DNA from: Modicisalibacter xianhensis
Lineage (GTDB): Bacteria > Pseudomonadota > Gammaproteobacteria > Pseudomonadales > Halomonadaceae
NCBI RefSeq assembly: GCF_900113605.1
Contig: NZ_FOPY01000015.1
Coordinates: 1 to 64,000, forward strand
Reading direction: 5' to 3'
DNA length: 64,000 nucleotides
Both the position numbers and the translations under genes were made by a program. This document shows positions 1 through 64,000 of this stretch, piece after piece. Position 1 is the first letter of the stretch; each line of letters opens with the position of its first letter. The notes under the pieces were generated by a model, which was not told the origin of the DNA, did no database searches, and was given only the letters and a program-made list of their open reading frames with translations.

Positions 1-335
1 AAGCGAGTCACTTGACTTTCGCTTCTCGCCCTGTCAGGGCGGCCTCGCTGCGAGAGAGGCGTATTCTACCGATCCGGGCCGCGCTGTCAAGCGCCGTGTT
101 CGCCGTCATTTGCCAGCCTCAACCGGCCTGCCAGGCGAACCCCGTGTCGTGGCGGCGCAGTCTATCAGACCGGGCGTTTCCGTCAACCCGCGATCGTCAC
201 CGATGCGAGAAAAACCCCAACGAAAACAGCGCCTTGCGCTACCTTTACCGCCAGCGACGTGTGCCCGTCGTCAGCAGCGGATGCGTACTCTACGCGTCCC
301 GATCGGACCTGACAAGCCTTCTTTGAAGTTTTTTC
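1..335. other. Gene-free left edge
   Basis: No reading frame here has a plausible start, ribosome site or recognisable product on either strand. The stretch holds a small inverted repeat (CGCCC/GGGCG, about 27-41) and a T-run at 329-334 just beyond the lutC stop codon. It is probably the intergenic space between lutC and a gene outside the window. I see no RNA gene. Confidence 0.5.
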
Positions 336-989
336 TTAGTGGCGTACCAGGATGACCAGTTCCCGGGGCCCATGTACTCCATATGCCAGGGTCTGCTCGA
401 TATCGGCCGTCTTGCTCGGCCCCGAGATCAGCAGGGCATTGGTCGGCATCTGCCCCGCCCAACCATGCCTCTCGATCACGTCGAAGAACGTATCATCGAT
501 CATCTCCGCATCAAGCACGGCAATGTGCAGTGGCGGCACCAGGCTCAGCCGGCGCGGCTCGTCCGGCGTGGGCCATAACCATAGGCTTCCGGTTTCGGCG
601 ATAGCGCCCCGCGTGGAGGTCAAGCCGGCATCCAGAGTCTCGAACTGTTCACGTGACCACGCCTCGATGTCTCGATCGGCATCGATGAGCTCGATGTCCG
701 TCTCCTGTAGCGCGGTCCGCGCATCGCTGGCAACGGGATGCTGCCGCCCCACCCCCAGCCGTTTCACCCCTTTGCGCATTAGCACCTCACGCAATGCCGA
801 AGTCCACGCCTGCTTCGTGGTATGCACGACTTCGCCATGTACGGAAGCGATCTTGTCCTCGAAGCGCTGCAACCGCTCTTCCTGCGACCAGCCCCGGCCG
901 GACATGATGGCAAAATCGGTCTCGGGCACCGGCAAGGTTCCATCGGTCCGCTCGCGTAACCGGCGCAGTATGGTGTCGCGTACACTCAT
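336..989 (-). CDS. lutC: Lactate utilization protein C (LUD domain)
   Basis: This 217-residue protein is the third member of the LutABC L-lactate oxidation system, which converts L-lactate to pyruvate in the cytoplasm. It has a single LUD domain (roughly residues 60-215) with the family pattern 'LTSTRGAIAETGSLWLW' near residue 125. It contains no cysteine cluster, as expected for LutC, so electron transfer must rest on LutA and LutB. Its start overlaps the lutB stop by 4 nt (ATGA), which implies translational coupling. It is the last gene of the lutABC operon. Confidence 0.93.
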   Translation of the reverse strand: MSVRDTILRRLRERTDGTLPVPETDFAIMSGRGWSQEERLQRFEDKIASVHGEVVHTTKQAWTSALREVLMRKGVKRLGVGRQHPVASDARTALQETDIELIDADRDIEAWSREQFETLDAGLTSTRGAIAETGSLWLWPTPDEPRRLSLVPPLHIAVLDAEMIDDTFFDVIERHGWAGQMPTNALLISGPSKTADIEQTLAYGVHGPRELVILVRH

Positions 990-2437
990 TGCTTATCCTC
1001 CCGACCATCCTCGCGTCGGTGTTGCTTGACCAAGGCATGTAGCGATGTCGAGGCCGGTTTTGGCGCCGTGCGGTAGTCTGTCCACGGCCCCAGGCGTGAC
1101 GGCGACAACGTGCGAAACTTGGTAGCCACCCCGGTTCCGGCCCGCCAGGCACCGGGGTGTGTAGCCAGCCACTGCCAGCTTTTCCAGGCCAGCACTTCCT
1201 TGCGGTCGCGCTTGACGCCGGCACCAGCTACATTGCCGCGGCCTTCACCGACGGCCTCCTTGCGCAGGCGCACCAGTAGGTCAGGGATCGGAATCTTCAC
1301 CGGACAAACCTCACCACAGGCACCGCACAGACTGGAGGCGCTGGGCAGGTCCTTGGTCGCCTCGAGCCCCATCAGGTGCGGCATGAGGATACTGCCGATC
1401 GGGCCAGGATAGGTGGTGCCATACGTGTGACCACCGACCCGGGTGTAGACCGGGCAGTGATTCATGCACGCACCACAGCGAATGCAGCGCAGCGTGTCGA
1501 GCAGTTCGTTGTCCTGGTAAATGTTGGAACGGCCGTTGTCGACCAGAACCAGGTGAACCTCTTCAGGGCCGTCATGCTCGCCGGGCTTGCGGGGACCGGA
1601 GATCATGTTGAAGTAGGTGGTCACGTGCTGCCCAGTGGCCGAGCGAGTCAGCAGGGCATAAAGCGGCGGCACGTCGCGCAGATGCTCGACCACCTTCTCG
1701 ATGCCGGTCACGGCGATATGTACCGGCGGCACCGTGGTGGTCATGCGCCCGTTACCCTCGTTCTCGACCAGACACAGCGTGCCGGTCTCGGCGACGGCGA
1801 AGTTGACCCCGGATATCCCAACATCGGCGGCCATGAAACGCTCGCGCAGTTGCGCACGCGCTGCTGCCGTCAAGGCATCGACGTCCTTGGTCCGCTCGAT
1901 TCCCGTACGCACGTGCATGACGTCGGAAATCTCCTCGGTATTGAGATGGATTGCCGGCATGATGATGTGCGACGGCGTCTGCTCGTTGAGCTGCACCAGG
2001 TATTCACCGAGATCCGACTCCAACGCCTCGATGCCAGCATCTTCCAGATGGGCATTGAGGTGCATCTCTTCGGAGACCATCGACTTGCCCTTGATGACAT
2101 GCCGGGCATCGCGCGCCTCGCACAGCTCACGGATGATACGGCAGGCATGTTCGCCATCTTCTGCCCAGTGCACCTTGATGCCATTGGCCTGGCAATTGGC
2201 CTCGAGCTGCTCGAGCAGGTCCGGCAGCTTGGCCAGTGCACGCAGGCGAATATTGGCCCCCAGCTCACGCAGGGTCTCGACATCCCAGTCGCCGAAGGCA
2301 TCGCGACGCTTGCCCATCAGGCCGTCCATCGCCCGCCGGAAATTGCTGCGGATTTGGGGGTTGCCCAGGGCATCGTGAGCCTGGCGATGGAAAGCTTGCG
2401 GCGTATAGGTCTGGGGAGAACCGCTCTGTACGCTCAT
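986..2437 (-). CDS. lutB: Lactate utilization iron-sulfur protein B
   Basis: This 483-residue protein is the central subunit of LutABC. An N-terminal LUD domain (about 70-310) is followed by two ferredoxin-type cysteine clusters, C318-x2-C321-x2-C324-x3-C328 and C371-x2-C374-x3-C378, each followed by Pro, the classic 4Fe-4S arrangement. It probably passes electrons from lactate towards the respiratory chain. The start is preceded by GGAGG and overlaps the lutA stop by 4 nt. Length and domain order match the LutB/YkgF family closely. Confidence 0.95.
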   Translation of the reverse strand: MSVQSGSPQTYTPQAFHRQAHDALGNPQIRSNFRRAMDGLMGKRRDAFGDWDVETLRELGANIRLRALAKLPDLLEQLEANCQANGIKVHWAEDGEHACRIIRELCEARDARHVIKGKSMVSEEMHLNAHLEDAGIEALESDLGEYLVQLNEQTPSHIIMPAIHLNTEEISDVMHVRTGIERTKDVDALTAAARAQLRERFMAADVGISGVNFAVAETGTLCLVENEGNGRMTTTVPPVHIAVTGIEKVVEHLRDVPPLYALLTRSATGQHVTTYFNMISGPRKPGEHDGPEEVHLVLVDNGRSNIYQDNELLDTLRCIRCGACMNHCPVYTRVGGHTYGTTYPGPIGSILMPHLMGLEATKDLPSASSLCGACGEVCPVKIPIPDLLVRLRKEAVGEGRGNVAGAGVKRDRKEVLAWKSWQWLATHPGAWRAGTGVATKFRTLSPSRLGPWTDYRTAPKPASTSLHALVKQHRREDGREDKQ

Positions 2438-3204
2438 GAGGTGCGCCTCCAGAGGTAGCTGGCAATATGCTCGCCGCCCACCTGCCCTTCATTGCCGTCC
2501 AGTCGCTTGCGATCGAAACGGCCACCGATATTCATCAAGCACCCACAGTCGGATGTCACGAAATGGTCCGCTCCCGCAGCCTCGATGGCCTGCGTCTTGT
2601 CCTCGACCATGGCGGCAGAGACTTCCGGATGACGCACCGCAAATGTACCGCCGAAACCGCAGCACTCGCTGGCCCGCGCCTGCTCGACCAAGGTGATGTT
2701 GCCGAGCTGCTTCAGCAGCGCCGGCCCGGTCTCTGCCAGTCCCATCTCGCGCCGCGCGCTGCAGGACGTGTGCATTGCTACACGCTGGGGCTCGCCCTTG
2801 TCTTCGAGCCGGACATGGCAGACATGCACCAGGAATTCGGTTAGCTCAAATATCCGCCCCGCCACATCTTCGGCCTGGCGCTCCCGACCGGAGCCGGCGA
2901 AGAGCTGCGGGTAATGAGTACGCATCATGCCGCCGCACGACCCGGAAGGCACGATGATCGGCCAAGGTTCGGGAAACAGGTCGAGCTGGGCCTCGGCCAC
3001 GGCGCGTGCCTCGTCATGATAGCCCGAAGTATAGGCAGGCTGGCCGCAGCAGGTCTGATCGTCGGGGAATACCACCTCGATACCTTCACGTTCGAGTAGG
3101 CGAATCCCGTCGAGCCCCGCCTGGGGGTAGAACATATCGATCAGACAGGTGCCGAAGAAATACACCTTGTCCGGTTTCGGTGGGTACAGCTTGAGTGGCG
3201 TCAT
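2434..3204 (-). CDS. lutA: Lactate utilization protein A (CCG domains)
   Basis: This 256-residue protein is the first gene of the lactate oxidation operon. It carries two cysteine-rich CCG motifs, C52-C53-G and C181-C182-G, typical of LutA/YkgE and of heterodisulfide-reductase-like subunits that bind Fe-S centres. I chose the ATG at 3204 (MTPLKLYPPK) over the longer frame beginning at 3258. GAGGAG lies just upstream of 3204, and the longer N-terminus is Pro/Arg-rich without family similarity. The gene reads away from lldR, and operator-like palindromes lie at 3279-3305 and 3486-3500. Confidence 0.93.
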   Translation of the reverse strand: MTPLKLYPPKPDKVYFFGTCLIDMFYPQAGLDGIRLLEREGIEVVFPDDQTCCGQPAYTSGYHDEARAVAEAQLDLFPEPWPIIVPSGSCGGMMRTHYPQLFAGSGRERQAEDVAGRIFELTEFLVHVCHVRLEDKGEPQRVAMHTSCSARREMGLAETGPALLKQLGNITLVEQARASECCGFGGTFAVRHPEVSAAMVEDKTQAIEAAGADHFVTSDCGCLMNIGGRFDRKRLDGNEGQVGGEHIASYLWRRTS

Positions 3205-3278
3205 GTCGGATCTCCTCAAGCCGGTCGACAGCGACCCTGCCGGCCGGGCACGCGGCATTTTAGTGGTTGTGTTTGCCG

Positions 3279-3305
3279 CGGTAAATTGGTTTTACCAATT
3301 TACCG
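3279..3305. promoter_or_regulatory. Putative LldR operator O1 (27-bp palindrome)
   Basis: A perfect inverted repeat with 12-bp arms (CGGTAAATTGGT and ACCAATTTACCG) and a TTT centre lies 75 bp upstream of lutA. The core ATTGGT-N3-ACCAAT is the FadR-family/LldR operator type known from the E. coli lldPRD promoter. The same core recurs at 3486-3500. The assignment to this LldR is inferred from motif and position. Confidence 0.8.
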
Positions 3306-3485
3306 AAAGTCTTGAAGCACATTAGAGGCTGCGGTGCTTGCGCGTCAAACTCAAACGGTGCGCTTCTTGAAAAACACACCATGAACTTTGGTCTAACCAG
3401 CGCCCAGATATACCTCCAGGCACTGATTGGGCCAGGAAAAACCGTTGATAGCCAGAATTCGGCAGACGCTGAAAAAGCCGTTACT

Positions 3486-3500
3486 ATTGGTAATACCAAT
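3486..3500. promoter_or_regulatory. Putative LldR operator O2
   Basis: The palindrome ATTGGTAATACCAAT has 7-bp perfect arms around a single base. It shares the ATTGGT-N3-ACCAAT core with the site centred at 3292. The centres are 201 bp apart, about 19 helical turns, a geometry that would allow the regulator to loop the lutA/lldR control region. It lies 90 bp upstream of the chosen lldR start. Confidence 0.8.
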
Positions 3501-3589
3501 TTGGCATTAGCCGCGCTGACGCGACTTTGTCACAATCGGTGAGCTACAGGCTCCCACCGCTTCACTCTCCAGCATCACGAGAACAACGC

Positions 3590-4375
3590 ATGGTCTATCA
3601 GCCGGTTCGCCAGCCGCGCATTGCCGATGTCATTACCGAGCGCCTCGAGGCCATGATCCTCGAAGGCAGCCTGGCCCCCGGGCAGCGCCTGCCGCCGGAG
3701 CGGGAACTGGCCGAGCGCTTCGGCGTATCGCGGCCGTCCCTGCGCGAGGCGATCCAGAAGCTGTCGGCCCGCGGTCTGCTGAGCAGTCGTCAGGGCGGCG
3801 GCACGTTCGTCAACGAGGAGCTCAAGAGCGGTTACAGCGACCCGCTGCTGGAGCTCCTCTCGCGGCATGGCGAGTTCCATCTCGATCTGCTCGAATTCCG
3901 CGACGCGCTCGAGGGTATCTCCGCCTACTATGCCGCACTCCGCTCGACACCGGCGGACAAGGAGTTGCTGATTCGTCGCTACGAGGAACTGGCAGCCTCC
4001 TACGCCGAGCCTTCCCTGCAGGACGACCCACACCGCGAAGCCAAGGCCGACGCCGCCTTCCACCTGGCGATTGCCGAAGCGGGGCACAACGTCCTGCTGC
4101 TGCACACCATTCGCGGTATCTTTCACCTACTCGAGAAGAGCATCGTTTCCAGTCTGGCACATCTCTTCGAGCGCCCCGGGGCACGTGAACAGTTGATGGT
4201 GCAGCACCGCGCCCTGCTCGATGCCATTCTCGAAGGCCGCGCCGAGGATGCCCGGTCGCGCGCTCATGAGCATCTGGTCTTCGTCGAAGAGGGCCTGCTC
4301 GAGCTGGAGCGCGCCGAGACGCGTGCCCAGCGCGCCTTGCGCCGCGCCCAGGCATTGCCCGAGCGCCCCGAGTAA
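3590..4375 (+). CDS. lldR: LldR-type GntR/FadR-family regulator
   Basis: This 261-residue regulator has an N-terminal winged helix (about 5-75, with 'LAPGQRLPPERELAERFGVS' and a 'RPSLREAIQKL' recognition helix). It is followed by an FCD effector domain (about 95-245) with the acidic and histidine residues that usually hold a metal ('EFRDALEG', 'AAFHLAIAEAGHN', 'ARSRAHEHL'). The divergent lutABC operon and two matching palindromes indicate it represses lactate oxidation until L-lactate binds. I chose the ATG at 3590. The frame extends to a TTG at 3527 but has no ribosome site there and would run close to operator O2. FadR-family relatives such as PdhR share this fold, so the ligand is inferred from context. 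Confidence 0.85.
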   Translation: MVYQPVRQPRIADVITERLEAMILEGSLAPGQRLPPERELAERFGVSRPSLREAIQKLSARGLLSSRQGGGTFVNEELKSGYSDPLLELLSRHGEFHLDLLEFRDALEGISAYYAALRSTPADKELLIRRYEELAASYAEPSLQDDPHREAKADAAFHLAIAEAGHNVLLLHTIRGIFHLLEKSIVSSLAHLFERPGAREQLMVQHRALLDAILEGRAEDARSRAHEHLVFVEEGLLELERAETRAQRALRRAQALPERPE

Positions 4376-4386
4376 GCGGAGACGGC

Positions 4387-6681
4387 ATGCACGCCACCCG
4401 ACTGCCCCGGCCCTGGCGCCGCCTGCTGCTTCTGCTGGTTCCACTGGGCCTGCTGCTAAGTGCCTGGCAGGCAGCCATGCTGGCGCGCGAGGAAGCGCTG
4501 GAATCGCTGCACGCCGAAGCCACCAATGAACTGCGCCTGGCCGCGGCCGGCATCTCCGCCTACCTCTCACGTCACGACTACCTGCCGCGTCTACTGGCCA
4601 GCCGCGAGACCGTCAAGCGCGCACTTGCCACCCCTGATGACCCGCTGGCGGTGCTGATTCTCAACCGTATGTTCGATGACTTTCGTGCCATTGCCGACGT
4701 TTCCGATATCTACCTGCTCGACCGTAGCGGCACGACACTGGCAGCCAGCAACTGGCAGCTACCGCATAGTTTCGTGGGGCAGAACTACAGCTTTCGCCCC
4801 TACTTCAAGCTTGCCATGCAAGGAGAAATGGCCAGCTTCTACGGTCTGGGCACGCAATCCGGTGAACGTGGCTACTATTTCTCCGCTCCGGTATACAGCG
4901 ACACGAGCCGCCAGCGCGTCGACGGTGTCGTCGTGATCAAGGTGCGGGTCGCGCCATTGGAGGACAACTGGAGCAGCCAGAATGGCGAACTGCTGGTCAG
5001 CGACGAGAACAGCGTGATCTTCATGGCCAGCCAACCTGGCCTGCGCCTGGCCAGCCTGACGCCACTGGACAGCACGGTGCAACGTCGGCTCCAGGAAACA
5101 CGCCGCTACGACGGTGTCCCCCTGGACACGGTCGCACTCGCCCCCTTCGAGCAGCGTCCCGACGGCTCCCGCCTGGTCCGCTTCGAACAGGGGCCGCTGA
5201 ACACGACGGCATATCTTGCCCTGACTCGTGCGCTACCCACTCTCGGCTGGACGGTGCATATGCTCAAGCCATTGACCTCGGTGGAAAGCGCCCAGTGGCA
5301 GGCCGGCATGCTCGCTGCCGGCTTGTATGGTGTGGTGGTGCTGGCCGGCGGTATCGGCTGGCAACGCTGGCGCCTGCGCCGCGAGCGCGAACTGTTTGCG
5401 GAACGCGAGCGTCAGGCCCTTGCGGAAGGCCAGGCCCGGGTCCGCGGCATCATCGACCGCACGCGGGCCGGCCTGCTGGTCCTCGATGAGTCGGCATCGC
5501 TGGCCTACCTCAACCCGACCGCCCAGGCGATCTTCGGCCACACGCCTGCCAACGTGGAGGGACGCCACCTGACCGAGTTGCTGTCTCCGGCCGATGCCCG
5601 GCGTGTCCTGGCCCTGCGCCAGGCGACGCCCTCACCCGCCACCGAAGTCTTGGCGCTTCGCCCCGGCGGCACCCTCGTGCCTCTCGAGCTGACCCTCAGC
5701 CCGCTGGTCAGCCCGCACGGCGAGCGTTGGCTGGCCACGGTATTCGACATCCGCGAGCGCAAGGCTCAGGAGCTGGCCCTGGCACGTGCGCGTGACCAAC
5801 TGGAACACCGCGTGGAAGAACGCACCCGCGACCTGCTCGACTCCAACCGCCGGCTATCGGCCGAAATCGACGAGCGACGACGCGCCGAGGCCGAACTGCG
5901 CCAAGCCCAGGACGAACTGATCCAGGCTGCCAAGCTGGCGGTGCTCGGCCAGATGGCCGCCGGCATCAACCACGAACTCAACCAGCCGCTGGCAGCCATA
6001 CGTGCCTATGCCGAAAATGCGCGCATCTTTCTCGAGCGGGGCCGCAGCGAGGCCGCCAGCGGCAACCTCGGCCAGATCGTCGAGCTCACCTCGCGCATGG
6101 CGGAGATCAGTGCCCAGCTCAAGCAGTTCTCGCGCAAGAGCGGCGACAGTCTGACCGCCGTGTCGGCGCAGGCCAGCTTCGGCTATGCCCTGCGCCTGTA
6201 CCGCTCGCGCCTGGTCGATGCCCATGTCGAGGTAATCCAGGACTGGCCTGGCGAAGACGTCTGGGTCCATGCCGACCTGGTGCGCCTGGAACAGGTGCTC
6301 GTCAACCTGATCGGCAACGCATTGCAGGCCATGGCCGAAACGCCCTCGCCCCGCCTGGAGCTCACGATTGTCCAGGCAGATGGCTGGGTACGTCTCGGCG
6401 TGCGCGACAATGGGCCCGGCATCGCCGAGGCCCACCTCGGTCGGGTCTTCGAGCCCTTCTTTACTACCAAGAGTACCGGCAAGGGGCTGGGACTCGGCCT
6501 GTCCATCTCGGCACGCATCATCGATGACCTCGGTGGCAGTCTCGAGGCGACGAACGCCAGCGACGGCGGCGCCTTGTTCAGCGTGACGCTACGCGCCAGC
6601 ACGCCAGTTCTCGCCGCCAGCGAAACCGGCCTGACGCCAGCCGGGCCACCCTCACCGCCCAAGGAGAATCGCCATGCATGA
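4387..6681 (+). CDS. dctB: C4-dicarboxylate-type sensor histidine kinase
   Basis: This 764-residue inner-membrane sensor kinase starts 11 nt after lldR, behind GGAGA. The order is: TM helix (about 13-32), a periplasmic double-Cache ligand domain (about 40-290), a second TM (about 305-325), a PAS domain (about 355-460), a coiled linker rich in Arg/Glu, a HisKA domain with phospho-acceptor H529 ('GINHELNQPLAA'), and an HATPase domain with 'NLIGNALQAM', 'DNGPGI' and 'GKGLGLGLS' boxes. This is the DctB layout. It probably senses C4-dicarboxylates or another small carboxylate and phosphorylates DctD, whose gene overlaps it by 8 nt. Being next to lldR and the lut genes, lactate is also possible. 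Confidence 0.85.
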   Translation: MHATRLPRPWRRLLLLLVPLGLLLSAWQAAMLAREEALESLHAEATNELRLAAAGISAYLSRHDYLPRLLASRETVKRALATPDDPLAVLILNRMFDDFRAIADVSDIYLLDRSGTTLAASNWQLPHSFVGQNYSFRPYFKLAMQGEMASFYGLGTQSGERGYYFSAPVYSDTSRQRVDGVVVIKVRVAPLEDNWSSQNGELLVSDENSVIFMASQPGLRLASLTPLDSTVQRRLQETRRYDGVPLDTVALAPFEQRPDGSRLVRFEQGPLNTTAYLALTRALPTLGWTVHMLKPLTSVESAQWQAGMLAAGLYGVVVLAGGIGWQRWRLRRERELFAERERQALAEGQARVRGIIDRTRAGLLVLDESASLAYLNPTAQAIFGHTPANVEGRHLTELLSPADARRVLALRQATPSPATEVLALRPGGTLVPLELTLSPLVSPHGERWLATVFDIRERKAQELALARARDQLEHRVEERTRDLLDSNRRLSAEIDERRRAEAELRQAQDELIQAAKLAVLGQMAAGINHELNQPLAAIRAYAENARIFLERGRSEAASGNLGQIVELTSRMAEISAQLKQFSRKSGDSLTAVSAQASFGYALRLYRSRLVDAHVEVIQDWPGEDVWVHADLVRLEQVLVNLIGNALQAMAETPSPRLELTIVQADGWVRLGVRDNGPGIAEAHLGRVFEPFFTTKSTGKGLGLGLSISARIIDDLGGSLEATNASDGGALFSVTLRASTPVLAASETGLTPAGPPSPPKENRHA

Positions 6682-8056
6682 ACCGGCCGACACTCCGGTC
6701 CTGATCGTCGATGACGAGGAACACTTGCGCATCACTGCCAGCCAGACACTCGAGCTGGCCGGCTACCGCCCGGAAGCACTGAGTAGCGCCGAGGCCGCTC
6801 TCGACGCTCTGAGCCCCGATTATCCAGGCGTACTGATCACCGATATCCGCATGCCGGGCATGGACGGCATGACATTGCTACGCGAAGTGCGCCGACGCGA
6901 CCCTGATCTGCCGGTAATCCTGATCACCGGCCATGGCGACATTTCCACGGCCGTCGAGGCGATGCGCGAGGGCGCCTGGGATTTTCTGGAGAAGCCATTT
7001 GCCGGCGAGCAGCTGACCGATGTGGTGCGGCGTGCCACCGAAAAGCGCCAGTTGAGCCTGGAAAACCGACATCTCAAGGCAGAACTTGATGCCCAGCGCG
7101 CGGCGCCTGGGCCACGCATCGTCGGGCGCACCCCGGCCATGCAGCACCTCAGCGCCATGCTCCAACGCATCAGCCAGGTCGAGGCCGATGTGCTGCTGTT
7201 CGGCGAGACCGGGGTCGGCAAGGATCTGGTGGCGCGCTCGTTGCACGAGCGCAGTTCGCGTAGCGGTCAGCCCTTCGTGGCCATCAATTGCGGCGCCGTG
7301 CCCGAAAGCATCATCGAGTCGGAGCTGTTCGGCCACGAAAAGGGCGCCTTCACCGGGGCCGTGGAGCGCCGCATCGGCAAGTTCGAGCACGCCAATGGCG
7401 GCAGCGTGTTTCTCGACGAGATCGAATCGATGCCGCTAGCGCTGCAGGTCAAGCTGCTGCGTGTGCTGCAGGAGCGCACTGTCGAGCGGCTGGGCGCCAA
7501 CGAGCCGATCCCCCTCGATATTCGCGTCATCGCCGCCACCAAGACCGACCTCAAGGCAGCCGCCGAACAAGGCGCCTTCCGCGAGGACCTCTACTACCGG
7601 CTCAACGTGGTGACCTTGCCGATCCCGCCACTGCGTGAGCGCCGCGAGGACATTCCTCTGCTTTTCCAGCACTTCGCCGTGGTCGCCGCCAACCGCAGCG
7701 GGCTCGAGGCACCGCCGCTCAACGCCGCCGACGTCTCGGTGCTGATGAGCCACGACTGGCCCGGCAACGTTCGAGAGCTACGCAACCTCGCCGAACGCTT
7801 CGTACTGCTTGGTGCAGCCTACGACTACCGCCTCGACCAGTTGCTCGAAGGCGCCGACACCGGCACCAACGACATGGCCCTGCCCCAGCAGGTGGAGCTG
7901 TTCGAAAAGAGCCTGATCAGCCAGTCGCTGGCCAATCATCACGGGCGTATCACCCATGTCTGCGAGCATCTCGGCCTGCCGCGCAAGACCCTCTACGACA
8001 AGCTGCGCAAATACGGCCTCAGGGCCGAGGACTATCGCCACAACCGCGAGCCCTGA
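6674..8056 (+). CDS. dctD: Sigma-54-dependent response regulator DctD-type
   Basis: This 460-residue NtrC-class activator has a receiver domain (5-120, phospho-site D57), an AAA+ domain (about 148-385) with Walker A GETGVGKD (177-184) and the sigma-54 contact loop GAFTGA (224-229), and a C-terminal Fis-type helix-turn-helix ('RITHVCEHLGLPRKTLYDKL'). It should activate transcription with sigma-54 when phosphorylated by DctB, probably for a carboxylate transporter. AAGGAGA precedes the start, inside the dctB 3' end. The nearby TAXI TRAP operon at 13.5 kb is a possible target. The 3' end overlaps the convergent ydjM-like gene by 25 nt. Confidence 0.88.
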   Translation: MHEPADTPVLIVDDEEHLRITASQTLELAGYRPEALSSAEAALDALSPDYPGVLITDIRMPGMDGMTLLREVRRRDPDLPVILITGHGDISTAVEAMREGAWDFLEKPFAGEQLTDVVRRATEKRQLSLENRHLKAELDAQRAAPGPRIVGRTPAMQHLSAMLQRISQVEADVLLFGETGVGKDLVARSLHERSSRSGQPFVAINCGAVPESIIESELFGHEKGAFTGAVERRIGKFEHANGGSVFLDEIESMPLALQVKLLRVLQERTVERLGANEPIPLDIRVIAATKTDLKAAAEQGAFREDLYYRLNVVTLPIPPLRERREDIPLLFQHFAVVAANRSGLEAPPLNAADVSVLMSHDWPGNVRELRNLAERFVLLGAAYDYRLDQLLEGADTGTNDMALPQQVELFEKSLISQSLANHHGRITHVCEHLGLPRKTLYDKLRKYGLRAEDYRHNREP

Positions 8057-8703
8057 GATAGCAGGTCGACCAGCACTTGCCACGGCGGCAGCCAGGGGGC
8101 CAGGCCGGCTGCCAGCATCAGCATGATGACCGAGTTGCCCGGCTCGCGGTAATCGAACAGCTTGAAGGCCGTCCCGAACGAGCGCTTCAAGCGCGAGCCG
8201 ACCAGGTCGACGCTGTACATCTCGTCGAGCAACAGGTGGATCAGCGTCCCGATGACCAGTGCGATGCCATGCGCCCAGGCCATCCAGGAGCTTTGCTGCA
8301 ACAGCTGGTAGCTCACCGCCGTGGTCGCCAGCCCACACAACATCGCGGCCAGCAGCGAGTGCCAGATGCCGCGATGCACGGTAAAGCGCTTGAAGACCGA
8401 CCCGAAGGCATAACGCACACCGACGTAAAGCCCACCGCAGGCAACGACCAGCGCCCCGGGACTCAGGCGATTCTGCAGCAGCAGCGCCCCGCCGACCACG
8501 GCCAGTACCGCGAACAGCGTGAAGATCAGGCGAATGGAGCGGGAATGGTCGGAGTCGATGTCGGGCAGGATGCCGCCGAACGCGGTCAGTGCGGCCAATG
8601 GCCCCGCATCGGTCGCCGACCAAAGGGCAGCATGCCAGCCACTGACGGCAAGCAACGCGCCGCCCGCCACGGCGACGCTGAGATGAGTACGAAAATTGGC
8701 CAT
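8032..8703 (-). CDS. YdjM-family membrane protein
   Basis: This 223-residue integral membrane protein matches the YdjM / 'LexA-binding, inner-membrane putative hydrolase' family. It has an early 'THLSVAVAGG' and a 'GGILPDIDSDHS' motif (about residues 43-54), whose acidic and His residues resemble a metal site, then 'VHRGIWHS' and 'HLLLDEMYSVD'. About five to six hydrophobic segments can be seen. In E. coli YdjM belongs to the SOS regulon; I see no clear LexA box here. It overlaps dctD tail to tail by 25 nt. The biochemical function of the family is not established. Confidence 0.75.
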   Translation of the reverse strand: MANFRTHLSVAVAGGALLAVSGWHAALWSATDAGPLAALTAFGGILPDIDSDHSRSIRLIFTLFAVLAVVGGALLLQNRLSPGALVVACGGLYVGVRYAFGSVFKRFTVHRGIWHSLLAAMLCGLATTAVSYQLLQQSSWMAWAHGIALVIGTLIHLLLDEMYSVDLVGSRLKRSFGTAFKLFDYREPGNSVIMLMLAAGLAPWLPPWQVLVDLLSQGSRLWR

Positions 8704-8796
8704 GCTGCGCTCACGATCACTGTATGCAAATCCAGATTATCGCGCAGCATCGCCCCGAAAAACAAACGCTTGAAGTGAGGAATCACATAGCCTGGA

Positions 8797-9339
8797 TCAT
8801 ATGGCCTGGCCGTCGGCCAGGTACTGGTCCTTGAGCTTGACGTAATTGCCGGCCGTATAAGTGAAGAAGGCACGCTCGCTGTCCTTGAGAGCGCGTAGCG
8901 GCTTGGCCGGATTGCCGGCATAGACATGCCCGCTCTCCAGGGTCTTGCCCGGCGTGACCACCGCCCCGGCGGCGATGATCACTTCGTCCTCGACCACCAC
9001 GCCATCCATCACGGTCGCCCCCATGCCGACCAGCACCCGATTGCCGATACTGCAGCCATGCAGCAGGGCCTTGTGGCCGATGGTCACGTCATCGCCAATG
9101 GTCAGTGGATGCCCGCCGGGATTGAAGTCGCTGGCGTGCGTGATGTGCAGCACACTGCCATCCTGGACGCTGACCCGCGCCCCGATGCGAATGCGGTGCA
9201 TATCGCCGCGGATGACAGCCATCGGCCACACCGAGCAATCGTCGCCCATCACCACGTCGCCGAGCACCACACTGGCCGGATCGATGAACACACGCTCGCC
9301 CAGCCGTGGCGTCAATCCCTGAAAGGTTCGTATCGTCAT
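8797..9339 (-). CDS. Gamma-carbonic anhydrase family hexapeptide protein
   Basis: This 180-residue left-handed beta-helix protein of the YrdA/PaaY/CaiE-like gamma-carbonic anhydrase group shows repeated hexapeptide turns ('DDCSVWPMAVIRGDMHRIRIG', broken here only for description, then 'DDVTIGHKALLHGCSIGNRVLVG'). The metal-binding histidines are retained in 'VLHITHAS' and 'IGHKALLHG'. Carbonic anhydrase activity is known for few members, so the activity is uncertain. I chose the ATG at 9339 because GGAGGG precedes it. The upstream part of the frame (to 9663) is an antisense shadow of the neighbouring transporter. Confidence 0.85.
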   Translation of the reverse strand: MTIRTFQGLTPRLGERVFIDPASVVLGDVVMGDDCSVWPMAVIRGDMHRIRIGARVSVQDGSVLHITHASDFNPGGHPLTIGDDVTIGHKALLHGCSIGNRVLVGMGATVMDGVVVEDEVIIAAGAVVTPGKTLESGHVYAGNPAKPLRALKDSERAFFTYTAGNYVKLKDQYLADGQAI

Positions 9340-9380
9340 GTCGCCCTCCTCGTTCTTCGCCGTCCAACGACAGCCCTCGG

Positions 9381-10721
9381 TTACAGTAGCCCCGATACCA
9401 GTACGATCACCACCAGCGGAATCGAGACGAAGCGCACGGTAGCCTGCCAGGCGCGGAAGCCACGCGGACCGGCATCCAAGGCGCGAACCACGGTGTCTCG
9501 GGGCATGACCCAAGCGGCAAAGATGGCAATCAGCAGCCCCCCCACCGGCAGGAAGATATCCGTGGGCACGGTCGTCACCAGATCGAAGAACGTCATCTCG
9601 CCGAACCAGTGCACATCGGCCATGGCCGAGAATGACAGCACCGATAGCATGCCTACCGCCCACACGGCGACGCCAACCAGCGCCGTGGCCCGGCCGCGGC
9701 GCAGCCCGGCCCCCTGCAGTGTCGCCACGATCGGCTCAGCGAGGTTGATCGACGATGTCCAGGTTGCCAGCAGTAATAACAAAAAGAAGATCGCCAGCCA
9801 CCATGCTCCGCCCGGCAGCTCGGCAAAGGCGATAGGCAGCGTGACGAACATCAGCCCCGGCCCTTCGCCAGGGTCCATGCCTTGGGAGAAGACCACTGAA
9901 AAGATCGCGATCCCGGCCAGCAGTGCCACGGTGACGTCGAGTACCGCCACTGCAGCGACGGCCTTGGGTAGACTCTGATGGTCCGGCATGTAGGCACCGT
10001 AGGCCATCAGGGCACAGGCACCGACCGCCAGCGTGAAGAAGGCGTGCCCCATGGCATTGAGCACCACCGACACCGTGATGGCGGCGGGATTGGGCGTGAA
10101 CAGCCAGGCCACGGCAGCCCCGAAGCCATCGGTCGTGACCGCATAGCCGGCCAGCACCAGCAGCAGCAGGTAAAGGAGCGGCATCAGCAGGTTGTTGAGT
10201 TTCTCGAGACCGCCGGAAACGCCTGCCGCCACCACCGACAAGGTCAGCAGCAGAAACAGGGTATGGTTGAAGGTCATGCGCAAAGGATCGGCCAGGAAGG
10301 CATTGAAGCTGGCTCCAATCTCTTCGGGCGTCTGGCCCACGAAATTGCCATTGACCGACTCGATGAAATACTCGATCGACCAGCCCGACACCACAGAATA
10401 GAACGACAGGATCAGAAAGACCGTCGTGACACCGAACAGCCCCAGCCAGCGCCAGTGCGGCGTCGCCCCGGCCTGGCCGGCCAGGTGGGCCAGTGCCTGC
10501 ATCGGGCTGCGCCGACCGGCCCGGCCAATCAGAATCTCGGCCATCATCACCGGCAGCCCCAGCAGCAGAACGAAAGCGACATACAGCAGCAGGAACGCCG
10601 AACCGCCATTTTCCCCGGTCATGTAGGGAAAGCGCCAGATATTGCCCAACCCCACCGCGGCGCCGGTCACCGCCAGAATGAATGCGCGCCGGGTACTCCA
10701 GCGCTCCAATGTCTCGCTCAT
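9381..10721 (-). CDS. Sodium-dependent transporter (NSS/SNF family)
   Basis: This 446-residue membrane protein has the NSS signature near the N-terminus ('TRRAFILAVTGAAVGLGNIW', then 'RFPYMTGENGGSAF'), including the TM1 residues that in LeuT-fold members line the sodium and substrate sites. About eleven to twelve helices are visible. It probably imports an amino acid or related solute with Na+, suiting a salt-loving host; the substrate cannot be read from sequence. The start at 10721 has AGGCAGGA upstream. The long frame continuing to 11252 runs antisense to prlC and is not coding. Confidence 0.88.
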   Translation of the reverse strand: MSETLERWSTRRAFILAVTGAAVGLGNIWRFPYMTGENGGSAFLLLYVAFVLLLGLPVMMAEILIGRAGRRSPMQALAHLAGQAGATPHWRWLGLFGVTTVFLILSFYSVVSGWSIEYFIESVNGNFVGQTPEEIGASFNAFLADPLRMTFNHTLFLLLTLSVVAAGVSGGLEKLNNLLMPLLYLLLLVLAGYAVTTDGFGAAVAWLFTPNPAAITVSVVLNAMGHAFFTLAVGACALMAYGAYMPDHQSLPKAVAAVAVLDVTVALLAGIAIFSVVFSQGMDPGEGPGLMFVTLPIAFAELPGGAWWLAIFFLLLLLATWTSSINLAEPIVATLQGAGLRRGRATALVGVAVWAVGMLSVLSFSAMADVHWFGEMTFFDLVTTVPTDIFLPVGGLLIAIFAAWVMPRDTVVRALDAGPRGFRAWQATVRFVSIPLVVIVLVSGLL

Positions 10722-10934
10722 TGTCCTGCCTTTTTCGATTATCGGCGGCACGCCGCCGCGTGCCGAAGGCGCAAGCCTATCAGGCGCACCGCTCGACACA
10801 ATAGCCGCGATGCCAACGCTGGCGGTCATGACCACGCAGCCACCATACTGACGGCACCAGCCACGTTGAAACCCATCTGCCGCGCCCGCATCTAATGCAG
10901 CAGTCCTCACGCACACGACAAGGAATCCACTGTC

Positions 10935-12986
10935 ATGTCCAACAACCCGCTGCTTGAGCGTCACACGCTGCCACCGTTCGGTGCCATTCAGCCCGATCAC
11001 GTGGTACCGGCCATCGAGCAGATTCTCGACGAGAACCGCACGGCCATCGACAATCTGGCAGAGAAGGCCGATCAGGAGCCCCCCACCTGGGCCAGCCTGG
11101 CGGCGCCGCTGGAAGAGCTTAATGATCGCTTGTCTCAGGCCTGGTCGCCGGTCTCGCACCTCAATGGCACGATGAACACGCCGGCCCTGCGCGAGGCTTA
11201 TCAGACCTGCCTGGCCAAGCTGTCCGAATACGGGACCTGGCTGGGCCAGCACGAAGGGTTGTTCCGGGCCTACCAGGCCCTCAAGGAATCACCGGCCTAC
11301 AACGCCCTTGACCAGGCCCAGCGCCGCAGCGTGGACAATACCCTGCGCGACTTCCGCCTGGCCGGGGTCGACCTGCCCGACGACAAGAAGCGTCGCTATG
11401 GCGAGATCCAGGCTCGTCTGTCAGCGCTGTCCAACAGCTTTTCCAACAACGTGCTCGATGCCACCCAGGCCTGGCACAAGGACATCACCGATGTTGCCAC
11501 CCTCAATGGCCTGCCCGACAGCGCCCTGGAGACGCTGAAAGCCAATGCCGAGGCCAAGGACGTCGAGGGCTACCGCATCACGCTGGACTTCCCAAGCTTC
11601 TATCCGGTGGTGACCTTCGCCCATGACCGTGAGCTGCGCCAGGAGGTCTATACCGCCTTCGTCACCCGCGCCTCGGACCAAGGCCCCAACGCCGGCGAGT
11701 TCGACAACGCCGCCAATATCGAGGAAATCCTTGCCCTGCGCCACGAGCTGGCTCAGTTGCTGGGCTTCGAGACCTACGCGGATTTCTCGCTGGCCACCAA
11801 GATGGCCGAGTCGCCGAATCAGGTGCTCGATTTTCTTGCCGACCTGGCCAAGCGCGCCCACCCGCAGGCGCAAGAGGAATTCAACGAACTTGAGGCCTTC
11901 GCCCGGGAAACCCTGGGACTCGAGGACCTCAAGCCCTGGGATGTGGGCTACGCCAGCGAGAAACTGCGCGAGTCGCGCTATGCCATCTCTCAAGAGCAGT
12001 TACGCCCCTATTTCCCGGCGCCCCGCGTGATCGATGGGCTGTTCAGCGTCACTCAGCGCCTCTACGGCGTGAAATTCGTCGAGGATGAGGAGGCGCCGCG
12101 CTACCACCCCGACGTGCGCTACTACGAGATCCGCGAGAGCGATGTGCCCATTGCCGGCTTCTATCTCGACCTGTACGCCCGCGAAGGCAAACGCGGCGGC
12201 GCCTGGATGGATGAGTGCCGCGTACGCCGGCATCGCGAGGATGGCAGCCTGCAGTTGCCGGTAGCTTACCTGACCTGCAACTTCACCCGCCCGGTGGGCG
12301 GCAAGCCGGCCCTGCTAACCCACGACGAGGTCACCACGTTGTTCCACGAGTTCGGGCATGGCCTGCACCACATGCTGACCCAGCAGAGTGTGGCGGACAT
12401 ATCCGGCATCAATGGCGTCGCCTGGGACGCCGTGGAACTGCCCAGCCAGTTCATGGAGAACTTCTGCTGGGAGCGCGAGGGGCTCGACCTGATCGCCGCC
12501 CATGTCGAAACCGGCGAGCGCCTGCCCGACGAAATGCTCGAGAAACTGCAGGCCGCCAAGAACTTCCAGTCAGCCATGGGCATGCTGCGTCAGCTCGAGT
12601 TCTCGCTGTTCGACTTCCGCCTGCATCATGAACTTGTTGCGCCCAAGACCAATGATGTCCAGGTCCTGCTCGACGACGTGCGTGATCAATGGTCCGTGGT
12701 GCCGCGGGTCGACTTCAATCGTTTCCAGAACAGCTTCGGCCACATCTTCGCCGGCGGTTACGCAGCCGGTTACTACAGCTACAAGTGGGCGGAAGTGCTG
12801 TCTGCGGATGCCTACAGCGCCTTCGAGGAAGCCGGCGTGTTCGACGCCGACACCGGCATCCGCTTCCGCCGTGAAATTCTCGAGCAGGGCGGCGCGCGCG
12901 ACGCGGCAGAACTATTCCGCGCATTCCGCGGCCGCGACCCCAGCGTCGAGCCACTGCTTCGCCACAGCGGCATCCGCGCCGCCTGA
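10935..12986 (+). CDS. prlC: Oligopeptidase A (M3 metallopeptidase)
   Basis: This 683-residue cytoplasmic zinc peptidase of the M3 (thimet) family has the catalytic HExxH at H471-E-F-G-H475 inside 'FHEFGHGLHHML', with the downstream glutamate ligand in 'ELPSQFMENF'. The length equals E. coli PrlC (680). It degrades short peptides, including cleaved signal peptides. AAGGAAT precedes the ATG. The next gene, a YheV-like zinc ribbon, begins 11 nt after the stop, the pairing also seen in related gammaproteobacteria, and a terminator follows that gene, so the two form an operon. Confidence 0.95.
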   Translation: MSNNPLLERHTLPPFGAIQPDHVVPAIEQILDENRTAIDNLAEKADQEPPTWASLAAPLEELNDRLSQAWSPVSHLNGTMNTPALREAYQTCLAKLSEYGTWLGQHEGLFRAYQALKESPAYNALDQAQRRSVDNTLRDFRLAGVDLPDDKKRRYGEIQARLSALSNSFSNNVLDATQAWHKDITDVATLNGLPDSALETLKANAEAKDVEGYRITLDFPSFYPVVTFAHDRELRQEVYTAFVTRASDQGPNAGEFDNAANIEEILALRHELAQLLGFETYADFSLATKMAESPNQVLDFLADLAKRAHPQAQEEFNELEAFARETLGLEDLKPWDVGYASEKLRESRYAISQEQLRPYFPAPRVIDGLFSVTQRLYGVKFVEDEEAPRYHPDVRYYEIRESDVPIAGFYLDLYAREGKRGGAWMDECRVRRHREDGSLQLPVAYLTCNFTRPVGGKPALLTHDEVTTLFHEFGHGLHHMLTQQSVADISGINGVAWDAVELPSQFMENFCWEREGLDLIAAHVETGERLPDEMLEKLQAAKNFQSAMGMLRQLEFSLFDFRLHHELVAPKTNDVQVLLDDVRDQWSVVPRVDFNRFQNSFGHIFAGGYAAGYYSYKWAEVLSADAYSAFEEAGVFDADTGIRFRREILEQGGARDAAELFRAFRGRDPSVEPLLRHSGIRAA

Positions 12987-12997
12987 CAGGAGAATCG

Positions 12998-13240
12998 ATG
13001 TCGACACCTAAACGCTTCATTGCCGGCGCCGTATGCCCACGCTGCGCCGCCATGGACAGACTGCGTACCTGGGAACAGAACGGGGTTCGCTACCGTGATT
13101 GCGTGGCCTGTGATTTCTTCGAGCAGTTACCGATCGAGGAGCAGGCAGCGTCCGAGTTGTCCACCCGAGTCAACCAGCCTCGCGAGTCGCAGCGCGAAAA
13201 CGAGGTACAGACCGTGCGCATCCTCGACCCCAAGAAATAG
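12998..13240 (+). CDS. YheV-like zinc-ribbon protein (DUF2387)
   Basis: This 80-residue small protein has two cysteine pairs, 'CPRCAAMDRLRTW' near residue 12 and 'RDCVACDFFEQ' near residue 33, spaced as a zinc ribbon. The conserved Trp-Glu between them is typical of the YheV/DUF2387 'probable metal-binding' family. A GGAGAAT ribosome site precedes the start, 11 nt after prlC. Its role is unknown. A strong terminator follows 29 nt after the stop. Confidence 0.82.
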   Translation: MSTPKRFIAGAVCPRCAAMDRLRTWEQNGVRYRDCVACDFFEQLPIEEQAASELSTRVNQPRESQRENEVQTVRILDPKK

Positions 13241-13269
13241 CTTTGCGTCCATCGACAAGGCTACCTGCC

Positions 13270-13297
13270 ATGCCCCGCTCAGCGGGGCATTTTTGTG
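13270..13297 (+). terminator. Rho-independent terminator after prlC operon
   Basis: The arms ATGCCCCGC and GCGGGGCAT form a GC-rich stem with a 3-nt TCA loop, followed by TTTTTG. It ends transcription of the prlC-yheV unit. Confidence 0.85.
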
Positions 13298-13422
13298 TGG
13301 ATTTCCGCACGCCCGCCGCCGTGCATTGTGCGGGTATCCAGCCACTATCCCACCGAACGGATTCGACTTAAGTCGCAACCACAAGACAGCAAATGCTTGA
13401 TATTAAAAATTTTTTATTAAAC

Positions 13423-13438
13423 GGGAATGCCGATTGCG
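13423..13438 (+). promoter_or_regulatory. Possible sigma-54 promoter of the TRAP operon
   Basis: GG (13424-13425) and GC (13436-13437) are separated by exactly ten bases, and the second half reads TTGC, as in sigma-54 -24/-12 elements. The match outside the invariant GG/GC is partial (8 of 12 consensus positions). It sits 55 bp upstream of the TAXI receptor ATG and directly behind a 23-bp AT-rich tract (13399-13421) that could bind IHF. DctD, encoded 5 kb away, is a candidate activator. Confidence 0.35.
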
Positions 13439-13493
13439 ATGGTGTCATGACCAACCTCCACTCACCAACGATAACGACCCAAGAGGTAATCGC

Positions 13494-14498
13494 ATGTCAG
13501 CCAACATTCGCTTTCCCAAGTCACGTACTGCCACCCTGCTGGCGACCGGTGCCTGTCTCGGCGGCCTGGTGCTGTCCACCGCCGCCAGTGCCGACCGCTC
13601 CGAGTGGCCCGAAAGCTTCACCGTAGGCACCGCCAGTCAGGGCGGCACCTATTTCGTCTATGGCTCCGGGTGGGCCAACATGATCGCCGACGAGCTGGGT
13701 ATCTCCGGGGGCGGTGAGGTGACCGGTGGGCCGACCCAGAACCTGGCGCTCGTGCACAGTGGCGACATCGCCTTCGGCCTGACCACCATGGGTCCGGCAC
13801 GCGACGCCCTGAACGGCGAAAGCCCGCTGGCGCCCGGCATGGTCATGGATAACGTGTGCGCCCTGTTCCCGATGTACGAGACACCGTTCTCGATCACTGC
13901 ACTGAGCGATTCGGGCATCACCTCGATTTCCGATATCCCCGACGGCGCCAGCATCGGCTTCGGCCCGGCCGGCTCGACCTCGGACACCTACTTCCCGGCC
14001 ATCCTCGAGGAGCTGGGCGTCGATTTCGAGCGTCGCAACGGCGGCTGGAGCGATCTCGGCGGGCAGCTTCAGGACGGCCTGATCGATGTCATCGCCTTTG
14101 CGGCAGGCATCCCGATCCCGGCAGTCAGCCAGCTCGAGGTGCAGACCGACGTCAACATCATCGAGTTCACCGAGGAAGAGCAGCAGCAGACCATCGACGC
14201 CTTCCCCGTCTCGGCCTTCAGCATCCCCGCCGATACCTACCAGACACTCGAGGACGACGCACGTGCGGTCTCCATGTGGAACTTCGCCATCGCCAGTTGC
14301 GACCTGCCGGAAGACTTCGTCTATGAAGTCACTCGTCTGACGCTGGAAAACAACGACAAGATGCGTGAAGTCCACCGCAGCGCCGCCACCACCGTGCCCG
14401 AAAACGTCGACAAGAACCAGGTGATTCCCTTCCATCCGGGTGCCGCTCGCTGGTACGAGGAGAATGGCTACGAGATCGACGAATCCCTGATCAAGTAA
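13494..14498 (+). CDS. TAXI-family TRAP transporter substrate-binding protein
   Basis: This 334-residue periplasmic binding protein has a Sec signal peptide (about 1-33, ending in 'TAASADRSE'). The mature start 'FTVGTASQGGTYFVYG' and the 'GPTQNLALVHSGDIAFG' stretch are diagnostic of TAXI solute receptors. It captures a carboxylate or amino-acid-like ligand and delivers it to the fused permease encoded 83 nt downstream. I chose the ATG at 13494 behind AAGAGG. The frame extends to 13434, but the extra 20 residues would spoil the signal peptide. The ligand is unknown; glutamate or aromatic acids are typical of the family. Confidence 0.9.
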   Translation: MSANIRFPKSRTATLLATGACLGGLVLSTAASADRSEWPESFTVGTASQGGTYFVYGSGWANMIADELGISGGGEVTGGPTQNLALVHSGDIAFGLTTMGPARDALNGESPLAPGMVMDNVCALFPMYETPFSITALSDSGITSISDIPDGASIGFGPAGSTSDTYFPAILEELGVDFERRNGGWSDLGGQLQDGLIDVIAFAAGIPIPAVSQLEVQTDVNIIEFTEEEQQQTIDAFPVSAFSIPADTYQTLEDDARAVSMWNFAIASCDLPEDFVYEVTRLTLENNDKMREVHRSAATTVPENVDKNQVIPFHPGAARWYEENGYEIDESLIK

Positions 14499-14581
14499 TT
14501 ACCGGCAGTCCTGAGCGGGCCGGTACCGGGTACTCGCGTACCGGCCCCTGTGGGTTCACCACTCTCTCCAGGTAACGCTCC

Positions 14582-16771
14582 ATGAGTCACACACCCGATC
14601 ATCACTCCACGGATCGTCCCCCTGCCGTGGCCGAGGCGCCCCCCTTGGCGCAAGGGGTCGATGATGAAGTCATCGAGGCCAACCGCCGCTTGTTCACGGG
14701 TTGGCAATGGTGGCTGTTCGCCGCGCTGGCGGTCATCTACTCCGGCTTTCACCTGTTCTCGCTCAATGTCTACCCACTGGAGACCTGGTCGTTTCGCATC
14801 GTGCACATCTGCGGTGCCTTGATTCTCGGCTATGGGTTCTATACCGGCGCCCAGTTCCTCGAGTCACACGATGGCGCACAGCCCCGGCGCTGGATGACGT
14901 GGCTGGGCTATGTACTGCTGCTTCCAGCGTTCTACGCCCTGTTTCAGGTGGGCATGTTCTGGCAGGCGTTCCAGAACGGCGCCATGCGCATTGATCCCGC
15001 CACCGAAGCCTGGCACTTCGGCCTGCCGCTGATTGCGGCGTCTGCCGCGGGCATCATGCTGTCATGGATCTATCGACAGACTCGCGGACGCATGAACATC
15101 GCTGACCTGGTGCTGATGGTCTGCGCCCTGGCCAGCGCCGGCTATTTTCTGGTTGTCTATAACAGCCCGCTGCGCATGTCGACCGGCACCTCCTTCGCCC
15201 CGATGGGCATCTCCTACGCCGCCATTGCCGGTAGCCTGCTGATTCTGGAACTGACGCGCCGCGTGGCGGGCCTGGCGCTGGTCGTCATTTCTCTGGTGTT
15301 CCTGGCCTATGTCTTTGCCGGCCCGTACCTGCCCGGCTTTCTCGGTTACCCTGGGCTTTCGGTGGGGCGCTTCTTCAGCCAAGTCTATACCGATGCCGGC
15401 ATTCTCGGGCCGACCACAGCCGTCTCGTCGACCTACATCATCCTTTTCATCATCTTTGCCGCTTTCCTACAGGCGTCCAAGGTCGGCGACTATTTCGTCA
15501 ATTTCGCCTTTGCCGCTGCCGGTCGTGCACGTGGCGGCCCTGCCAAGGTGGCCATCTTTGCGTCGGGCCTGATGGGCATGATCAACGGCACCAGTGCCGG
15601 CAACGTCGTCTCCACCGGCTCGCTGACCATTCCGCTGATGAAGAAGGTCGGCTACCCGAGTCGTAGCGCCGGCGCCATCGAAGCGGCGGCTTCCACCGGC
15701 GGGCAGATCATGCCTCCCATCATGGGCGCCGGTGCCTTCATCATGGCCGAGATCACCGGCATCCCCTATACCGAAATCGCCATCGCTGCCCTGATACCGG
15801 CCATCCTCTACTTTGCCTCGGTCTACTTCATGGTCGACTTCGAGGCGGCCTACAAGGGCATGCGCGGCATGCGCAGCGACGAGATCCCGCGCTTCTCGCG
15901 CCTGGTCAAGCAGGTCTACCTGTTCGCGCCGATCATCATTCTGGTTGCTGCACTGTTCATGGGCTACTCGGTGATACGCGCCGGCACCCTGGCGACCGCC
16001 TCGGCGGCCGTGGTCAGCTGGATTTCCCCGCACAAGATGGGGCTGCGCTCGATACTCAAGGCGCTCGAACTGGCCGGCACCATGTCGATCCAGATCATTG
16101 CGGTCTGCGCCTGTGCCGGCATCATCGTCGGCGTTATCTCGCTGACCGGCGTCGGGGCCCGCTTCTCCTCGCTGTTGCTGGGCCTGGCCGGCTTCAGCCA
16201 ATTGCTGGCTCTGTTCTTCGCCATGTGTATCAGCATCCTGCTGGGGATGGGCATGCCCACCACGGCCGCTTATGCCGTGGCCGCTTCGGTCGTCGCACCG
16301 GGGCTGATCGGTATCGGCATCGAGCCGCTGGTGGCCCACTTCTTCGTGTTCTACTTCGCGGTGGTGTCGGCGATCACGCCCCCGGTGGCCCTGGCCTCGT
16401 ACGCGGCGGCCGGGATTTCCGGTGCCAACGCCATGCAGACATCGGTGACCTCGTTCAAGATCGGCCTGGCCGCCTTCATCGTGCCTTTCATGTTCTTCTA
16501 CAGTCCCGCCATGCTGATGGAAGGCAGTGCACTGCAGATCGCTCGCGTGGGCATCACGGCGACCATCGGCATCGTGATGCTGGCCGCCGCCGTACAGGCC
16601 TGGTACTTCGGTCCGGTGAAGGCCTGGGTGCGCCTGGTCCTGCTCGTCGGGGCCGTGTGCATGATCTACGGGGGCATTTACACCGACGTGCTCGGGTTGG
16701 TGATCGGCGTCCTGCTCTACCTGATGCAGCGCCGCCAGCCGGCCGACAGGCACGAGAAAAGCGCCGCCTAG
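14582..16771 (+). CDS. TRAP transporter permease, fused 4TM/12TM type
   Basis: This 729-residue inner-membrane protein joins the small (DctQ-like, about 40-250) and large (DctM-like, about 265-690) TRAP subunits in one chain, the usual form in TAXI systems. DctM hallmarks include 'GMINGTSAGNVVSTGS', 'STGGQIMPPIMGAGAF' and 'GMGMPTTAAYAVAA'. It uses the sodium or proton gradient to import the ligand caught by the receptor encoded upstream. It ends 25 nt before a hairpin terminator. The N-terminus is hydrophilic and His/Pro-rich (about 35 residues). Confidence 0.92.
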   Translation: MSHTPDHHSTDRPPAVAEAPPLAQGVDDEVIEANRRLFTGWQWWLFAALAVIYSGFHLFSLNVYPLETWSFRIVHICGALILGYGFYTGAQFLESHDGAQPRRWMTWLGYVLLLPAFYALFQVGMFWQAFQNGAMRIDPATEAWHFGLPLIAASAAGIMLSWIYRQTRGRMNIADLVLMVCALASAGYFLVVYNSPLRMSTGTSFAPMGISYAAIAGSLLILELTRRVAGLALVVISLVFLAYVFAGPYLPGFLGYPGLSVGRFFSQVYTDAGILGPTTAVSSTYIILFIIFAAFLQASKVGDYFVNFAFAAAGRARGGPAKVAIFASGLMGMINGTSAGNVVSTGSLTIPLMKKVGYPSRSAGAIEAAASTGGQIMPPIMGAGAFIMAEITGIPYTEIAIAALIPAILYFASVYFMVDFEAAYKGMRGMRSDEIPRFSRLVKQVYLFAPIIILVAALFMGYSVIRAGTLATASAAVVSWISPHKMGLRSILKALELAGTMSIQIIAVCACAGIIVGVISLTGVGARFSSLLLGLAGFSQLLALFFAMCISILLGMGMPTTAAYAVAASVVAPGLIGIGIEPLVAHFFVFYFAVVSAITPPVALASYAAAGISGANAMQTSVTSFKIGLAAFIVPFMFFYSPAMLMEGSALQIARVGITATIGIVMLAAAVQAWYFGPVKAWVRLVLLVGAVCMIYGGIYTDVLGLVIGVLLYLMQRRQPADRHEKSAA

Positions 16772-16795
16772 ACAGCCTCGTTCTCGACAAACCGC

Positions 16796-16824
16796 AACGC
16801 CGGCCCCAGGCCGGCGTTTGTATT
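16796..16824 (+). terminator. Hairpin terminator after TRAP operon
   Basis: A perfect 10-bp stem (AACGCCGGCC / GGCCGGCGTT) with loop CCA is followed by a modest T-rich tail (TGTATT). Confidence 0.7.
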
Positions 16825-16972
16825 CCGACGCCCGGTCATCCATTAGCGCCAACAAGTTACATTCGGGTTTGAAAAAGTGCGCGCTAACCCCAACAATCAT
16901 TCCTGCAAGAAGGCAAACGTCGATCAGGATCGGCGCATTGCGACCAACCGAAATGACACAGGAGGAGTCACC

Positions 16973-17581
16973 ATGAAACACGAGTTTCCCGACCTGCCGT
17001 ACGCTTACGATGCGCTGGAGCCGGTCATCGACGAAACCACCATGCGCCTTCACCACACCAAGCATCACAAGACCTACTATGACAAGTTCGTCGATGCCAT
17101 CTCCGGTACCGACATGGAGAACAAGTCGCTGGAAGAGATCTTCGCCAGCATCTCCCAGCAGCCGGCGGTGGTGCGCAACAACGGCGGCGGCCTGTGGAAC
17201 CACACCCTCTACTGGAACTGCATGACGCCGAACGCCAAGGAGCCTTCCGGCCCTGCCGTGGATGCCATCAAGGCGAAGTTCGGTTCCGTCGACGAGTTCA
17301 AGGATGCCTTCACCAAGGCAGGTATCGGCCAGTTCGGTTCAGGCTGGGCCTGGCTGGTGGTCAAGCCGGGTGGCGAGTTGGAAATCACCTCCACCGCCAA
17401 CCAGGACAACCCGCTGATGGACGTCGCAAGCGTCCAGGGCACGCCAATCCTGGGCTGCGACGTGTGGGAACACGCCTACTACATCAGCTACCAGAACCGT
17501 CGTCCCGAGTACCTGGACAACTGGTGGAAGGTCGTGAACTGGGATTACGTCAACGAGCTGTACGAAGCGGCGACCAAGTAA
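16973..17581 (+). CDS. sodA: Fe/Mn superoxide dismutase, Mn-type residues
   Basis: This 202-residue cytoplasmic enzyme dismutes superoxide to oxygen and hydrogen peroxide. Metal ligands are H27, H77, D163 and H167 ('DVWEHAYY'). Overall it looks like the SodB group ('LWNHTLYWNC'), but G73 stands where Fe-SODs have the active-site Gln, and Q144 ('TANQDNPLM') stands where Mn-SODs carry theirs. By residues it is therefore Mn-type or cambialistic, not a classic SodB. A very strong GGAGGAG ribosome site fixes the start at 16973; the frame further upstream lacks family similarity. A terminator shared with convergent sodC follows. Confidence 0.93.
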   Translation: MKHEFPDLPYAYDALEPVIDETTMRLHHTKHHKTYYDKFVDAISGTDMENKSLEEIFASISQQPAVVRNNGGGLWNHTLYWNCMTPNAKEPSGPAVDAIKAKFGSVDEFKDAFTKAGIGQFGSGWAWLVVKPGGELEITSTANQDNPLMDVASVQGTPILGCDVWEHAYYISYQNRRPEYLDNWWKVVNWDYVNELYEAATK

Positions 17582-17617
17582 GCCCCGCTCGGCCTCGCAG
17601 ACAATCTGCAGCGCAAA

Positions 17618-17645
17618 AAAGTCCCACGCCTTGGCGTGGGACTTT
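17618..17645. terminator. Bidirectional terminator between sodA and sodC
   Basis: A 13-bp perfect stem (AAAGTCCCACGCC / GGCGTGGGACTTT) with a TT loop is flanked by an A-run on the left and T-rich sequence on the right. It can serve the plus-strand dismutase gene and the minus-strand sodC. Confidence 0.85.
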
Positions 17646-17675
17646 GCGTTGTGGCCGTGATGGCAAGTAACGAGA

Positions 17676-18197
17676 CTACTGTTCGATCACACCGCAGGCG
17701 ACACGCGCACCGCCACCGCCCAGTTCAGGCTCGGGCGCGTAGGTATCACCGCCTTGGTGAACCATCAATGCATGGCCTTGCAAGTCAGCCATTTCCAGGC
17801 GTGGTGCCAATACCGGCGTCGTGGCGTTGCCGTCCTGATCGACCATGAGAACCGGCAAATCGCCAAGGTGTCCTTCCTGATAGGGCCCGTGGTGTTCGCC
17901 GTCGTTTGGATTGAAATGGCCGCCAGCCGACAAGGCCGCCGTCATTTCGCCATCCTTCTCGGCCGGTTCGCAGCTCGGGTTCTGGTGAACGTGAAAGCCA
18001 TGCATGCCGGGTGACAAGCCGGAGAGATCCGGCGTCAGCAGCAGGCCATGTTCGCTATCCTCGACGGTTACCGTGCCGATGCTGTCACCGACCCCGTCGG
18101 CGCTGACTTGGTGGATCTCGATGTCCTGCGCAGCGTGGGCGGCACCTGCCAACAAGGAAATACCCAGCCCCAGCGCAAGCCTGCCAAAACGTGCCAT
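17676..18197 (-). CDS. sodC: Periplasmic Cu/Zn superoxide dismutase
   Basis: This 173-residue enzyme has a signal peptide (about 1-22, ending 'GAAHA'). Copper ligands are visible in 'HGFHVHQNPSC', the zinc/bridging region in 'GGHFNP' and 'HHGPYQEGHLGDLPVL', and the late His in 'GHALMVHQGGD'. The Cys of 'HQNPSC' and the C-terminal 'ARVACGVIEQ' would form the conserved disulfide. It removes superoxide in the periplasm. GGAGAACGAC precedes the start. Two dismutase genes of different classes face each other here across a shared terminator. Confidence 0.95.
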   Translation of the reverse strand: MARFGRLALGLGISLLAGAAHAAQDIEIHQVSADGVGDSIGTVTVEDSEHGLLLTPDLSGLSPGMHGFHVHQNPSCEPAEKDGEMTAALSAGGHFNPNDGEHHGPYQEGHLGDLPVLMVDQDGNATTPVLAPRLEMADLQGHALMVHQGGDTYAPEPELGGGGARVACGVIEQ

Positions 18198-18293
18198 GTC
18201 GTTCTCCTGTCCGTGGTGAGACGTACACCTTCAGGCTAGCCAACCGCCCCACAGGCCGCCAAGCCTTGGCCGGGCTGTTTCGTTGCCACTCGG

Positions 18294-19133
18294 TTACTTG
18301 AGGTTATCGAGCACCTTCAGCGTCGGCGCTGCTTGGTTCAGGGTATAGAAATGCAGGCCCGGCGCCCCGCCCTCGAGCAGACGCTGGCACAGGTTGGACA
18401 CGACCTCTTCGCCGAAGGCCTGGATGCTCTCGCTGTCATCACCATAGGCCTCGAGCTGCTTGCGAATCCAGCGCGGGATATCGGCACCGCAGGCATCCGA
18501 GAAACGCGCCAGCTTGGTGTAGTTGGTGATCGGCATGATGCCCGGGACGATGGGCGCCTCGACACCCAGGGCCTGCGCACGCTCGACGAAATGGAAATAC
18601 GCGTCGGCGCTGAAGAAGTACTGGGTGATGGCCAGATTGGCGCCTGCCTGCACCTTGCGCACGAAGTTCTGCAGGTCATGCTCGAAGCTCGGCGCCTGGG
18701 GGTGCGCCTCGGGATAGGCCGCCACGGCAATCTCGAAATGATCTCCGGTCTCGGCGCGAATGAACTCGACCAGCTCGTTGGCGTAACGCAGCTCACCGAT
18801 ACCGCCCATGCCGGACGGCAGGTCACCACGCAGCGCCACCAGGCTGTTGATGCCATTGTCACGGTACTGGTTCAGCAGGTCGCGCAACTGCGTCTTTTCG
18901 CTACCGATGCACGACAGGTGCGGCGCGGTGTTGATGCCGCATTCACGCACCGAATTCACGGTATGGATGGTCCGTGCCTGGGTCGAGCCACCGGCCCCGT
19001 AGGTCACCGAGAAAAAGCGCGGGTTGCGCTCGGCCAAGGCATCCCGGGTATGCAGCAGCTTTTCCCGGCCGGCGTCGGTATTCGGCGGAAAGAATTCGAA
19101 GCTGATGCCCAGCGGATGCTCTTGTGCGCTCAT
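18294..19133 (-). CDS. metF: 5,10-methylenetetrahydrofolate reductase
   Basis: This 279-residue flavoprotein reduces methylene-THF to 5-methyl-THF for methionine synthesis. Family motifs are 'GISFEFFPPNTDAGREKL' at the start, 'FFSVTYGAGGSTQ', 'PHLSCIG', 'LVALRGDLP' and 'ITQYFFSADAYFHF'. The length is close to E. coli MetF (296). It stands alone; with ahcY and metK elsewhere in the window it supplies the methyl cycle. I saw no riboswitch or clear MetJ box upstream. Confidence 0.95.
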   Translation of the reverse strand: MSAQEHPLGISFEFFPPNTDAGREKLLHTRDALAERNPRFFSVTYGAGGSTQARTIHTVNSVRECGINTAPHLSCIGSEKTQLRDLLNQYRDNGINSLVALRGDLPSGMGGIGELRYANELVEFIRAETGDHFEIAVAAYPEAHPQAPSFEHDLQNFVRKVQAGANLAITQYFFSADAYFHFVERAQALGVEAPIVPGIMPITNYTKLARFSDACGADIPRWIRKQLEAYGDDSESIQAFGEEVVSNLCQRLLEGGAPGLHFYTLNQAAPTLKVLDNLK

Positions 19134-19237
19134 CGGTGTCGGCCCTCTTGGTGGCTTGGTTGTCTACAGGCTGCCATTGTGCCCCGCCGTCACACCCCCG
19201 GACCAATGAAAGTTTCGCGCCTGATCTTCGATTTTAC

Positions 19238-20206
19238 TCATGAACGCGACGCCGACGTTTCACAGCAGCCGCCGGTCAGGCAGGACTCGCTTTCCACCTG
19301 CAGCGTCGCGTGGCTGATACCGAAACGCTCGCGCAACAGTGCCGAGGCACGGCGCAGCACATGCTCGTGATCGACATCGTCATGTACCACCAGATGCAAG
19401 CTGAGTAGCGGGTCCTGGGGCGTCAGCCCCCAGATATGCAGGTCGTGCAGGCTCTCGACGCCCTCCAGGGCCTCCAGTTCACTACGAATCTCGTGGGCCT
19501 CGATGCCTTCGGGCGTGCCCTCGAGCAGGGTATGTCCCGAACGCCGCAGGATCTTCCAGGCGCCACGCAGGATCAGCACGGCAGCAAGAACCGACAGGAT
19601 CGGGTCGGCAGCGTTCCAGCCGGTCGTCATGATGATCAGCGAGGCAACAATGGCCGCGACTGAGCCGAGCAGGTCGCCCAGCACATGCAGCAAGGCGCCA
19701 TGCAGGTTGAGATTGCCCTGGTCGCCGCGGTGAAGAATGGCGAACACTACCAGGTTGACCATTAGCCCCAGCACGGCAATGACCAGCATCGGAGTGGCCA
19801 TGACATCGACCGGTGAATACAGCCGCTGGACAGCGGCAATCACGATGCCCACGCCTATGGCCAGCAGGGTCAGACCATTGACGAAGGCCGCCAGTACCTG
19901 GAAACGCTGATAGCCGTAGGTGCGGTGCTTGTCGGGGGCCTTGGTGCCGAGACGAAAGGCGAACCAGGCCAGGGCCAGCGAGGCGCTGTCGCTGAGCATG
20001 TGTCCAGCATCGGCGAGCAGCGCCAGCGACCCCGATAGCCAGCCACCAACCACCTCGGCCAGCATAAACCCGCCGGTCAACAGCATGGCCCAGCGCACCC
20101 GCTTTTCGCTGTCGGCGTTCACCTGGGGAACGTGCGCATGGTCATGATCGTGGTCATGGCCGTGCGGGTGGTCATGCGCGTGAGCGTGCGTCTCCGGTCG
20201 AGGCAT
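19238..20206 (-). CDS. CDF-family zinc/cation efflux protein, His-rich N-terminus
   Basis: This 322-residue cation diffusion facilitator has a His/Asp-rich cytoplasmic tail in the first 27 residues, which probably binds Zn2+. Six helices follow, then a C-terminal ferredoxin-like domain ('DLHIWGLTPQDPLLSLHLVV'). TM2 carries 'LADAGHMLSDSASL' and TM5 'HVLGDLLGS', the HxxxD pairs of the ZitB/CzcD zinc site. It exports zinc or cobalt in exchange for protons. The C-terminus has 'CLTGGCCETSASRS'. The metal is inferred from family motifs. Confidence 0.9.
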   Translation of the reverse strand: MPRPETHAHAHDHPHGHDHDHDHAHVPQVNADSEKRVRWAMLLTGGFMLAEVVGGWLSGSLALLADAGHMLSDSASLALAWFAFRLGTKAPDKHRTYGYQRFQVLAAFVNGLTLLAIGVGIVIAAVQRLYSPVDVMATPMLVIAVLGLMVNLVVFAILHRGDQGNLNLHGALLHVLGDLLGSVAAIVASLIIMTTGWNAADPILSVLAAVLILRGAWKILRRSGHTLLEGTPEGIEAHEIRSELEALEGVESLHDLHIWGLTPQDPLLSLHLVVHDDVDHEHVLRRASALLRERFGISHATLQVESESCLTGGCCETSASRS

Positions 20207-20262
20207 ACCGGTCTCCTATGGACAATCTGCCTCTTCTTGTATTGCCTATAGCCACTTCAGGG

Positions 20263-21132
20263 TCAAGCGCTGCGCGACAGCCGGCCGCTACCCACCAGCA
20301 TGCCGGCCGTGATGAGCAGTGCAGCCAGCGCCAGCAGCGGGGTGGGTTCGGCATAGCCGGTGGCAATCAGCACCAGGGTCGAGAGCAGCGGCGTGAAGTA
20401 GGCGAGCAGCCCGAGCAGGCGCAGGTCGCCATGCTTGACACCCACATCCCAGGTGAAGAAGGCGCTACCCACCGGGCCCAGCCCCAGACCGATCACGCCC
20501 AGCCAGCCGATGCCCTGGGGTAGCCGGGTCGGCTCGAACAGAAGATGGCAGATCAGCGCCAGTACGGCCGTGGCCAGGCAGAAGCCGCCGACCGCGGCGG
20601 TAGGCACGCCCTTGGCCGCGCGCGAGAGCACCGAGTAGCCACTCCACACGAAGGCACAGGCAAAGGCGGCCCCATACCCCAGCGCGCTGCCGCCGCGGCT
20701 GGCATCGCCACCCACCAGCAGTGCCGCCCCGGCAAAACCGAGCAGCCCCCCGATGACATGGATGGCACGCAGCCGCTCGCCCGGCAGCAGGGCGACGAAA
20801 ATCACGATCAGCAGCGGCCACAGGTAACTGATCAGTCCCGCATTGGCGGGTGGCGCGTTCTGCTGGGCGACGAAGTAGAGCGCGTGATAGCCGAACAGGC
20901 CCGCCACGCCCATCAGCCAGACGCGCGGCGGCTGATGGAGCGGGGCGAGCAGCGACTCGCCGCGTATGCCCAGCCACACGGCGAAGCAGGCAAAGGCGAT
21001 GGCAAAGGCCAACGCCGTGAGCAAGAACGGGGGTACCGGCCCGGCGAGTTGGGTCAGTGCCGCCAACAGCGCCCAGTTGAGGATGGTCGTCGCACCAACC
21101 GCCGTGGCGCGCTGAACGGATGTGTTCGCCAT
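20263..21132 (-). CDS. EamA/DMT-family transporter
   Basis: This 289-residue inner-membrane protein has ten hydrophobic segments arranged as two EamA repeats ('GYHALYFVAQQNAPPANAGLISYLWPL' region near residues 75-105). It is like the drug/metabolite transporters that export amino acids or related compounds. I chose the ATG at 21132 because AGGGAG sits at the right distance; the upstream in-frame ATG adds six residues. Substrate unknown. It lies divergent to the AEC transporter. Confidence 0.82.
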   Translation of the reverse strand: MANTSVQRATAVGATTILNWALLAALTQLAGPVPPFLLTALAFAIAFACFAVWLGIRGESLLAPLHQPPRVWLMGVAGLFGYHALYFVAQQNAPPANAGLISYLWPLLIVIFVALLPGERLRAIHVIGGLLGFAGAALLVGGDASRGGSALGYGAAFACAFVWSGYSVLSRAAKGVPTAAVGGFCLATAVLALICHLLFEPTRLPQGIGWLGVIGLGLGPVGSAFFTWDVGVKHGDLRLLGLLAYFTPLLSTLVLIATGYAEPTPLLALAALLITAGMLVGSGRLSRSA

Positions 21133-21298
21133 GACAGGCTCCCTGCACAAATGCGGCGAGTATGCCGCACCTCACGGGGCGTAACTTGTCGAATCCTGAC
21201 CGCTTGACACTCTGGCTCCGCTCTCGCGGCGTCCCCGCTGTCATTCCGGTGGTCGAGACGGCATGATGACGACGTTATCCTCATGAGCCATCGCGAAT

Positions 21299-22228
21299 AT
21301 GCCTGACGTCGACCTGACTCAACCGTTATGGATGCTGCTGGCCTTCGTCGGGCTGGGCTGGCTTTGTGCCCGACGCCTGGCCGTCGATCCCCGGCCCATC
21401 GCCACCCTGCTGATCTATATCATCGCCCCGCTGACCTTCTTTCGCGGCCTGACGCTGGGCGGCCCCACACTGGCCGACCTGGGGCTCACCGCGGCGATGT
21501 TCGTGCTGGCCAGCAGCCTTTGCCTGGTGGTCAGCCGCCTGGCGCGCCGGTTCTTCGCCCCGCAGGAAACCGCCCTGCTGGCCTTCTCGTCGGGCACCGG
21601 CAATACCGGTTATTTCGGCCTGCCCATCGCCATGGTGTTGCTGCCCCCCGAAGGCGTGACCCAGTACCTGTTCTGCCTGCTGGGTATCACGCTGTTCGAA
21701 TTCACCATTGGCTTCTATATCAGTGCGCGTGGCCAATTCTCGGTGCGTGAAAGCCTGCAGCGGATCGTTCGCCTGCCGTTGATCTACGCCTTTGCCGCGG
21801 CACTGCTGGTGAGCGCCATCGACCTGCCGGTGCCGGGCGCGGTGATGGAGGGGCTCGATTACTTCAAGTACTGCTACACGGTACTGGGCATGATGATCAT
21901 CGGCATGACGCTCGGCCGGGTGAGCATGAGCGAAGTGGACGGGCGCTTCATCGCCGCCTGCATCGCGGCGCGCTTCGTGCTGTGGCCGCTGGTGAGCCTG
22001 GTCGCGGTACTGGCACTGCAGGCCAGCGTGGGTATCGATGAGCAGCTTGCCCTGGTGGTGCTGCTGCTCGGCGTGGTGCCGATGGCCGCCAACGTGGTGG
22101 TGGTGGCCATGGAACTCAATATCCGCCCCGAGAAGGGCGCCATCGCCGTGCTGTTGACCACCCTGGCAGCCCCGCTACTGATACCACCCTACTTGCACGG
22201 ATTGTTGATCTTGGTCGGGCTGGCGTGA
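21299..22228 (+). CDS. AEC-family transporter
   Basis: This 309-residue membrane protein of the auxin efflux carrier / malonate permease family has about ten helices in two halves, with family features 'FSSGTGNTGYFGLPIAMVLLP' and 'LLGVVPMAANVVVVAMEL'. Bacterial relatives move small organic anions. No strong ribosome site is visible before the ATG. Its last 40 nt overlap the convergent AraC-type gene. Confidence 0.83.
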   Translation: MPDVDLTQPLWMLLAFVGLGWLCARRLAVDPRPIATLLIYIIAPLTFFRGLTLGGPTLADLGLTAAMFVLASSLCLVVSRLARRFFAPQETALLAFSSGTGNTGYFGLPIAMVLLPPEGVTQYLFCLLGITLFEFTIGFYISARGQFSVRESLQRIVRLPLIYAFAAALLVSAIDLPVPGAVMEGLDYFKYCYTVLGMMIIGMTLGRVSMSEVDGRFIAACIAARFVLWPLVSLVAVLALQASVGIDEQLALVVLLLGVVPMAANVVVVAMELNIRPEKGAIAVLLTTLAAPLLIPPYLHGLLILVGLA

Positions 22229-22938
22229 TCCTGTCGCCATTGCCGGGGTGACAGGCCGCGCCGGGCGCGAAAGGTCCGCGAGAAATGCGCGGCATCGGCG
22301 AAGCCACAGGCCACGGCAATCTCGGTCAGTGAGGCCTGCGGCTCGTGCATCAGGCGGCAGGCCAGGCTCAGGCGCTGTTCGGTGAGCCACGCATGCGGAG
22401 GCTGCCCGACCAGGGCATGAAACTGGCGCGCGAAGGCGGCCTCGGCGAGATGGCAGCGCGCCGCCATCTCGCCGACCCGCCAGGGCCGCTCCAGGGTCGC
22501 CAGCACCTCCGGCAGCAGGCGCATCAGGCGTAACCGCGGCATGGAGACCTGACGCCCGCCACTCGCAATGGCCGCCGTCAGCCATTGCGCCAGCAACGGG
22601 GCTTCGCCCGTCGCCAGGTCATGAGCACGCTCTTGCAGCGTGGGCGACAGGCGGTAGGCCCGGCATTCAGCCAACGCGTCCAGTCCCAGCGTTTCACACC
22701 AGGCCACCGGCAGGTTGAGCACCAGGCAGCGGTTGTCGCCGGCCGCCAGGTAATGATGCACCTCACCTTCGGCGATGGGCGCCAGCACGCCTGGCGCCAC
22801 ATGCACTCCACCACGCCCGGTTTCCAGTTCGACGATGCCCTCAAGCCCCACCAGTACCTGATGGTAGGCATGCCGGTCCGTGAGCACTTGCGCAGGGTAG
22901 GAACGCGCTTCGCCGAGGGGACGGTCGAGTTCGGTCAT
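22189..22938 (-). CDS. AraC-family transcriptional regulator
   Basis: This 249-residue regulator has an N-terminal cupin-like sensing domain (about 15-95, 'HYLAAGDNRCLVLNLP') and a C-terminal double helix-turn-helix (about 150-240, 'RWRVGEMAARCHLAEAAF' with the second motif 'LTEIAVACGFADAAHFSRTF'). The ATG at 22938 lies 8 nt after the stop of the GST gene, with no strong ribosome site, so translation may be coupled to it. Its targets could be the GST gene or the convergent AEC transporter; this is inference from position only. Confidence 0.85.
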   Translation of the reverse strand: MTELDRPLGEARSYPAQVLTDRHAYHQVLVGLEGIVELETGRGGVHVAPGVLAPIAEGEVHHYLAAGDNRCLVLNLPVAWCETLGLDALAECRAYRLSPTLQERAHDLATGEAPLLAQWLTAAIASGGRQVSMPRLRLMRLLPEVLATLERPWRVGEMAARCHLAEAAFARQFHALVGQPPHAWLTEQRLSLACRLMHEPQASLTEIAVACGFADAAHFSRTFRARRGLSPRQWRQDHASPTKINNPCK

Positions 22939-22946
22939 CACGCGGG

Positions 22947-23603
22947 TCAGGCGCCCTGAATGTCGACCAGCACCGTGGCTGACGCCGGTAGCTGACGCAG
23001 CCGCTCGATATAGGCTGCCAGGCGGGGCGCACCGGCAACCAGGGCCGATGCCGGCGGATGCTTGAACAGGTAGTCGAGCATAGGCGCGGCAATGGCATCG
23101 GCCAGGGTGAAGCGGTCCAGCACCAGGTACTCCCGGTCGCCAAGCTGCGCTTCGAGCAGGCCGAGCATCTTCTCGACCTGGGGCTGTGCTGCCTCGACCT
23201 TGTCCTGGCGGATGCTGCCGCCCTCGCCCTTGGGAAACACGAACTCGAGCAGATAGCGGCGGATCAGGGCGTCGTCCACGTAAAGCGCGAGTACCGCCAT
23301 CCACTGATCGACCTGGGCACGTTGCCAGGCGTCGTCGCCCTGCAGAGAGACACCGGGGAAGTTGTCGTCCAGATATCGGCAGATCGTCGGTGTCTCGATC
23401 AGCCTGCGCCCACCATGCAACAGCACCGGCACCTTGCCGAAAGGATGCAGCGCCTGGTGCTCCGGCCCGTGAAACTCGACGCGCTCACCGTCGATGCGCG
23501 TCCCCACCGTGTAGGGAATACCCTTCTCCTCGCAGCACAACTGCACGCTGCGCACGAAGGTACTGAACTGGGGGCCGAAGATGTGTACCGGCTCGTTATT
23601 CAT
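22947..23603 (-). CDS. Glutathione S-transferase family protein
   Basis: This 218-residue protein has an N-terminal thioredoxin-like domain (about 5-80, with 'GKVPVLLHGGRRLIETPTIC', the cis-Pro glutathione-binding stretch) and an all-helical C-terminal domain (about 95-205, 'FTLADAIAAPMLDYL' N-capping motif). It may conjugate or reduce electrophiles with glutathione; the class cannot be set from sequence. It is probably co-transcribed with the AraC-type gene 8 nt downstream. Confidence 0.87.
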   Translation of the reverse strand: MNNEPVHIFGPQFSTFVRSVQLCCEEKGIPYTVGTRIDGERVEFHGPEHQALHPFGKVPVLLHGGRRLIETPTICRYLDDNFPGVSLQGDDAWQRAQVDQWMAVLALYVDDALIRRYLLEFVFPKGEGGSIRQDKVEAAQPQVEKMLGLLEAQLGDREYLVLDRFTLADAIAAPMLDYLFKHPPASALVAGAPRLAAYIERLRQLPASATVLVDIQGA

Positions 23604-23769
23604 GTCTCACTCCCTGGCTTTGCTCGTAGTGCCGCTCCACGGCGTGGCGTCAGCCACTGAGGCAACATGCCCCACCCCGCAGCGTTGACCTATGGGCAGC
23701 ATACAGCTTTTAAGATCGAAGCGGACCACGACAGTCATTCTGTCGCTATCACTGCACGAGGACACGCCA

Positions 23770-24216
23770 ATGATGCACCGTCTGACTCCGATTATGGGCG
23801 CCGGCCTGCTGAGCCTGGCCATGACAACGGCCCATGCCGATGCCACACTCGAGACCAGCGCCACGCTCTACAAGAACCCTTCCTGCGTCTGCTGTTCGCA
23901 ATATGCCGACCACATGAAAGCCAAGGGCATGGATATCAAGATTATCGAGGCCGAGGACCTGGGTCAGGTCAAGGCTTCCGGCAACGTGCCCCATGGCCTG
24001 TATGCCTGCCATACCATGCTGATCGGCGATTACGTGGTTGAAGGCCATGTGCCGCTCGCCGCCATAGAACGCCTGCTGGAAGAGACACCGGATATCGACG
24101 GTATCGCCTTGGCCGGCATGCCGGCTGGCTCTCCGGGCATGCCGGGTCCCAAGCAAGGCGAATTCGAGATCATGGGCTTCGACGACAATGAGTTGTCACG
24201 CTTCATGACTCTGTAG
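23770..24216 (+). CDS. DUF411 periplasmic metal-binding protein
   Basis: This 148-residue exported protein has a signal peptide (about 1-22, ending 'TTAHADA') followed by the DUF411 domain. The motif 'YKNPSCVCCSQYADHM' (CxCC near residue 38) and a later 'GLYACHTMLIGDYVVEGHVP' supply Cys and His ligands. DUF411 proteins are linked to copper or other soft metals. The chosen start has GAGGA upstream. A CcdA-type thiol transporter gene follows after 25 nt, suggesting that the cysteines are kept reduced by electrons delivered through it. The C-terminus is Pro/Gly-rich. Confidence 0.85.
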   Translation: MMHRLTPIMGAGLLSLAMTTAHADATLETSATLYKNPSCVCCSQYADHMKAKGMDIKIIEAEDLGQVKASGNVPHGLYACHTMLIGDYVVEGHVPLAAIERLLEETPDIDGIALAGMPAGSPGMPGPKQGEFEIMGFDDNELSRFMTL

Positions 24217-24241
24217 GCGGGAAGGAACAGGAAGGTACCGG

Positions 24242-24964
24242 ATGGATACACTGTCTTCCATTGGCCTGCTTGGTGCGTTTCTGGGCGGGCTGGTGTCCTT
24301 CTTTTCTCCCTGCACGCTACCCCTGCTGCCCGGTTACCTGTCCGTGGTGACCGGCCGCAGTGCCGGCAAGGCGGACAGGAAGCTCGAGGCACTGCTGTTG
24401 AGCCTGTGTTTCGTCGTCGGCTTTACGCTGGTGTTCCTGATCCTCGGGCTAGGCGCCAGTTCCCTGAGCCAGTTGTTGCGGGGTTACCGACAGGAGCTCA
24501 ACTGGATCACCGGTTCGGCCGTGATTGTGCTGGGCGTCTTCATGACCGGCCTGCTCAATCTTCCCGTGTTCCAGCGCACCCTGCAATTCACGCCTCGCCT
24601 GCAGGGCGGTTCGCCCTGGTCGGCCACGGTCTTTGGCGTCTCCTTCGCCGTCGGCTGGACGCCATGCATCGGCCCGATACTCGGCGCCATCCTGATGGCC
24701 ACGTCGAACGTTGCCAGAGCCCAGGACGGCATGGTCTACCTAGGCATGTATTCCGCCGGGCTGGCACTGCCCTTTCTGGGCAGCACGCTGTGCCTCAACC
24801 TGTTTCAGCGCCATCGGCGCTTACTGGGCCGCTGGAGCGCCTATACGCGCCCGGTAGCCGGTACGATTTTGATACTGATGGGCATCGCCATCGCTTCGGG
24901 AACGATGACCCGACTGTCCAGCATCATGGTCGACCTGTTCCCGTCGCTGGCAACGCTGGGATAG
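24242..24964 (+). CDS. ccdA: CcdA/DsbD-type transmembrane electron transporter
   Basis: This 240-residue inner-membrane protein has six hydrophobic segments and two conserved Pro-Cys motifs on opposite halves, 'FFSPCTLPLLPGYLSV' (near residue 23) and 'VGWTPCIGPILGAILM' (near residue 140). This is the redox pair that shuttles electrons from cytoplasmic thioredoxin to periplasmic partners. It could serve cytochrome c maturation or the DUF411 protein encoded just upstream. Its last 41 nt overlap the convergent sensor kinase gene. Confidence 0.88.
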   Translation: MDTLSSIGLLGAFLGGLVSFFSPCTLPLLPGYLSVVTGRSAGKADRKLEALLLSLCFVVGFTLVFLILGLGASSLSQLLRGYRQELNWITGSAVIVLGVFMTGLLNLPVFQRTLQFTPRLQGGSPWSATVFGVSFAVGWTPCIGPILGAILMATSNVARAQDGMVYLGMYSAGLALPFLGSTLCLNLFQRHRRLLGRWSAYTRPVAGTILILMGIAIASGTMTRLSSIMVDLFPSLATLG

Positions 24965-26390
24965 CGACTGTTAGCCACTTACCCGGCACGCCTGGCGTCT
25001 CCCATACCAGGCGAACCTCCAGGCCATGCGGCTGACGGTTGGTCAGGGAAAGCCAGGCGTGCTGGCGCCGCGCCAGTTCCAGGGCGATGGACAACCCCAG
25101 GCCACTGCCGGTGGTGCGCTGGTCCGAGGCACGCCGGAAACGCTCGGTTACCTTGTCGAGCAAGGCGTCGGGAATCCCCGGCCCGGTATCGCGAATGATA
25201 AGTTGCGGTCGCCCCTGGTGACGGCTCAGTTCGACGTCCACGCAGCCACCGTCGGGGGTATAGCGCAGCGCATTGTCGAGCAGGTTGCGCAGCAGAATGC
25301 TCATTTCCACACTATCGGCATGTATCGTGAGCCGGGTCAGCCCGAGCACTTCGAGATGCTGGCCTCGGGCATGCGCCAGCGGCCAGAAGTCCGCCAGCAG
25401 TTCGGCCACGATGGGGTAGATGTCGATGGGCCCGGTATGCGCCGTGGGCTCGCCCGGGCGATCGAGTCGGGCCAGGACCAGCAACTGCTCCACGACGCGC
25501 TGCAAGCGCTCCACCCCGACATGCGCCTTGGCGAGAGACGCATCGTCGCCCGCCCGGGCATTGTCCAGGTGAATGCGCAGTGCGGCCAGCGGCGTGCGTA
25601 GCTCATGGGCGGCATCGGCGGTGAACCGCCGCTCACGCTCCAGCGTCTCGCCCAGCCGGGCAATGAAATCGTTCAGCGAATCGCGCAAGCCCTTAAGCTC
25701 GCGGGGCACCCTGGTCTCGATACGTCGCAGGTCCCGGGCGCCACGTCCCTGAACCTGACCGGAGAGCGCCGAGATCGGCGCCAGCCCGCGCCGGATAATA
25801 CGCCCCATCAGCCACAACAGCAGCGGTAACAGCACCAGCAGCGGAATCAGGTTGTTCAGGGCGACCCGCTCCGCAATCTCGCTCTGGAACTCGTGCCGCA
25901 GTCCCATGCTGATCCAGGTCCGGCTGGCCGTATCGTACAGACTGAACACCCGCCATTCCTGCTCGTCATAGACCTCCCAGCGAAAGCCCTCCTCTTGCGG
26001 GGCGGGAAACGGACCACTGTCGTTCCATTCGGCCCCGAGCAGGCGCGGCGTGCCGTCGGTATTCCAGAAACCCAGCGTCAGCTTGCGCTCTTCCTCGTGA
26101 TACAGCCTGGCGGGCAGATCGCCGGACTCGGGCTGGATGTCGCCATCCTCGTACCACTGTGCCTGGTGATCGGGAATGTCCAGACGCTGGGCGAGGCGTG
26201 CGTAGGCCTCGCGCGGCATGCCGGCCTCGATCTGCCCGGCGACGATTCGGGTATGCAGGCTCAACTGGGTATCGAGGATCTCCTCGAGTTCATGATCGGT
26301 GATCAGGTAGGCGGCGGTGACCGCTACCAGCGTGGCGGTCGCCAGCACCCACATCAGGGTGCGCGCCAGGTAGCGGCGGATCGAGGTCAT
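24924..26390 (-). CDS. PmrB/QseC-like sensor histidine kinase
   Basis: This 488-residue sensor has TM1 (about 11-30), an acidic periplasmic domain (31-178), TM2 (about 180-198), a HAMP linker, HisKA with H262 ('TADAAHELRTPLAA'), and HATPase with 'NLLDNALRYTPDGG', 'DTGPGI' and 'GSGLGLSIA'. Just after TM1 the sequence ELEE (34-37) is an ExxE, the kind of motif that binds Fe(III) in PmrB. It overlaps the regulator gene by 4 nt. Given the divergent lipid A-type operon and PmrA-box-like repeats, a PmrB-like role in sensing cationic peptides or metals is likely but inferred. Confidence 0.85.
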   Translation of the reverse strand: MTSIRRYLARTLMWVLATATLVAVTAAYLITDHELEEILDTQLSLHTRIVAGQIEAGMPREAYARLAQRLDIPDHQAQWYEDGDIQPESGDLPARLYHEEERKLTLGFWNTDGTPRLLGAEWNDSGPFPAPQEEGFRWEVYDEQEWRVFSLYDTASRTWISMGLRHEFQSEIAERVALNNLIPLLVLLPLLLWLMGRIIRRGLAPISALSGQVQGRGARDLRRIETRVPRELKGLRDSLNDFIARLGETLERERRFTADAAHELRTPLAALRIHLDNARAGDDASLAKAHVGVERLQRVVEQLLVLARLDRPGEPTAHTGPIDIYPIVAELLADFWPLAHARGQHLEVLGLTRLTIHADSVEMSILLRNLLDNALRYTPDGGCVDVELSRHQGRPQLIIRDTGPGIPDALLDKVTERFRRASDQRTTGSGLGLSIALELARRQHAWLSLTNRQPHGLEVRLVWETPGVPGKWLTVAIPALPATGTGRP

Positions 26391-27052
26391 GTCGCCTGGC
26401 TATCCAGGCGATAACCGATGCCGCGCACGGTGACGATCAGCGGCTTGGCCAGCTTCTTGCGCAGATGATGCACGTGCACTTCCAGAGCGTTGGACTCCAC
26501 CTCCTCGCCCCAGCCATACAACAGGCTCTCCAGACGCGGACGCGAAAGCACCTTGTCGGGATGGCGCGCCAGTTCCAGCAGCAAGGCGTATTCCCGTCGC
26601 GCCAGGCTGACCTCCTGTCCCTGCCAAGTCACGCAATGCTGAGCCTCGTCGATGCTCAACGCCCCCAGTGTCAGCCTCTGCGTCGCCCGCCCCTCGGCGC
26701 GCCGGGTGATGACGCGCAGGCGTGCCAGCAGTTCCTGAAGGTCGAACGGCTTGAGCACATAGTCGTCGGCCCCGGCATCCAGGCCGCGAATGCGTTCCTC
26801 CACGGCATCGCGGGCGGTCAGGATCAGGACCGGCAGCGAGCTGCGCTGGCGGATGCAAGCCAGTACCTGCATGCCATCCATGTCCGGCAGGCCCAAGTCG
26901 AGGATCATGGCCGAGAAAGCCTCGTCACTGTCAATGGCTGCCAGTGCCTCGCGTCCATGCGCGAACCACTCCACGGCGTAACTCTCACGCTCCAGTGCTG
27001 TCCGGATGCCGTCGCCCAGCAGCGGATCGTCTTCCACCAGCAGTATTCGCAT
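26387..27052 (-). CDS. PmrA/QseB-like OmpR-family response regulator
   Basis: This 221-residue regulator has a receiver domain (1-115, phospho-site D52, 'LDLGLPDMDG') and a winged-helix DNA-binding domain (about 125-218, 'SRPRLESLLYGWGEEVESN' and 'VHHLRKKL'). It pairs with the overlapping sensor kinase. The upstream region carries direct repeats resembling PmrA boxes, including one aligned with a possible -35 region of its own promoter. It therefore probably autoregulates and controls the divergent epimerase/glycosyltransferase operon. Confidence 0.88.
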   Translation of the reverse strand: MRILLVEDDPLLGDGIRTALERESYAVEWFAHGREALAAIDSDEAFSAMILDLGLPDMDGMQVLACIRQRSSLPVLILTARDAVEERIRGLDAGADDYVLKPFDLQELLARLRVITRRAEGRATQRLTLGALSIDEAQHCVTWQGQEVSLARREYALLLELARHPDKVLSRPRLESLLYGWGEEVESNALEVHVHHLRKKLAKPLIVTVRGIGYRLDSQAT

Positions 27053-27093
27053 GCCTCGCCCTCATGATCGAACCGTCAGTTTGGTCGAATCGG

Positions 27094-27110
27094 CTTACGC
27101 CTCGCTTAAC
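27094..27110 (+). promoter_or_regulatory. PmrA-box-like direct repeat A
   Basis: The direct repeat CTTACG-CCTCG-CTTAAC has the CTTAA-type hexamers spaced by 5 nt that PmrA binds (consensus YTTAAK-N5-YTTAAK), with one mismatch per half. It points towards the epimerase operon, 113 bp from its ATG. Confidence 0.5.
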
Positions 27111-27163
27111 ACTCCGGCAGCAGATACTCCCCCTTGGTACCCTTTATTTTACCCGCCGCTCTT

Positions 27164-27180
27164 CTTAAGCTGCTGTTAAG
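27164..27180 (-). promoter_or_regulatory. PmrA-box-like direct repeat B
   Basis: On the minus strand this reads CTTAAC-AGCAG-CTTAAG, an almost perfect PmrA box facing the regulator gene. A TAAAAT at 27146-27151 (minus) could be the -10 hexamer; a -35 spaced 17 bp away would fall at 27169-27174, inside this box, a layout typical of direct activation. The central CTTAAG is itself palindromic, so the box may also serve the plus-strand operon. Confidence 0.6.
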
Positions 27181-27222
27181 CAAGCCAAGGCAGGCTTGCC
27201 GTCTCAGGATCTGGAGTCGCGA

Positions 27223-28245
27223 ATGCACATCCTCATCACGGGCATGGCCGGGTTCATCGGCCACGCCCTGGCACGCCGCCTGGCGGCTGACGATCACAGC
27301 ATCGTCGGGATCGACAACCTCAACAGCTACTATGACGTCACCCTCAAGCAGGCCCGGCTGAACGAGCTGGATGATCTGGCCAACGTGCAGTTTCGCCTGC
27401 TGGACCTGACCGATGCCGAGGGCCTGCAGCGCCTGCTCGACGAATCGCATTTCGATTGCGTCATTCACCTGGCCGCCCAGGCCGGCGTCCGCCACTCGCT
27501 GAGCCACCCGGAGGTCTACGGGCAAGCCAACCTGATCGGGCACATGAACGTGCTGGAAGCGTGTCGACGCCACGCGATCGGCCACCTGATCTATGCCTCG
27601 TCCAGCTCCGTCTACGGGTTGAACAACAAGATTCCCTTTTCCACCAAGGACAATGTCGACCAGCCGGCCAGCCTGTACGCTGCCACCAAGAAATCGAACG
27701 AACTGATGGCGCATTCCTATTCGCACCTGTACGGCCTGCCCACCACCGGTCTGCGCTTCTTTACCGTCTACGGCCCCTGGGGACGCCCCGACATGGCCTT
27801 GTTTCGCTTCACGCGCAACATTCTCGAGGGACGCCCCGTCGAACTCTACAACCGGGGCGACATGTCGCGCGACTTTACCTACATCGACGACATCGTCGAG
27901 GGCATCGTGCGCCTGCTGCCCCTCGTGCCGAGCCGCGAGGCGCCCTCGGCCCCACCCTACCGCCTCTATAACATCGGCTATGGTCGGCCGGTCAACCTTA
28001 TGGAGTTCGTCGAGGCCATCGAGCGGGCCACCGGCAAGATGGCGATTCGCGACTACCAGCCCATGCAGCCCGGCGACATCCAGCATACCTGGGCGGATAC
28101 CGCGCCCTTGTACGCCGCTACCGGCTTCCAGCCCCGCATCGATGTCGCCACAGGCGTAGAGCGCTTCGTTTCCTGGTACCGCACCTATTATCATACGGTC
28201 TCGCCAGCCACGACTACGGACGCCAGGCGGGCAGGCCTTGCCTAG
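27223..28245 (+). CDS. UDP-glucuronate 4-epimerase-type NAD-dependent epimerase
   Basis: This 340-residue extended short-chain dehydrogenase has a Rossmann motif GMAGFIGHAL at the N-terminus and the UDP-GlcA epimerase signature 'GIDNLNSYYDVTLKQARL' (near residue 27). It has catalytic Ser/Tyr-x3-Lys in 'YASSSSVYG' and 'YAATKKSNEL', and substrate loop 'FTVYGPWGRPDMALFRF'. It should interconvert UDP-glucuronate and UDP-galacturonate in the cytoplasm. I chose ATG 27223 behind GGAG. It heads a four-gene operon with glycosyltransferases of the lipid A-modification type, so it probably makes the sugar donor. Confidence 0.88.
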   Translation: MHILITGMAGFIGHALARRLAADDHSIVGIDNLNSYYDVTLKQARLNELDDLANVQFRLLDLTDAEGLQRLLDESHFDCVIHLAAQAGVRHSLSHPEVYGQANLIGHMNVLEACRRHAIGHLIYASSSSVYGLNNKIPFSTKDNVDQPASLYAATKKSNELMAHSYSHLYGLPTTGLRFFTVYGPWGRPDMALFRFTRNILEGRPVELYNRGDMSRDFTYIDDIVEGIVRLLPLVPSREAPSAPPYRLYNIGYGRPVNLMEFVEAIERATGKMAIRDYQPMQPGDIQHTWADTAPLYAATGFQPRIDVATGVERFVSWYRTYYHTVSPATTTDARRAGLA

Positions 28246-28284
28246 ACGGGCCTTATCATAACGAGCACAAGGAATCGGAACTCC

Positions 28285-29058
28285 ATGCAGCAGCCACTCG
28301 TGTCGGTGATCATTCCGGCCAAGGACGAAGCAGACAACCTGCCCCACCTACTGGACGAGATCGCCGCCGCCCTGGCTGATGTCGAGCATGAGGTCCTGGT
28401 CGTCGATGACGGGTCGAGCGATGCGTCATGGTCGCTGCTGACCCAGCGCGCGGCGCAGGATGCCCGCCTGCGCCCGTTTCACCATACCCGGGGGGTCGGC
28501 CAGAGCACGTCCATCTGGCAGGCGGCGCACCAGGCCCGAGGCACATGGCTGGCAACCCTGGATGGCGACGGCCAGAACGATCCCGCCGACCTGCCCCGCC
28601 TGCTCGACAAGGCGCTGCGCGAAGATGTCGCCCTGGTTGCCGGGCATCGCGTCTCGCGCCGCGACGACTGGCTCAAGCGCCTCTCGTCGCGCGTCGCCAA
28701 TGGGGTCCGCTCGGCCCTGCTCAAGGACGATACGCCCGATACCGGCTGCGGCCTCAAGGTGATACGGCGCGATGCCTTCGTCACCCTGCCCTATTTCGAT
28801 CACATGCACCGTTTCCTGCCTGCCCTGATCCAGTCACAGGGAGGGCGCTGCGTCTCGGTGCCTATCAATCATCGGGCACGCCAGGCTGGCCAGTCCCACT
28901 ACGGGCTGAACAATCGCCTGTGGGCAGGACTCATCGACATGGTCGGCGTCATGTGGCTACGGCGCCGCTCCCGTTTGCCCGCCGAACTCGTCAGCCAGCA
29001 AACGACGGATTCGTCGCCCAACCTGACGACTGCCGGGCATGCCAAGGAGAAAGGATGA
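28285..29058 (+). CDS. Family 2 glycosyltransferase (ArnC/RgtE-like)
   Basis: This 257-residue GT-A protein starts 'VSVIIPAKDEADNLPHLLDE', with 'LVVDDGSSDASW' (about residue 40) for nucleotide binding, the DxD-like 'LDGDGQNDP' (about 90), and 'GCGLKVIRRDAF' (about 155). This is the dolichyl-phosphate-mannose-synthase/ArnC pattern, which transfers a sugar from UDP to polyprenyl phosphate on the cytoplasmic face. Unlike ArnC there is no clear pair of C-terminal TM helices, only a weakly hydrophobic stretch near 210-225. With the upstream epimerase the product would be polyprenyl-phosphate-GalA, as made by Rhizobium RgtE. Its stop overlaps the next start (ATGA). Confidence 0.85.
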   Translation: MQQPLVSVIIPAKDEADNLPHLLDEIAAALADVEHEVLVVDDGSSDASWSLLTQRAAQDARLRPFHHTRGVGQSTSIWQAAHQARGTWLATLDGDGQNDPADLPRLLDKALREDVALVAGHRVSRRDDWLKRLSSRVANGVRSALLKDDTPDTGCGLKVIRRDAFVTLPYFDHMHRFLPALIQSQGGRCVSVPINHRARQAGQSHYGLNNRLWAGLIDMVGVMWLRRRSRLPAELVSQQTTDSSPNLTTAGHAKEKG

Positions 29059-29351
29059 GTGCAGAGTGGCTGTGGGTGGGCATCGGCTTTCTCGGCCAGG
29101 CACTGTTCTCGGCGCGGTTCATCGTGCAGTGGCTGGCCAGCGAGCGCGCCAAGCGCAGTGTCATGCCAGTCGCCTTCTGGTTCTTCAGCCTGGGTGGCGG
29201 GGCGACGCTGCTCGCCTATGCCCTGTACCGCCAGGACCCGGTGTTCATCGTCGGGCAGGCGACAGGGCTGCTCATCTACATGCGTAACCTGACCCTGATC
29301 CGCAAGGAGCGCCGCCAGCAGCCAAACGACGACGAGGAAAGCGATGCCTGA
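29055..29351 (+). CDS. LAB_N-domain small membrane protein
   Basis: This 98-residue protein has three hydrophobic segments and the 'lipid A biosynthesis N-terminal' (LAB_N) pattern: 'GFLGQALFSARFIVQWLASE' then 'SVMPVAFWFFSLGGGATLLA' and 'GQATGLLIYMRNL'. The domain also occurs fused to some LpxB proteins and as free small proteins beside ArnC-like transferases. It may help move or hold the prenyl-linked sugar in the membrane, by analogy with small ArnE/F-type flippase subunits; this is inference. AAGGAGAAAGG precedes the ATG, which overlaps the preceding stop by 4 nt. Confidence 0.85.
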   Translation: MSAEWLWVGIGFLGQALFSARFIVQWLASERAKRSVMPVAFWFFSLGGGATLLAYALYRQDPVFIVGQATGLLIYMRNLTLIRKERRQQPNDDEESDA

Positions 29352-31074
29352 CCGAAAAATCCCGACGCGCCCCACGTTTCTGCCGTCGCCAGAGCACGAC
29401 TACCGCCTGCTGTGGACGATGCTCATGCTGTTTGCCCTGGTATTGCTGGGGCTGGGCATCGGCCTGCGCGATCCCTGGCCGGCGGACGAGCCTCGCTTTG
29501 CACTGAACGCCCTGGAAATGCTGGATACCGGCCAGTTCTGGTTTCCGCATCGCGGCGGCGAGCTCTATCCCGACAAACCCCCCGTGTTCATGTGGCTGTC
29601 CGCGCTGGCCATCGCCTTGACCGGCTCAGTGCGCATGGGTTTTTTACTGCCCACCGTGTTGGCGGCACTGGGCGTGCTGGCCCTGATCGTCGACCTGACG
29701 CGGCGCCTGCATGGCCCGCGCATCGCCCTGCTCGGCGGCGTGGCACTGATCTCGACGCTGCAGTTCGTGCTCCAGGCCAAGACGGCCCAGATCGACATGG
29801 TACTGACCTTCTTCACCACGCTGGGTGCCTACGGCCTGTTGCGCCATGCCTTGCTGGGGCCGGCACGTCGCTGGTGGCTGATCGGCTGGGCGGCGATGGG
29901 GCTGGGCATCATCACCAAGGGTGTCGGCTTTCTGCCATTGCTGCTGCTGCCCGCCTGGCTGTGGCTGGCCCGGCGCGGCGAGGCGACTCCCCTGGGCTGG
30001 AAGGATCTCGCCCAGGGGGTTGCGGCATTGATCGGCGTGATCGCCCTGTGGGGCGTACCGATGATTCTAATCGCGACGTTCAGTGACGACGCGTCATTGG
30101 CAGCCTACCGCGACAACATCCTCTTCAAGCAGACCGGCGAGCGCTACGCCAATGCCTGGCACCACCACGAGCCGTGGTACTACTACATCCTCGAAGTGCT
30201 GCCCTGGGCGTGGCTACCGCTGGTACTGGGCCTGCCCTGGGCGGTGCCCGCCTGGTGGCGCCGCATCAAGCGGGGCGATGCCCGCATTCTGCTGCCATTG
30301 AGCGGCGTGATATTGATCGTGCTGTTCTTCTCGCTGTCCGCCGGCAAGCGTGGCGTCTACATGCTGCCGACGATCCCCCTGCTGGTGCTGGCCCTGGCGC
30401 CGCTGCTGCCGGGCCTTTTGCCCCGGCGCGGGCCCAACTGGCTGGCCACAGTCGTTCTGGTCTTCCTCGGCGGGGTATTCTTGGTGGCCGGACTCAGCGG
30501 CTGGCTGGGCCTGCCGGCGCTCACCGAACTGTCGCTACGCTACGGTATCGAACCATGGACCTGGTGGGTGCTGCTCGGCCTGGTTGCCGCCGGCCTGCTC
30601 GCCTGGCTGCGCCCGCGGCGGGGTATAGCGGCCCTGGCCCTGTGGCTGGTCGCGTTCTGGGCCTCGTGGTCGACGTGGGGCTATCTGCTGCAGGACCCGG
30701 TGCGTTCGCCACGCGACATGATGACCCGCGTTGCCCAGTTGACCGGGGACCAGGCCTGGCTGGCCCTGCCCAGCTTCGATGAGGAGTTCCTGCTGCAGTC
30801 GCGCCAGCCCACCGTGCACTTCGGCGACAACACGCCGTTGCCCGCTCAGTTCAGCCGCGCCTTTGGCTGGATGCAGCAGGCCCCGGCAACACGCTGGATG
30901 CTCGCCGAGGAGAGCCACCTGGAGGACTACGGCTGTGTCGATATGGCCCAGGCGCATGACATGGGTCAGCAGAACAGCGACGAGTGGTGGCTGGTAACGG
31001 GCAGCGCAGTCAGCGGCTGCCAGGGCGACACCGGAGCGGCACCGCTGTTCGTGGCACCGACCACCGTGGAATAA
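29344..31074 (+). CDS. ArnT-like (GT39/GT83) membrane glycosyltransferase
   Basis: This 576-residue multi-TM protein has the first periplasmic loop 'DPWPADEPRFALNALEML' and 'GGELYPDKPPVFMWL', the acidic and Lys residues shared by ArnT, protein O-mannosyltransferases and Rgt enzymes. About twelve helices are followed by a soluble C-terminal domain (from about residue 455). Such enzymes move a sugar from polyprenyl phosphate to lipid A on the periplasmic side. It overlaps the LAB_N gene by 8 nt. With the epimerase, the likely donor sugar is galacturonate rather than L-Ara4N, for which no arnA or arnB genes are present here. Confidence 0.87.
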   Translation: MPDRKIPTRPTFLPSPEHDYRLLWTMLMLFALVLLGLGIGLRDPWPADEPRFALNALEMLDTGQFWFPHRGGELYPDKPPVFMWLSALAIALTGSVRMGFLLPTVLAALGVLALIVDLTRRLHGPRIALLGGVALISTLQFVLQAKTAQIDMVLTFFTTLGAYGLLRHALLGPARRWWLIGWAAMGLGIITKGVGFLPLLLLPAWLWLARRGEATPLGWKDLAQGVAALIGVIALWGVPMILIATFSDDASLAAYRDNILFKQTGERYANAWHHHEPWYYYILEVLPWAWLPLVLGLPWAVPAWWRRIKRGDARILLPLSGVILIVLFFSLSAGKRGVYMLPTIPLLVLALAPLLPGLLPRRGPNWLATVVLVFLGGVFLVAGLSGWLGLPALTELSLRYGIEPWTWWVLLGLVAAGLLAWLRPRRGIAALALWLVAFWASWSTWGYLLQDPVRSPRDMMTRVAQLTGDQAWLALPSFDEEFLLQSRQPTVHFGDNTPLPAQFSRAFGWMQQAPATRWMLAEESHLEDYGCVDMAQAHDMGQQNSDEWWLVTGSAVSGCQGDTGAAPLFVAPTTVE

Positions 31075-31278
31075 TGACTACGCTTCGTTACAGCGAACAG
31101 TAAGCAAATCTTAAGATTGTGCGGTCACACTGTCGGCACCGATACAGCATTCCCATGCAATGGACATGTCGAACAGGACCGCAACGTCATGAGAAGAACG
31201 CTTCTGCTTTGTTACGAGGCCCTGGTAGTGATCGGTAGCGAACTCCCGCGCAGCGCCGTTCGCTATCTCGTCACCCTG
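31075..31278. other. Convergent intergenic region with CTTAAG repeats
   Basis: This 204-bp gap separates the converging ArnT-like and nuoN-like genes. It contains the palindrome AATCTTAAGATT (31107-31118). On the minus strand it reads CTTAAG-ATTTG-CTTACT (31099-31115), another PmrA-box-like arrangement with one mismatch. No strong terminator is visible. A short plus-strand frame starting at 31189 runs into nuoN and has no recognisable product. Confidence 0.4.
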
Positions 31279-32691
31279 TCACGGAGTGACAAGTTCCAGC
31301 ATTGGCGACAGGGCCAGCCCGCCCTGTATCCCCAGGCTCGCCGCCAGCAGCAGCACCGCACTGGCCAGCAGCGCCACCTCTGACGACCGGCCCAGGGTGG
31401 GAAAGTCACCCCGCCCGGGCTGGAACATCGTCACGGCAATGACGCGCAGGTAGTAGAACAGCGACAGCACGGTGTTGGCGACGGCGACCACGGCCAGCCA
31501 GGTGTATCCGGCGGCCATGGTCGCCTCGAACAGCAGGAACTTGCCGAAAAAGCCGACCAGCGGCGGAATCCCCACCAGCGACAGCAACGCCAGGATCAAC
31601 ACCGCTGCAATGATCGGCCGGGTTCTTGCCAGGCCATGGTAATCGGCCAGGTCGGTGCGCCCACGCAGGTGGGTAACCACCGCAAACGCTGCCAGGGTGG
31701 CAAGCAGGTAAGCCAGCAGAAAGCCCAGCAGCGCCGTCATTGCGCCGTCCGCAGCATCGATGACCACGACGGCCATCAGCGCATACCCCGACTGCGAGAC
31801 CGAGGACCAGCCCAGCAGGCGGCGCACGTCGGTCTGTCGCAGCGCCGCCAGGTTGCCCAGGGTCATGGTGATCACGGCAAGCAGCGCGACGATGGATGAC
31901 CAGGCCATGCTGTCGGGCAGGATCGACACGAAGCGAGCCAGCGCCACGGCAGCGCCCACCTTGGGCACCACACTCAGTAGGGCCGCCGCCGGGGCCGGCG
32001 CGCCCTGGGCGACGTCCGGCATCCAGGCATGGCCGGGAAACGCCGCCAGCTTGAAGCTCAGCCCGATCACGATGCCCGCCGTGGCGATACCTAGCGCCAG
32101 CGTACCGCTGTCCTGCGTCGCAAAGCGCTCGGCCAGCCGTGCATAGTCGGTATCCCCCGCCAGGCCGAACAGGATCACGACACCCGTGGCCAGGAGCGTA
32201 TTGGTGAGCGCCCCGATCAGGAAATACTTCATCGCCGCTTCCAGTCCCGGCGACCAGCCCCGGTGATAGGCCACCAACGGGTAACTCGCCACCGACGACA
32301 GCAGCACGCCGACGATCAGTTCCATGGCATCGTTGGCCGAGGCCATCATGATGGCGCCGAGCAAGGCGAACAGCACCAGTGCGTAATATTCACCATGCCG
32401 ACGATCCGTACGCATCCATGCCGGTGACAGCAGCACGCCAATCGCGCCACCGATCAGTATCAGCCCTTTGGCGGCCAGTGCCGGGCCATCCAGCGCCCAG
32501 ACACCGGAAAACGTGGTGCGGGGTACGGACGACCACTGTCCCCACGTCAGACCGAAGGCAATCGTCAGCACCGCTAACGCCAGCCAGGCACACCAATGCT
32601 GGCGCCCGTGAGGCAGGAAAGCCGCCAGCAACACGATGGCCACGGCACCCAGCAGCAGGGCGATCTCGGGCAGCAGGTCACCGATGGGCAT
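31279..32691 (-). CDS. nuoN: NuoN-like antiporter subunit of complex I-like operon
   Basis: This 470-residue membrane protein of the Mrp-antiporter/NuoN family has the mid-membrane Lys K214 ('GLSFKLAAFPGHAWMPD') and a second Lys in 'LLSVVPKVGAAVALAR'. The TM5 glutamate that NuoN, M and L share is replaced: the equivalent 'GLEL' reads 'IVGVLLSSVASYPLV' with L130, the nearest acid being E124 six residues earlier. The start at 32691 overlaps the nuoM stop by 1 nt (TGATG); the longer frame is an antisense extension. It is the last gene of an eight-gene operon that lacks all NADH-module genes, so a plain NADH dehydrogenase label would mislead. Confidence 0.88.
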   Translation of the reverse strand: MPIGDLLPEIALLLGAVAIVLLAAFLPHGRQHWCAWLALAVLTIAFGLTWGQWSSVPRTTFSGVWALDGPALAAKGLILIGGAIGVLLSPAWMRTDRRHGEYYALVLFALLGAIMMASANDAMELIVGVLLSSVASYPLVAYHRGWSPGLEAAMKYFLIGALTNTLLATGVVILFGLAGDTDYARLAERFATQDSGTLALGIATAGIVIGLSFKLAAFPGHAWMPDVAQGAPAPAAALLSVVPKVGAAVALARFVSILPDSMAWSSIVALLAVITMTLGNLAALRQTDVRRLLGWSSVSQSGYALMAVVVIDAADGAMTALLGFLLAYLLATLAAFAVVTHLRGRTDLADYHGLARTRPIIAAVLILALLSLVGIPPLVGFFGKFLLFEATMAAGYTWLAVVAVANTVLSLFYYLRVIAVTMFQPGRGDFPTLGRSSEVALLASAVLLLAASLGIQGGLALSPMLELVTP

Positions 32692-34178
32692 CAGCGACCT
32701 CCCACCAGAATCGCCGACGACGCATCGATCAGCGTGAGCAGAAAGCGTGGATAGACACCGATGACCACGATGCCCAGCGACAGTACGCCAAGCACGCTCC
32801 ACTCACGCCGGGACAACTCGGGAAAATGCCCCAGATTCGTGGGCAGGCGGCCAAAGAACAGCCGACGAAGCATGTCGAGAAACAGCGCGGCGGTGACTAG
32901 GATGCCGAGCACCCCGAGCACGGCCAGCCACGGATAGATGGCGAACGTGCCGGTGAACACCTGAAACTCGGCGACAAACCCGGCCAGCCCCGGCATGCCC
33001 AGGCTGGCAAAGGCCGCCAGTACCGTGAAGCCGGTCAACAGCGGTGCCTGATAGGCCAGGCCGCCGTAGTGATCCAACGCATAATCGCCGGTGCGCTGCC
33101 AGAACGAACCGGAGATCAAAAACAGCGCCCCAGTGATCAGGCCGTGCGCCACCATTTCCACCGTTGCCCCGGTCAGGGCCAGTTGGCGTGCCGCCGGGTT
33201 GTCGGTGAGCAGCGAGGCAGCCACGGCGATGCCCAGTACCGTGTAGCCCATGTGATTGATCGAGGTATAGGCGATACGTCGCTTGAGGTTGGCCTGGCCC
33301 AGTGCCACCAGGGCACCATACAGGATCGCCACCAGCGCGAGGATGGCCACCGGGAGCGCATAGGTCGCGAAGGTTTCCGCCATCATCGCCAGCGGCAGGC
33401 GGATCATGCCGAAGGTGCCCAGCTTGAGCAGCACCCCGGCGAGGATCGCCGAGGCCGGTCCCGGGGCATCGACGTGGGCCTGGGGCAGCCAGGTATGCAG
33501 CGGCACCAGGGGCGTCTTGATCGCCAGTCCCAGCATCAGCGCCAGGAACACCAGTCCGGCATAAGTGCCCGTCCCGGCCAGAGGCTGCTCGGCAATCAGC
33601 ACCCGCATGTCGAAGGTCGGCGTCTCCAGCGACAGATAGAGGCCGATGATCCCCAGCAGCAGCAGCAATGAGCCGGCAAAGGTATACAGGAAGAACTTGA
33701 GCGCGGCGGTCTGTGCCTCGCCATGGCCCCAGCGTCCGATCAGGAAGAACATGCCGACCAGGGTCAGGTCGAAGAACACGTAGAACAGCAGCAGATCCAA
33801 GGTCAGGAACACGCCCAGCGCGGCACCCTGCAGGAACAGCAGCCAGGCGTAATACTGGCGGGGCTGGCCACGCGTCTCTACCGGATAGAAGATGGCCGCG
33901 ACGAACAGCACAGCACTCATGGTCGCCACCGCCAAGGCGATGCCATCGGCTCCCACACGGTAGGCCACGCCCAGCGACGGCACCCAACTGACTTCGTCGA
34001 TATGCTGGAACAGCGGCCCGTCCGGATTGAAGCCGAGCCAGGCGAAGACCAGCGCCAGCAGCGACAGGCCGGCACTGGCCGCAGCGACCCGACGAGCCTG
34101 CCCCTGCGTCCATCCGTTCAATACGGCCAGCGCCAGCGCACCAAGCCAGGGAATGAACAGCGCGAAGGTTAGAATCAC
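32691..34178 (-). CDS. nuoM: NuoM-like antiporter subunit
   Basis: This 495-residue membrane protein carries K221 ('GLAIKTPLVPLHTWLPQAH') and a downstream Lys in 'GVLLKLGTFGMIRL' as in NuoM. The TM5 acid is D137 ('YVFFDLTLVGMFF') rather than Glu. I chose GTG at 34178: TAGGAG lies 7 nt upstream, and it overlaps the nuoL stop by 4 nt (GTGA), whereas the longer frame has no support. It would form one of three antiporter-like channels of the membrane arm. The proton path appears intact apart from the conservative Glu-to-Asp change. Confidence 0.88.
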   Translation of the reverse strand: MILTFALFIPWLGALALAVLNGWTQGQARRVAAASAGLSLLALVFAWLGFNPDGPLFQHIDEVSWVPSLGVAYRVGADGIALAVATMSAVLFVAAIFYPVETRGQPRQYYAWLLFLQGAALGVFLTLDLLLFYVFFDLTLVGMFFLIGRWGHGEAQTAALKFFLYTFAGSLLLLLGIIGLYLSLETPTFDMRVLIAEQPLAGTGTYAGLVFLALMLGLAIKTPLVPLHTWLPQAHVDAPGPASAILAGVLLKLGTFGMIRLPLAMMAETFATYALPVAILALVAILYGALVALGQANLKRRIAYTSINHMGYTVLGIAVAASLLTDNPAARQLALTGATVEMVAHGLITGALFLISGSFWQRTGDYALDHYGGLAYQAPLLTGFTVLAAFASLGMPGLAGFVAEFQVFTGTFAIYPWLAVLGVLGILVTAALFLDMLRRLFFGRLPTNLGHFPELSRREWSVLGVLSLGIVVIGVYPRFLLTLIDASSAILVGGR

Positions 34179-36019
34179 AGCAAGGCTCCTATCCACAGCA
34201 ACACGAGAATGACGCCACAGCCGACCGCGATGCCGGTGTAGTAATGATGAGTCTGGCCGCTCTGGGCCTGACGGGCCCAACGCCCACCCCACTCGCTCAA
34301 GCGGGTCAGCGAGCCGGGCAGCGACTCACCGAGCCACTCTCCGCGCCCGGCGCCAAGCCGCGCGAGCCACTCCCCGGCGCGCGCCGTGGCCCGCAGGCCG
34401 GCATCGACCACCTCATCGTCGAAACGTGCCAGTCTGTGACCGAGCACGCTTGTCCAACCAGCCAGCGCGGCAGTCGCCGCCGACAGCCCGAACCACTGCG
34501 CCGCCATGGGCCGTTTTGCTTCCAGCTGCGCTGGGAGTGTCTGCCCGGGGCGCGTCATCCAGATACCGATGGCAATGCCTGCCGCGACCAGAAGCAGCGA
34601 CACGATCAGCAGCCAGAGGTGACCGGGTGGCAGGCTAAATGTCAGCGACTCGACAATCGATCGGTGCAGTTCGGGCCACCACAGGACTGACAATATCAAG
34701 GTGCCCACCACCAGCGCGCCCAATGACAAGGTTGCAGGCACGGAAGGCCCCGGCGCCTCGGGCAAGCCCGGCGTTAACGAATGTGGCGGCCGCCCAAAGG
34801 CCAGGCGCTGAAAGCGGGTCGCGTACAGGGCGCTCAGGCCACCGGCCAGCGACACCAACAGGGCCAGGACTACCGCCTGGTGGTAGGCCGCCGCCACGAC
34901 CTGTTCCTTGGCCCAGGCCGCACCCAGCGGTGCGACACCTGCCAAGGCCAAACTGAGTATCAGTGCCATGACCGCCACGCCCGGCAGCCGCCGGCCCAGA
35001 CGCATGTGAGTCAGGTCGAAGGTGCCGGCCTGGCGCTCGGCCTCGCCGGCCGACAGGAACAGTCCGGCCTTCATGAAGGCGTGGGCCACGAAGTACAGCA
35101 GGGCCACGCCCGGGAACCCGGCCCCTACCGCCACCCACATCAGCCCGTACTGGGCCGAGGTCGAGGCGGCCAGCAACTTCTTCGCGTGGTCCTGGCACGT
35201 AGCCACGATGCCGCCGGCCAATGCCGTGGCCAGGCCGATGACAACCGTGACGGGCGCAAACCAGGCCACATCCGAGAGCGCCGGTTCCAGACGCGCGATC
35301 AGGTAGAGCCCGGCGCTCACCAGGGTCGCGGCGTGCAGCAGGGCCGATACCGGCACCGGCCCGGACATCGCCGCAAACAGCCAGGCCGAGAACGGCACCT
35401 GGGCGGACTTGGCCGCGGCGGCGAGTAACAGGCCAGCCACGGCGACGTGCTTGAGGCCGCCCTGCAGTTGGGCCAGATCGTCGTAGCCGAAGCCGCCACT
35501 GCCGGCGAAGACTGCACCGGCGGCAATATACAGGCCCAGATCGCCGAAGCGCGTGACCAGAAACGCCGTCGCCGCATCGCGCGGCACATGCGGTTTTTCC
35601 CAGCGATGCGAGATCAATGCCCAAGAACAGGCCCCGATCAGCTCCCAGGCGATCAACAGGGTCAACAGATCGTCGGCGAGAATCAGCAGTTGCATGGCGC
35701 CGACGAAGGCCACCAGCAGCGCCAGCAAGCGGGCCCCGCTGCCGGCACCGGCGTAGATGACCACAGGCAGCGCAATCAGGGGCACCAGCAGCGCCGCGAC
35801 ACGCCCGGCCGGCGACATTGCCAAGCCCAGGGTCAACGTCTCGCTCCAGGCATAACGACTCGCCCCGCCGGCCGCCTCGGCCAGCCCGGCCATGGCCAGC
35901 GTCACCAGCAGCCCCGAGGCTGCCAGGGCCACCAGGCCTGCCTGGCCCAGGCGTCGGCCAGACAGATATAGCGCAGGCGCCAGCAGCAGCGGAACGAGGG
36001 GAACCAGCCAAAGCATCAT
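34175..36019 (-). CDS. nuoL: NuoL-like antiporter subunit
   Basis: This 614-residue protein is almost the same length as E. coli NuoL. It retains E126 ('LLIAWELIGACSW'), K204 ('AAAKSAQVPFSAWL') and the 'HAKKLLAASTSAQYGLM' stretch. After the core, an extended amphipathic C-terminal region (about 500-590) and a last TM helix ('HHYYTGIAVGCGVILVLLW') match the lateral helix that spans the membrane arm in complex I. It overlaps nuoK by 4 nt. The full lateral helix suggests a genuine multi-subunit arm and not a stand-alone antiporter. Confidence 0.9.
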   Translation of the reverse strand: MMLWLVPLVPLLLAPALYLSGRRLGQAGLVALAASGLLVTLAMAGLAEAAGGASRYAWSETLTLGLAMSPAGRVAALLVPLIALPVVIYAGAGSGARLLALLVAFVGAMQLLILADDLLTLLIAWELIGACSWALISHRWEKPHVPRDAATAFLVTRFGDLGLYIAAGAVFAGSGGFGYDDLAQLQGGLKHVAVAGLLLAAAAKSAQVPFSAWLFAAMSGPVPVSALLHAATLVSAGLYLIARLEPALSDVAWFAPVTVVIGLATALAGGIVATCQDHAKKLLAASTSAQYGLMWVAVGAGFPGVALLYFVAHAFMKAGLFLSAGEAERQAGTFDLTHMRLGRRLPGVAVMALILSLALAGVAPLGAAWAKEQVVAAAYHQAVVLALLVSLAGGLSALYATRFQRLAFGRPPHSLTPGLPEAPGPSVPATLSLGALVVGTLILSVLWWPELHRSIVESLTFSLPPGHLWLLIVSLLLVAAGIAIGIWMTRPGQTLPAQLEAKRPMAAQWFGLSAATAALAGWTSVLGHRLARFDDEVVDAGLRATARAGEWLARLGAGRGEWLGESLPGSLTRLSEWGGRWARQAQSGQTHHYYTGIAVGCGVILVLLWIGALL

Positions 36020-36321
36020 TGCTTGAGCTCGCTCAGTGCTTCGGTGGTATCGGCCTGCTTGCCGCGGAACACCGCCACCACCAGGGCAAAGCCCATGGCC
36101 ATCTCGATGGCCATGACTGCCATGACGATGATCGTCAGCAGTTGCCCCTCGGGTGCGCCGGCACCGCTATAGGCCCAGAACGCCACGGCGGCGAGCATGA
36201 CACCGTTGAGTATCAGCTCGAGTCCCATCATCAGCATGACGAAGGATTGCTGCGACAGCGCCCCGTAAAGGCCGATGCCGATCAGCGCGGCGGCAAGCAA
36301 CAATAGCGTGACCAGTGTCAT
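36016..36321 (-). CDS. nuoK: NuoK-like subunit
   Basis: This 101-residue protein has three helices and keeps both functional glutamates of NuoK: E35 ('MMGLELILNGV') and E73 ('MAIEMAMGFALVVAVFR'). The start at 36321 is backed by AGGGAGGC. NuoK links the connecting subunits to the antiporter-like ones through a chain of buried charges, and here that chain is preserved. It lies between nuoJ (22-nt gap) and nuoL (4-nt overlap). Confidence 0.9.
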   Translation of the reverse strand: MTLVTLLLLAAALIGIGLYGALSQQSFVMLMMGLELILNGVMLAAVAFWAYSGAGAPEGQLLTIIVMAVMAIEMAMGFALVVAVFRGKQADTTEALSELKQ

Positions 36322-36343
36322 TTCAGCCTCCCTGCTGACATGG

Positions 36344-36964
36344 TTAGTGATGGTGGTGATGCGCGTGACCGCCACCGGACTCGTCGTCCTCGGGCTGGCC
36401 CGCGGGGTCACCGCCCGGCTCCAGCCCCGGCGGCATCGAGCCCTCCTCGGCGGCGCCGTAGCGTCCTCGGTGGCTGGAAAGCACGACCACACCGATCATG
36501 GTGGCGAGCAGCACGATCCCCGCCGACTCGAAGATCAGCATCGAATCGCCGAGCATCTCCTCACCCAATGAGTGCACCGGATCGAGCCCGGCTGGCAGCG
36601 GGTCGGCCGGAAAGCTCGAAAATAGCGCCATGGCCGCCAGGATCACGAAGGCCACGCCGCCAGCGACGATCGACAGGCGATGCTGGTGCACCATCATCAT
36701 CGGGTTGAGCCCAGCCGGGTTCATCATGAACATGACCATGAACAGCGCCATGACCATCATTTCCACCGCCATCATGAAGAACATCGCCACGCCCAGGTAT
36801 TCGGCGGCCAGCAGGATCATGATCGCGCCGACGGCAATGAACGACACCAGCAGGAAAAACGAGGCCCGCACCATCGAATCGGTACGAAATACCCGCCACC
36901 CTGCCACGACCGCCAGCACGGCGAGCAGCAGGAAAGCGATATCCACAGCGATTGAATGCTCCAT
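36344..36964 (-). CDS. nuoJ: NuoJ-like subunit with native poly-His tail
   Basis: This 206-residue protein has five predicted helices. The TM3 segment aligned with the flexible Tyr-x-Gly-Ala bulge of NuoJ reads 'FFMMAVEMMVMALFMVMFMM', so the glycine is lost and an extra Glu appears. This region is very methionine-rich. After the last helix a hydrophilic tail ends in 'GGGHAHHHHH', six histidines in all. AAGGAG fixes the start at 36964. NuoJ-type identity rests on position, length and 'AAEYLGVAMFF' similarity. Confidence 0.82.
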   Translation of the reverse strand: MEHSIAVDIAFLLLAVLAVVAGWRVFRTDSMVRASFFLLVSFIAVGAIMILLAAEYLGVAMFFMMAVEMMVMALFMVMFMMNPAGLNPMMMVHQHRLSIVAGGVAFVILAAMALFSSFPADPLPAGLDPVHSLGEEMLGDSMLIFESAGIVLLATMIGVVVLSSHRGRYGAAEEGSMPPGLEPGGDPAGQPEDDESGGGHAHHHHH

Positions 36965-36975
36965 GCCCGTCTCCT

Positions 36976-37896
36976 TCATGCCCACAGGGCCAGCACGCCA
37001 GCCCATATCAGATCGACGAACGACAGCGGCAGCAGCACCACCCACATCAGCGTGACGCAGCGCTCCGGCGCCACTCGGGGCAGCCGGTGCCCCAGCCACA
37101 GCAGCAGCGCCAGCACGGCCAAGGTCTTGAGCAGCACCCAGACCGGCCCGGGCAACCAAGGGCCCAGCCAGCCGCCGAGAAAGGCGGTGGCGGCAATCGC
37201 GCTGAACGCCACCAGCATGACCGCGCGGGCAAGCTCCCAGGCCAGCCGCGACGGGCCCGACACCTCGGCGGACGTGCCCCCGGCCAGGTCCGTCGAATCG
37301 GCCAGGTTGAGTGGCCCCCAGAAGGTCAGGCCCAGGCCGACGACCAGAAACAGCGGCAGGCCCAGCGGCTGGCGGATCACGTTCCACAGCGACTCCTGCG
37401 CCGTCACGACCTGGGTCCACTGCAGCGACTCGGCCGGCAGGGCCACGCCGATCAGCACGAACATGCTGATCAGGATGTAGGATAGGCCCAGTGCCACGTA
37501 GCGGTAGGCGCCGATCAACGGCAGCACGGCATTGGCCGACCAGCCCTGCAGGAAGATGACCACCGTGGCCAGCGCCTCGACGCTGCCCCACAGCACCACG
37601 CTGGTGACCAAGTCAGTGGCAATCAGTGTCGGCGACCAAGGCACCACTGCCAGGCCGACCGCCGCCAGCGCCAGGTAAAGCGCCGGAGACAGTCGCCAAG
37701 CCTGCCAGTCGGGCGCTTCGGTGGCATTGGCCTGCTGTGTCAACAACCAGGCGGCCCGTGACAGGGGCCCCAGCCAGACGTCTCCGGCCATTGCGCCAGT
37801 GGGCGTGGCAACGAGCCGATCCAGCACGGCGACCACGTACGGCCCCAGCACCAGCACGACTGTCACCATGAGCAGTGAGGCAAGGGATTCGATCAT
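36976..37896 (-). CDS. nuoH: NuoH-like subunit, divergent
   Basis: This 306-residue membrane protein has about eight helices. NuoH features are recognisable but eroded: 'GWSANAVLPLIGAYRYVALGLSYIL' corresponds to the NuoH 'GW..N..YALLGA.R' stretch, and 'DLAGGTSAEVSGPSRLAWELA' to the quinone-chamber loop that normally contains 'PEAEQELVxGxxxEYSG'. The N-terminal 'ER..GR.Q.R.GPN' loop and the acidic cluster are missing. The quinone entry channel is therefore probably not functional as in complex I. It overlaps the BD fusion gene by 4 nt. Confidence 0.82.
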   Translation of the reverse strand: MIESLASLLMVTVVLVLGPYVVAVLDRLVATPTGAMAGDVWLGPLSRAAWLLTQQANATEAPDWQAWRLSPALYLALAAVGLAVVPWSPTLIATDLVTSVVLWGSVEALATVVIFLQGWSANAVLPLIGAYRYVALGLSYILISMFVLIGVALPAESLQWTQVVTAQESLWNVIRQPLGLPLFLVVGLGLTFWGPLNLADSTDLAGGTSAEVSGPSRLAWELARAVMLVAFSAIAATAFLGGWLGPWLPGPVWVLLKTLAVLALLLWLGHRLPRVAPERCVTLMWVVLLPLSFVDLIWAGVLALWA

Positions 37897-39161
37897 GCGC
37901 TTGCCTCCCTTGGCGCATCAGCGACTGCGCGGAGATCCAGGCTGGCAATCAGCGTCATCGCTTCATCCCACTCCAGGCCGGGCAGTACCTCGTCGAGCAG
38001 GGCGCTGCCATCCGCGGGCCGTTCATCGGCCCACGGGCCACGTGGCGTCTCGACTGCGCCGGTGTTGGCAGTGTGCAGGTTGTCGCGCTCGGCCTGGCGG
38101 GCCAGTTGCAAGGACTGTTTGATCTCCCCCAGCCACTGCTCCCAGCGGGCGCGTGTCGTACCGGCAGTGCGATATTGCGGCCGGAAGCCCAGCGACTGAT
38201 AGCTGGCGTCGTTGGTTCGCAAGTCCACCTCCAGCCCCGCAGCCCGCGCCGCCGGCCCGCCGAGATGCGATGCCAGCTCGCCATCGAGCTGAACACCGTC
38301 CATCGCAGCCAAGCGAAAGATGCCGCTGCGCATCAGCTGGCGACGCAGCCCGTCCAGCCGTGAAGATGACGTGAGTCGCTGGGACAGGCTCACTGCCTGA
38401 TGGGCGACATGCTCGAGTCCGGCCAGGTGCAGCGCCCGATAGAGCTGCACCAGATGGTGCCGTGCGCGGGCCAACTCGAGGTCGGCAATCGACACCGGAT
38501 GCTGCCGCGCGGCATGGAAGATCGGATCGAGCCGCTGTGGCAACGCCGCGTGCCGGGTCTCCCACGATTGGATGACATCGCCCTGCAGGGTGACTTCTGC
38601 GCATAGCCCGGCGGGCAGCAGCGGAAAAAACGGGCCAAGCCGAAAGGTCAGCGAGTCCAGCGTCAGGCCGTCGCGCAGATCGTTCTGCATGTTCATGGCC
38701 ATGGGCCGGCCATAGGGATTGCCGCCCATCATGCCCTCGCCACCATGACCATCGTCACCTAATCCCTTCCAGGGATTGGGCGGCTCGTCCGGCAGCAGGC
38801 GCGGGGCGCTCTCGCGCTGACCCAGCATCAGTTCACGGTGGGTGCGCACCAATGTCTCGATCAGTTGGTCATCTCGCGCGATCTGGACCGGCGCGCCCAG
38901 TGCCACGATGGGCGCGCCACGCAACCACACGGCGGCAAACGGGGCAGGCAACTGGTCATGCAGCCGTCGCAGGCCGTCACGTAGCGCAGCCGGAATCTCG
39001 CCGATCACCAGCAGCACGCTGGCATGGCGTGGCGAGTCGACCAGTTCGACCTGCGACGACAGCGCAAGCCTCGCCAACAGGGCATCGTCGTGCCATCCCC
39101 AGACGGGAAACACCGGCACACGCGAGCGCGCCGCCAACTGCCGTAGCCAGCTCACTGCCAT
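37893..39161 (-). CDS. Cysteine-less NuoB-NuoD-like fusion protein
   Basis: This 422-residue protein seems to fuse a NuoB-like domain (about 10-115, 'SPRHASVLLVIGEIPAALRD' and 'LRRLHDQLPAPFAAVWLRGAP') to a NuoD-like domain (about 160-415, 'GPAARAAGLEVDLR', 'YQSLGFRPQY', 'WEQWLGEIKQSLQLARQA'). The four NuoB cysteines that hold cluster N2 are absent; the only cysteine in the chain is C187. At 176-185 the quinone-site motif 'GPQHPATHG' reads GPFFPLLPAG, losing both histidines. A Gly/Met/His-rich linker (about 133-160) joins the halves. No NuoC domain is seen. A redox role is very unlikely; it may be a structural or regulatory cap on the membrane arm. Confidence 0.78.
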   Translation of the reverse strand: MAVSWLRQLAARSRVPVFPVWGWHDDALLARLALSSQVELVDSPRHASVLLVIGEIPAALRDGLRRLHDQLPAPFAAVWLRGAPIVALGAPVQIARDDQLIETLVRTHRELMLGQRESAPRLLPDEPPNPWKGLGDDGHGGEGMMGGNPYGRPMAMNMQNDLRDGLTLDSLTFRLGPFFPLLPAGLCAEVTLQGDVIQSWETRHAALPQRLDPIFHAARQHPVSIADLELARARHHLVQLYRALHLAGLEHVAHQAVSLSQRLTSSSRLDGLRRQLMRSGIFRLAAMDGVQLDGELASHLGGPAARAAGLEVDLRTNDASYQSLGFRPQYRTAGTTRARWEQWLGEIKQSLQLARQAERDNLHTANTGAVETPRGPWADERPADGSALLDEVLPGLEWDEAMTLIASLDLRAVADAPREASA

Positions 39162-39499
39162 CGGAACACCCCTTCACGCCAGGCGTAGACGATGCCCACC
39201 GACAGGATGGCTAGGAACATGCCCATCTCCATCACCGCCATCATGCCCTTCTCGACGAAAACCACCGCCCACGGATACATGAACATCATCTCCATCTCGA
39301 AAGCGATGAGCAGCAGCGTCATGGGGTAGTAGCGAATGTGGTAGCGGTTCCAGGCATGCGTATCGGGCGTGCCGCCGCCCAGAAACGGGGCACGCTGGGA
39401 ATAGGGTGGAATAGGCTGATGGCGCTGGGGCAGCCACTGGATCAGCAATCCAGCGCCCAGGGCCAGTGACAGGATGATGACGAGGGTCAGCAGCTCCAT
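39152..39499 (-). CDS. nuoA: NuoA-like subunit
   Basis: This 115-residue protein has three helices and the NuoA patterns 'NRYHIRYYPMTLLLIAFEME' and 'MYPWAVVF', ending 'YAWREGVFRW'. In NuoA the TM2 acids lie in F-D-x-E; here the motif is FEME, a conservative Asp-to-Glu change. It is the first gene of the complex I-like operon and overlaps the next gene by 10 nt. 91 nt separate it from the copper-storage gene upstream on the same strand. Confidence 0.88.
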   Translation of the reverse strand: MELLTLVIILSLALGAGLLIQWLPQRHQPIPPYSQRAPFLGGGTPDTHAWNRYHIRYYPMTLLLIAFEMEMMFMYPWAVVFVEKGMMAVMEMGMFLAILSVGIVYAWREGVFRWQ

Positions 39500-39590
39500 T
39501 GCGCCTCTCGTTGGCCAGGTCCGTCGAATTCGCGTTTCACGTCACGACACGGACCGGCAGCGACGTATTGCTGCCAGTCCTGTTCACCAT

Positions 39591-39923
39591 TCATGCGTTG
39601 GCAATCGCCTCGCATTCCTCGGCGCTGCGCTTGCAGGCCTCGGCGCACTGCTGACAATGCGCCATCTCGTGCTGGCGGCACTCGGCCTCGCACTTGCGGC
39701 AGAGTTCGGCACACAGCCGGCAGACTTCCTTCACATAGTCGCTGTTCTGAGCCATGAACGACGCGGCAAGGCGGCAGATCTGGGCGCATTGCATATCAAG
39801 CCGCACGCACTCGGCCATCATCTTGACGTCGTCTTCCTGAAGGCAGGACACCGCACAGTAATCGCAGTAGGTCGCGCATTCGTTGCAGGCATCGATACAA
39901 GACTTGAACTTCTCGAGATCCAT
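39591..39923 (-). CDS. csp: Csp3-like four-helix-bundle copper-storage protein
   Basis: This 110-residue protein has 18 cysteines, most spaced as CxxxC or CxxC along four helices ('CIDACNECATYCDYCAVSC', then 'CRLCAELCRKCEAEC'), plus a few His and Met. This is the DUF326/Csp family, whose members bind many Cu(I) ions inside the bundle. There is no signal peptide, so it resembles the cytosolic Csp3 rather than exported Csp1. AAGGAGG precedes the ATG. It points the same way as nuoA, and the copper-resistance operon starts about 7 kb away. Confidence 0.9.
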   Translation of the reverse strand: MDLEKFKSCIDACNECATYCDYCAVSCLQEDDVKMMAECVRLDMQCAQICRLAASFMAQNSDYVKEVCRLCAELCRKCEAECRQHEMAHCQQCAEACKRSAEECEAIANA

Positions 39924-40081
39924 CTCGCCTTCCTCCTTCCTTCGTCCTGGGTCATCGGTAATTGCGAGCCACCAGCCACCGGAGCGCGGCAGGCCGCCCT
40001 ATCAAGGTGTAGTCACGATAGTTGGGCGAGGCAAGCTATGTCCGGGACCCAGGTTGGGTGCCTGCCGAGTTGCCAATATCC

Positions 40082-40095
40082 TTGATGCGGATCAA
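40082..40095 (+). promoter_or_regulatory. Perfect FNR/ANR box upstream of adhP
   Basis: TTGATGCGGATCAA matches the FNR/ANR consensus TTGAT-N4-ATCAA at every fixed position. GATAAG at 40115-40120 could be the -10, which puts the box centre near -41.5, the class II activator position, with the transcript starting near 40130. Low-oxygen induction of adhP is therefore likely. The divergent csp gene is 159 bp away and is less likely to be the target. Confidence 0.75.
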
Positions 40096-40183
40096 TGCCC
40101 GCTTTTGCGTAACCGATAAGCTCAGGAGCCAACGCAGGATATCGGCAATCGGTAGTGTGAGCTGGCAGCTCGGGAGTCAAGCA

Positions 40184-41212
40184 ATGGACAAGACGATGAA
40201 AGCGGCTGTGGTGCGTGCCTTCAAGGAGCCATTGGCCATCGAGGAGGTGACGGTACCACGGCCCGGCCCGGGCGAGGTGCTGGTCAAGATTGCCGCCTCC
40301 GGGGTCTGTCATACCGACCTGCACGCGGCGCATGGCGACTGGCCGGTGAAGCCGCAACCGCCCTTCATCCCCGGTCATGAAGGTGTCGGCCATGTGGTGG
40401 CGCTGGGCGCCGGTGTCACGCACGTCAAGGAAGGCGACCGGGTCGGCATTCCCTGGCTGTACTCCGCATGTGGCCATTGCGAACACTGTCTGGGCGGCTG
40501 GGAAACCCTGTGCGAATCGCAGCAGAATACCGGCTACTCGGTCAATGGCGGCTTCGCCGAATACACCCTGGCCAAGGCCGATTATGTCGGCCGCCTGCCG
40601 GACAATGTCGGTTTCATCGACATCGCGCCGGTGCTGTGCGCCGGCGTCACCGTCTACAAGGGCCTGAAGGTGACGGACACCCGCCCCGGCCAATGGGTGG
40701 TAATTTCCGGCATCGGCGGGCTGGGCCACATGGCCGTGCAGTATGCCAAGGCCATGGGCCTGAACGTGGCGGCAGTGGACATTGACGACAGCAAGCTGGC
40801 CCTGGCCAGGCAACTCGGTGCGAGCCTGACCGTCAACGCACGGCAGACCGATCCGGCAGCCTATATCAAGGAAGCCATCGGCGGGGCGCACGGCGTACTG
40901 GTGACCGCCGTCTCGCCCAAGGCGTTCGAGCAGTCACTGGGCATGGTGCGTCGTGGCGGCACCGTGTCGCTCAACGGCCTGCCGCCCGGCGATTTCCCGT
41001 TACCGATCTTCGACATGGTACTCAACGGCATCACGGTACGCGGCTCCATCGTCGGCACCCGGCTGGACCTGCAGGAGGCCCTGGACTTCGCCGGTGAAGG
41101 CAAGGTCAAGGCCACCGTATCGAGCGAGCCGCTGGAAAACATCAACAGTATTTTCGAACGCCTGCATCAGGGCCAGATCGAGGGGCGTGTCGTACTCGAC
41201 ATGGCAGGCTAG
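40184..41212 (+). CDS. adhP: Zinc-dependent alcohol dehydrogenase, AdhP type
   Basis: This 342-residue medium-chain dehydrogenase has the catalytic zinc residues in '[14 protein letters not shown]' and 'GHEGVGHV', the structural zinc lobe '[15 protein letters not shown]' (about 96-110), and the NAD(H)-binding '[14 protein letters not shown]' (about 170). It is very like E. coli AdhP and Pseudomonas AdhA and should interconvert ethanol and acetaldehyde in the cytoplasm. I chose ATG 40184 behind GGGAG. A class II FNR-type promoter precedes it. It converges with copS, 21 nt apart. Confidence 0.93.
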
Positions 41213-41233
41213 CCGGGGCGCCTGGCCTGCCGG

Positions 41234-42571
41234 TCAGGCGCTCGCTGCATTTCCGATTAGCCGGGGCAGATGAATGCGTACCTTCAGCCCACCCTCTGGG
41301 GCTCGCGAGAACGTCACATTGCCGTGATACTGCTCGACGAGCTGCAGAAGAATGGCCAGACCCAGGCCATGACCAGGCGTGCTTTCATCCAGGCGGCGCC
41401 CGCGCTGGCCAAGCAGAACCAGGGCGTGTTCGTCCACGCCTGGCCCATCGTCGCTGACCTCGACCAGTAACCCCTCCTCATCCGAGAGCCGGCAGGTCAC
41501 CTGACTGCCGGCCCATTTGCCGGCATTGTCGAGCACAATCCCCAGCATCTCGTTCAGGTCCTGACGCTCCACCGCTACCTGGGTATCCTCGGCCAGCGCC
41601 GATGCCAGGGTGAACCGTTTCTCGGGATACAGCGTCTGGACCAGATCGCAGAGGGTCTTCGCAGCAGGCAGGACCTCCGAACACTGGCCTCCCAGTGGCC
41701 CAGCGAAACGCGCCCGCCTCAGCTCCGAGGCAAGCTGTCCCTGCATGGTTTCCAGGCGTTCCAGCATGCGTTGACGACGCTGGTCGTCGATCGGTCGGCG
41801 ACCGCGCAGGACCTGCGTGACAGCCGCCAATGGTGTCTGCAGGGTATGCGACAGGTTGGCTGCGCCTTCGCGGGAGCGCTGCAGGCGCCGCTGCATCTCC
41901 TCGAGAAAGTGGTTGAGCTGGGTCAGCAGGCCATCCAGTTCGGAGGGGGCATCGAGGTCGAGCCGCTCGCGTTGCCCTGCCTGAAGCTCCGCCAGTTGCC
42001 GACGCAGGCGCGCCAGTGGCCGCAGGCTACGATTGACCGCTAGCAGGTTCATTAGAATCAGCAACAGCAGCACGAGGCCGGCTATCCCTCCTACCCACCA
42101 GTGCAGGGCATGCAGCCCGGCCTCGACCTGGGCAAAGTCCTCACCGATCAGCAACACACCGGGGCGTCCCTCTAACATCAGCGCTTGCCGATAAACCAGC
42201 AAATGCCGCCCCTGCGAATGCACCTCGAAGACGCCGGGCTCCGATGTCTCGAGAAAAGGCTCGAGGGTTGTCAGCCAGTTGGGGCTGGAAGCGAACACTT
42301 CATCGCCGATCCGTAGGACATACAGGTGGTGAAAGACATTGGCAGTCAGTTCGCCCGGCTCGAGCCATTGCCCGGATGGGCCACCGGATTGCTGTAGCCT
42401 GTCGATGGTGTAATGCGCCTCCTGGCGCAGCCGGTCACCCAGGAAGTCACGGGCCAGGCTGCCCAGCAGGACACCGTGCAGCAGCCAGGTCACGCCGACA
42501 CCGACCAGCGCTACCAGGCCCAGGCGTGTCAGCAACCGTACCCGCAGGCTGCGCGAATCAATGCGAAGCAA
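41234..42571 (-). CDS. copS: Sensor histidine kinase of copper-type system
   Basis: This sensor of about 445 residues has TM1 (about 13-33), a periplasmic domain, TM2 (about 145-165), HAMP, a HisKA with H242 in 'LSHTLQTPLAA' (a PhoQ-type box), and an HATPase with 'DNAGKWAG', 'DDGPGVDEHAL' and 'GHGLGLAI'. I propose the TTG at 42571 as start: AAGGA lies 7 nt upstream and the chain begins just before TM1, overlapping copR by 14 nt. The longer frame to 42670 would read through copR. Cotranscription with copA and copB suggests it senses periplasmic copper; no obvious His/Met cluster is seen in its sensor domain. Confidence 0.78.
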   Translation of the reverse strand: MLRIDSRSLRVRLLTRLGLVALVGVGVTWLLHGVLLGSLARDFLGDRLRQEAHYTIDRLQQSGGPSGQWLEPGELTANVFHHLYVLRIGDEVFASSPNWLTTLEPFLETSEPGVFEVHSQGRHLLVYRQALMLEGRPGVLLIGEDFAQVEAGLHALHWWVGGIAGLVLLLLILMNLLAVNRSLRPLARLRRQLAELQAGQRERLDLDAPSELDGLLTQLNHFLEEMQRRLQRSREGAANLSHTLQTPLAAVTQVLRGRRPIDDQRRQRMLERLETMQGQLASELRRARFAGPLGGQCSEVLPAAKTLCDLVQTLYPEKRFTLASALAEDTQVAVERQDLNEMLGIVLDNAGKWAGSQVTCRLSDEEGLLVEVSDDGPGVDEHALVLLGQRGRRLDESTPGHGLGLAILLQLVEQYHGNVTFSRAPEGGLKVRIHLPRLIGNAASA

Positions 42572-43226
42572 AGAGGTATCCTTGTCCTCGACGTGTCTGG
42601 ATACGCGCCTTGCCGACCAAACGGCGCAACCTGCCGACGTATACCTCGACCAGGTTGGGCGCCGCCGCATCCTGGTCGAGGGTGTAGAGCTGCTCGAGCA
42701 ACTGGGCCTTGGACAATACCCGGTCGGGATGATGCATCAGATAGCGCAGCAGGCAGAATTCCGTCGCCGTCAGCACTTGCCAGTCGCCCTCGCTACCACG
42801 CCTGACCTGATGGGTCTGCTCGTCGAGTACGACATCGGCAACGCTCAGCATGGCTGTCGGGCTACCGGTGCCACGCCGAAGCAGGGCATGCAGCCGAGCC
42901 AGCAGCTCGGCCTCATGGTAGGGCTTGGTCAGGTAATCGTCCGCGCCCCGGCGCAGACCGACGACCTTGTCTTCCCAACTGTCCCGCGCCGTGAGGACAA
43001 GAATCGGCAGGCGATACCCCGCCTGGCGCCAGTGTTGCAGCAGATCGAGCCCCGAGCCATCGGGCAGCCCCAGATCGAGTACCGCCAGCGCATAGGCTTC
43101 GCTGCCGATCAGGGCATCGGCGTCAATGGCCCGGCCCGCCACATCGACCCGGTAGCCCTCGTCTTCCAGCGCTTCGGCGAGGCTTTCCGCCAGCAGGTCA
43201 TCGTCTTCCACGAGTAACAGGCGCAT
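42558..43226 (-). CDS. copR: OmpR-family response regulator of copper-type system
   Basis: This 222-residue regulator has a receiver domain (phospho-site D51 in 'AVLDLGLPDGSG', KP switch at 'YLTKPY') and a winged helix (about 125-218, 'LMHHPDRVLSKAQLLEQL', 'VEVYVGRLRRLVGK'). I chose ATG 43226; a GTG six nt upstream is also possible. It is the fourth gene of the cop operon and overlaps copS. A CTGAAA-N5-CTGAAA repeat in front of copA is a candidate binding site. Confidence 0.85.
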   Translation of the reverse strand: MRLLLVEDDDLLAESLAEALEDEGYRVDVAGRAIDADALIGSEAYALAVLDLGLPDGSGLDLLQHWRQAGYRLPILVLTARDSWEDKVVGLRRGADDYLTKPYHEAELLARLHALLRRGTGSPTAMLSVADVVLDEQTHQVRRGSEGDWQVLTATEFCLLRYLMHHPDRVLSKAQLLEQLYTLDQDAAAPNLVEVYVGRLRRLVGKARIQTRRGQGYLFASH

Positions 43227-43244
43227 AGGCACCCCACGTCATGC

Positions 43245-44003
43245 TCAGTGCGTATGCCCATCGGCATAATGATCGTCTTCCTGCGCTGACGCCACCGTTG
43301 ACTGCGCGCTCGGCGATGACGACTCCGGGGCAGACGATGCCGAGGCCGCCTTTGCCTCGCCATTGTCGTCATGATGGCCCGGCTGGGCAGTATCGCCATG
43401 CGCTTCCTCGCCTTGGGCATGATGCCCCTGGGAGGAGTCCTGCATCATGGCACTCATGTCACCGTGGTTGTGATCGTGCCCATCGTCCTGGGGCGCATTG
43501 CCATCCTGGGTCTCCATGAGCGCAAAATACTGCGACTCGGAGAGCTCGGGCAGCCGCTGCAAGAAGGCTACCATTTCCCAGAGTTCCTGATCGGCGTGTG
43601 TTTCCCCCCAGGCGGGCATGCCCGACATCTTGATGCCGTGCTTGACGATCCAGAACTGCTCGGCGGGCGCCCAGTGCCCACCCTCGGCCAGAACCGGCGG
43701 CTGGGGGTTGAGCCCTTGGCGAAGCACCGTACTTTCCAGCCCAGGACGCAAATGACAGCTCACGCACATCTGCTGATAGGCGCGGGCTCCCTGGGTCACC
43801 ATCCGCTCGTCATCGAGGTCGGGCACATCGATACCCTCGGCATGTTCCTCGACGGAGTTGTGCATGGTCTTGTGGAAGGTCCATTCCACCCAAGCCGTGT
43901 GGGCATCACTGGCTGCCACGTTATAGGCTCCGCTATAGATATAAGCGATGCCACCCAGCGCCAACAGCAGCAGCGCCAGTACCGCTCCCAATAGAATCCT
44001 CAT
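43245..44003 (-). CDS. Membrane-anchored cytochrome c with His-rich tail
   Basis: This 252-residue protein has an N-terminal signal/anchor helix (about 4-24), then a class I cytochrome c domain (about 60-155) with haem motif 'CVSCH' and a likely Met ligand in 'GIKMSGMPAWG'. The C-terminal 85 residues are disordered, acidic and rich in His ('DDGHDHNHGDM', 'GHHAQGEEAHGD', 'YADGHTH'), so may bind copper. It sits between copB and copR, so may accept electrons from the CopA multicopper oxidase reaction or from Cu(I). Its exact partner is unknown. Confidence 0.85.
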   Translation of the reverse strand: MRILLGAVLALLLLALGGIAYIYSGAYNVAASDAHTAWVEWTFHKTMHNSVEEHAEGIDVPDLDDERMVTQGARAYQQMCVSCHLRPGLESTVLRQGLNPQPPVLAEGGHWAPAEQFWIVKHGIKMSGMPAWGETHADQELWEMVAFLQRLPELSESQYFALMETQDGNAPQDDGHDHNHGDMSAMMQDSSQGHHAQGEEAHGDTAQPGHHDDNGEAKAASASSAPESSSPSAQSTVASAQEDDHYADGHTH

Positions 44004-44057
44004 TCAAGCCTCCGTCATTGTGTCCTTTGTCAGGCTCAGGCTGCCATGTCGCTAAAC

Positions 44058-44819
44058 CTAGAACCACAGGCGAATCCCGGCGACGACACCACTCCCTTCG
44101 ACCTCACCAAACTCGTCGCGGGTAAAATCTGCGGTCTGGCCGTACTGCTTCTCCCAGTACCCACCGACATAAGGAGCGATCTTGGGCGTAATCTGGTAGC
44201 GCAAGCGCAGCCCCAGGCGGGTGGAGTTCAGCCCCTCGCCGACCCCGAACTCCTCGACATCGCTGCCTGCCAGCTCGATTTCGGCACGAGGCTGCAGGAT
44301 GACACGCTGAGTGACCCGCAGGTCGTATTCGCCTTCCAGCGAGGCGGAGACATCACCATCCTCACTGACCCGCAAGGAAGTATCGACCTCGATGCCGTAG
44401 GGCAGCGTGCCCATCAGCCCGACGACCGCGAAGCCACGCTCGGGATGATCACCGCTACCCAGGCCTCCTTGATAACCCAGGCCGCCCTGCAACTCCCAGA
44501 AGTCCGCGATCAAATGACTGTAGAGCAGGTCCAGCGACTCGAACTCGGCATCTTCGCCGTCGCCCTGGGTATTCTCGCCCTCGCCCTTGAGGTAGACCCG
44601 CTGGCGATCCCCGCCGTACCAGCCCTGGAAATCCCACACCAGGGCCTCTTCATTGTCATCGCTCCAGGCGTACTCGAAGCGATCGACGAGCAATGTCCCG
44701 AAGTGATGCTCCTGCATGGCCACTCCCCACCCCGGCGGAATGTCCTCGACCTGGGCCAGGGCCGCCGAGGCCAGGGAAAGTGCGCCGATGCCGGCGACTG
44801 CGCGTGCACAAACATTCAT
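44058..44819 (-). CDS. copB: Copper-resistance outer-membrane protein CopB
   Basis: This 253-residue outer-membrane beta-barrel protein of the CopB/PcoB family has a signal peptide (about 1-22, 'ASAALAQVEDIPPGWG'), the family opening 'MQEHHFGTLLVDRFEYAW', alternating amphipathic strands, 'RLGLRLRYQITPKIAPYVGG', and the terminal aromatic 'GIRLWF' needed for barrel assembly. Unlike some CopB proteins it lacks the long His/Met-rich N-terminal repeat. It starts 12 nt after copA and probably works with it in periplasmic copper handling. Confidence 0.92.
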   Translation of the reverse strand: MNVCARAVAGIGALSLASAALAQVEDIPPGWGVAMQEHHFGTLLVDRFEYAWSDDNEEALVWDFQGWYGGDRQRVYLKGEGENTQGDGEDAEFESLDLLYSHLIADFWELQGGLGYQGGLGSGDHPERGFAVVGLMGTLPYGIEVDTSLRVSEDGDVSASLEGEYDLRVTQRVILQPRAEIELAGSDVEEFGVGEGLNSTRLGLRLRYQITPKIAPYVGGYWEKQYGQTADFTRDEFGEVEGSGVVAGIRLWF

Positions 44820-44831
44820 CGTAGTATTCCC

Positions 44832-46709
44832 TCAAGCGACCTTGACGACCCGGAACATGCCGGCATCCATGTGATAAAGCAGATGGCAGTGGAACGCCCA
44901 ATGCCCCGGAGCATCGGCGGTGACGAGCGCGGAGACCCGTTCGCCCGGCTTGACGTTCAAGGTATGCTTGCGTGGAATCAGCTCGCCGGCGCCGTTCTCC
45001 AGTTCCATCCACATGCCATGCAGGTGAATGGGATGCTCCATCATGGTCGTGTTGACGAAAATCAGGCGCAGGCGCTCGCCATGCGCGAAATGGATGGGGC
45101 CATCGACCTCGCTAAACTTCTTGCCGTCGAACGACCACATGTAGCGTTCCATGTTGCCGGTCAGGTGCAGTTCTAGCTCTCGCCCCGGCGGGCGTCGGTC
45201 CGGCCAGGGTGTGCGTGCCTTGAGGTCGCCGTAGACCAGAACGCGGCGCTCTGCCGGGTCGATGCCGATACCCGCCTGATCATAGCGGGACTCCGGCTGC
45301 GCGACCCCAGCGGCCAACAGCCCACTGCCATGCGCAGCCGAGGCAGTCTGGTCCGCAGGCGTATGGTTCATCTCTGCCATCGGCGCATGGGCCGTGCCAT
45401 GCGCGCCATGATCCATGCCAGCCATTGACGAATGATCCGTCCCAGCCATCGACGAATGATCCGTCCCAGCCATCGACGAATGGTCCATCCCGGCCATCGA
45501 CGAATGGTCCATCGCTGCTTTCGCTGAATGATCGCTGCTGCCGGTACTCATCGACGCGTGATCCATACCGCCGCCATGGGCTGCCATGGCTTCCATGCCT
45601 CTGTCAGCGATTCGGCGGCGCTCGGGAATCGGTGCCACCATGCCCAGGCGCGGCGCCAGCGTGGCACGCACATACCCGCTACGATCCATGGCTTCGGCAA
45701 AGATGGTGTAGGCCCGGTCCGCCTCGGGCTCGACGACGACGTCATAGGTCTCGGCCACGGCGATCCGGAATTCATCAACGGGTACCAGCTGTACCGGCTG
45801 CCCGTCGGCAGCAACGACTGTCATCTTCACACCGGGAATGCGTACGTCGAAGTAGCTCATCGCCGAGCCGTTGATGACCCGCAGTCGGAGCTTCTCACCC
45901 GGCCGGAACAGTGCCGTCCAGTTGTCCTGCGCAGTATGGCCGTTGACGAGATAGGTGTAGGTGCTGCCAGTGACGTCGGCGATATCGCGGGAACTCATGC
46001 GCATCTGCTGCCACATGCTGCGCTGCTTCCAGGTCTCCGCCAGGCCGTGCTTGGCGACATCGTCGAAGAAGTCGACGAGGGTGCGCTCCTGGCGGTTGTA
46101 GTAGCCTTCGGCGACCTTGAGGTGGCGGAACACGTCGCGCGGATCCTCGAAAGTCCAGTCGGTCAGCAGCAGGACATGCTCGCGATCGTAATGGAACGGC
46201 TCGGGTTCGGCCGGCTCGATGAGCATCGGCCCGGCATGGCCCAGTTGCTCCTGCAACCCCGAGTGGCTGTGATACCAGTAGGTCCCATTCTGGTTGACGG
46301 GAAAGCGGGCCGTGAAAACCTCGCCAGGCGCAATGCCTGCATAGCTCAGCCCGGGCACGCCATCCATGTTCGATGGCAAAATGATCCCATGCCAGTGAAC
46401 GGACGTTTTTTCATCAAGCAGGTTGGTGATCTTTAACGAGGCGTCCTGGCCTTCTCGCAAGCGAATCAGCGGCCCCGGGCTGGTGCCGTTGAGTGTGATC
46501 GGATAGGCCGTCTTGCCGGCGATCTGCCGGGCCTCGCGACGCACCGCCAAGGATACCTGCGGGCCGTCCTCGAGCCCCTGGGGATAAACGTTGGCCAGGC
46601 CGGCAGGGGCCGCCCAGGTCGGACGCACACCCAAGGCAGCGGTGGACAGCCCCAGCAGGGAGGCGGCTTGAAGAAGCTGTCGCCGGGACAGCAGGGGAGC
46701 AGAGGGCAT
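44832..46709 (-). CDS. copA: Multicopper oxidase CopA with Met/His repeats
   Basis: This enzyme of about 625 residues is exported by the Tat pathway ('LLSRRQLLQAASLLGLS' at the N-terminus). It has three cupredoxin domains: 'SVHWHGIIL' and 'GTYWYHSH' supply trinuclear copper ligands, 'HPIHLHGMWMEL' and 'HCHLLYHMDAGMF' the T1/T3 sites. Between domains 2 and 3 is a Met/His-rich insert including four tandem copies of an octapeptide like MDHSSMAG, a copper-binding feature. It oxidises Cu(I) in the periplasm. I prefer ATG 46709 (AGGA upstream); ATG 46736 would add nine residues and has no ribosome site. Confidence 0.93.
   Translation of the reverse strand: MPSAPLLSRRQLLQAASLLGLSTAALGVRPTWAAPAGLANVYPQGLEDGPQVSLAVRREARQIAGKTAYPITLNGTSPGPLIRLREGQDASLKITNLLDEKTSVHWHGIILPSNMDGVPGLSYAGIAPGEVFTARFPVNQNGTYWYHSHSGLQEQLGHAGPMLIEPAEPEPFHYDREHVLLLTDWTFEDPRDVFRHLKVAEGYYNRQERTLVDFFDDVAKHGLAETWKQRSMWQQMRMSSRDIADVTGSTYTYLVNGHTAQDNWTALFRPGEKLRLRVINGSAMSYFDVRIPGVKMTVVAADGQPVQLVPVDEFRIAVAETYDVVVEPEADRAYTIFAEAMDRSGYVRATLAPRLGMVAPIPERRRIADRGMEAMAAHGGGMDHASMSTGSSDHSAKAAMDHSSMAGMDHSSMAGTDHSSMAGTDHSSMAGMDHGAHGTAHAPMAEMNHTPADQTASAAHGSGLLAAGVAQPESRYDQAGIGIDPAERRVLVYGDLKARTPWPDRRPPGRELELHLTGNMERYMWSFDGKKFSEVDGPIHFAHGERLRLIFVNTTMMEHPIHLHGMWMELENGAGELIPRKHTLNVKPGERVSALVTADAPGHWAFHCHLLYHMDAGMFRVVKVA
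45424..45519 (-). repeat. 24-bp tandem repeat inside copA
   Basis: About four head-to-tail copies of a 24-bp unit encode the octapeptide MDHSSMAG with M/T variation at the first position. The unit length is a multiple of three, so gain or loss of copies keeps the frame. It changes the number of Met/His copper ligands in CopA. Confidence 0.85.
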
Positions 46710-46757
46710 GGCAACATCCTGCGCAGTCAAAGACATGCCGGATTCTGCGTCAATAAC

Positions 46758-46774
46758 CTGAAAGCATGCTGAAA
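46758..46774. promoter_or_regulatory. Candidate CopR direct repeat upstream of copA
   Basis: CTGAAA-N5-CTGAAA is an exact direct hexamer repeat at one-turn spacing, as OmpR-family regulators bind. It lies 49-65 bp upstream of the chosen copA start. Binding by CopR is inferred from position and geometry only. Confidence 0.35.
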
Positions 46775-46778
46775 ATGA

Positions 46779-48353
46779 CTAAAGCAAGTGCTCGATCGGC
46801 AGCAGGCGAAGGGCCTTGGCCTTCAGGTGTCGCCACAGCCCGCCAGGCTCCTGGTTCGTGGTGATCCACTCTCCGTCGCGGCGGGTTTCCCAGCGCAGGC
46901 TGCTGTCCTCCTCCAAGGTGACCTGGTAGCTGCGGGTCGGGCTCATGCCCTGCCGGGCCAGGTCCCAGAGCTGCTGCCCAAGCTCACGACTATCGATAAG
47001 CAGACCCAGCTCACTGTTCCACCACAGCGAGCGCGGGTCGGCATTGAGCGAGCCGATGAACACACGGTCCTGGTCGAAGGCCACGGCCTTGGTGTGCAGA
47101 CTCGAGATCTCGCCCACTGCCCGCTCGGGGGCAGCGGCAGGATTGCCTCGCAGTTCGTGGAGCCGGGCACCCTGCTTGAGCATGGCTGGCCGCCACGGGG
47201 CGTAGGCACCATGCAGCGACGGCACATCGGTGGCTTCCAGCGAATTGGTCAGCACGGTCAATCTCACGCCTCGCTGCGCCAGATGCTTCAGGTAGTCGAT
47301 GCCCGCCTGAGTCGGAATCACGTAGGGGGAGATGATCAGCATCTCGTCGTCGAGACGACGAAAGGCGCCTTCGAGCTGATCCATCACAGTGAGCCCGAAC
47401 GGCGGATAGCCGGTCACGGCCAACTTGTGCGGTGAATCCCACAAGGCGATGGCCGGCGCCCAGACCAGCGAATCGAGCAGCCGACGCCCCGATTCACCCA
47501 CCATGCGCCGAAAGGCGGGCTGAGTCGACAACGCATTGCCCTGCGCGGCATCCTCGCCGAGCGCTACCAGCAGGTCGTGCCAGGCGTCATTCCGTGCAGA
47601 AGCGAATTGACGCAGCGGCACCGCCAACGGATGGTTCCAATAACTGTCGAAGCTGCCCGATAGGGTGGCGACGACCGGCCCGACTGCCATCACATCGAGA
47701 TCGTTGAAGTTGAGCTCATCGTCGACCTCGAAATATTCGTCGCCCAGGTTGCGTCCGCCGGTGATGGCCACCGCGTTATCCGTCACCCACAGCTTATTGT
47801 GCATGCGCCGATGCTTGCGGTCGAAATTGGCCACCAGTGCCAGGTAATAGGTCAAACGAAAGCCACGCCCCGCCGTGACCGGGTTGAAGACACGCACTTC
47901 GATATTGGGATGGCTGTCGAACGCGGCCAGCATGGCCTGCTTGTTGCGACTGGTCAGGTCATCCAGCAACAGGCGTACGCGCACGCCCCGCTGGGCGGCC
48001 TGCAGCATCTGTCGCAGCAGGGCGCGTCCGGTACGGTCGCCCTCGAGGATGTAGGTCTGTACGTCCAGCGTCTTCTGCGCATGCGCGGCCAGCGAGGCAC
48101 GCAGGGCGAAGGCCGTCGGCCCGTCAGATACCAGCGTCATGCCACTGACTGCGTCATGACGCTGCTCCGCCTGATGGGCCCAGGCCCCCAGATAGGTATG
48201 CTGGGCCGCGTCACGTGTCAGGGCCTGCGAAGGGGAGCTGACGACGTCCATCGAGGTACAGCCGCCCAGCAGCACCATGCAGGCCAGACTCCAGCACCAT
48301 CGACGCCCACGTATCAGAGGGCGATGATCCGGCATGGGAAAAGGGCAAGTCAT
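46779..48353 (-). CDS. ClsC-like phospholipase D family lipoprotein
   Basis: This protein of about 524 residues has a lipoprotein signal (lipobox LLGGC, about residues 29-33) and two HKD motifs: 'HNKLWVTDNAVAITGGRN' (about 175) and 'HTKAVAFDQDRVFIGSLNAD' (about 410). The 'ALRASLAAHAQKTLDVQTYI' opening is typical of the YmdC/ClsC group, which makes cardiolipin from phospholipids. I chose ATG 48353; ATG 48335 is a fair alternative, and neither has a strong ribosome site. It follows the antiporter by 10 nt, so may be co-transcribed with it. Confidence 0.87.
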   Translation of the reverse strand: MTCPFPMPDHRPLIRGRRWCWSLACMVLLGGCTSMDVVSSPSQALTRDAAQHTYLGAWAHQAEQRHDAVSGMTLVSDGPTAFALRASLAAHAQKTLDVQTYILEGDRTGRALLRQMLQAAQRGVRVRLLLDDLTSRNKQAMLAAFDSHPNIEVRVFNPVTAGRGFRLTYYLALVANFDRKHRRMHNKLWVTDNAVAITGGRNLGDEYFEVDDELNFNDLDVMAVGPVVATLSGSFDSYWNHPLAVPLRQFASARNDAWHDLLVALGEDAAQGNALSTQPAFRRMVGESGRRLLDSLVWAPAIALWDSPHKLAVTGYPPFGLTVMDQLEGAFRRLDDEMLIISPYVIPTQAGIDYLKHLAQRGVRLTVLTNSLEATDVPSLHGAYAPWRPAMLKQGARLHELRGNPAAAPERAVGEISSLHTKAVAFDQDRVFIGSLNADPRSLWWNSELGLLIDSRELGQQLWDLARQGMSPTRSYQVTLEEDSSLRWETRRDGEWITTNQEPGGLWRHLKAKALRLLPIEHLL

Positions 48354-48363
48354 TGTCGTTGTG

Positions 48364-49620
48364 TCATCGCTGCGCCGCCGACTGCGGAGACTGACCCAGT
48401 AACCAGACAACGACCCGCCCGATGGACAGGCCCTGCACCAGAATCGAAAACAGTACGATCAGATAGGTCACCGTAAGCAAGGTGTCACGCGTTTCCCCAT
48501 CCGGCAGCGCCAGGGCCAGCGCTACAGAGATTCCGCCCCGCAGGCCGCCCCAGGTCAGGATGCGTGCCGAGCCGTGGCGAAAGCCCAACTGATCGCGCAA
48601 CAGCATGACCGGTACACCGATGGTGGTGAAACGCACCGCCAGAATAACCACGATCAGGCCCGCGCAGGCCCATAGATGGGCAAGTTCGAAGGGGATCAGC
48701 AGCACTTCCAGGCCGATGAGCACGAACAGCAGTGTGTTGAGAATCTCGTCGATGAGTTCCCAGAAGGCATCGAGGTGCTCACGCGTCGTGTCGGACATGG
48801 CGCTCTGGCGGGCCTTGTTGCCTATCAGCAGCCCGGCGACGACCATCGCGATGGGGCCGGAAATATGCAGGTGCAGCGCCAGCGAGTAGCCGCCCAGCAC
48901 CACCGCCAGCGAGATCAGCACCTCGATACGGTACTCGTCGATGCTGCGCATCAGCCAATAGGCCAGCGTACCTATCGCCAGGCCGAGCAGGATGCCGCCC
49001 CCGGCTTCCTGCAGGAACAGCTTGCCGGCATGCGTGAAGGTCAGGGCCTCGTCACCCATGGCCGCACCCAGCAACAGCGTGAACACCACGACGGCCACCC
49101 CGTCGTTGAACAGCGATTCACCGACGATACGCAGCTCGAGATCGGCCGGCGCATTGGCCTTGCGCAGGATGCCCAATACCGCGATGGGGTCGGTGGGCGA
49201 GATCAGGGCACCGAAGACCAGGCAATACATCCAGGGCACGGACAGGCCGAGCGCACCGAACAAGTAGTAGGCGGCGCTGCCGATGGCCAAGGTGGATATC
49301 ACTACCCCTAGCGTGGCCAGAAAACCGATCGACCAGCGATAGCGCCGCAACCGGTCAAGGTCAATGTGCAGGGCACCCGCGAACAGCAGCAGCGAGAGCA
49401 TGCCGTCCATCAGCAATTGATTGAAGTCGATGCGCGACAACAGGGCCTCGGCCTGATCCTCAATGGCCGTGAAGCCCAGCCATGCCAGACCGTGTAGCCC
49501 ACCGGACAGTGCCAGGGCAATGGCCATCACGCCAATGGTGGTCGGCAGATGGATGTATTGATGATTGAACCAGGCGAAAATCGCCGTCAGCGATACGATA
49601 ATCGCGATCAATTCCAGCAT
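48364..49620 (-). CDS. NhaP-type Na+/H+ antiporter (CPA1)
   Basis: This 418-residue membrane protein with about twelve helices has the CPA1 signatures 'LLLFAGALHIDLDRLRR', 'VFGALISPTDPIAVLGIL' (the ion-site Thr-Asp-Pro) and 'RIVGESLFNDGVAVVVF' (the Asn-Asp pair), and later 'LTWGGLRGGISVALALALP'. It exchanges Na+ or K+ for H+. A sodium pump is expected in a halophile. It lacks a long cytoplasmic C-terminal domain. Confidence 0.92.
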   Translation of the reverse strand: MLELIAIIVSLTAIFAWFNHQYIHLPTTIGVMAIALALSGGLHGLAWLGFTAIEDQAEALLSRIDFNQLLMDGMLSLLLFAGALHIDLDRLRRYRWSIGFLATLGVVISTLAIGSAAYYLFGALGLSVPWMYCLVFGALISPTDPIAVLGILRKANAPADLELRIVGESLFNDGVAVVVFTLLLGAAMGDEALTFTHAGKLFLQEAGGGILLGLAIGTLAYWLMRSIDEYRIEVLISLAVVLGGYSLALHLHISGPIAMVVAGLLIGNKARQSAMSDTTREHLDAFWELIDEILNTLLFVLIGLEVLLIPFELAHLWACAGLIVVILAVRFTTIGVPVMLLRDQLGFRHGSARILTWGGLRGGISVALALALPDGETRDTLLTVTYLIVLFSILVQGLSIGRVVVWLLGQSPQSAAQR

Positions 49621-49764
49621 GAGCCTTCCTTTGCCATGGCTTACTTTGCCCTATCCCTATAGCCAGACGGAACCTGGCGGCTGTCTCATGACAGCCCCGG
49701 TGTTTCGTTGCGTTGATACGACAGACGCGCGTCGTAACGCTGTACCCGCTTACTGCGACGGGGG

Positions 49765-50157
49765 TTACTGTTCGCTGGCTGACTGCGAGTTGCTCGTCGA
49801 GCTGGCCTGGGAAACGCCGCTCTGGCCGCCCCCGGCGGGAGTGCCTGTCGACTGCCGCTCCGGGGTCTGCTGGCTGGGCTGCGAGGGTTGTGCAGAAGGA
49901 TCGCTGACCGGCATCTGATCGTTGGGAGACAGGCCTTCGCCAGTACTCTCGTCGGGCTCGACCATGTCCGACCCGGTGATGCCGCTGGTTGTCCCGGTGG
50001 TACCCGTAGATACAGCAGCATCATTGCCGACTTCCTGCGCATCCACGGTACTTTCCACCGACGTGTCCGTGCCGGTTGTTTCATCGTCGCCGCACCCAAC
50101 CAATAGCACTCCGCTCAATGCCAGCGTCGCCAACAGCAGTGTCTTGCCTCGCTCCAT
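49765..50157 (-). CDS. Small acidic lipoprotein, paralogue 1
   Basis: This 130-residue predicted lipoprotein has a signal 'ERGKTLLLATLALSGVLLVGC', shared nearly word for word with the lipoproteins at 52015 and 52644. It is followed by a low-complexity, Thr/Ser/Gln/Pro-rich, acidic body with no recognisable domain. AAGGAG precedes ATG 50157. The cysteine is followed by Gly-Asp-Asp; the Asp at +3 and not +2 gives no clear inner-membrane retention signal. Function unknown. Confidence 0.75.
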   Translation of the reverse strand: MERGKTLLLATLALSGVLLVGCGDDETTGTDTSVESTVDAQEVGNDAAVSTGTTGTTSGITGSDMVEPDESTGEGLSPNDQMPVSDPSAQPSQPSQQTPERQSTGTPAGGGQSGVSQASSTSNSQSASEQ

Positions 50158-50287
50158 GATGCGCTCCTTGTCTCCTTGAATTGGCATGCCACATTCCCAG
50201 CGTAGCTTCCCGGCACGCGAACATCACACCGTCCAACGCTCGCTTACGCTAATTTAGCCATGGACTCATCATCAATATATACAAACA

Positions 50288-50310
50288 AGAACGCCGCCCG
50301 AAGGCGGCGT
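50288..50310 (-). terminator. Terminator after ahcY
   Basis: An 8-bp stem (ACGCCGCC / GGCGGCGT) with loop CGAA (plus-strand reading) is followed on the minus strand by the U-rich TCTTGTTTG. It lies 26 nt beyond the ahcY stop. Confidence 0.8.
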
Positions 50311-50335
50311 GCAGTGAAAGTCTAACCTGACACGT

Positions 50336-51748
50336 TCAGTAGCGGTACTCGTCCGGCTTGAAGGGGCCATCCACCGGCGTGCCGGTATACCTGGCCTGGT
50401 CCTCGGTCAAGCGCGTGACTACGCCACCGAAGCCCTCCACCATGTAGCGGGCCACCTCCTCGTCAAGTTGCTTGGGCAACACGGTGACACTCAGGCCGGT
50501 GGACTTCTCGTCGTCGGTGAGATCAGCAAACTTGCGCTCGAAAAGGTGGATCTGGGCAAGCACCTGGTTGGCGAACGAGCCATCCATGATCCGCGATGGG
50601 TGACCAGTGGCATTGCCCAGATTCACCAGGCGGCCCTCGGAAAGCAGGATCAGGTAATCGTCGCTGGTGGGATCGAAGTCATCGGGATCGCTGTCGCGAT
50701 AGATCTTGTGGACCTGCGGCTTGACCTCTTCCCAGTGCCACTGGCGGCGCATGTAGGCCGTGTCGATCTCGCTGTCGAAATGGCCAATGTTGCACACCAC
50801 GGCCCCCTTCTTGAGTGCCTTGAGCATCGGCGCGTCGCACGCGTTGATGTTGCCGGTACAGGTCACCACCAGGTCGATCCTGCCGAGCAGGTCGTGGTCG
50901 ATGCTGTCGACGCCCCGGTTGATGCCGTCGACGTAGGGGGAGACGACTTCGTAGCCGTCCATGCAGGCCTGCATGGCACAGATCGGGTCGATCTCGCTGA
51001 CCTTGACGATCATGCCTTCCTGGCGCAGCGAGGCAGCTGAGCCCTTGCCCACGTCGCCATAGCCGACCACCAGCGCCTGCTTGCCGGCCATCAGATGATC
51101 GAGGCCGCGCTTGATGGCGTCGTTGAGGCTGTGACGGCAGCCGTACTTGTTGTCGTTCTTGGACTTGGTAACCGCATCGTTGACGTTGATCGCCGGGACC
51201 TTGAGCGTGCTGTCGCGCAGCATCTCCTGCAGGCGATGCACGCCGGTGGTGGTCTCCTCGGAGATGCCATGGATGCTGGCCAGCAGTTCGGGGCGCTTGT
51301 CATGCAGCAGCGCGGTCAGGTCGCCGCCATCATCGAGCACCATGTTCGGCGTCCAGCCGTCGGGGCCCTCAACCGTCTGCTCGATGCACCACCAGAACTC
51401 TTCCTCAGTCTCGCCCTTCCAGGCGAATACCGGGATATCGGCGGCAGCGATGGCGGCGGCGGCATGGTCCTGGGTCGAGAAGATATTGCACGAGGACCAG
51501 CGCACCGAGGCGCCCAGCTCGATCAGGGTCTCGATCAGTACCGCAGTCTGGATGGTCATGTGGATGCAACCGGCAATACGGGCACCGGCAAGCGGCTGCT
51601 GATCACGATACTTTGCGCGGATCTTCATCAGCGCCGGCATTTCGGTCTCGGCAATGCGAATCTCGCGACGCCCCCAGTCGGCCAGACCGATATCGGCGAC
51701 CTTGTAATCGTTCTGGGTGGCGGATTGGGCATTGGCCACTGCTGTCAT
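50336..51748 (-). CDS. ahcY: Adenosylhomocysteinase
   Basis: This 470-residue cytoplasmic NAD+-enzyme hydrolyses S-adenosylhomocysteine to adenosine and homocysteine, removing the product inhibitor of methyltransferases. Hallmarks are '[20 protein letters not shown]', '[16 protein letters not shown]', '[17 protein letters not shown]', the Rossmann '[17 protein letters not shown]' and the C-terminal '[10 protein letters not shown]' that completes the neighbour's NAD site. ATG 51748 has GGAG upstream; the longer frame runs through a riboswitch and is not coding. An SAH riboswitch (51773-51847) precedes it. Confidence 0.97.
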
Positions 51749-51755
51749 CGTCTTA

Positions 51756-51774
51756 CTCCATTCCAGGGGAATGG
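51756..51774 (-). promoter_or_regulatory. Possible SD-sequestering switch hairpin of ahcY
   Basis: On the minus strand CCATTCC (51774-51768), loop CCT and GGAATGG (51764-51758) form a 7-bp hairpin that takes up part of the GGAG ribosome site (51759-51756). Its first two bases are the last two of the riboswitch pseudoknot strand, so SAH-bound pseudoknot and this hairpin compete. That gives an ON switch for translation. Confidence 0.6.
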
Positions 51775-51847
51775 GCGCCGTTGCGATTGCGACCGTCTGC
51801 CCGAGCCTCGTACATGGCAAGCCATGCACTGCAGCGCCCCTCGGGCA
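51773..51847 (-). ncRNA. S-adenosylhomocysteine (SAH) riboswitch
   Basis: Read on the minus strand, an 8-bp stem P1 (TGCCCGAG at 51847-51840 with CTCGGGCA at 51805-51798) encloses the conserved core GGGCGCTGC and a hairpin (TGCATGGC / GCCATGTA, 51828-51811, one G-U). Downstream GCGCCC (51778-51773) pairs with GGGCGC (51839-51834) as the pseudoknot. In the Ralstonia SAH aptamer the same helix is GAGCGC/GCGCUC, so the U-to-C and A-to-G changes compensate each other. It lies in the 5' UTR of ahcY, its known regulatory target. Confidence 0.88.
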
Positions 51848-51954
51848 GCAGCAACAGGGCGTCGACCGTGATGGCCGACAAAAAGAGTTCACTACAGAGA
51901 ATCGCGTTTTTCAATCGACGCGGTTCGTTCACCGCGACTCGCTCACAAACACAA

Positions 51955-51984
51955 AAGGGGAAATGGCCAAGGCCACCTCCCCTT
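51955..51984 (-). terminator. Terminator of the 11-mer repeat lipoprotein gene
   Basis: A 14-bp stem (AAGGGGAAATGGCC / GGCCACCTCCCCTT, two G-U pairs on the minus strand) with an AA/TT loop is followed on the minus strand by TTTTGTGTTTG. It lies 30 nt beyond the stop of the gene at 52015-52458. Confidence 0.78.
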
Positions 51985-52014
51985 GTCTCGGCAGGTATGA
52001 AGCCGACGTCGAGA

Positions 52015-52458
52015 TTACGAGCTACTATTCTCTTCGGTCATCTCGTCCGTGGCTTGCTCCAGTTCGTCACCCGCCTGCTCGGTTTCCTGAGCGATCTCGT
52101 CACCGGCTTCCTCGGTTCCCTCGACGACGGCATCGCCAGCCTGCTCGGTTTCCTGGGCAATCTCGTCACCCGCCTGCTCGGTATTCTCGACGATGGCATC
52201 GCCAGCCTGCTCGGTTTCCTGGGCAAGCTCGTCACCCGCCTGCTCCGTTGCCTCGGCAGCGTCGCCCATGGCTTCCTCGGTCTGGTTAACGGCGGCATCG
52301 CCGGCCTGTTCCAGATCGTCGCCTGCCTGCTCGAGCTCTTGACTCACATCGCCAGACGTTTGTTCGGTATCGATCGCTTCCTCGTCATCCCCGCAGCCGG
52401 CCAGCAAGGCCCCAGAGAGAATCAATGTGGCGAACAATGTAAGTTTGCGCTTTTCCAT
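52015..52458 (-). CDS. Lipoprotein with LEA-like 11-residue repeats
   Basis: This 147-residue predicted lipoprotein (lipobox ALLAGC near residue 22) has a mature part of roughly ten copies of an 11-residue acidic unit, such as 'AQETEQAGDAI' and 'VENTEQAGDEI'. The register of Ala, Ile/Leu and Glu suggests a long amphipathic helix, as in LEA or apolipoprotein-like proteins. The DNA shows the matching 33- or 66-bp repetition. It shares its signal peptide with its neighbours at 49765 and 52644. A role in envelope or osmotic protection is speculation. Confidence 0.8.
   Translation of the reverse strand: MEKRKLTLFATLILSGALLAGCGDDEEAIDTEQTSGDVSQELEQAGDDLEQAGDAAVNQTEEAMGDAAEATEQAGDELAQETEQAGDAIVENTEQAGDEIAQETEQAGDAVVEGTEEAGDEIAQETEQAGDELEQATDEMTEENSSS
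52040..52260 (-). repeat. 33/66-bp in-frame repeat region
   Basis: Tandem, imperfect copies of a 66-bp unit (two 11-codon modules) make up most of the lipoprotein gene. The strongest match runs between about 52075 and 52240. The unit keeps the reading frame and codes for the TEQAGD-type repeat. Confidence 0.75.
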
Positions 52459-52643
52459 GCGGACTCCTCCTATCCATGTCTTGGTGTGTCTACCAGTTTA
52501 CCCAGCGTAGCGGGATGGTGACTTTCGTAACAATAGCATGTATCCGATGGTCGTAAACGCCGCACCTGCGAAAGCGGAACAGTTGTGTCCCCTTAACTAG
52601 TCATGGCGCCTTCATCAAAGGCGCGTCATCATCGTGCTGGCGT

Positions 52644-52973
52644 TTACTGGCTGGACTGCTGATTCTGCGTGGCGTTCATCGTGTCATCGCTGGCCGGCTC
52701 GGGCATGTTGTCATTACCCGTTCCGGTGTTGATGTTGGTGCCGCTTTCGATATCCGGCGGGTTAGGCGCATCCTTGTTGTGCTCGTTGTCGGCGGCGGGG
52801 TTCTCGGGCATCGCCGTGTCGTTGCCATCCAGCGTCTGTACATCCGCCTCGGAGGCAGTCTCCGGCTGAACCTGGGTGGACTCTTCCGGTGCCGGCTCAT
52901 CCTCGCCACAACCGGCCAGAAGCGCCCCCGACAACGTCAGCGTAGCGAACAGCAGTGTCTTGCGTGTTTCCAT
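52644..52973 (-). CDS. Small acidic lipoprotein, paralogue 3
   Basis: This 109-residue predicted lipoprotein has a signal 'ETRKTLLFATLTLSGALLAGC' almost identical to the one at 52015 and 49765, followed by an Asp/Glu/Asn/Pro-rich disordered body with no domain and a Gln/Ser tail. It is one of four such genes around ahcY. GGAGGAAG precedes the start. Only the export signal is conserved between copies, so the bodies have diverged or been exchanged. Function unknown. Confidence 0.75.
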   Translation of the reverse strand: METRKTLLFATLTLSGALLAGCGEDEPAPEESTQVQPETASEADVQTLDGNDTAMPENPAADNEHNKDAPNPPDIESGTNINTGTGNDNMPEPASDDTMNATQNQQSSQ

Positions 52974-53125
52974 GACTTACTTCCTCCTTTCCATTGGGTG
53001 AGCAAGTCCCCTACGCATTGTTTTTCATGTGCCTTGGCCCAAATCAGGGTAGTTTACTGACAGCCTGAACGCAGCCCCTTGTCCGGTGTTATGCCTATTG
53101 CAGGGTCCGCTGCCGCTCGGCCGAC

Positions 53126-53263
53126 TTACCCCTCTTCCACGCTGGTGCCGGGCTCCCTGTCCATGGTCTCTTCCCCGGGCGGGGCGTCATCGTCGCCACA
53201 CCCGCCCAACAGCCCCACCAATACCAGCAGTACTGCACTCAGAATCGTCTTGCGCTTCAGCAT
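53126..53263 (-). CDS. Very short lipoprotein (45 residues)
   Basis: A 45-codon frame from ATG 53263 to TAA begins 'MLKRKTILSAVLLVLVGLLG', with the lipobox LLGGC, then a short acidic tail 'GDDDAPPGEETMDREP' ending 'GTSVEEG'. AGGAGGAAAC directly precedes the ATG, a strong ribosome site. Charge pattern, hydrophobic core and the C-G-D-D start of the mature part match the larger neighbours, so it is a real small gene and not noise. The mature lipoprotein would have about 24 residues. Confidence 0.7.
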   Translation of the reverse strand: MLKRKTILSAVLLVLVGLLGGCGDDDAPPGEETMDREPGTSVEEG

Positions 53264-53375
53264 GTTTCCTCCTCACCGCCGTCGTCTTGAGTCGCTTCGG
53301 CAAGTCCTGATTGCCTGCCTACCCAGCGTAGTTTGCCCACGTGATGGACGCAGCCCGGTTACGCGAGAACCCACC

Positions 53376-53409
53376 AAAACGACGATACCCCGCACAAGGC
53401 GGGGTATCG
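53376..53409 (-). terminator. Terminator after metK
   Basis: An 11-bp stem (CGATACCCCGC / GCGGGGTATCG, plus reading) with loop ACAAG is followed on the minus strand by TCGTTTTGG. It lies 25 nt past the metK stop. Confidence 0.82.
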
Positions 53410-53433
53410 CTGGCACTGAGCCCGGCGGTGCGT

Positions 53434-54654
53434 CTACAGGCCGGCTGCGGCACGCAGGGCCTCGGCCCTGTCGACCTTTTCCCATGGGAAGGCCAGGAAG
53501 GTCTCGGTATGTTGCTCACCGCTGACATCGGTCCAGGTATAGCTATGCTCGAACGGCTCACGCCCGAAGTGACCGTAGGCCGCCGTCAACTGATACATGG
53601 GGTGCTGCAGGTCGAGCATGTTGGTGATCGCGTAGGGGCGCAGGTCGAAGTGCTCGCGGACCAGCTCGACGATCTTGTCGTCATCGATCCGGCCGGTGCC
53701 GAAGGTATTGACCGATACCGAGGTCGGCTCGGCGACACCGATGGCATAGGACACCTGGATCTCGCACCGGTCGGCCAGGCCTGCAGCAACGACATTCTTG
53801 GCCACGTAGCGCCCGGCATAGGCAGCGCTGCGATCGACCTTGGAGGGGTCCTTGCCGGAGAACGCCCCGCCACCGTGGCGCGCCATGCCGCCATAGGTGT
53901 CGACGATGATCTTGCGCCCGGTCAGGCCGCAGTCGCCTACCGGCCCGCCGATCACGAACTTGCCGGTCGGGTTGATGTGGTAGCGGGTGCGATCGGTCAG
54001 CCACTCGGCCGGCAGCACCTGCTCGATGATCTCGCGCTTGACCATCTTGCGCAGGTCATCCTGATCGATCTCTGGATCGTGCTGGGTCGACAGCACCACC
54101 GCCTCGACCGCCACGGGCTTGCCGTCCTCGCCATAGCGGAAGGTCACCTGGCTCTTGGCGTCGGGCCGCAACCACGGCAGCATGCCCTTCTTGCGCAGCT
54201 CGGCCTGGCGCTCGACCAGGCGATGCGAATAGTGGATCGGCGCCGGCATGTACGACTCGGTCTCATTGGTCGCGTAGCCGAACATCAGCCCCTGGTCCCC
54301 GGCCCCCTGATCTTCCGGCTTGCTGCGGTCCACACCCTGGGCAATGTCCACGCTCTGCTTGCCAATCAGGTTGAGCACGCCGCAGGTTTCGCCATCGAAG
54401 CCGACTTCCGAGGAGTCGTAGCCGATATCCAGGATCACCTTGCGCACCAGTTCCTCCAGATCGACCCAGGCGCTGGTGGTGATCTCGCCGGCAACGATCG
54501 CCACACCGGTCTTGACCATCGTCTCGCAGGCCACGCGTGCCTGCTTGTCGCGAGCGATGATGGCATCGAGTACCGCGTCGGAAATCTGATCGGCGATCTT
54601 GTCCGGATGTCCTTCGGAGACGGATTCGGAAGTGAACAGGGAGTATTCGCTCAT
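53434..54654 (-). CDS. metK: S-adenosylmethionine synthetase
   Basis: This 406-residue enzyme makes S-adenosylmethionine from methionine and ATP. Signatures are '[20 protein letters not shown]' at the N-terminus, '[12 protein letters not shown]' (ATP-binding hexapeptide region), '[19 protein letters not shown]' and '[18 protein letters not shown]'. I chose ATG 54654 with AAGGA upstream; the longer frame is not conserved. With ahcY and metF it completes much of the methyl cycle. I see no SAM riboswitch in front of it. Confidence 0.97.
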
Positions 54655-55076
54655 GCGTCCTTGACCCTCTTGGCGTTTACCCGTCTTGGGCGGGATAAGT
54701 GAAACGAAAGGGGGAAAACCGGCGCCGCAGGCCAGTGGCAGGCAGGGGCGAGGCACGACCGGCGTAGAAAAGACGCTGGCCCGGGGGCAGAAGTCTACAC
54801 GCAAGCCCCATCAGTGCCTAGCGAAGCGAGATAGGTTCTCAACGCGGCACGCTCCCTGTCACCGCCATTCGATGCCGCCGCGGGCGTTTCCTCCTCGCAA
54901 CGATAGAAGATAACGCAACGCTTCGCCCGCCTCGTCATTTGATGGATGCCGGTAACTCGGCGACAATAAGCGCCCTGACCCGGCGCCCGCACCCTTCGGG
55001 CGCATTTATAGTCGAACGGGCAGTGCCAGACCCATGGCGCTGCCATTGCTGATTGCCGTAGGCGAGGAGCTATACG
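54655..55076. other. Divergent control region between metK and tktA
   Basis: This 422-bp gap holds the promoters of two housekeeping genes. No supported gene lies here on either strand. A 7-bp hairpin (GCGCCCG / CGGGCGC, 54983-55003) followed by ATTTATAG sits about 75 bp before the tktA start and may lie in its leader. I could not assign a known regulatory RNA. Confidence 0.5.
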
Positions 55077-57071
55077 ATGCCGTCCCGTTTCGAGCTGGCG
55101 AACGCCATCCGCGCGCTGTCCATGGATGCCGTGCAGAAGGCCAAATCCGGTCACCCCGGTGCCCCCATGGGCATGGCCGATATCGCCGAGGTGGTATGGA
55201 ACGACTACCTCAAGCACAACCCGGCCAACCCGCACTGGGCCGACCGCGACCGTTTCGTGCTGTCCAACGGCCACGGTTCCATGCTGCTCTACTCGCTGCT
55301 CCACCTGACCGGCTACGAGCTGACTCTGGAAGACCTGCAGCACTTCCGCCAGTTGCACTCCAAGACGCCGGGCCACCCGGAGCTGGGCTACACACCGGGC
55401 GTGGAAACCACCACTGGCCCGCTGGGTCAGGGCCTGGCCAACGCCGTGGGCATGGCCATCGCCGAGCGCACCCTGGCAGCCCAGTTCAACCAGCCGGGTC
55501 ACGAGATTATCGACCACAACACCTATGTGTTCCTGGGCGATGGCTGCATGATGGAAGGTATCTCCCATGAGGCCTGCTCGCTGGCAGGTACGCAGGGCCT
55601 GGGCAAACTGACCGCTTTCTACGACGATAACGGCATTTCCATCGACGGCGAGGTCGAAGGCTGGTTCACCGACGACACCGCCAAGCGTTTCGAGGCCTAC
55701 GGCTGGCATGTGGTGCCCAACGTCGACGGCCACAACCCGGACGAGATCAAGGCTGCCATCGAGCTGGCGCGCAACCACGACGACCGCCCCAGCCTGATCA
55801 TCTGCAAGACCATCATCGGCTTCGGCGCGCCCAACAAGCAGGGCAGCGAGGAGAGCCACGGCGCCCCGCTGGGCGACGAGGAAGTCGCTGCCGCCCGCCA
55901 GCAGCTGGGCTGGGCCCACGCGCCCTTCCACGTGCCCGAGGAGATCTACCAGGGCTGGGATGCCACCGCGCGCGGCAAGAAGGTCGAGGACGACTGGAAC
56001 GCCCGCTTCGAGCGCTACCAGGAAGCCCACCCGGAACTCGCGCGGGAACTCAAGCGGCGCCTCAAGGGCGAACTGCCCGCCACACTGAAGACCGAGAAGC
56101 TGATCGAGGAAGCTCAGGAGCGCGGCGAGACCCTGGCCACCCGCAAGGCATCGCTGACCTGCCTGAACGAATTCGGTCCGCAACTGCCCGAGCTGTTCGG
56201 TGGTAGTGCCGACCTTGCGCCGTCCAACCTGACCTTCTGGAAGGACGCTCGCGCCATCAATCGTGACCATACCGCCGGCAACTACCTGCACTATGGGGTG
56301 CGCGAGTTCGGCATGGGCGCGATCATGAACGGTATCAGTGCACACGGTGGGTTCATTCCCTACGGGGCGACCTTCCTGACGTTCATGGAGTACATGCACA
56401 ACGCGGTGCGCCTGGCGGCGTTCATGCATCGTCAGGCGATCTACGTGTTCACCCACGACTCCATCGGTCTCGGCGAGGATGGCCCGACCCACCAGCCGAT
56501 CGAGCAGATGGGCGCGCTGCGTTCCACGCCCAATCTGTCGACCTGGCGTCCGGCCGATGCCGTCGAGACAGCGGCTGCCTGGCATTCCGCCCTGCATCGT
56601 CGTGGCGCCCCCACGGCGCTGGTCCTGTCGCGCCAGAACCTGCCCCACCAGCAGCGCGACAAGCATCAGCTGGCCGATATCCAGCGCGGCGGCTATGTGC
56701 TCAAGGACAGCGATGAGCCGGCCGAGGTGATCCTGATCGCCACCGGCTCCGAAGTCGCCCTGGCCATGGATGCTGCCGATGCGCTGGAAGCCAAGGGCAA
56801 GGCGGTGCGCGTGGTGTCGATGCCCTCTACCGATACCTTCGAGGCCCAGCCGCAAAGCTACCGTGACAGCGTGCTGCCGCCGAGCCAGCGCAAGCGTGTG
56901 GCCATCGAGGCCAGCCACTACGCCTACTGGTACAAGTACGTGGGTCTCGACGGACGCGTCATTGCCATGGATCGCTTCGGCGAGTCGGCCCCGGCGGCGG
57001 ACCTGTTCAAGTACTTCGGTTTCACCGTGGATAACGTGGTCGAACAGGTCGAGCAGTTGCTCGCCGAGTAA
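55077..57071 (+). CDS. tktA: Transketolase
   Basis: This 664-residue thiamine-diphosphate enzyme of the pentose phosphate pathway matches E. coli TktA in length. Visible motifs are '[19 protein letters not shown]' (substrate His), the ThDP/Mg loop '[20 protein letters not shown]', 'DDNGISIDG', '[14 protein letters not shown]' (catalytic Glu) and '[19 protein letters not shown]'. GGAG precedes the start. A large antisense frame opposite it is an artefact of GC-rich codon use. A strong terminator follows. Confidence 0.97.
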
Positions 57072-57106
57072 TTCCGGTACGTCTGAATCCAGTCTTTCAG
57101 GCCCTC

Positions 57107-57141
57107 AATGGCACGGCGCATGTCGTGCCATTTTTATTTGC
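57107..57141 (+). terminator. Terminator after tktA
   Basis: The arms AATGGCACG and CGTGCCATT form a 9-bp stem with an 8-nt loop, followed by TTTTATTTG. It lies 35 nt past the tktA stop. Confidence 0.88.
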
Positions 57142-57276
57142 CCGTTCCAGACGGTCTTCCCGAGCCAGTGTAAAGCGCGTCGACTTGATGTGGCTCAACG
57201 CCTGGTGCTTGACCCATGTGCAGGACAAAGCCGGTATGTTTCGAGGTATCGATGGCTGTGAATCGGAAGACCTGTC

Positions 57277-57612
57277 ATGAGCAAGAAGCATCGTCCCGGC
57301 GTGAAAGAGGCCCACCTTGTGGTCAGGAAGCTACGTCTCTCTCCTGGCGATGAAACCTGCCGCCGTCAGGCCCTGGAGGAAATCGACGCCCTGCTGGGCA
57401 TGGACGAAGTCCGCTATGACGTGCAACGAAGTATGCTACGGCTTGCCTACGATGCTTCACGTCTAGGCATCGAGTGCATCGAAGCCGTTCTACACGAGCA
57501 CGGCCTGTCGCTGAGCCGTGACTGGTGGAATCGCGTCAAGCTGGAGCATTATCGTTTCGTCGACCAGAACACCAAGGACAATGCCGTGAAGGAGCCCTGG
57601 AGCTGCCATTAA
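57277..57612 (+). CDS. Small HMA-like protein of unknown function
   Basis: This 111-residue protein has a core 'LVVRKLRLSPGDETCRRQAL', 'MDEVRYDVQRSMLRLAYDAS' and 'GIECIEAVLHEHGLSLSRDW', which follows the beta-alpha-beta-beta-alpha order of ferredoxin-like heavy-metal-associated (HMA) domains. The CxxC metal motif is missing; a single Cys stands where it would begin. It ends 'KEPWSCH'. It could be a degenerate metallochaperone or a protein-binding domain. Alone, between the tktA terminator and the convergent hydroxylase gene. A weak ribosome site only. Confidence 0.65.
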   Translation: MSKKHRPGVKEAHLVVRKLRLSPGDETCRRQALEEIDALLGMDEVRYDVQRSMLRLAYDASRLGIECIEAVLHEHGLSLSRDWWNRVKLEHYRFVDQNTKDNAVKEPWSCH

Positions 57613-57673
57613 GCCTCAGGCCCATGCAGGCTACTGCGAAACCGGCTTTATTGTGTAATGGAACGTCGTCGAC

Positions 57674-58864
57674 TCAGTGCGCATCCCGCAGCAGGTAGTG
57701 CTCCAGCCCCCAGCGCAGCGGGCCCACCTGCCTGGCCAGCCCCAGTGCAGCCTGGCGTACGAAACGCGCCGGTGGGCGTTGATCGCCGTACAAAGACACG
57801 ACGGCCTGCGACGCCAGCCACAAGGGTCGGGTAGCGCGCAGATGGGTGCGCTCGTAGGCGGATAAAAGGGTGGATGAGCCAATATCCTGGCCCCGGCGAT
57901 GCGCCAGGGAAATCTCACGCACCAACCGGTGCACGCTGGCGAGTCCGACGTTGAAGCCATGCGCAGTGGCAGGATGCAGGCCGATCGCGGCATCGCCGAT
58001 CAGGGCGAGACGCTCCGCGGCCAGACGCTGCGCATAACCGACCCACAACGGATAGCCATGCAGCTCACCGACACGCTGCATGTCGCCCAGACAATGTCGG
58101 TAGAAGCCACTGACTGCTGCCGAGAAGGCATCGTCATCAAGCACCTCCAGCCGCTCGGCCTCCGCCGGTGTCAGTGTCATCACCACCGAAGACGATTGAT
58201 CGTTCAGGGGTAACAGGGCCAGTGCTCGTTCATAACCGAACCACGACCAGGTCATCTCGCCATGCGGGCGCTCGTGGGCCATGCGACACACCAGCACTTT
58301 ACGCCCCGTGTCCTCGAGGTGTGCAGGGAGCCCTGCCATGCGGCGCGTGGCGGATAGACGCCCATCAGCCGCCACGACCAGCCGCGCACTGAGCCGACTG
58401 CCGTCATCAAGGCGCAGGGTGCGCGCCCCGGACGTTGTCTCTAGCGCACTCACTCCTTTGCCAGTGATCAGCGTGATGCGCGAATCGGCCAAGGCGGCTT
58501 CGAAGGCAGCCCGCCGGATCACCCGATTGGGAACGAGCTGGCCGATGGTTTGTGACGCCGCGCGTTCCGATCCGGCCAGGGTCATGCCCTGCGGGGCCTC
58601 GCCATTGTAGAGCCGCGCCTCGCGGATCGGTGCCACGCTCTGGGTATCGATGCGCTGCCAGATACCGGCCCAGGCGAGTTGGCGGCGTGAGGTATGGGTT
58701 AGGGCGATTTCACGGCCATCGTCTCCCGGAGCCGCCAGGGCATGGTACGGGGCGCGATCGACCACGCTCACCGACAGGCCCAGCGCCGCCAGCTCCACCG
58801 CCAGGCAAAGTCCCGCCGGGCCGGCCCCAACGATCGCCACGTCCGCTATCGTGTGTTCCGGCAT
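57674..58864 (-). CDS. ubiM: UbiM-like FAD-dependent ubiquinone hydroxylase
   Basis: This 396-residue flavoprotein monooxygenase of the UbiH/UbiF/UbiM group has an N-terminal 'VAIVGAGPAGLCLAVELAAL' FAD motif, the 'DGREIALTHTSRRQL' stretch, and the second FAD motif 'LALIGDAAIGLHPATAHGFN'. The 'HPATAHGFN' form, rather than the 'HPVAGQGFN' of UbiH and UbiF, points to UbiM, which hydroxylates the demethoxyubiquinol ring. I chose ATG 58864, with AAGGAG upstream. It stands alone, away from other ubi genes. UbiF or UbiH function cannot be excluded. Confidence 0.78.
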   Translation of the reverse strand: MPEHTIADVAIVGAGPAGLCLAVELAALGLSVSVVDRAPYHALAAPGDDGREIALTHTSRRQLAWAGIWQRIDTQSVAPIREARLYNGEAPQGMTLAGSERAASQTIGQLVPNRVIRRAAFEAALADSRITLITGKGVSALETTSGARTLRLDDGSRLSARLVVAADGRLSATRRMAGLPAHLEDTGRKVLVCRMAHERPHGEMTWSWFGYERALALLPLNDQSSSVVMTLTPAEAERLEVLDDDAFSAAVSGFYRHCLGDMQRVGELHGYPLWVGYAQRLAAERLALIGDAAIGLHPATAHGFNVGLASVHRLVREISLAHRRGQDIGSSTLLSAYERTHLRATRPLWLASQAVVSLYGDQRPPARFVRQAALGLARQVGPLRWGLEHYLLRDAH

Positions 58865-58974
58865 GCCATGTTCTCCTTGCACCGCTCGTCGTCAGTCACC
58901 GTGGGTCTGGCCGCTCATGATACGCCCAGCCCCTCGTGGCGACCACGACCGGTGACGATCGACCGCGCTTACAA

Positions 58975-59003
58975 CAAAAACGGCCCGGCAAGGCCGGGCC
59001 GTT
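58975..59003 (-). terminator. Terminator after fbaB
   Basis: An 11-bp stem (AACGGCCCGGC / GCCGGGCCGTT) with loop AAG is followed on the minus strand by TTTTTGTTG. It lies 22 nt past the fbaB stop. Confidence 0.85.
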
Positions 59004-59025
59004 GGGACCTGATCGGTATCATCCA

Positions 59026-60078
59026 TCAGGCGATGGTGATGTCCTTCGACAGGTAGACGTCCTGAATGGCGTTGAGTAGTTCGACGCCCTCCTTCATCGG
59101 CTTCTGGAAGGCTTTGCGACCGGAAATCAGACCCATGCCGCCGGCACGCTTGTTGATCACTGCCGTGCGCACGGCTTCACCGAGGTCCGAGTGTCCCTTG
59201 GAGCCGCCGCCCGAGTTGATCAGGCCGGCACGGCCCATGAAGCAGTTGGCCACCTGATAGCGGGCCAGGTCGATGGGGTGGTCCGAGGTCAGCTCGTCGT
59301 AGACCTTGTCGTGGGTATGCCCGAAGCCGATCGTGCGATAGCCCTGGTTGGTCTCGGCCAGCTTCTGCTTGACGATATCGGCCTTGATGGTTGCCGCCAT
59401 GTGAATGGCCTGGCCGGTCAAGTCGGAGGACACATGATAGTCGGTGCCATCTTTCTTGAACTCGGGATTGCGCAGGTACGACCACAGCACCGTGACCATG
59501 CCCAGCTCATGGGCACGCTCGAAGGCCTCGCTGACCTCCTGGATCTGGCGGCGGCAGTCGGGCGAGCCGTAATAGATGGTGGCGCCGACAGCAACGCAGC
59601 CCATATCGTGCGCCTGCTCCACCTGGGCGAACATCGTCTGGTCGTAGATTGCCGGATACGTCAGTGTCTCGTTGTGGTTGAGCTTGAGCATCATCGGAAT
59701 CTTGTGAGCATAGCGCCGCGCCACGGACGACAGCACGCCCAAGGTCGAGGCCACGCAATTGCAGCCGCCCTCGATGGCCAGTTCGACGATATTCTTGGGA
59801 TCGAAATACAGCGGGTTGGGTGCAAACGAGGCACCGGCCGAGTGCTCGATCCCCTGATCCACCGGCAAGATCCCGAGGTAACCGGTGCCGGCCAGCCGAC
59901 CGTGATTGAACAGGGTCTGCATGTTGCGCAGTACATGCGGGCTACGGTCATTGTCGATCAGCACCCGATCGACGTAGTCAGGGCCGGGCAGGTACAGGTC
60001 TTCCTTCCTGAAGCCGCTACACGTGTGATTCAGTAGGTTGTCGGCCTCGTCCCCCAGAAGCTTGGCAAAATCGGTCAT
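59026..60078 (-). CDS. fbaB: Class I fructose-bisphosphate aldolase (DhnA type)
   Basis: This 350-residue Schiff-base aldolase of the archaeal/DhnA type (FbaB) shows '[17 protein letters not shown]', '[11 protein letters not shown]', '[20 protein letters not shown]', the region of the catalytic lysine '[12 protein letters not shown]', and the phosphate-binding '[14 protein letters not shown]'. It cleaves fructose-1,6-bisphosphate, or makes it in gluconeogenesis. ATG 60078 has GGAGGAG upstream; the longer frame is unsupported. The close position to tktA suggests central carbon functions gathered here, without forming an operon. Confidence 0.93.
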
Positions 60079-60327
60079 CGTCCTGGTCTCCTCCCTTTGA
60101 ATGAACATTGCTTCCCGCAACGACCGGCATCGTATGCCGTCCTTCATCTTGAAGGTAAACGGCGCCGCGCTCAACTTTACGCTCCATGACATACCGCCGC
60201 GACACCCGTGTGCCGCAGCCAGGGATCGTCAGGCATAAATTTCTCGATGCGAGGCGCCTATTGAGCGTAGCGGATAAACCCCGATGAATGGAGTGTCCAC
60301 GACACTAAACCCGACGATTTCGCGAGA

Positions 60328-61737
60328 TCAATCCTCCGCCAACGCGGGCAACAATACCTTGACCTTGCGTGTCAGCGTGTTGCGCCCCCAACCCAGCAAC
60401 TCGGCCGCCTCGCCCTTGCGGCCCCCGGTATGCTTGAGCGCCGTCTCGATGAGAATGCGCTCGAAGTCGGGGACCGCCTCCTCCAGCAAGTGTGTATGTC
60501 CGGCAGCCAGCGCCCGGTCGGCCCACTCGCGGAAGGCGCTACGCCAATCGCCACTGGCCGCCTCGGTGCCCTCGACGTCGCGCAATTCCGGCGGCAGGTC
60601 ATCGACCAGCACTTCACGCCCCGAAGCCATCACCGTCAGCCAGCGGCAAGTATTTTCCAACTGGCGAACGTTGCCCGGCCACGGCAGGCGAGTCAGATGT
60701 TCCTCGGCATCCTTGGTCAGCACCTTGGTCTCGGTGGCAAGTTCCTTGGCTGCCTCCGCCAGGAAGTGCTGGGCCAGGCGTGGTATATCCTCACGCCGCT
60801 CCGCCAGGCGCGGCAGGTGAACCCGGATCACATTGAGGCGGTGAAACAGATCCTCGCGGAAACGCCCTTCCCCGACCAGCCGCTCGAGGTTCTGGTGGGT
60901 GGCGGCGATGATTCGCACATCAACCCTGACCGGCGTGTGCCCACCGACACGGTAGAATTCACCGTCGGCCAGCACACGCAGTAACCGGGTCTGGGTATCG
61001 GGTGGCATGTCACCGATCTCGTCGAGGAACAGCGTACCGCCATCGGCCTGCTCGAAACGGCCGCGACGTTGTGCGGTTGCTCCGGTGAACGCGCCCTTCT
61101 CGTGACCGAACAGCTCGGATTCCATCAGGTCCTTGGGGATCGCCGCCATGTTCAGGGCGATGAACGGATTCGCGCGACGCGGGCTGTGCTGATGCAGCGC
61201 CTGAGCCACCCGCTCCTTGCCGGTGCCCGACTCACCATTGATCAGCACGGTGATATGCGATTGCGACAACCGGCCGATAGCCCGAAAGACCTCTTGCATG
61301 GCCGGCGCCTCGCCGATGATCTCGGCGGACAACCCTTCCGGCACCGCCGCCGGCGCGCGGCGTTCGCGAGCATGCGCTACCGCGCGTCGCACGAGCGCCA
61401 GGGCGTCATCCACGTCGAAGGGCTTGGGCAGGTACTCGAAGGCCCCGCCCTGATAGGAAGCCACTGCGCTGTCCAGGTCGGAATGCGCGGTCATCACGAT
61501 GACCGGCATGTCCGGATTGCTCTCGCGAATCCGGGCCAGCAACTCGAGGCCATCTAGCCCCGGCATGCGGATATCGGTGAGCAGCACATCGGGAGGATGG
61601 CGCAGGATGTCGTCGAGCGCGGTATCGGCACGGTCGAAGCTTTGTACCTCGAGATCCGGCTGTGCCAAGGCGCGCTCGAGTACCCAGCGAATGGCTCGGT
61701 CGTCGTCGACGATCACGATGCGGGCGGTGTCGGTCAT
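60328..61737 (-). CDS. ntrC: Nitrogen regulation response regulator NtrC
   Basis: This 469-residue sigma-54 activator has a receiver (D55 in 'LLTDIRMPG'), an AAA+ domain with Walker A GESGTGKE (168-175) and GAFTGA (215-220), '[18 protein letters not shown]', and a C-terminal Fis-type DNA-binding domain ('[20 protein letters not shown]'). The length equals E. coli NtrC. It activates glnA, the ntrBC operon itself and nitrogen-scavenging genes when phosphorylated by NtrB. It follows ntrB after 63 nt, and a GAGGC-type ribosome site precedes it. Confidence 0.96.
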
Positions 61738-61801
61738 AGGGCCTCCAGCGGACGAGCGGAGCGCACGGCGGGCAAGTGTGGAATGGTAATGGCCAGTCTC
61801 A

Positions 61802-62857
61802 TCAATGCGTCTCCATCGGAATCATCAAACGAAATTCGGTACAGCCAGGGTGCGAGTCGCACTCGATCAGGCCCTGGTGCTGGTGAAGGATCGACTGCGC
61901 GATGGACAGCCCCAGGCCACTGCCTTCGGCACGTCCCGATACCATGGGAAAGAACAGGGTTTCACGCAGGTTGGCAGGAATGCCCGGGCCGTTGTCGATG
62001 ACCGCCACCTCACAGACCAGCCGGTGACGCTCGGCACCCAGGGTGAATTGGCGACGCGCCCGGGTGCGCAGGATCAATTGCGGATGCTCGGTATCGTTTT
62101 CTTCCATGGCCTGCACGGCATTGCGCGCCACATTGAGTACCGCCTGGATCAGTTGGGCGTCGTCGCCACGCAGCTCGGGCAGGCTGGGGTCGTAGTCGCG
62201 CACGTAGTCCACGCGCGGGTGTTCCGCCTCGAGCAACGCCCGGACACGCTCGAGCACCTGGTGGATGTTGAGCGGCTCGTGATGCACGAGGTTGTTGGGC
62301 CCCAGCATACGGTCGACCAGATCGCGCAGCCGGTCGGCTTCCTCGACGATGATGCGGGTAAACTCCGCCAGTTGCGGGTTGGGCAGGTCGCGCTCGAGCA
62401 GTTGCGCCGCGCCACGAATACCACCTAGAGGATTCTTGATTTCGTGAGCCAGGCCACGGGACAGTACCTTGATGGTTTCCTGGCGGGCGATCAGCGCTTC
62501 CTCGCGGGAAATTCGCATCAGGCGATCGCGTGGCTCGATCTCCAGCAGCAGCTCGTTCTCGTCCAGTGGTGTCACGGTAAAGTCCACCGTGGTTGCCTCG
62601 CCACCGGGCAGAATCAGTACCGCTTCGCGCTGGGTAAAAGGATGCTGCTCGCTCAGGGCCTTGCCCAACAGTTCGGCGACGGCGCCGTTCTCACCATCCA
62701 GGCTGTCGAGCCTGGTCCCTTGCACGCGGCTCAGGCTAACGGCCAGCAACGCCTCGGCTGCCGGGTTCAACCAGTTCACGCGTAACGCCCCGTCCAGCGT
62801 CACTACGGCGGTGGTCAGATGTTCCAGCAAGCGTTGATACATGGCCTTGTTCCGCAT
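61802..62857 (-). CDS. ntrB: Nitrogen regulation sensor kinase NtrB
   Basis: This 351-residue cytoplasmic histidine kinase has no TM helices: PAS domain (about 8-115), DHp with H138 ('RGLAHEIKNPLGGIRGAAQL') and HATPase ('NVARNAVQAM', 'DNGPGIPANLRETLFFPMVS', 'GSGLGLSIAQS'). It phosphorylates NtrC under nitrogen limitation and is controlled by PII. AGGGAAG precedes the ATG. An NtrC enhancer and a sigma-54 promoter lie directly upstream, so the operon is self-activating. Confidence 0.96.
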   Translation of the reverse strand: MRNKAMYQRLLEHLTTAVVTLDGALRVNWLNPAAEALLAVSLSRVQGTRLDSLDGENGAVAELLGKALSEQHPFTQREAVLILPGGEATTVDFTVTPLDENELLLEIEPRDRLMRISREEALIARQETIKVLSRGLAHEIKNPLGGIRGAAQLLERDLPNPQLAEFTRIIVEEADRLRDLVDRMLGPNNLVHHEPLNIHQVLERVRALLEAEHPRVDYVRDYDPSLPELRGDDAQLIQAVLNVARNAVQAMEENDTEHPQLILRTRARRQFTLGAERHRLVCEVAVIDNGPGIPANLRETLFFPMVSGRAEGSGLGLSIAQSILHQHQGLIECDSHPGCTEFRLMIPMETH

Positions 62858-62882
62858 AATGGCTTCCCTTCGGATTAGTCAT

Positions 62883-62898
62883 TGCAAGAAGCGCGCCA
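62883..62898 (-). promoter_or_regulatory. Sigma-54 promoter of ntrBC
   Basis: On the minus strand TGGCGCGCTTCTTGCA matches the -24/-12 consensus TGGCACG-N4-TTGCA at all but one fixed base. Transcription would begin near 62873, 16 nt before the ntrB ATG. The ideal NtrC site is centred about 86 bp upstream of that point. Confidence 0.8.
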
Positions 62899-62950
62899 TC
62901 TGGAAATGCAGCGTGTTTTACGGGATTGGCGAGATGGCACGCGACCACAA

Positions 62951-62967
62951 TGCACCACGATGGTGCA
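62951..62967. promoter_or_regulatory. NtrC enhancer site
   Basis: TGCACCACGATGGTGCA is a perfect inverted repeat (TGCACCA-N3-TGGTGCA), equal to the strong NtrC-binding consensus known from glnA promoters. It lies between the DUF4124 gene and ntrB, upstream of a sigma-54 promoter. Confidence 0.88.
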
Positions 62968-63043
62968 CAAGGAAACTGGCCTTGCCCCACGACGCAACCT
63001 GCGATTCCGCCGCTTGCGACAAAAGCGGGCAGAGCCCGACGGC

Positions 63044-63664
63044 TCAGTTGCTGGAATCGTTCAGTGGCAAGCCGCTCAGGTTGCCCGGATTGGCCGGTGA
63101 ATTGACGCTGGCGCGATGCACGTAGAGGGTTACCGGCGCACTACGATGACGCACCTGGCCCGAGGCATCCAGCAGCTCGGCTTGCAGGATGTGCTCGCCG
63201 CGATCCAGATTGGTGAGCATGAACGCCTTGGTATGCATCGCCGACTGACTGATCTCGCCATCGACCAGGAGACGGACCCGATGGTCCTGGCGCAGATCGG
63301 GATCGATATCCAATTCGACCTGGACGTTACCGCCGTAGCCGGTCTGCAGGGTCGCTTCGTCCTGCGGGGACGCTATCCGAAAGGAGGAGTACGGCATGAA
63401 GGGCGCACCGGGACGGCTCTCCCCCGTACGCCGGCGCGGTACCTGTTCGGCCTGATCGCTCGGCGTCGTACTGGCTGCCGGCGCCTTGACGTCGAGCGAA
63501 GGCACCACGGTCAGCGGCTCGAGCTTGATGCGCTCGCTGTTGGCTCGGGGGCGATCGGAAAAGACAACGTTGCCCTGCTCGTCGACATAACGGTAGACCG
63601 TTGCCGCCTCGAGACCGGCCCAAGGCAACAGGGCTCCCAGCAGCAGGCAGGACAATCGTCTCAT
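63044..63664 (-). CDS. DUF4124-domain periplasmic protein
   Basis: This 206-residue exported protein has a signal peptide (about 1-21, 'LPWAGLEAATVYRYVDEQGN') leading directly into the DUF4124 motif 'VYRYVDEQGNVVFSDRP', then a Pro/Ser linker and a C-terminal beta domain (about 105-195, 'YGGNVQVELDIDPDLRQDHRVRLLVDG') that resembles an immunoglobulin-like fold. The family is often encoded between glnA and ntrB, as here, but its function is unknown. It is probably transcribed separately from ntrBC, which has its own promoter. Confidence 0.85.
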   Translation of the reverse strand: MRRLSCLLLGALLPWAGLEAATVYRYVDEQGNVVFSDRPRANSERIKLEPLTVVPSLDVKAPAASTTPSDQAEQVPRRRTGESRPGAPFMPYSSFRIASPQDEATLQTGYGGNVQVELDIDPDLRQDHRVRLLVDGEISQSAMHTKAFMLTNLDRGEHILQAELLDASGQVRHRSAPVTLYVHRASVNSPANPGNLSGLPLNDSSN

Positions 63665-63733
63665 GGCCTTCTCCTCGATGGCGGCAAGTCAAAGATGGGT
63701 AACCGGCGAACGTCACCGTAGTGTAACGCAAAA

Positions 63734-63760
63734 AAGGGGCCCCGCATCGCGGGGCCCCTT
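63734..63760 (-). terminator. Terminator after glnA
   Basis: A perfect 12-bp stem (AAGGGGCCCCGC / GCGGGGCCCCTT) with loop ATC is followed on the minus strand by TTTTTGCG. It lies 38 nt past the glnA stop. Confidence 0.92.
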
Positions 63761-63798
63761 GGTTCACGCCGTCCCGGCGGGACGCGCGATGGCGCTGA

Positions 63799-64000
63799 TT
63801 AGCAGCTGTAGTACAGATCGAACTCGACCGGGTGAGTGGTCATGCGCAGGCGCTCGACGTCCTCGCCCTTGAGTTCGATGTAGGCATCGATCATGTCGTC
63901 GGTGAACACGCCACCTTCGGTCAGGAACGCGCGGTCCTTGTCGAGGGCTTCCAGTGCCTGGTCGAGGCTGTTGGCCACGGTCGGCACCTTCTTGCCTTCT
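63799..64000 (-). CDS. glnA: Glutamine synthetase, C-terminal part
   Basis: Only the last 66 or so residues lie in the window. They end in '[17 protein letters not shown]', the characteristic C-terminus of type I glutamine synthetase, preceded by '[20 protein letters not shown]'. The gene enters from the right on the minus strand and makes glutamine from glutamate and ammonia. The adenylylation tyrosine is outside the window. Its neighbours, DUF4124 and ntrBC, are the usual ones. Confidence 0.95.

Follow-up and report, generated by a model that had tools for sequence, protein, structure and literature searches.

The coupling of quinone chemistry to proton pumping in complex I is a long-standing question. 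The Mrp antiporters, which share folds of the NuoL/M/N type and of the NuoK/MrpC type, transport ions without redox chemistry. Cu(I) is handled by other systems, and CusCBA, the P1B ATPases, and the Ctr1 importer all use methionine thioethers for this ion. Within the complex I superfamily, the Ehr complexes have lost their active-site metal ligands and kept antiporter-like subunits, according to PMC6349859.

We studied an eight-gene operon that spans positions 39499-31279, on the minus strand, of a 64,000-nt window (the whole stretch of DNA that was analysed). Its genes follow the order NuoA, a NuoB/NuoD-like fusion (BD), NuoH, J, K, L, M, and N. Based on its sequence and surroundings, we propose that it encodes an ion-gradient-driven exporter of Cu(I)/Ag(I) built on a complex I chassis, a proposal to which we would give an even chance and in which metal binding and transport are predicted features.

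All eight reading frames were open, and Pfam and NCBIfam matches identified them as Nuo proteins, in agreement with the original prediction of a complex I-like operon. The genes, all on the minus strand, encode NuoA (39152..39499, 115 aa, PF00507 2.7e-24), BD (37893..39161, 422 aa, assigned by Pfam, profiles, and a structural model), NuoH (36976..37896, 306 aa, PF00146 5.1e-39), NuoJ (36344..36964, 206 aa, PF00499 2.2e-19), NuoK (36016..36321, 101 aa, PF00420 2.5e-16), NuoL (34175..36019, 614 aa, PF00361 6.2e-43), NuoM (32691..34181, 496 aa, PF00361 1.6e-62), and NuoN (31279..32691, 470 aa from the ATG at 32691, PF00361 1e-60). The genes had been described as tightly overlapping, which holds at five of the seven junctions, or at six with an in-frame upstream ATG at 36979 as the NuoJ start, but not between NuoJ and NuoK, where there is a short gap. 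As predicted, nuoC, nuoE, nuoF, nuoG, and nuoI are missing from the cluster, and the window operon has no room for a NADH- or ferredoxin-binding module or NuoI. Annotated records of related loci likewise show A-BD-H-J-K-L-M-N only, with neither such a module nor NuoI. In databases these genes carry labels such as "NADH-quinone oxidoreductase", "hypothetical protein", and "heavy metal-binding domain-containing protein". On another contig of the same genome lies a canonical nuo operon (A, CD, H, and J-N found by search, NuoB by PF01058), and the genome has two more copies of the redox-less operon, each split by contig ends.

The NuoD part of BD was matched by PF00346 (3e-7), and its NuoB part weakly by the NCBIfam model nuoB_fam (0.006). 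When the BD family profile was compared to the PDB, residues 34-83 matched MbhJ (1.5e-8) and residues 169-412 matched NdhH (chain 9grx_H, 1.2e-17). NdhH/NuoD proteins were the best profile matches of BD, and the alpha subunit of Mbh was a weaker one (BD has no conserved cysteine). The AF2 model of BD (pLDDT 84, pTM 0.84) placed the D part close to NuoD chains in a fold search, with a Z of about 22. The best rows of that search were all filled by NuoD chains and none contained a NuoB domain; the identity of the NuoB domain in BD is based on sequence profiles.

Homologues of the operon fall into two families, that of the window operon (family 1) and a sister family 42% identical to it in J+K (family 2). 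The proteins of the window operon have few cysteines (A 0, BD 1, H 1, J 0, K 0, L 3, M 0, N 1), so that none contains a cysteine cluster for an Fe-S center, as had been noted before. The N2-binding cysteines of NuoB were not found, with the best cysteine column reaching 58% among 43 family 1 BD proteins, and no cysteine column was invariant or at 90% in an alignment of 41 BD sequences. The quinone-site histidine of NuoD (GPxHP motif) is also missing, as GPHHP/GPQHP of NdhH aligns with GPFFP of the BD profile, and two family 2 sequences have GPCFP and GPVFP at the same position.

The charged residues named in the original prediction, E35 and E73 of NuoK (counted from the ATG at 36321) and E126 and K204 of NuoL, are present. 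Residues fixed in the family are E126, K204, H229, K317, and K371 of NuoL, D138, K222, K253, and E405 of NuoM, and E151, K214, K244, and K384 of NuoN. In family 1 an Asp takes the place of the canonical NuoM Glu, and several canonical acidic residues of NuoH are altered (E157, E241, and D213); these changes count against the exporter proposal. Together, these sequence features support the suggestion of a complex that looks capable of moving ions and incapable of NADH:quinone chemistry.

A long BD match was identified in 42 of 275 Halomonadaceae genomes, and scattered bacteria carry BD operons, on plasmids as well as on chromosomes. Seven weak Halomonadaceae matches, drawn from 11 (G162, G166, G167, and G168 were left out), all showed the eight-gene order and a BD with a heavy-metal-binding (HMBD) motif. 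Strong matches were found in 13 of 369 genomes of the class, in which weaker matches look like the HMBD of other proteins. The dN/dS of the operon genes was 0.05-0.18, indicating purifying selection, and on the strength of this and of the 42 carriers we do not regard the operon as a relic. An assembly artefact or frameshift was rejected on the same dN/dS values and on the identical architecture in dozens of genomes; that recurrence also answers the concern that cysteine ligands might be restored by a frameshift in this assembly.

These observations bear on a further possibility, that the operon encodes a copper-proof substitute for complex I, or an arm with an unknown redox partner, whose clusters were dropped since copper destroys Fe-S centers. 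Fe-S clusters are damaged by copper, and 31 of the 42 BD carriers have a canonical nuo operon, both of which would fit such an origin. However, the quinone-site histidine has gone together with all conserved cysteines, and canonical NuoCD is missing in 11 of the 42 carriers, and among these 11 are the incomplete genomes G212 (80%) and G266 (74%). Of ten such carriers tested, nine (including one genome that is 80% complete) had no PF01058 (NuoB-type) protein at all, and the arm therefore need not borrow a redox module. Sharing of the canonical redox arm was thus rejected as a general account; for this genome, which has such an operon of its own, the alternative raised in the original prediction may still apply. 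No recurrent redox partner was recognised in the neighbor clusters beyond proteins of periplasmic type, such as a c-type cytochrome beside seven loci. We consider a substitute for complex I, or an arm with such a partner, very improbable.

The A/J/K region differs from canonical complex I in its methionines. Nineteen positions in NuoA, NuoJ, and NuoK are methionine in both families and are methionine in only 0-5 of 30 canonical NuoA/J/K sequences (positions are in window numbering, in which those of NuoK are one higher than when counted from the ATG at 36321). They comprise A69, 71, and 74 (45/45 family 1 and 22/22 family 2 sequences), J31, 64, 65, 69, 72, 76, 81, 89, 91, 142, and 156 (46/46 and 22/22), and K30, 32, 68, 71, and 75 (46/46 and 22/22, except K32 with 20/22). 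The three NuoA positions lie in the segment of residues 60-94 (39218..39322, minus strand), in which Met 60, 72, and 94 are also fixed in family 1 and Met90 is present in 44/45. Eight of the NuoJ positions, from Met 64 to Met 91, fall in residues 61-91 (36692..36784, minus strand). Among A+J+K residues, 21 of 39 Met were invariant in both families, as opposed to 29 of 194 L/I/V/A/F, and a few of the 21 are also canonical. NuoH, L, M, and N showed no methionine enrichment relative to the canonical set of the same genome. In trees the two families formed one clade apart from the 30 canonical sequences whether the Met-rich columns were left in or taken out (support 0.996 and 0.986).

A circular test did not support a ladder of methionines on one face of NuoJ TM3 (P=0.27 with derived Met, 0.41 when canonical Met were included, and 0.12 for the family 1 set), nor did it support a shared helix face for the NuoA methionines (P 0.86 and 0.91). 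This lack of a significant shared face weighs against the exporter proposal. For NuoK TM3 the test gave P 0.05, or 0.37 with the family 1 extra. The NuoJ model was poor (pLDDT 54).

Additional candidate metal ligands were found in BD and NuoJ. The BD linker (residues 132-167, 38661..38768, minus strand) has fixed Met at 144, 145, 154, and 156 and was of low confidence in the AF2 model. Its place in family 1 is the site at which family 2 BD proteins carry HMBD motifs, with one to seven copies in 21 of 23 proteins and PF19335 matches of up to 2.5e-70 (three proteins scanned). HMBD-type motifs also occur in adjoining P1B ATPases. NuoJ ends in a histidine-rich tail (36347..36370, minus strand), and at least four histidines are present in the last 14 residues of 42/46 family 1 sequences, 0/22 family 2 sequences, and 0/30 canonical sequences; its absence from family 2 is another point against the exporter. 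The fixed A/J/K methionines, the HMBD motifs, the histidine tail, and the copper-gene surroundings described below were not foreseen in the original prediction.

Such ligands might instead belong to an ion channel gated by copper, or to a regulator of the proton motive force, in which Cu(I) at the Met sites would gate flow through NuoL/M/N and the metal itself would not be moved. The intact ion paths of NuoL, M, and N are compatible with gating, as is the concentration of Met sites in A/J/K only, and the metal-binding linker and motifs could serve as sensors. Nevertheless, the 19 fixed methionines extend over most of NuoJ TM3, parts of NuoA and NuoK, and other NuoJ segments, a number that seems to exceed what a simple sensor would need, and we regard gating as unlikely. 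Alternatively, the complex could store or buffer copper in the membrane, holding Cu(I) in thioether and histidine sites and passing it to other exporters. Repetition of the HMBD motif, up to sevenfold, would suit storage, as would the histidine tails of more than 100 residues in the two Roseivivax NuoJ proteins. So would the neighboring cysteine-rich DUF326 protein, encoded directly upstream of the operon (39591..39923, minus strand, PF03860 2.8e-8, 18 Cys in 110 aa) and similar to four-helix copper-binding proteins, homologues of which were found in 7/47 family 1 regions. A complex of eight conserved subunits in which ion-path residues are fixed would, however, be an expensive sponge, and storage appears quite improbable.

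Copper was one of several conditions under which the original prediction had proposed to test the operon, and copper-resistance genes do recur around its homologues. In the window, a CopB-type gene (44058-44819, minus strand) and a CopA-type multicopper oxidase gene (44832-46736, minus strand) have 64% and 70% identity, respectively, over the best aligned piece to an annotated CopB and an annotated multicopper oxidase. Copper-resistance markers were found in 27/47 family 1 regions, 11/23 family 2 regions, and 0/20 controls, uncorrected for the relatedness of the genomes, which the Fisher tests on this association also ignore. Control regions came from the same contigs and were selected by position. 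Some of the markers had been taken from positive loci, and once these marker-source loci were removed the counts were 22/42 and 8/20. Four loci (L016, L017, L018, and L020) duplicate L062, L063, L077, and L082 and were not counted, and a remnant (L069) and truncated plasmid copies (L130 and L133) were outside the copper-marker counts. The annotation of a Roseivivax locus includes CueR, a P1B ATPase, and a heavy-metal-associated protein, that of a Rubrobacter locus a metal-sensitive regulator and a copper-binding protein immediately ahead of nuoA, and that of the KO116 locus CopC, CopD, CopB, a multicopper oxidase, and an azurin-type protein.

Other neighbors do not indicate copper. No copper marker was present in 20/47 family 1 and 12/23 family 2 regions, some of which are short contigs, and in an unbiased clustering the commonest neighbor was EgtB (19 loci), with EgtD at 11, both of ergothioneine synthesis. 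These hint at oxidative stress at least as much as copper, and together with the marker-free loci they tell against the exporter proposal. P1B ATPases or Cus-type pumps are encoded at some BD loci, and an extra eight-subunit exporter there therefore needs a reason. Neither DUF2309 (DabA) nor CupA/B was noticed among the annotated neighbors or in the general neighbor clustering, and the neighboring genes did not support CO2 uptake or general halophile ion homeostasis. The same machine could also have a different cargo or direction: it could move Ag(I), Hg(II), or some other thiophilic ion, or it could import copper for cuproenzymes. Thioether and HMBD sites do not discriminate Cu(I) from Ag(I), which would allow this, whereas the CueR, CopA/CopB/CopC/CopD, and azurin-type neighbors indicate copper stress and make it improbable.

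The exporter that we favor takes its starting point from features evident in the sequences, namely the gene content, the loss of redox and quinone ligands, the fixed methionines, the metal motifs, the association with copper genes, purifying selection, and the occurrence of the operon in some genomes that lack canonical complex I. From these we infer metal binding at the Met, His, and HMBD sites, transport, and ion coupling, and the charges of the NuoJ loops suggest the direction of transport. The redox module would have been discarded and the A/J/K region remade with methionines for Cu(I) (or Ag(I)). Cytosolic Cu(I) would be caught by the Met-rich linker of BD and the histidine tail of NuoJ, or in family 2 by the tandem heavy-metal-binding motifs, and passed to the empty cluster/quinone chamber at the BD-H-A interface. 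A Met-lined route through NuoA, J, and K could then take the ion to the periplasm, for oxidation or removal by CopA/CopB/Cus-type proteins. The driving force would be ion (proton) flow via NuoL, M, and N, with the coupling reversed relative to complex I.

Whether this amounts to a new class of metal transporter, in which an ion gradient runs an electron-free membrane arm of complex I in reverse and Cu(I)/Ag(I) leaves through a Met-lined A/J/K trunk, is a tentative claim that we place slightly short of evenly balanced. As far as titles and the openings of abstracts show, the complex is undescribed in print, a scope that leaves aside preprints and most subscription papers. A word search of two papers gave no match in PMC8478169 and one unrelated match in PMC11371751. 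The operon keeps three antiporter-like subunits along with NuoJ and NuoK, has lost the electron path and quinone ligands, and has metal-ligand residues in A/J/K. Should the complex be a copper transporter, the same long-range coupling can drive, or be driven by, metal movement, and this coupling could be studied free of redox chemistry. The complex would then be a natural variant without redox, one in which the mechanism of ion movement in complex I is separated from quinone chemistry. To our knowledge it would also be the first member of the superfamily to move a transition metal, and it would add a large copper-handling system that is unrecognised and partly plasmid-borne.

The likeness to CusCBA, the P1B ATPases, and Ctr1 would be functional, as the membrane subunits of the operon match complex I families instead, and no RND, P-type ATPase, or Ctr1 family was among their Pfam matches. 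Mrp models gave weak NCBIfam cross-matches to operon subunits, but for all seven membrane subunits the best NCBIfam match was Nuo and not Mrp, and we know of no Mrp counterpart of NuoA, NuoH, or BD. The comparison with Ehr is by analogy only: those complexes are relatives of group 4 hydrogenases, whereas this operon, also without Fe-S ligands, retains the NuoA/J/K set of true complex I, as the original prediction had it. With complex I/NDH-1 the operon shares the subunits of the membrane arm (A, H, J, K, L, M, and N, identified by Pfam and NCBIfam and in canonical order), NuoB- and NuoD-like parts, and charged residues in NuoL/M/N and NuoK; in the PDB, the BD profile matched NdhH best and the NuoJ profile NdhG, both of photosynthetic NDH-1. 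The operon differs from complex I in having no NuoC/E/F/G/I, in the fusion of B and D with loss of the cluster cysteines and quinone histidine, and in its Met-rich A/J/K subunits together with a Met-rich linker, a histidine tail, or HMBD motifs.

The complex encoded by the operon on the minus strand at 39499-31279 is most simply accounted for as a machine that would handle copper or silver, most likely as an ion-driven exporter. We give this reading an even chance, based on the combination of an electron-free, ion-conducting complex I arm, fixed thioethers in NuoA, NuoJ and NuoK, metal-binding additions and copper-resistance neighbours. The eight open reading frames of the original prediction were real (NuoA, a NuoB/NuoD-like fusion termed BD, and NuoH, J, K, L, M and N), and the claimed absence of cysteine clusters held; each protein has only 0-3 Cys. 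The window BD is 422 aa long and was well modelled by AF2 (pLDDT 84, pTM 0.84), with its D part superposing on NuoD chains at Z ~22 across ~245 residues. Comparison of a family profile with the PDB matched residues 34-83 to NuoB/MbhJ and 169-412 to NdhH/NuoD, and showed GPFFP in place of the quinone-site motif GPHHP; compared with NdhH across the span aligned (chain 9grx_H), the D part is shorter by ~135 residues. No Cys column exceeded 58% in 43 BD homologues. With Cys scarce and unconserved, GPFFP in place and the D part shortened, the fusion should form no cluster N2 and no normal quinone site.

A BD match was present in 53 of 275 Halomonadaceae genomes, 42 of them at >=50% identity (family 1, the window type) and 11 further genomes only weakly. 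All eight subunits were found in 42 of 44 family-1 loci, and the remaining two run off a contig end. Two family-1 loci are fragments, L060 and L068, the latter (G266:C2) broken by stop codons. In addition, L069:9049-10521 (G150:C19) is a remnant that keeps a DUF326 gene, nuoA and the start of BD, with a nuoN fragment immediately after; an intact copy (L084) is present elsewhere in that genome. Of the 11 weak loci, the seven that were read all encoded NuoA, a long BD and NuoH, J, K, L, M and N. Their BD proteins (617-665 aa) have His-rich stretches and CxMHP...CxxCGM motifs, the heavy metal binding domain (HMBD) of Pfam. These seven, 13 gammaproteobacterial loci and Paracoccus, Roseovarius and Rubrobacter plasmids gave a second family of 23 BD proteins, of which 21 have 1-7 HMBD motifs each by pattern search; the L163 protein had none by pattern and that of L165 is truncated where its contig stops. 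One intact operon copy is carried by a plasmid classed as conjugative. NuoJ of this kind was identified (E<=1e-15) in 9 of 398 sampled phylum genomes, four of them Halomonadaceae, and the system is therefore sporadic in the phylum.

The window genome (45 contigs, 4.36 Mb; nearest relative G145, counted as the same genus) has two more, closely similar operon copies, on C33/C15 and C11/C37 (L021-L024), each interrupted within nuoL by contig ends. CusA-type, DUF411-type and P1B ATPase genes adjoin the copy on C33. Between the window copy and that of Modicisalibacter luteus, dN was far below dS in each of the eight genes (dN/dS pairs: A 0.060/0.92, BD 0.138/0.95, H 0.046/0.52, J 0.036/0.63, K 0.022/0.47, L 0.186/1.03, M 0.043/0.61, N 0.082/0.59).

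Canonical NuoCD was present in 87 of 275 Halomonadaceae genomes and absent from 11 of 42 family-1 carriers. Ten of these 11 (G266 was left out) were searched for NuoB-type proteins (PF01058), and nine, including three single-contig genomes and one 80% complete, had none; G056 had one PF01058 protein. The arm thus has no need to borrow a redox module, but in the window genome, with a canonical nuo operon on C16, borrowing could occur. That genome also has, on C39, a locus that from its frame lengths only is probably Mrp and, at L025:8718-16278 (C21), a 260-aa NuoB-type protein (PF01058) beside what by eye are soluble [NiFe] hydrogenase and maturation genes. The complex might also be taken for a copper-proof stand-in for complex I, which is the weakest of the rival readings.

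The ion pathway is kept in the antiporter-like subunits. NuoL E126, K204, H229, K317 and K371 (42/42 family 1), NuoM K222, K253 and E405 (39/39) and NuoN E151, K214, K244 and K384 (41/41) were fixed, each also in the 7/7 family-2 members aligned; NuoM 138 is Asp in family 1 and Glu in family 2, and so charged in all aligned. NuoH of family 1 has Ile for canonical E157 (86%), Arg for E241 (all) and Asn for D213 (90%); family 2 also has Arg at E241 and keeps D213. A conductance for ions that is gated by copper would be a rival to copper or silver export here.

Met makes up 9.0%, 8.7% and 9.1% of A, J and K in family 1 and 3.9%, 10.2% and 8.7% in family 2, compared with 2.7%, 4.0% and 3.4% in canonical gammaproteobacterial sequences (30 per subunit); NuoH, L, M and N were not enriched relative to the canonical set of the window genome. 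Met was fixed at A69, 71 and 74, J31, 64, 65, 69, 72, 76, 81, 89, 91, 142 and 156, and K30, 32, 68, 71 and 75 (window numbering, which for K runs one higher than the count from its ATG) in 45/45 (A) and 46/46 (J, K) family-1 and 22/22 family-2 sequences (K32, 20/22). At these positions canonical sequences mostly have Leu, Val, Ile, Ala, Pro or Glu/Gln (J65 is Tyr in 30/30), with Met in at most 5/30 (J156 highest). The families are 42% identical to each other in J+K, and together they make up one clade apart from canonical sequences, even without the Met-rich columns. Across both, 21 of 39 window Met in A+J+K are invariant versus 29 of 194 Leu/Ile/Val/Ala/Phe, a few of the 21 (A92, J78, J80, K33) being canonical too. 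The fixed-Met helices presumably lie around complex I's E-channel coupling region. A test for a one-faced Met ladder in NuoJ TM3 gave no support for it.

The linker joining the B part of family-1 BD to its D part, modelled by AF2 at low confidence, reads GEGMMGG.PYGRPMAM, with Met 144, 145, 154 and 156 fixed in 43/43; family 2 has its HMBD repeats at the same place, and M156 is common to 35 family-1 and 6 family-2 sequences. A C-terminal His cluster is present in 42/46 family-1, 0/22 family-2 and 0/30 canonical NuoJ sequences, and in the two Roseivivax copies the His-rich tail exceeds 100 residues. A membrane copper buffer is a rival reading of the complex. Judged from loop charge under the positive-inside rule, the C-terminal tail of NuoJ and its M31 loop face the cytosol. 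The M89/M91 loop carries a weak positive charge in family 1 and a slight negative one in family 2. Import, or another thiophilic metal, is a further rival to export of copper or silver.

Directly upstream of the window operon is a DUF326 Cys-rich protein, and beyond it are CopB- and CopA-type genes, a c-type cytochrome and, by eye, a response-regulator/histidine-kinase pair. The cytochrome (43245-44003) adjoins CopB, has a long His-containing tail and has a homologue in 7 loci; the translation of the CopA-type multicopper oxidase (44832-46736) has a run of DHSSMAGMDHSSMAG-like Met/His repeats. Public records list CopC, CopD, an azurin-type protein, multicopper oxidase, CopB and DUF411 in Halomonas KO116; CueR, P1B ATPase, a heavy-metal-associated protein and multicopper oxidase in Roseivivax; multicopper oxidase and CopB in Roseovarius; multicopper oxidase, a metal-sensitive regulator and P1B ATPase with arsenic genes in Paracoccus; and P1B ATPase in Rubrobacter, where a metal-sensitive regulator and copper-binding protein directly precede nuoA. 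Truncated copies adjoin CueR, P1B ATPase and multicopper oxidase (Martelella) or a 'bilirubin oxidase' (Xanthobacter).

The neighbourhood survey of BD-fusion homologues suggested with the original prediction found copper markers, partly drawn from positive loci, in 27/47 family-1 and 11/23 family-2 regions versus 0/20 control regions, and in 22/42 and 8/20 after the marker-source loci were removed. The copper linkage as such we judge very probable. Unbiased clustering of the 70 regions, with some names assigned by eye, gave EgtB (19), multicopper oxidase (15), histidine kinase (13), CopB (11), P1B ATPase (11) and EgtD (11) as the commonest nameable neighbours. In 19 family-1 loci nuoN is immediately followed, on the same strand, by egtB, with egtD in 11 (e.g., L022:3733-6062); neither was seen beside the window copy. 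The ergothioneine genes are a second, tight and unexplained link. A ~119-aa protein family without a Pfam match (e.g., L072:12107-12466) was near both families, in 7 loci.

Metal binding, transport, its direction and its coupling are what we infer for this complex, of which no description was found in the open-access literature searched. If transport were shown, this member of the complex I superfamily would represent a new class of transporter.
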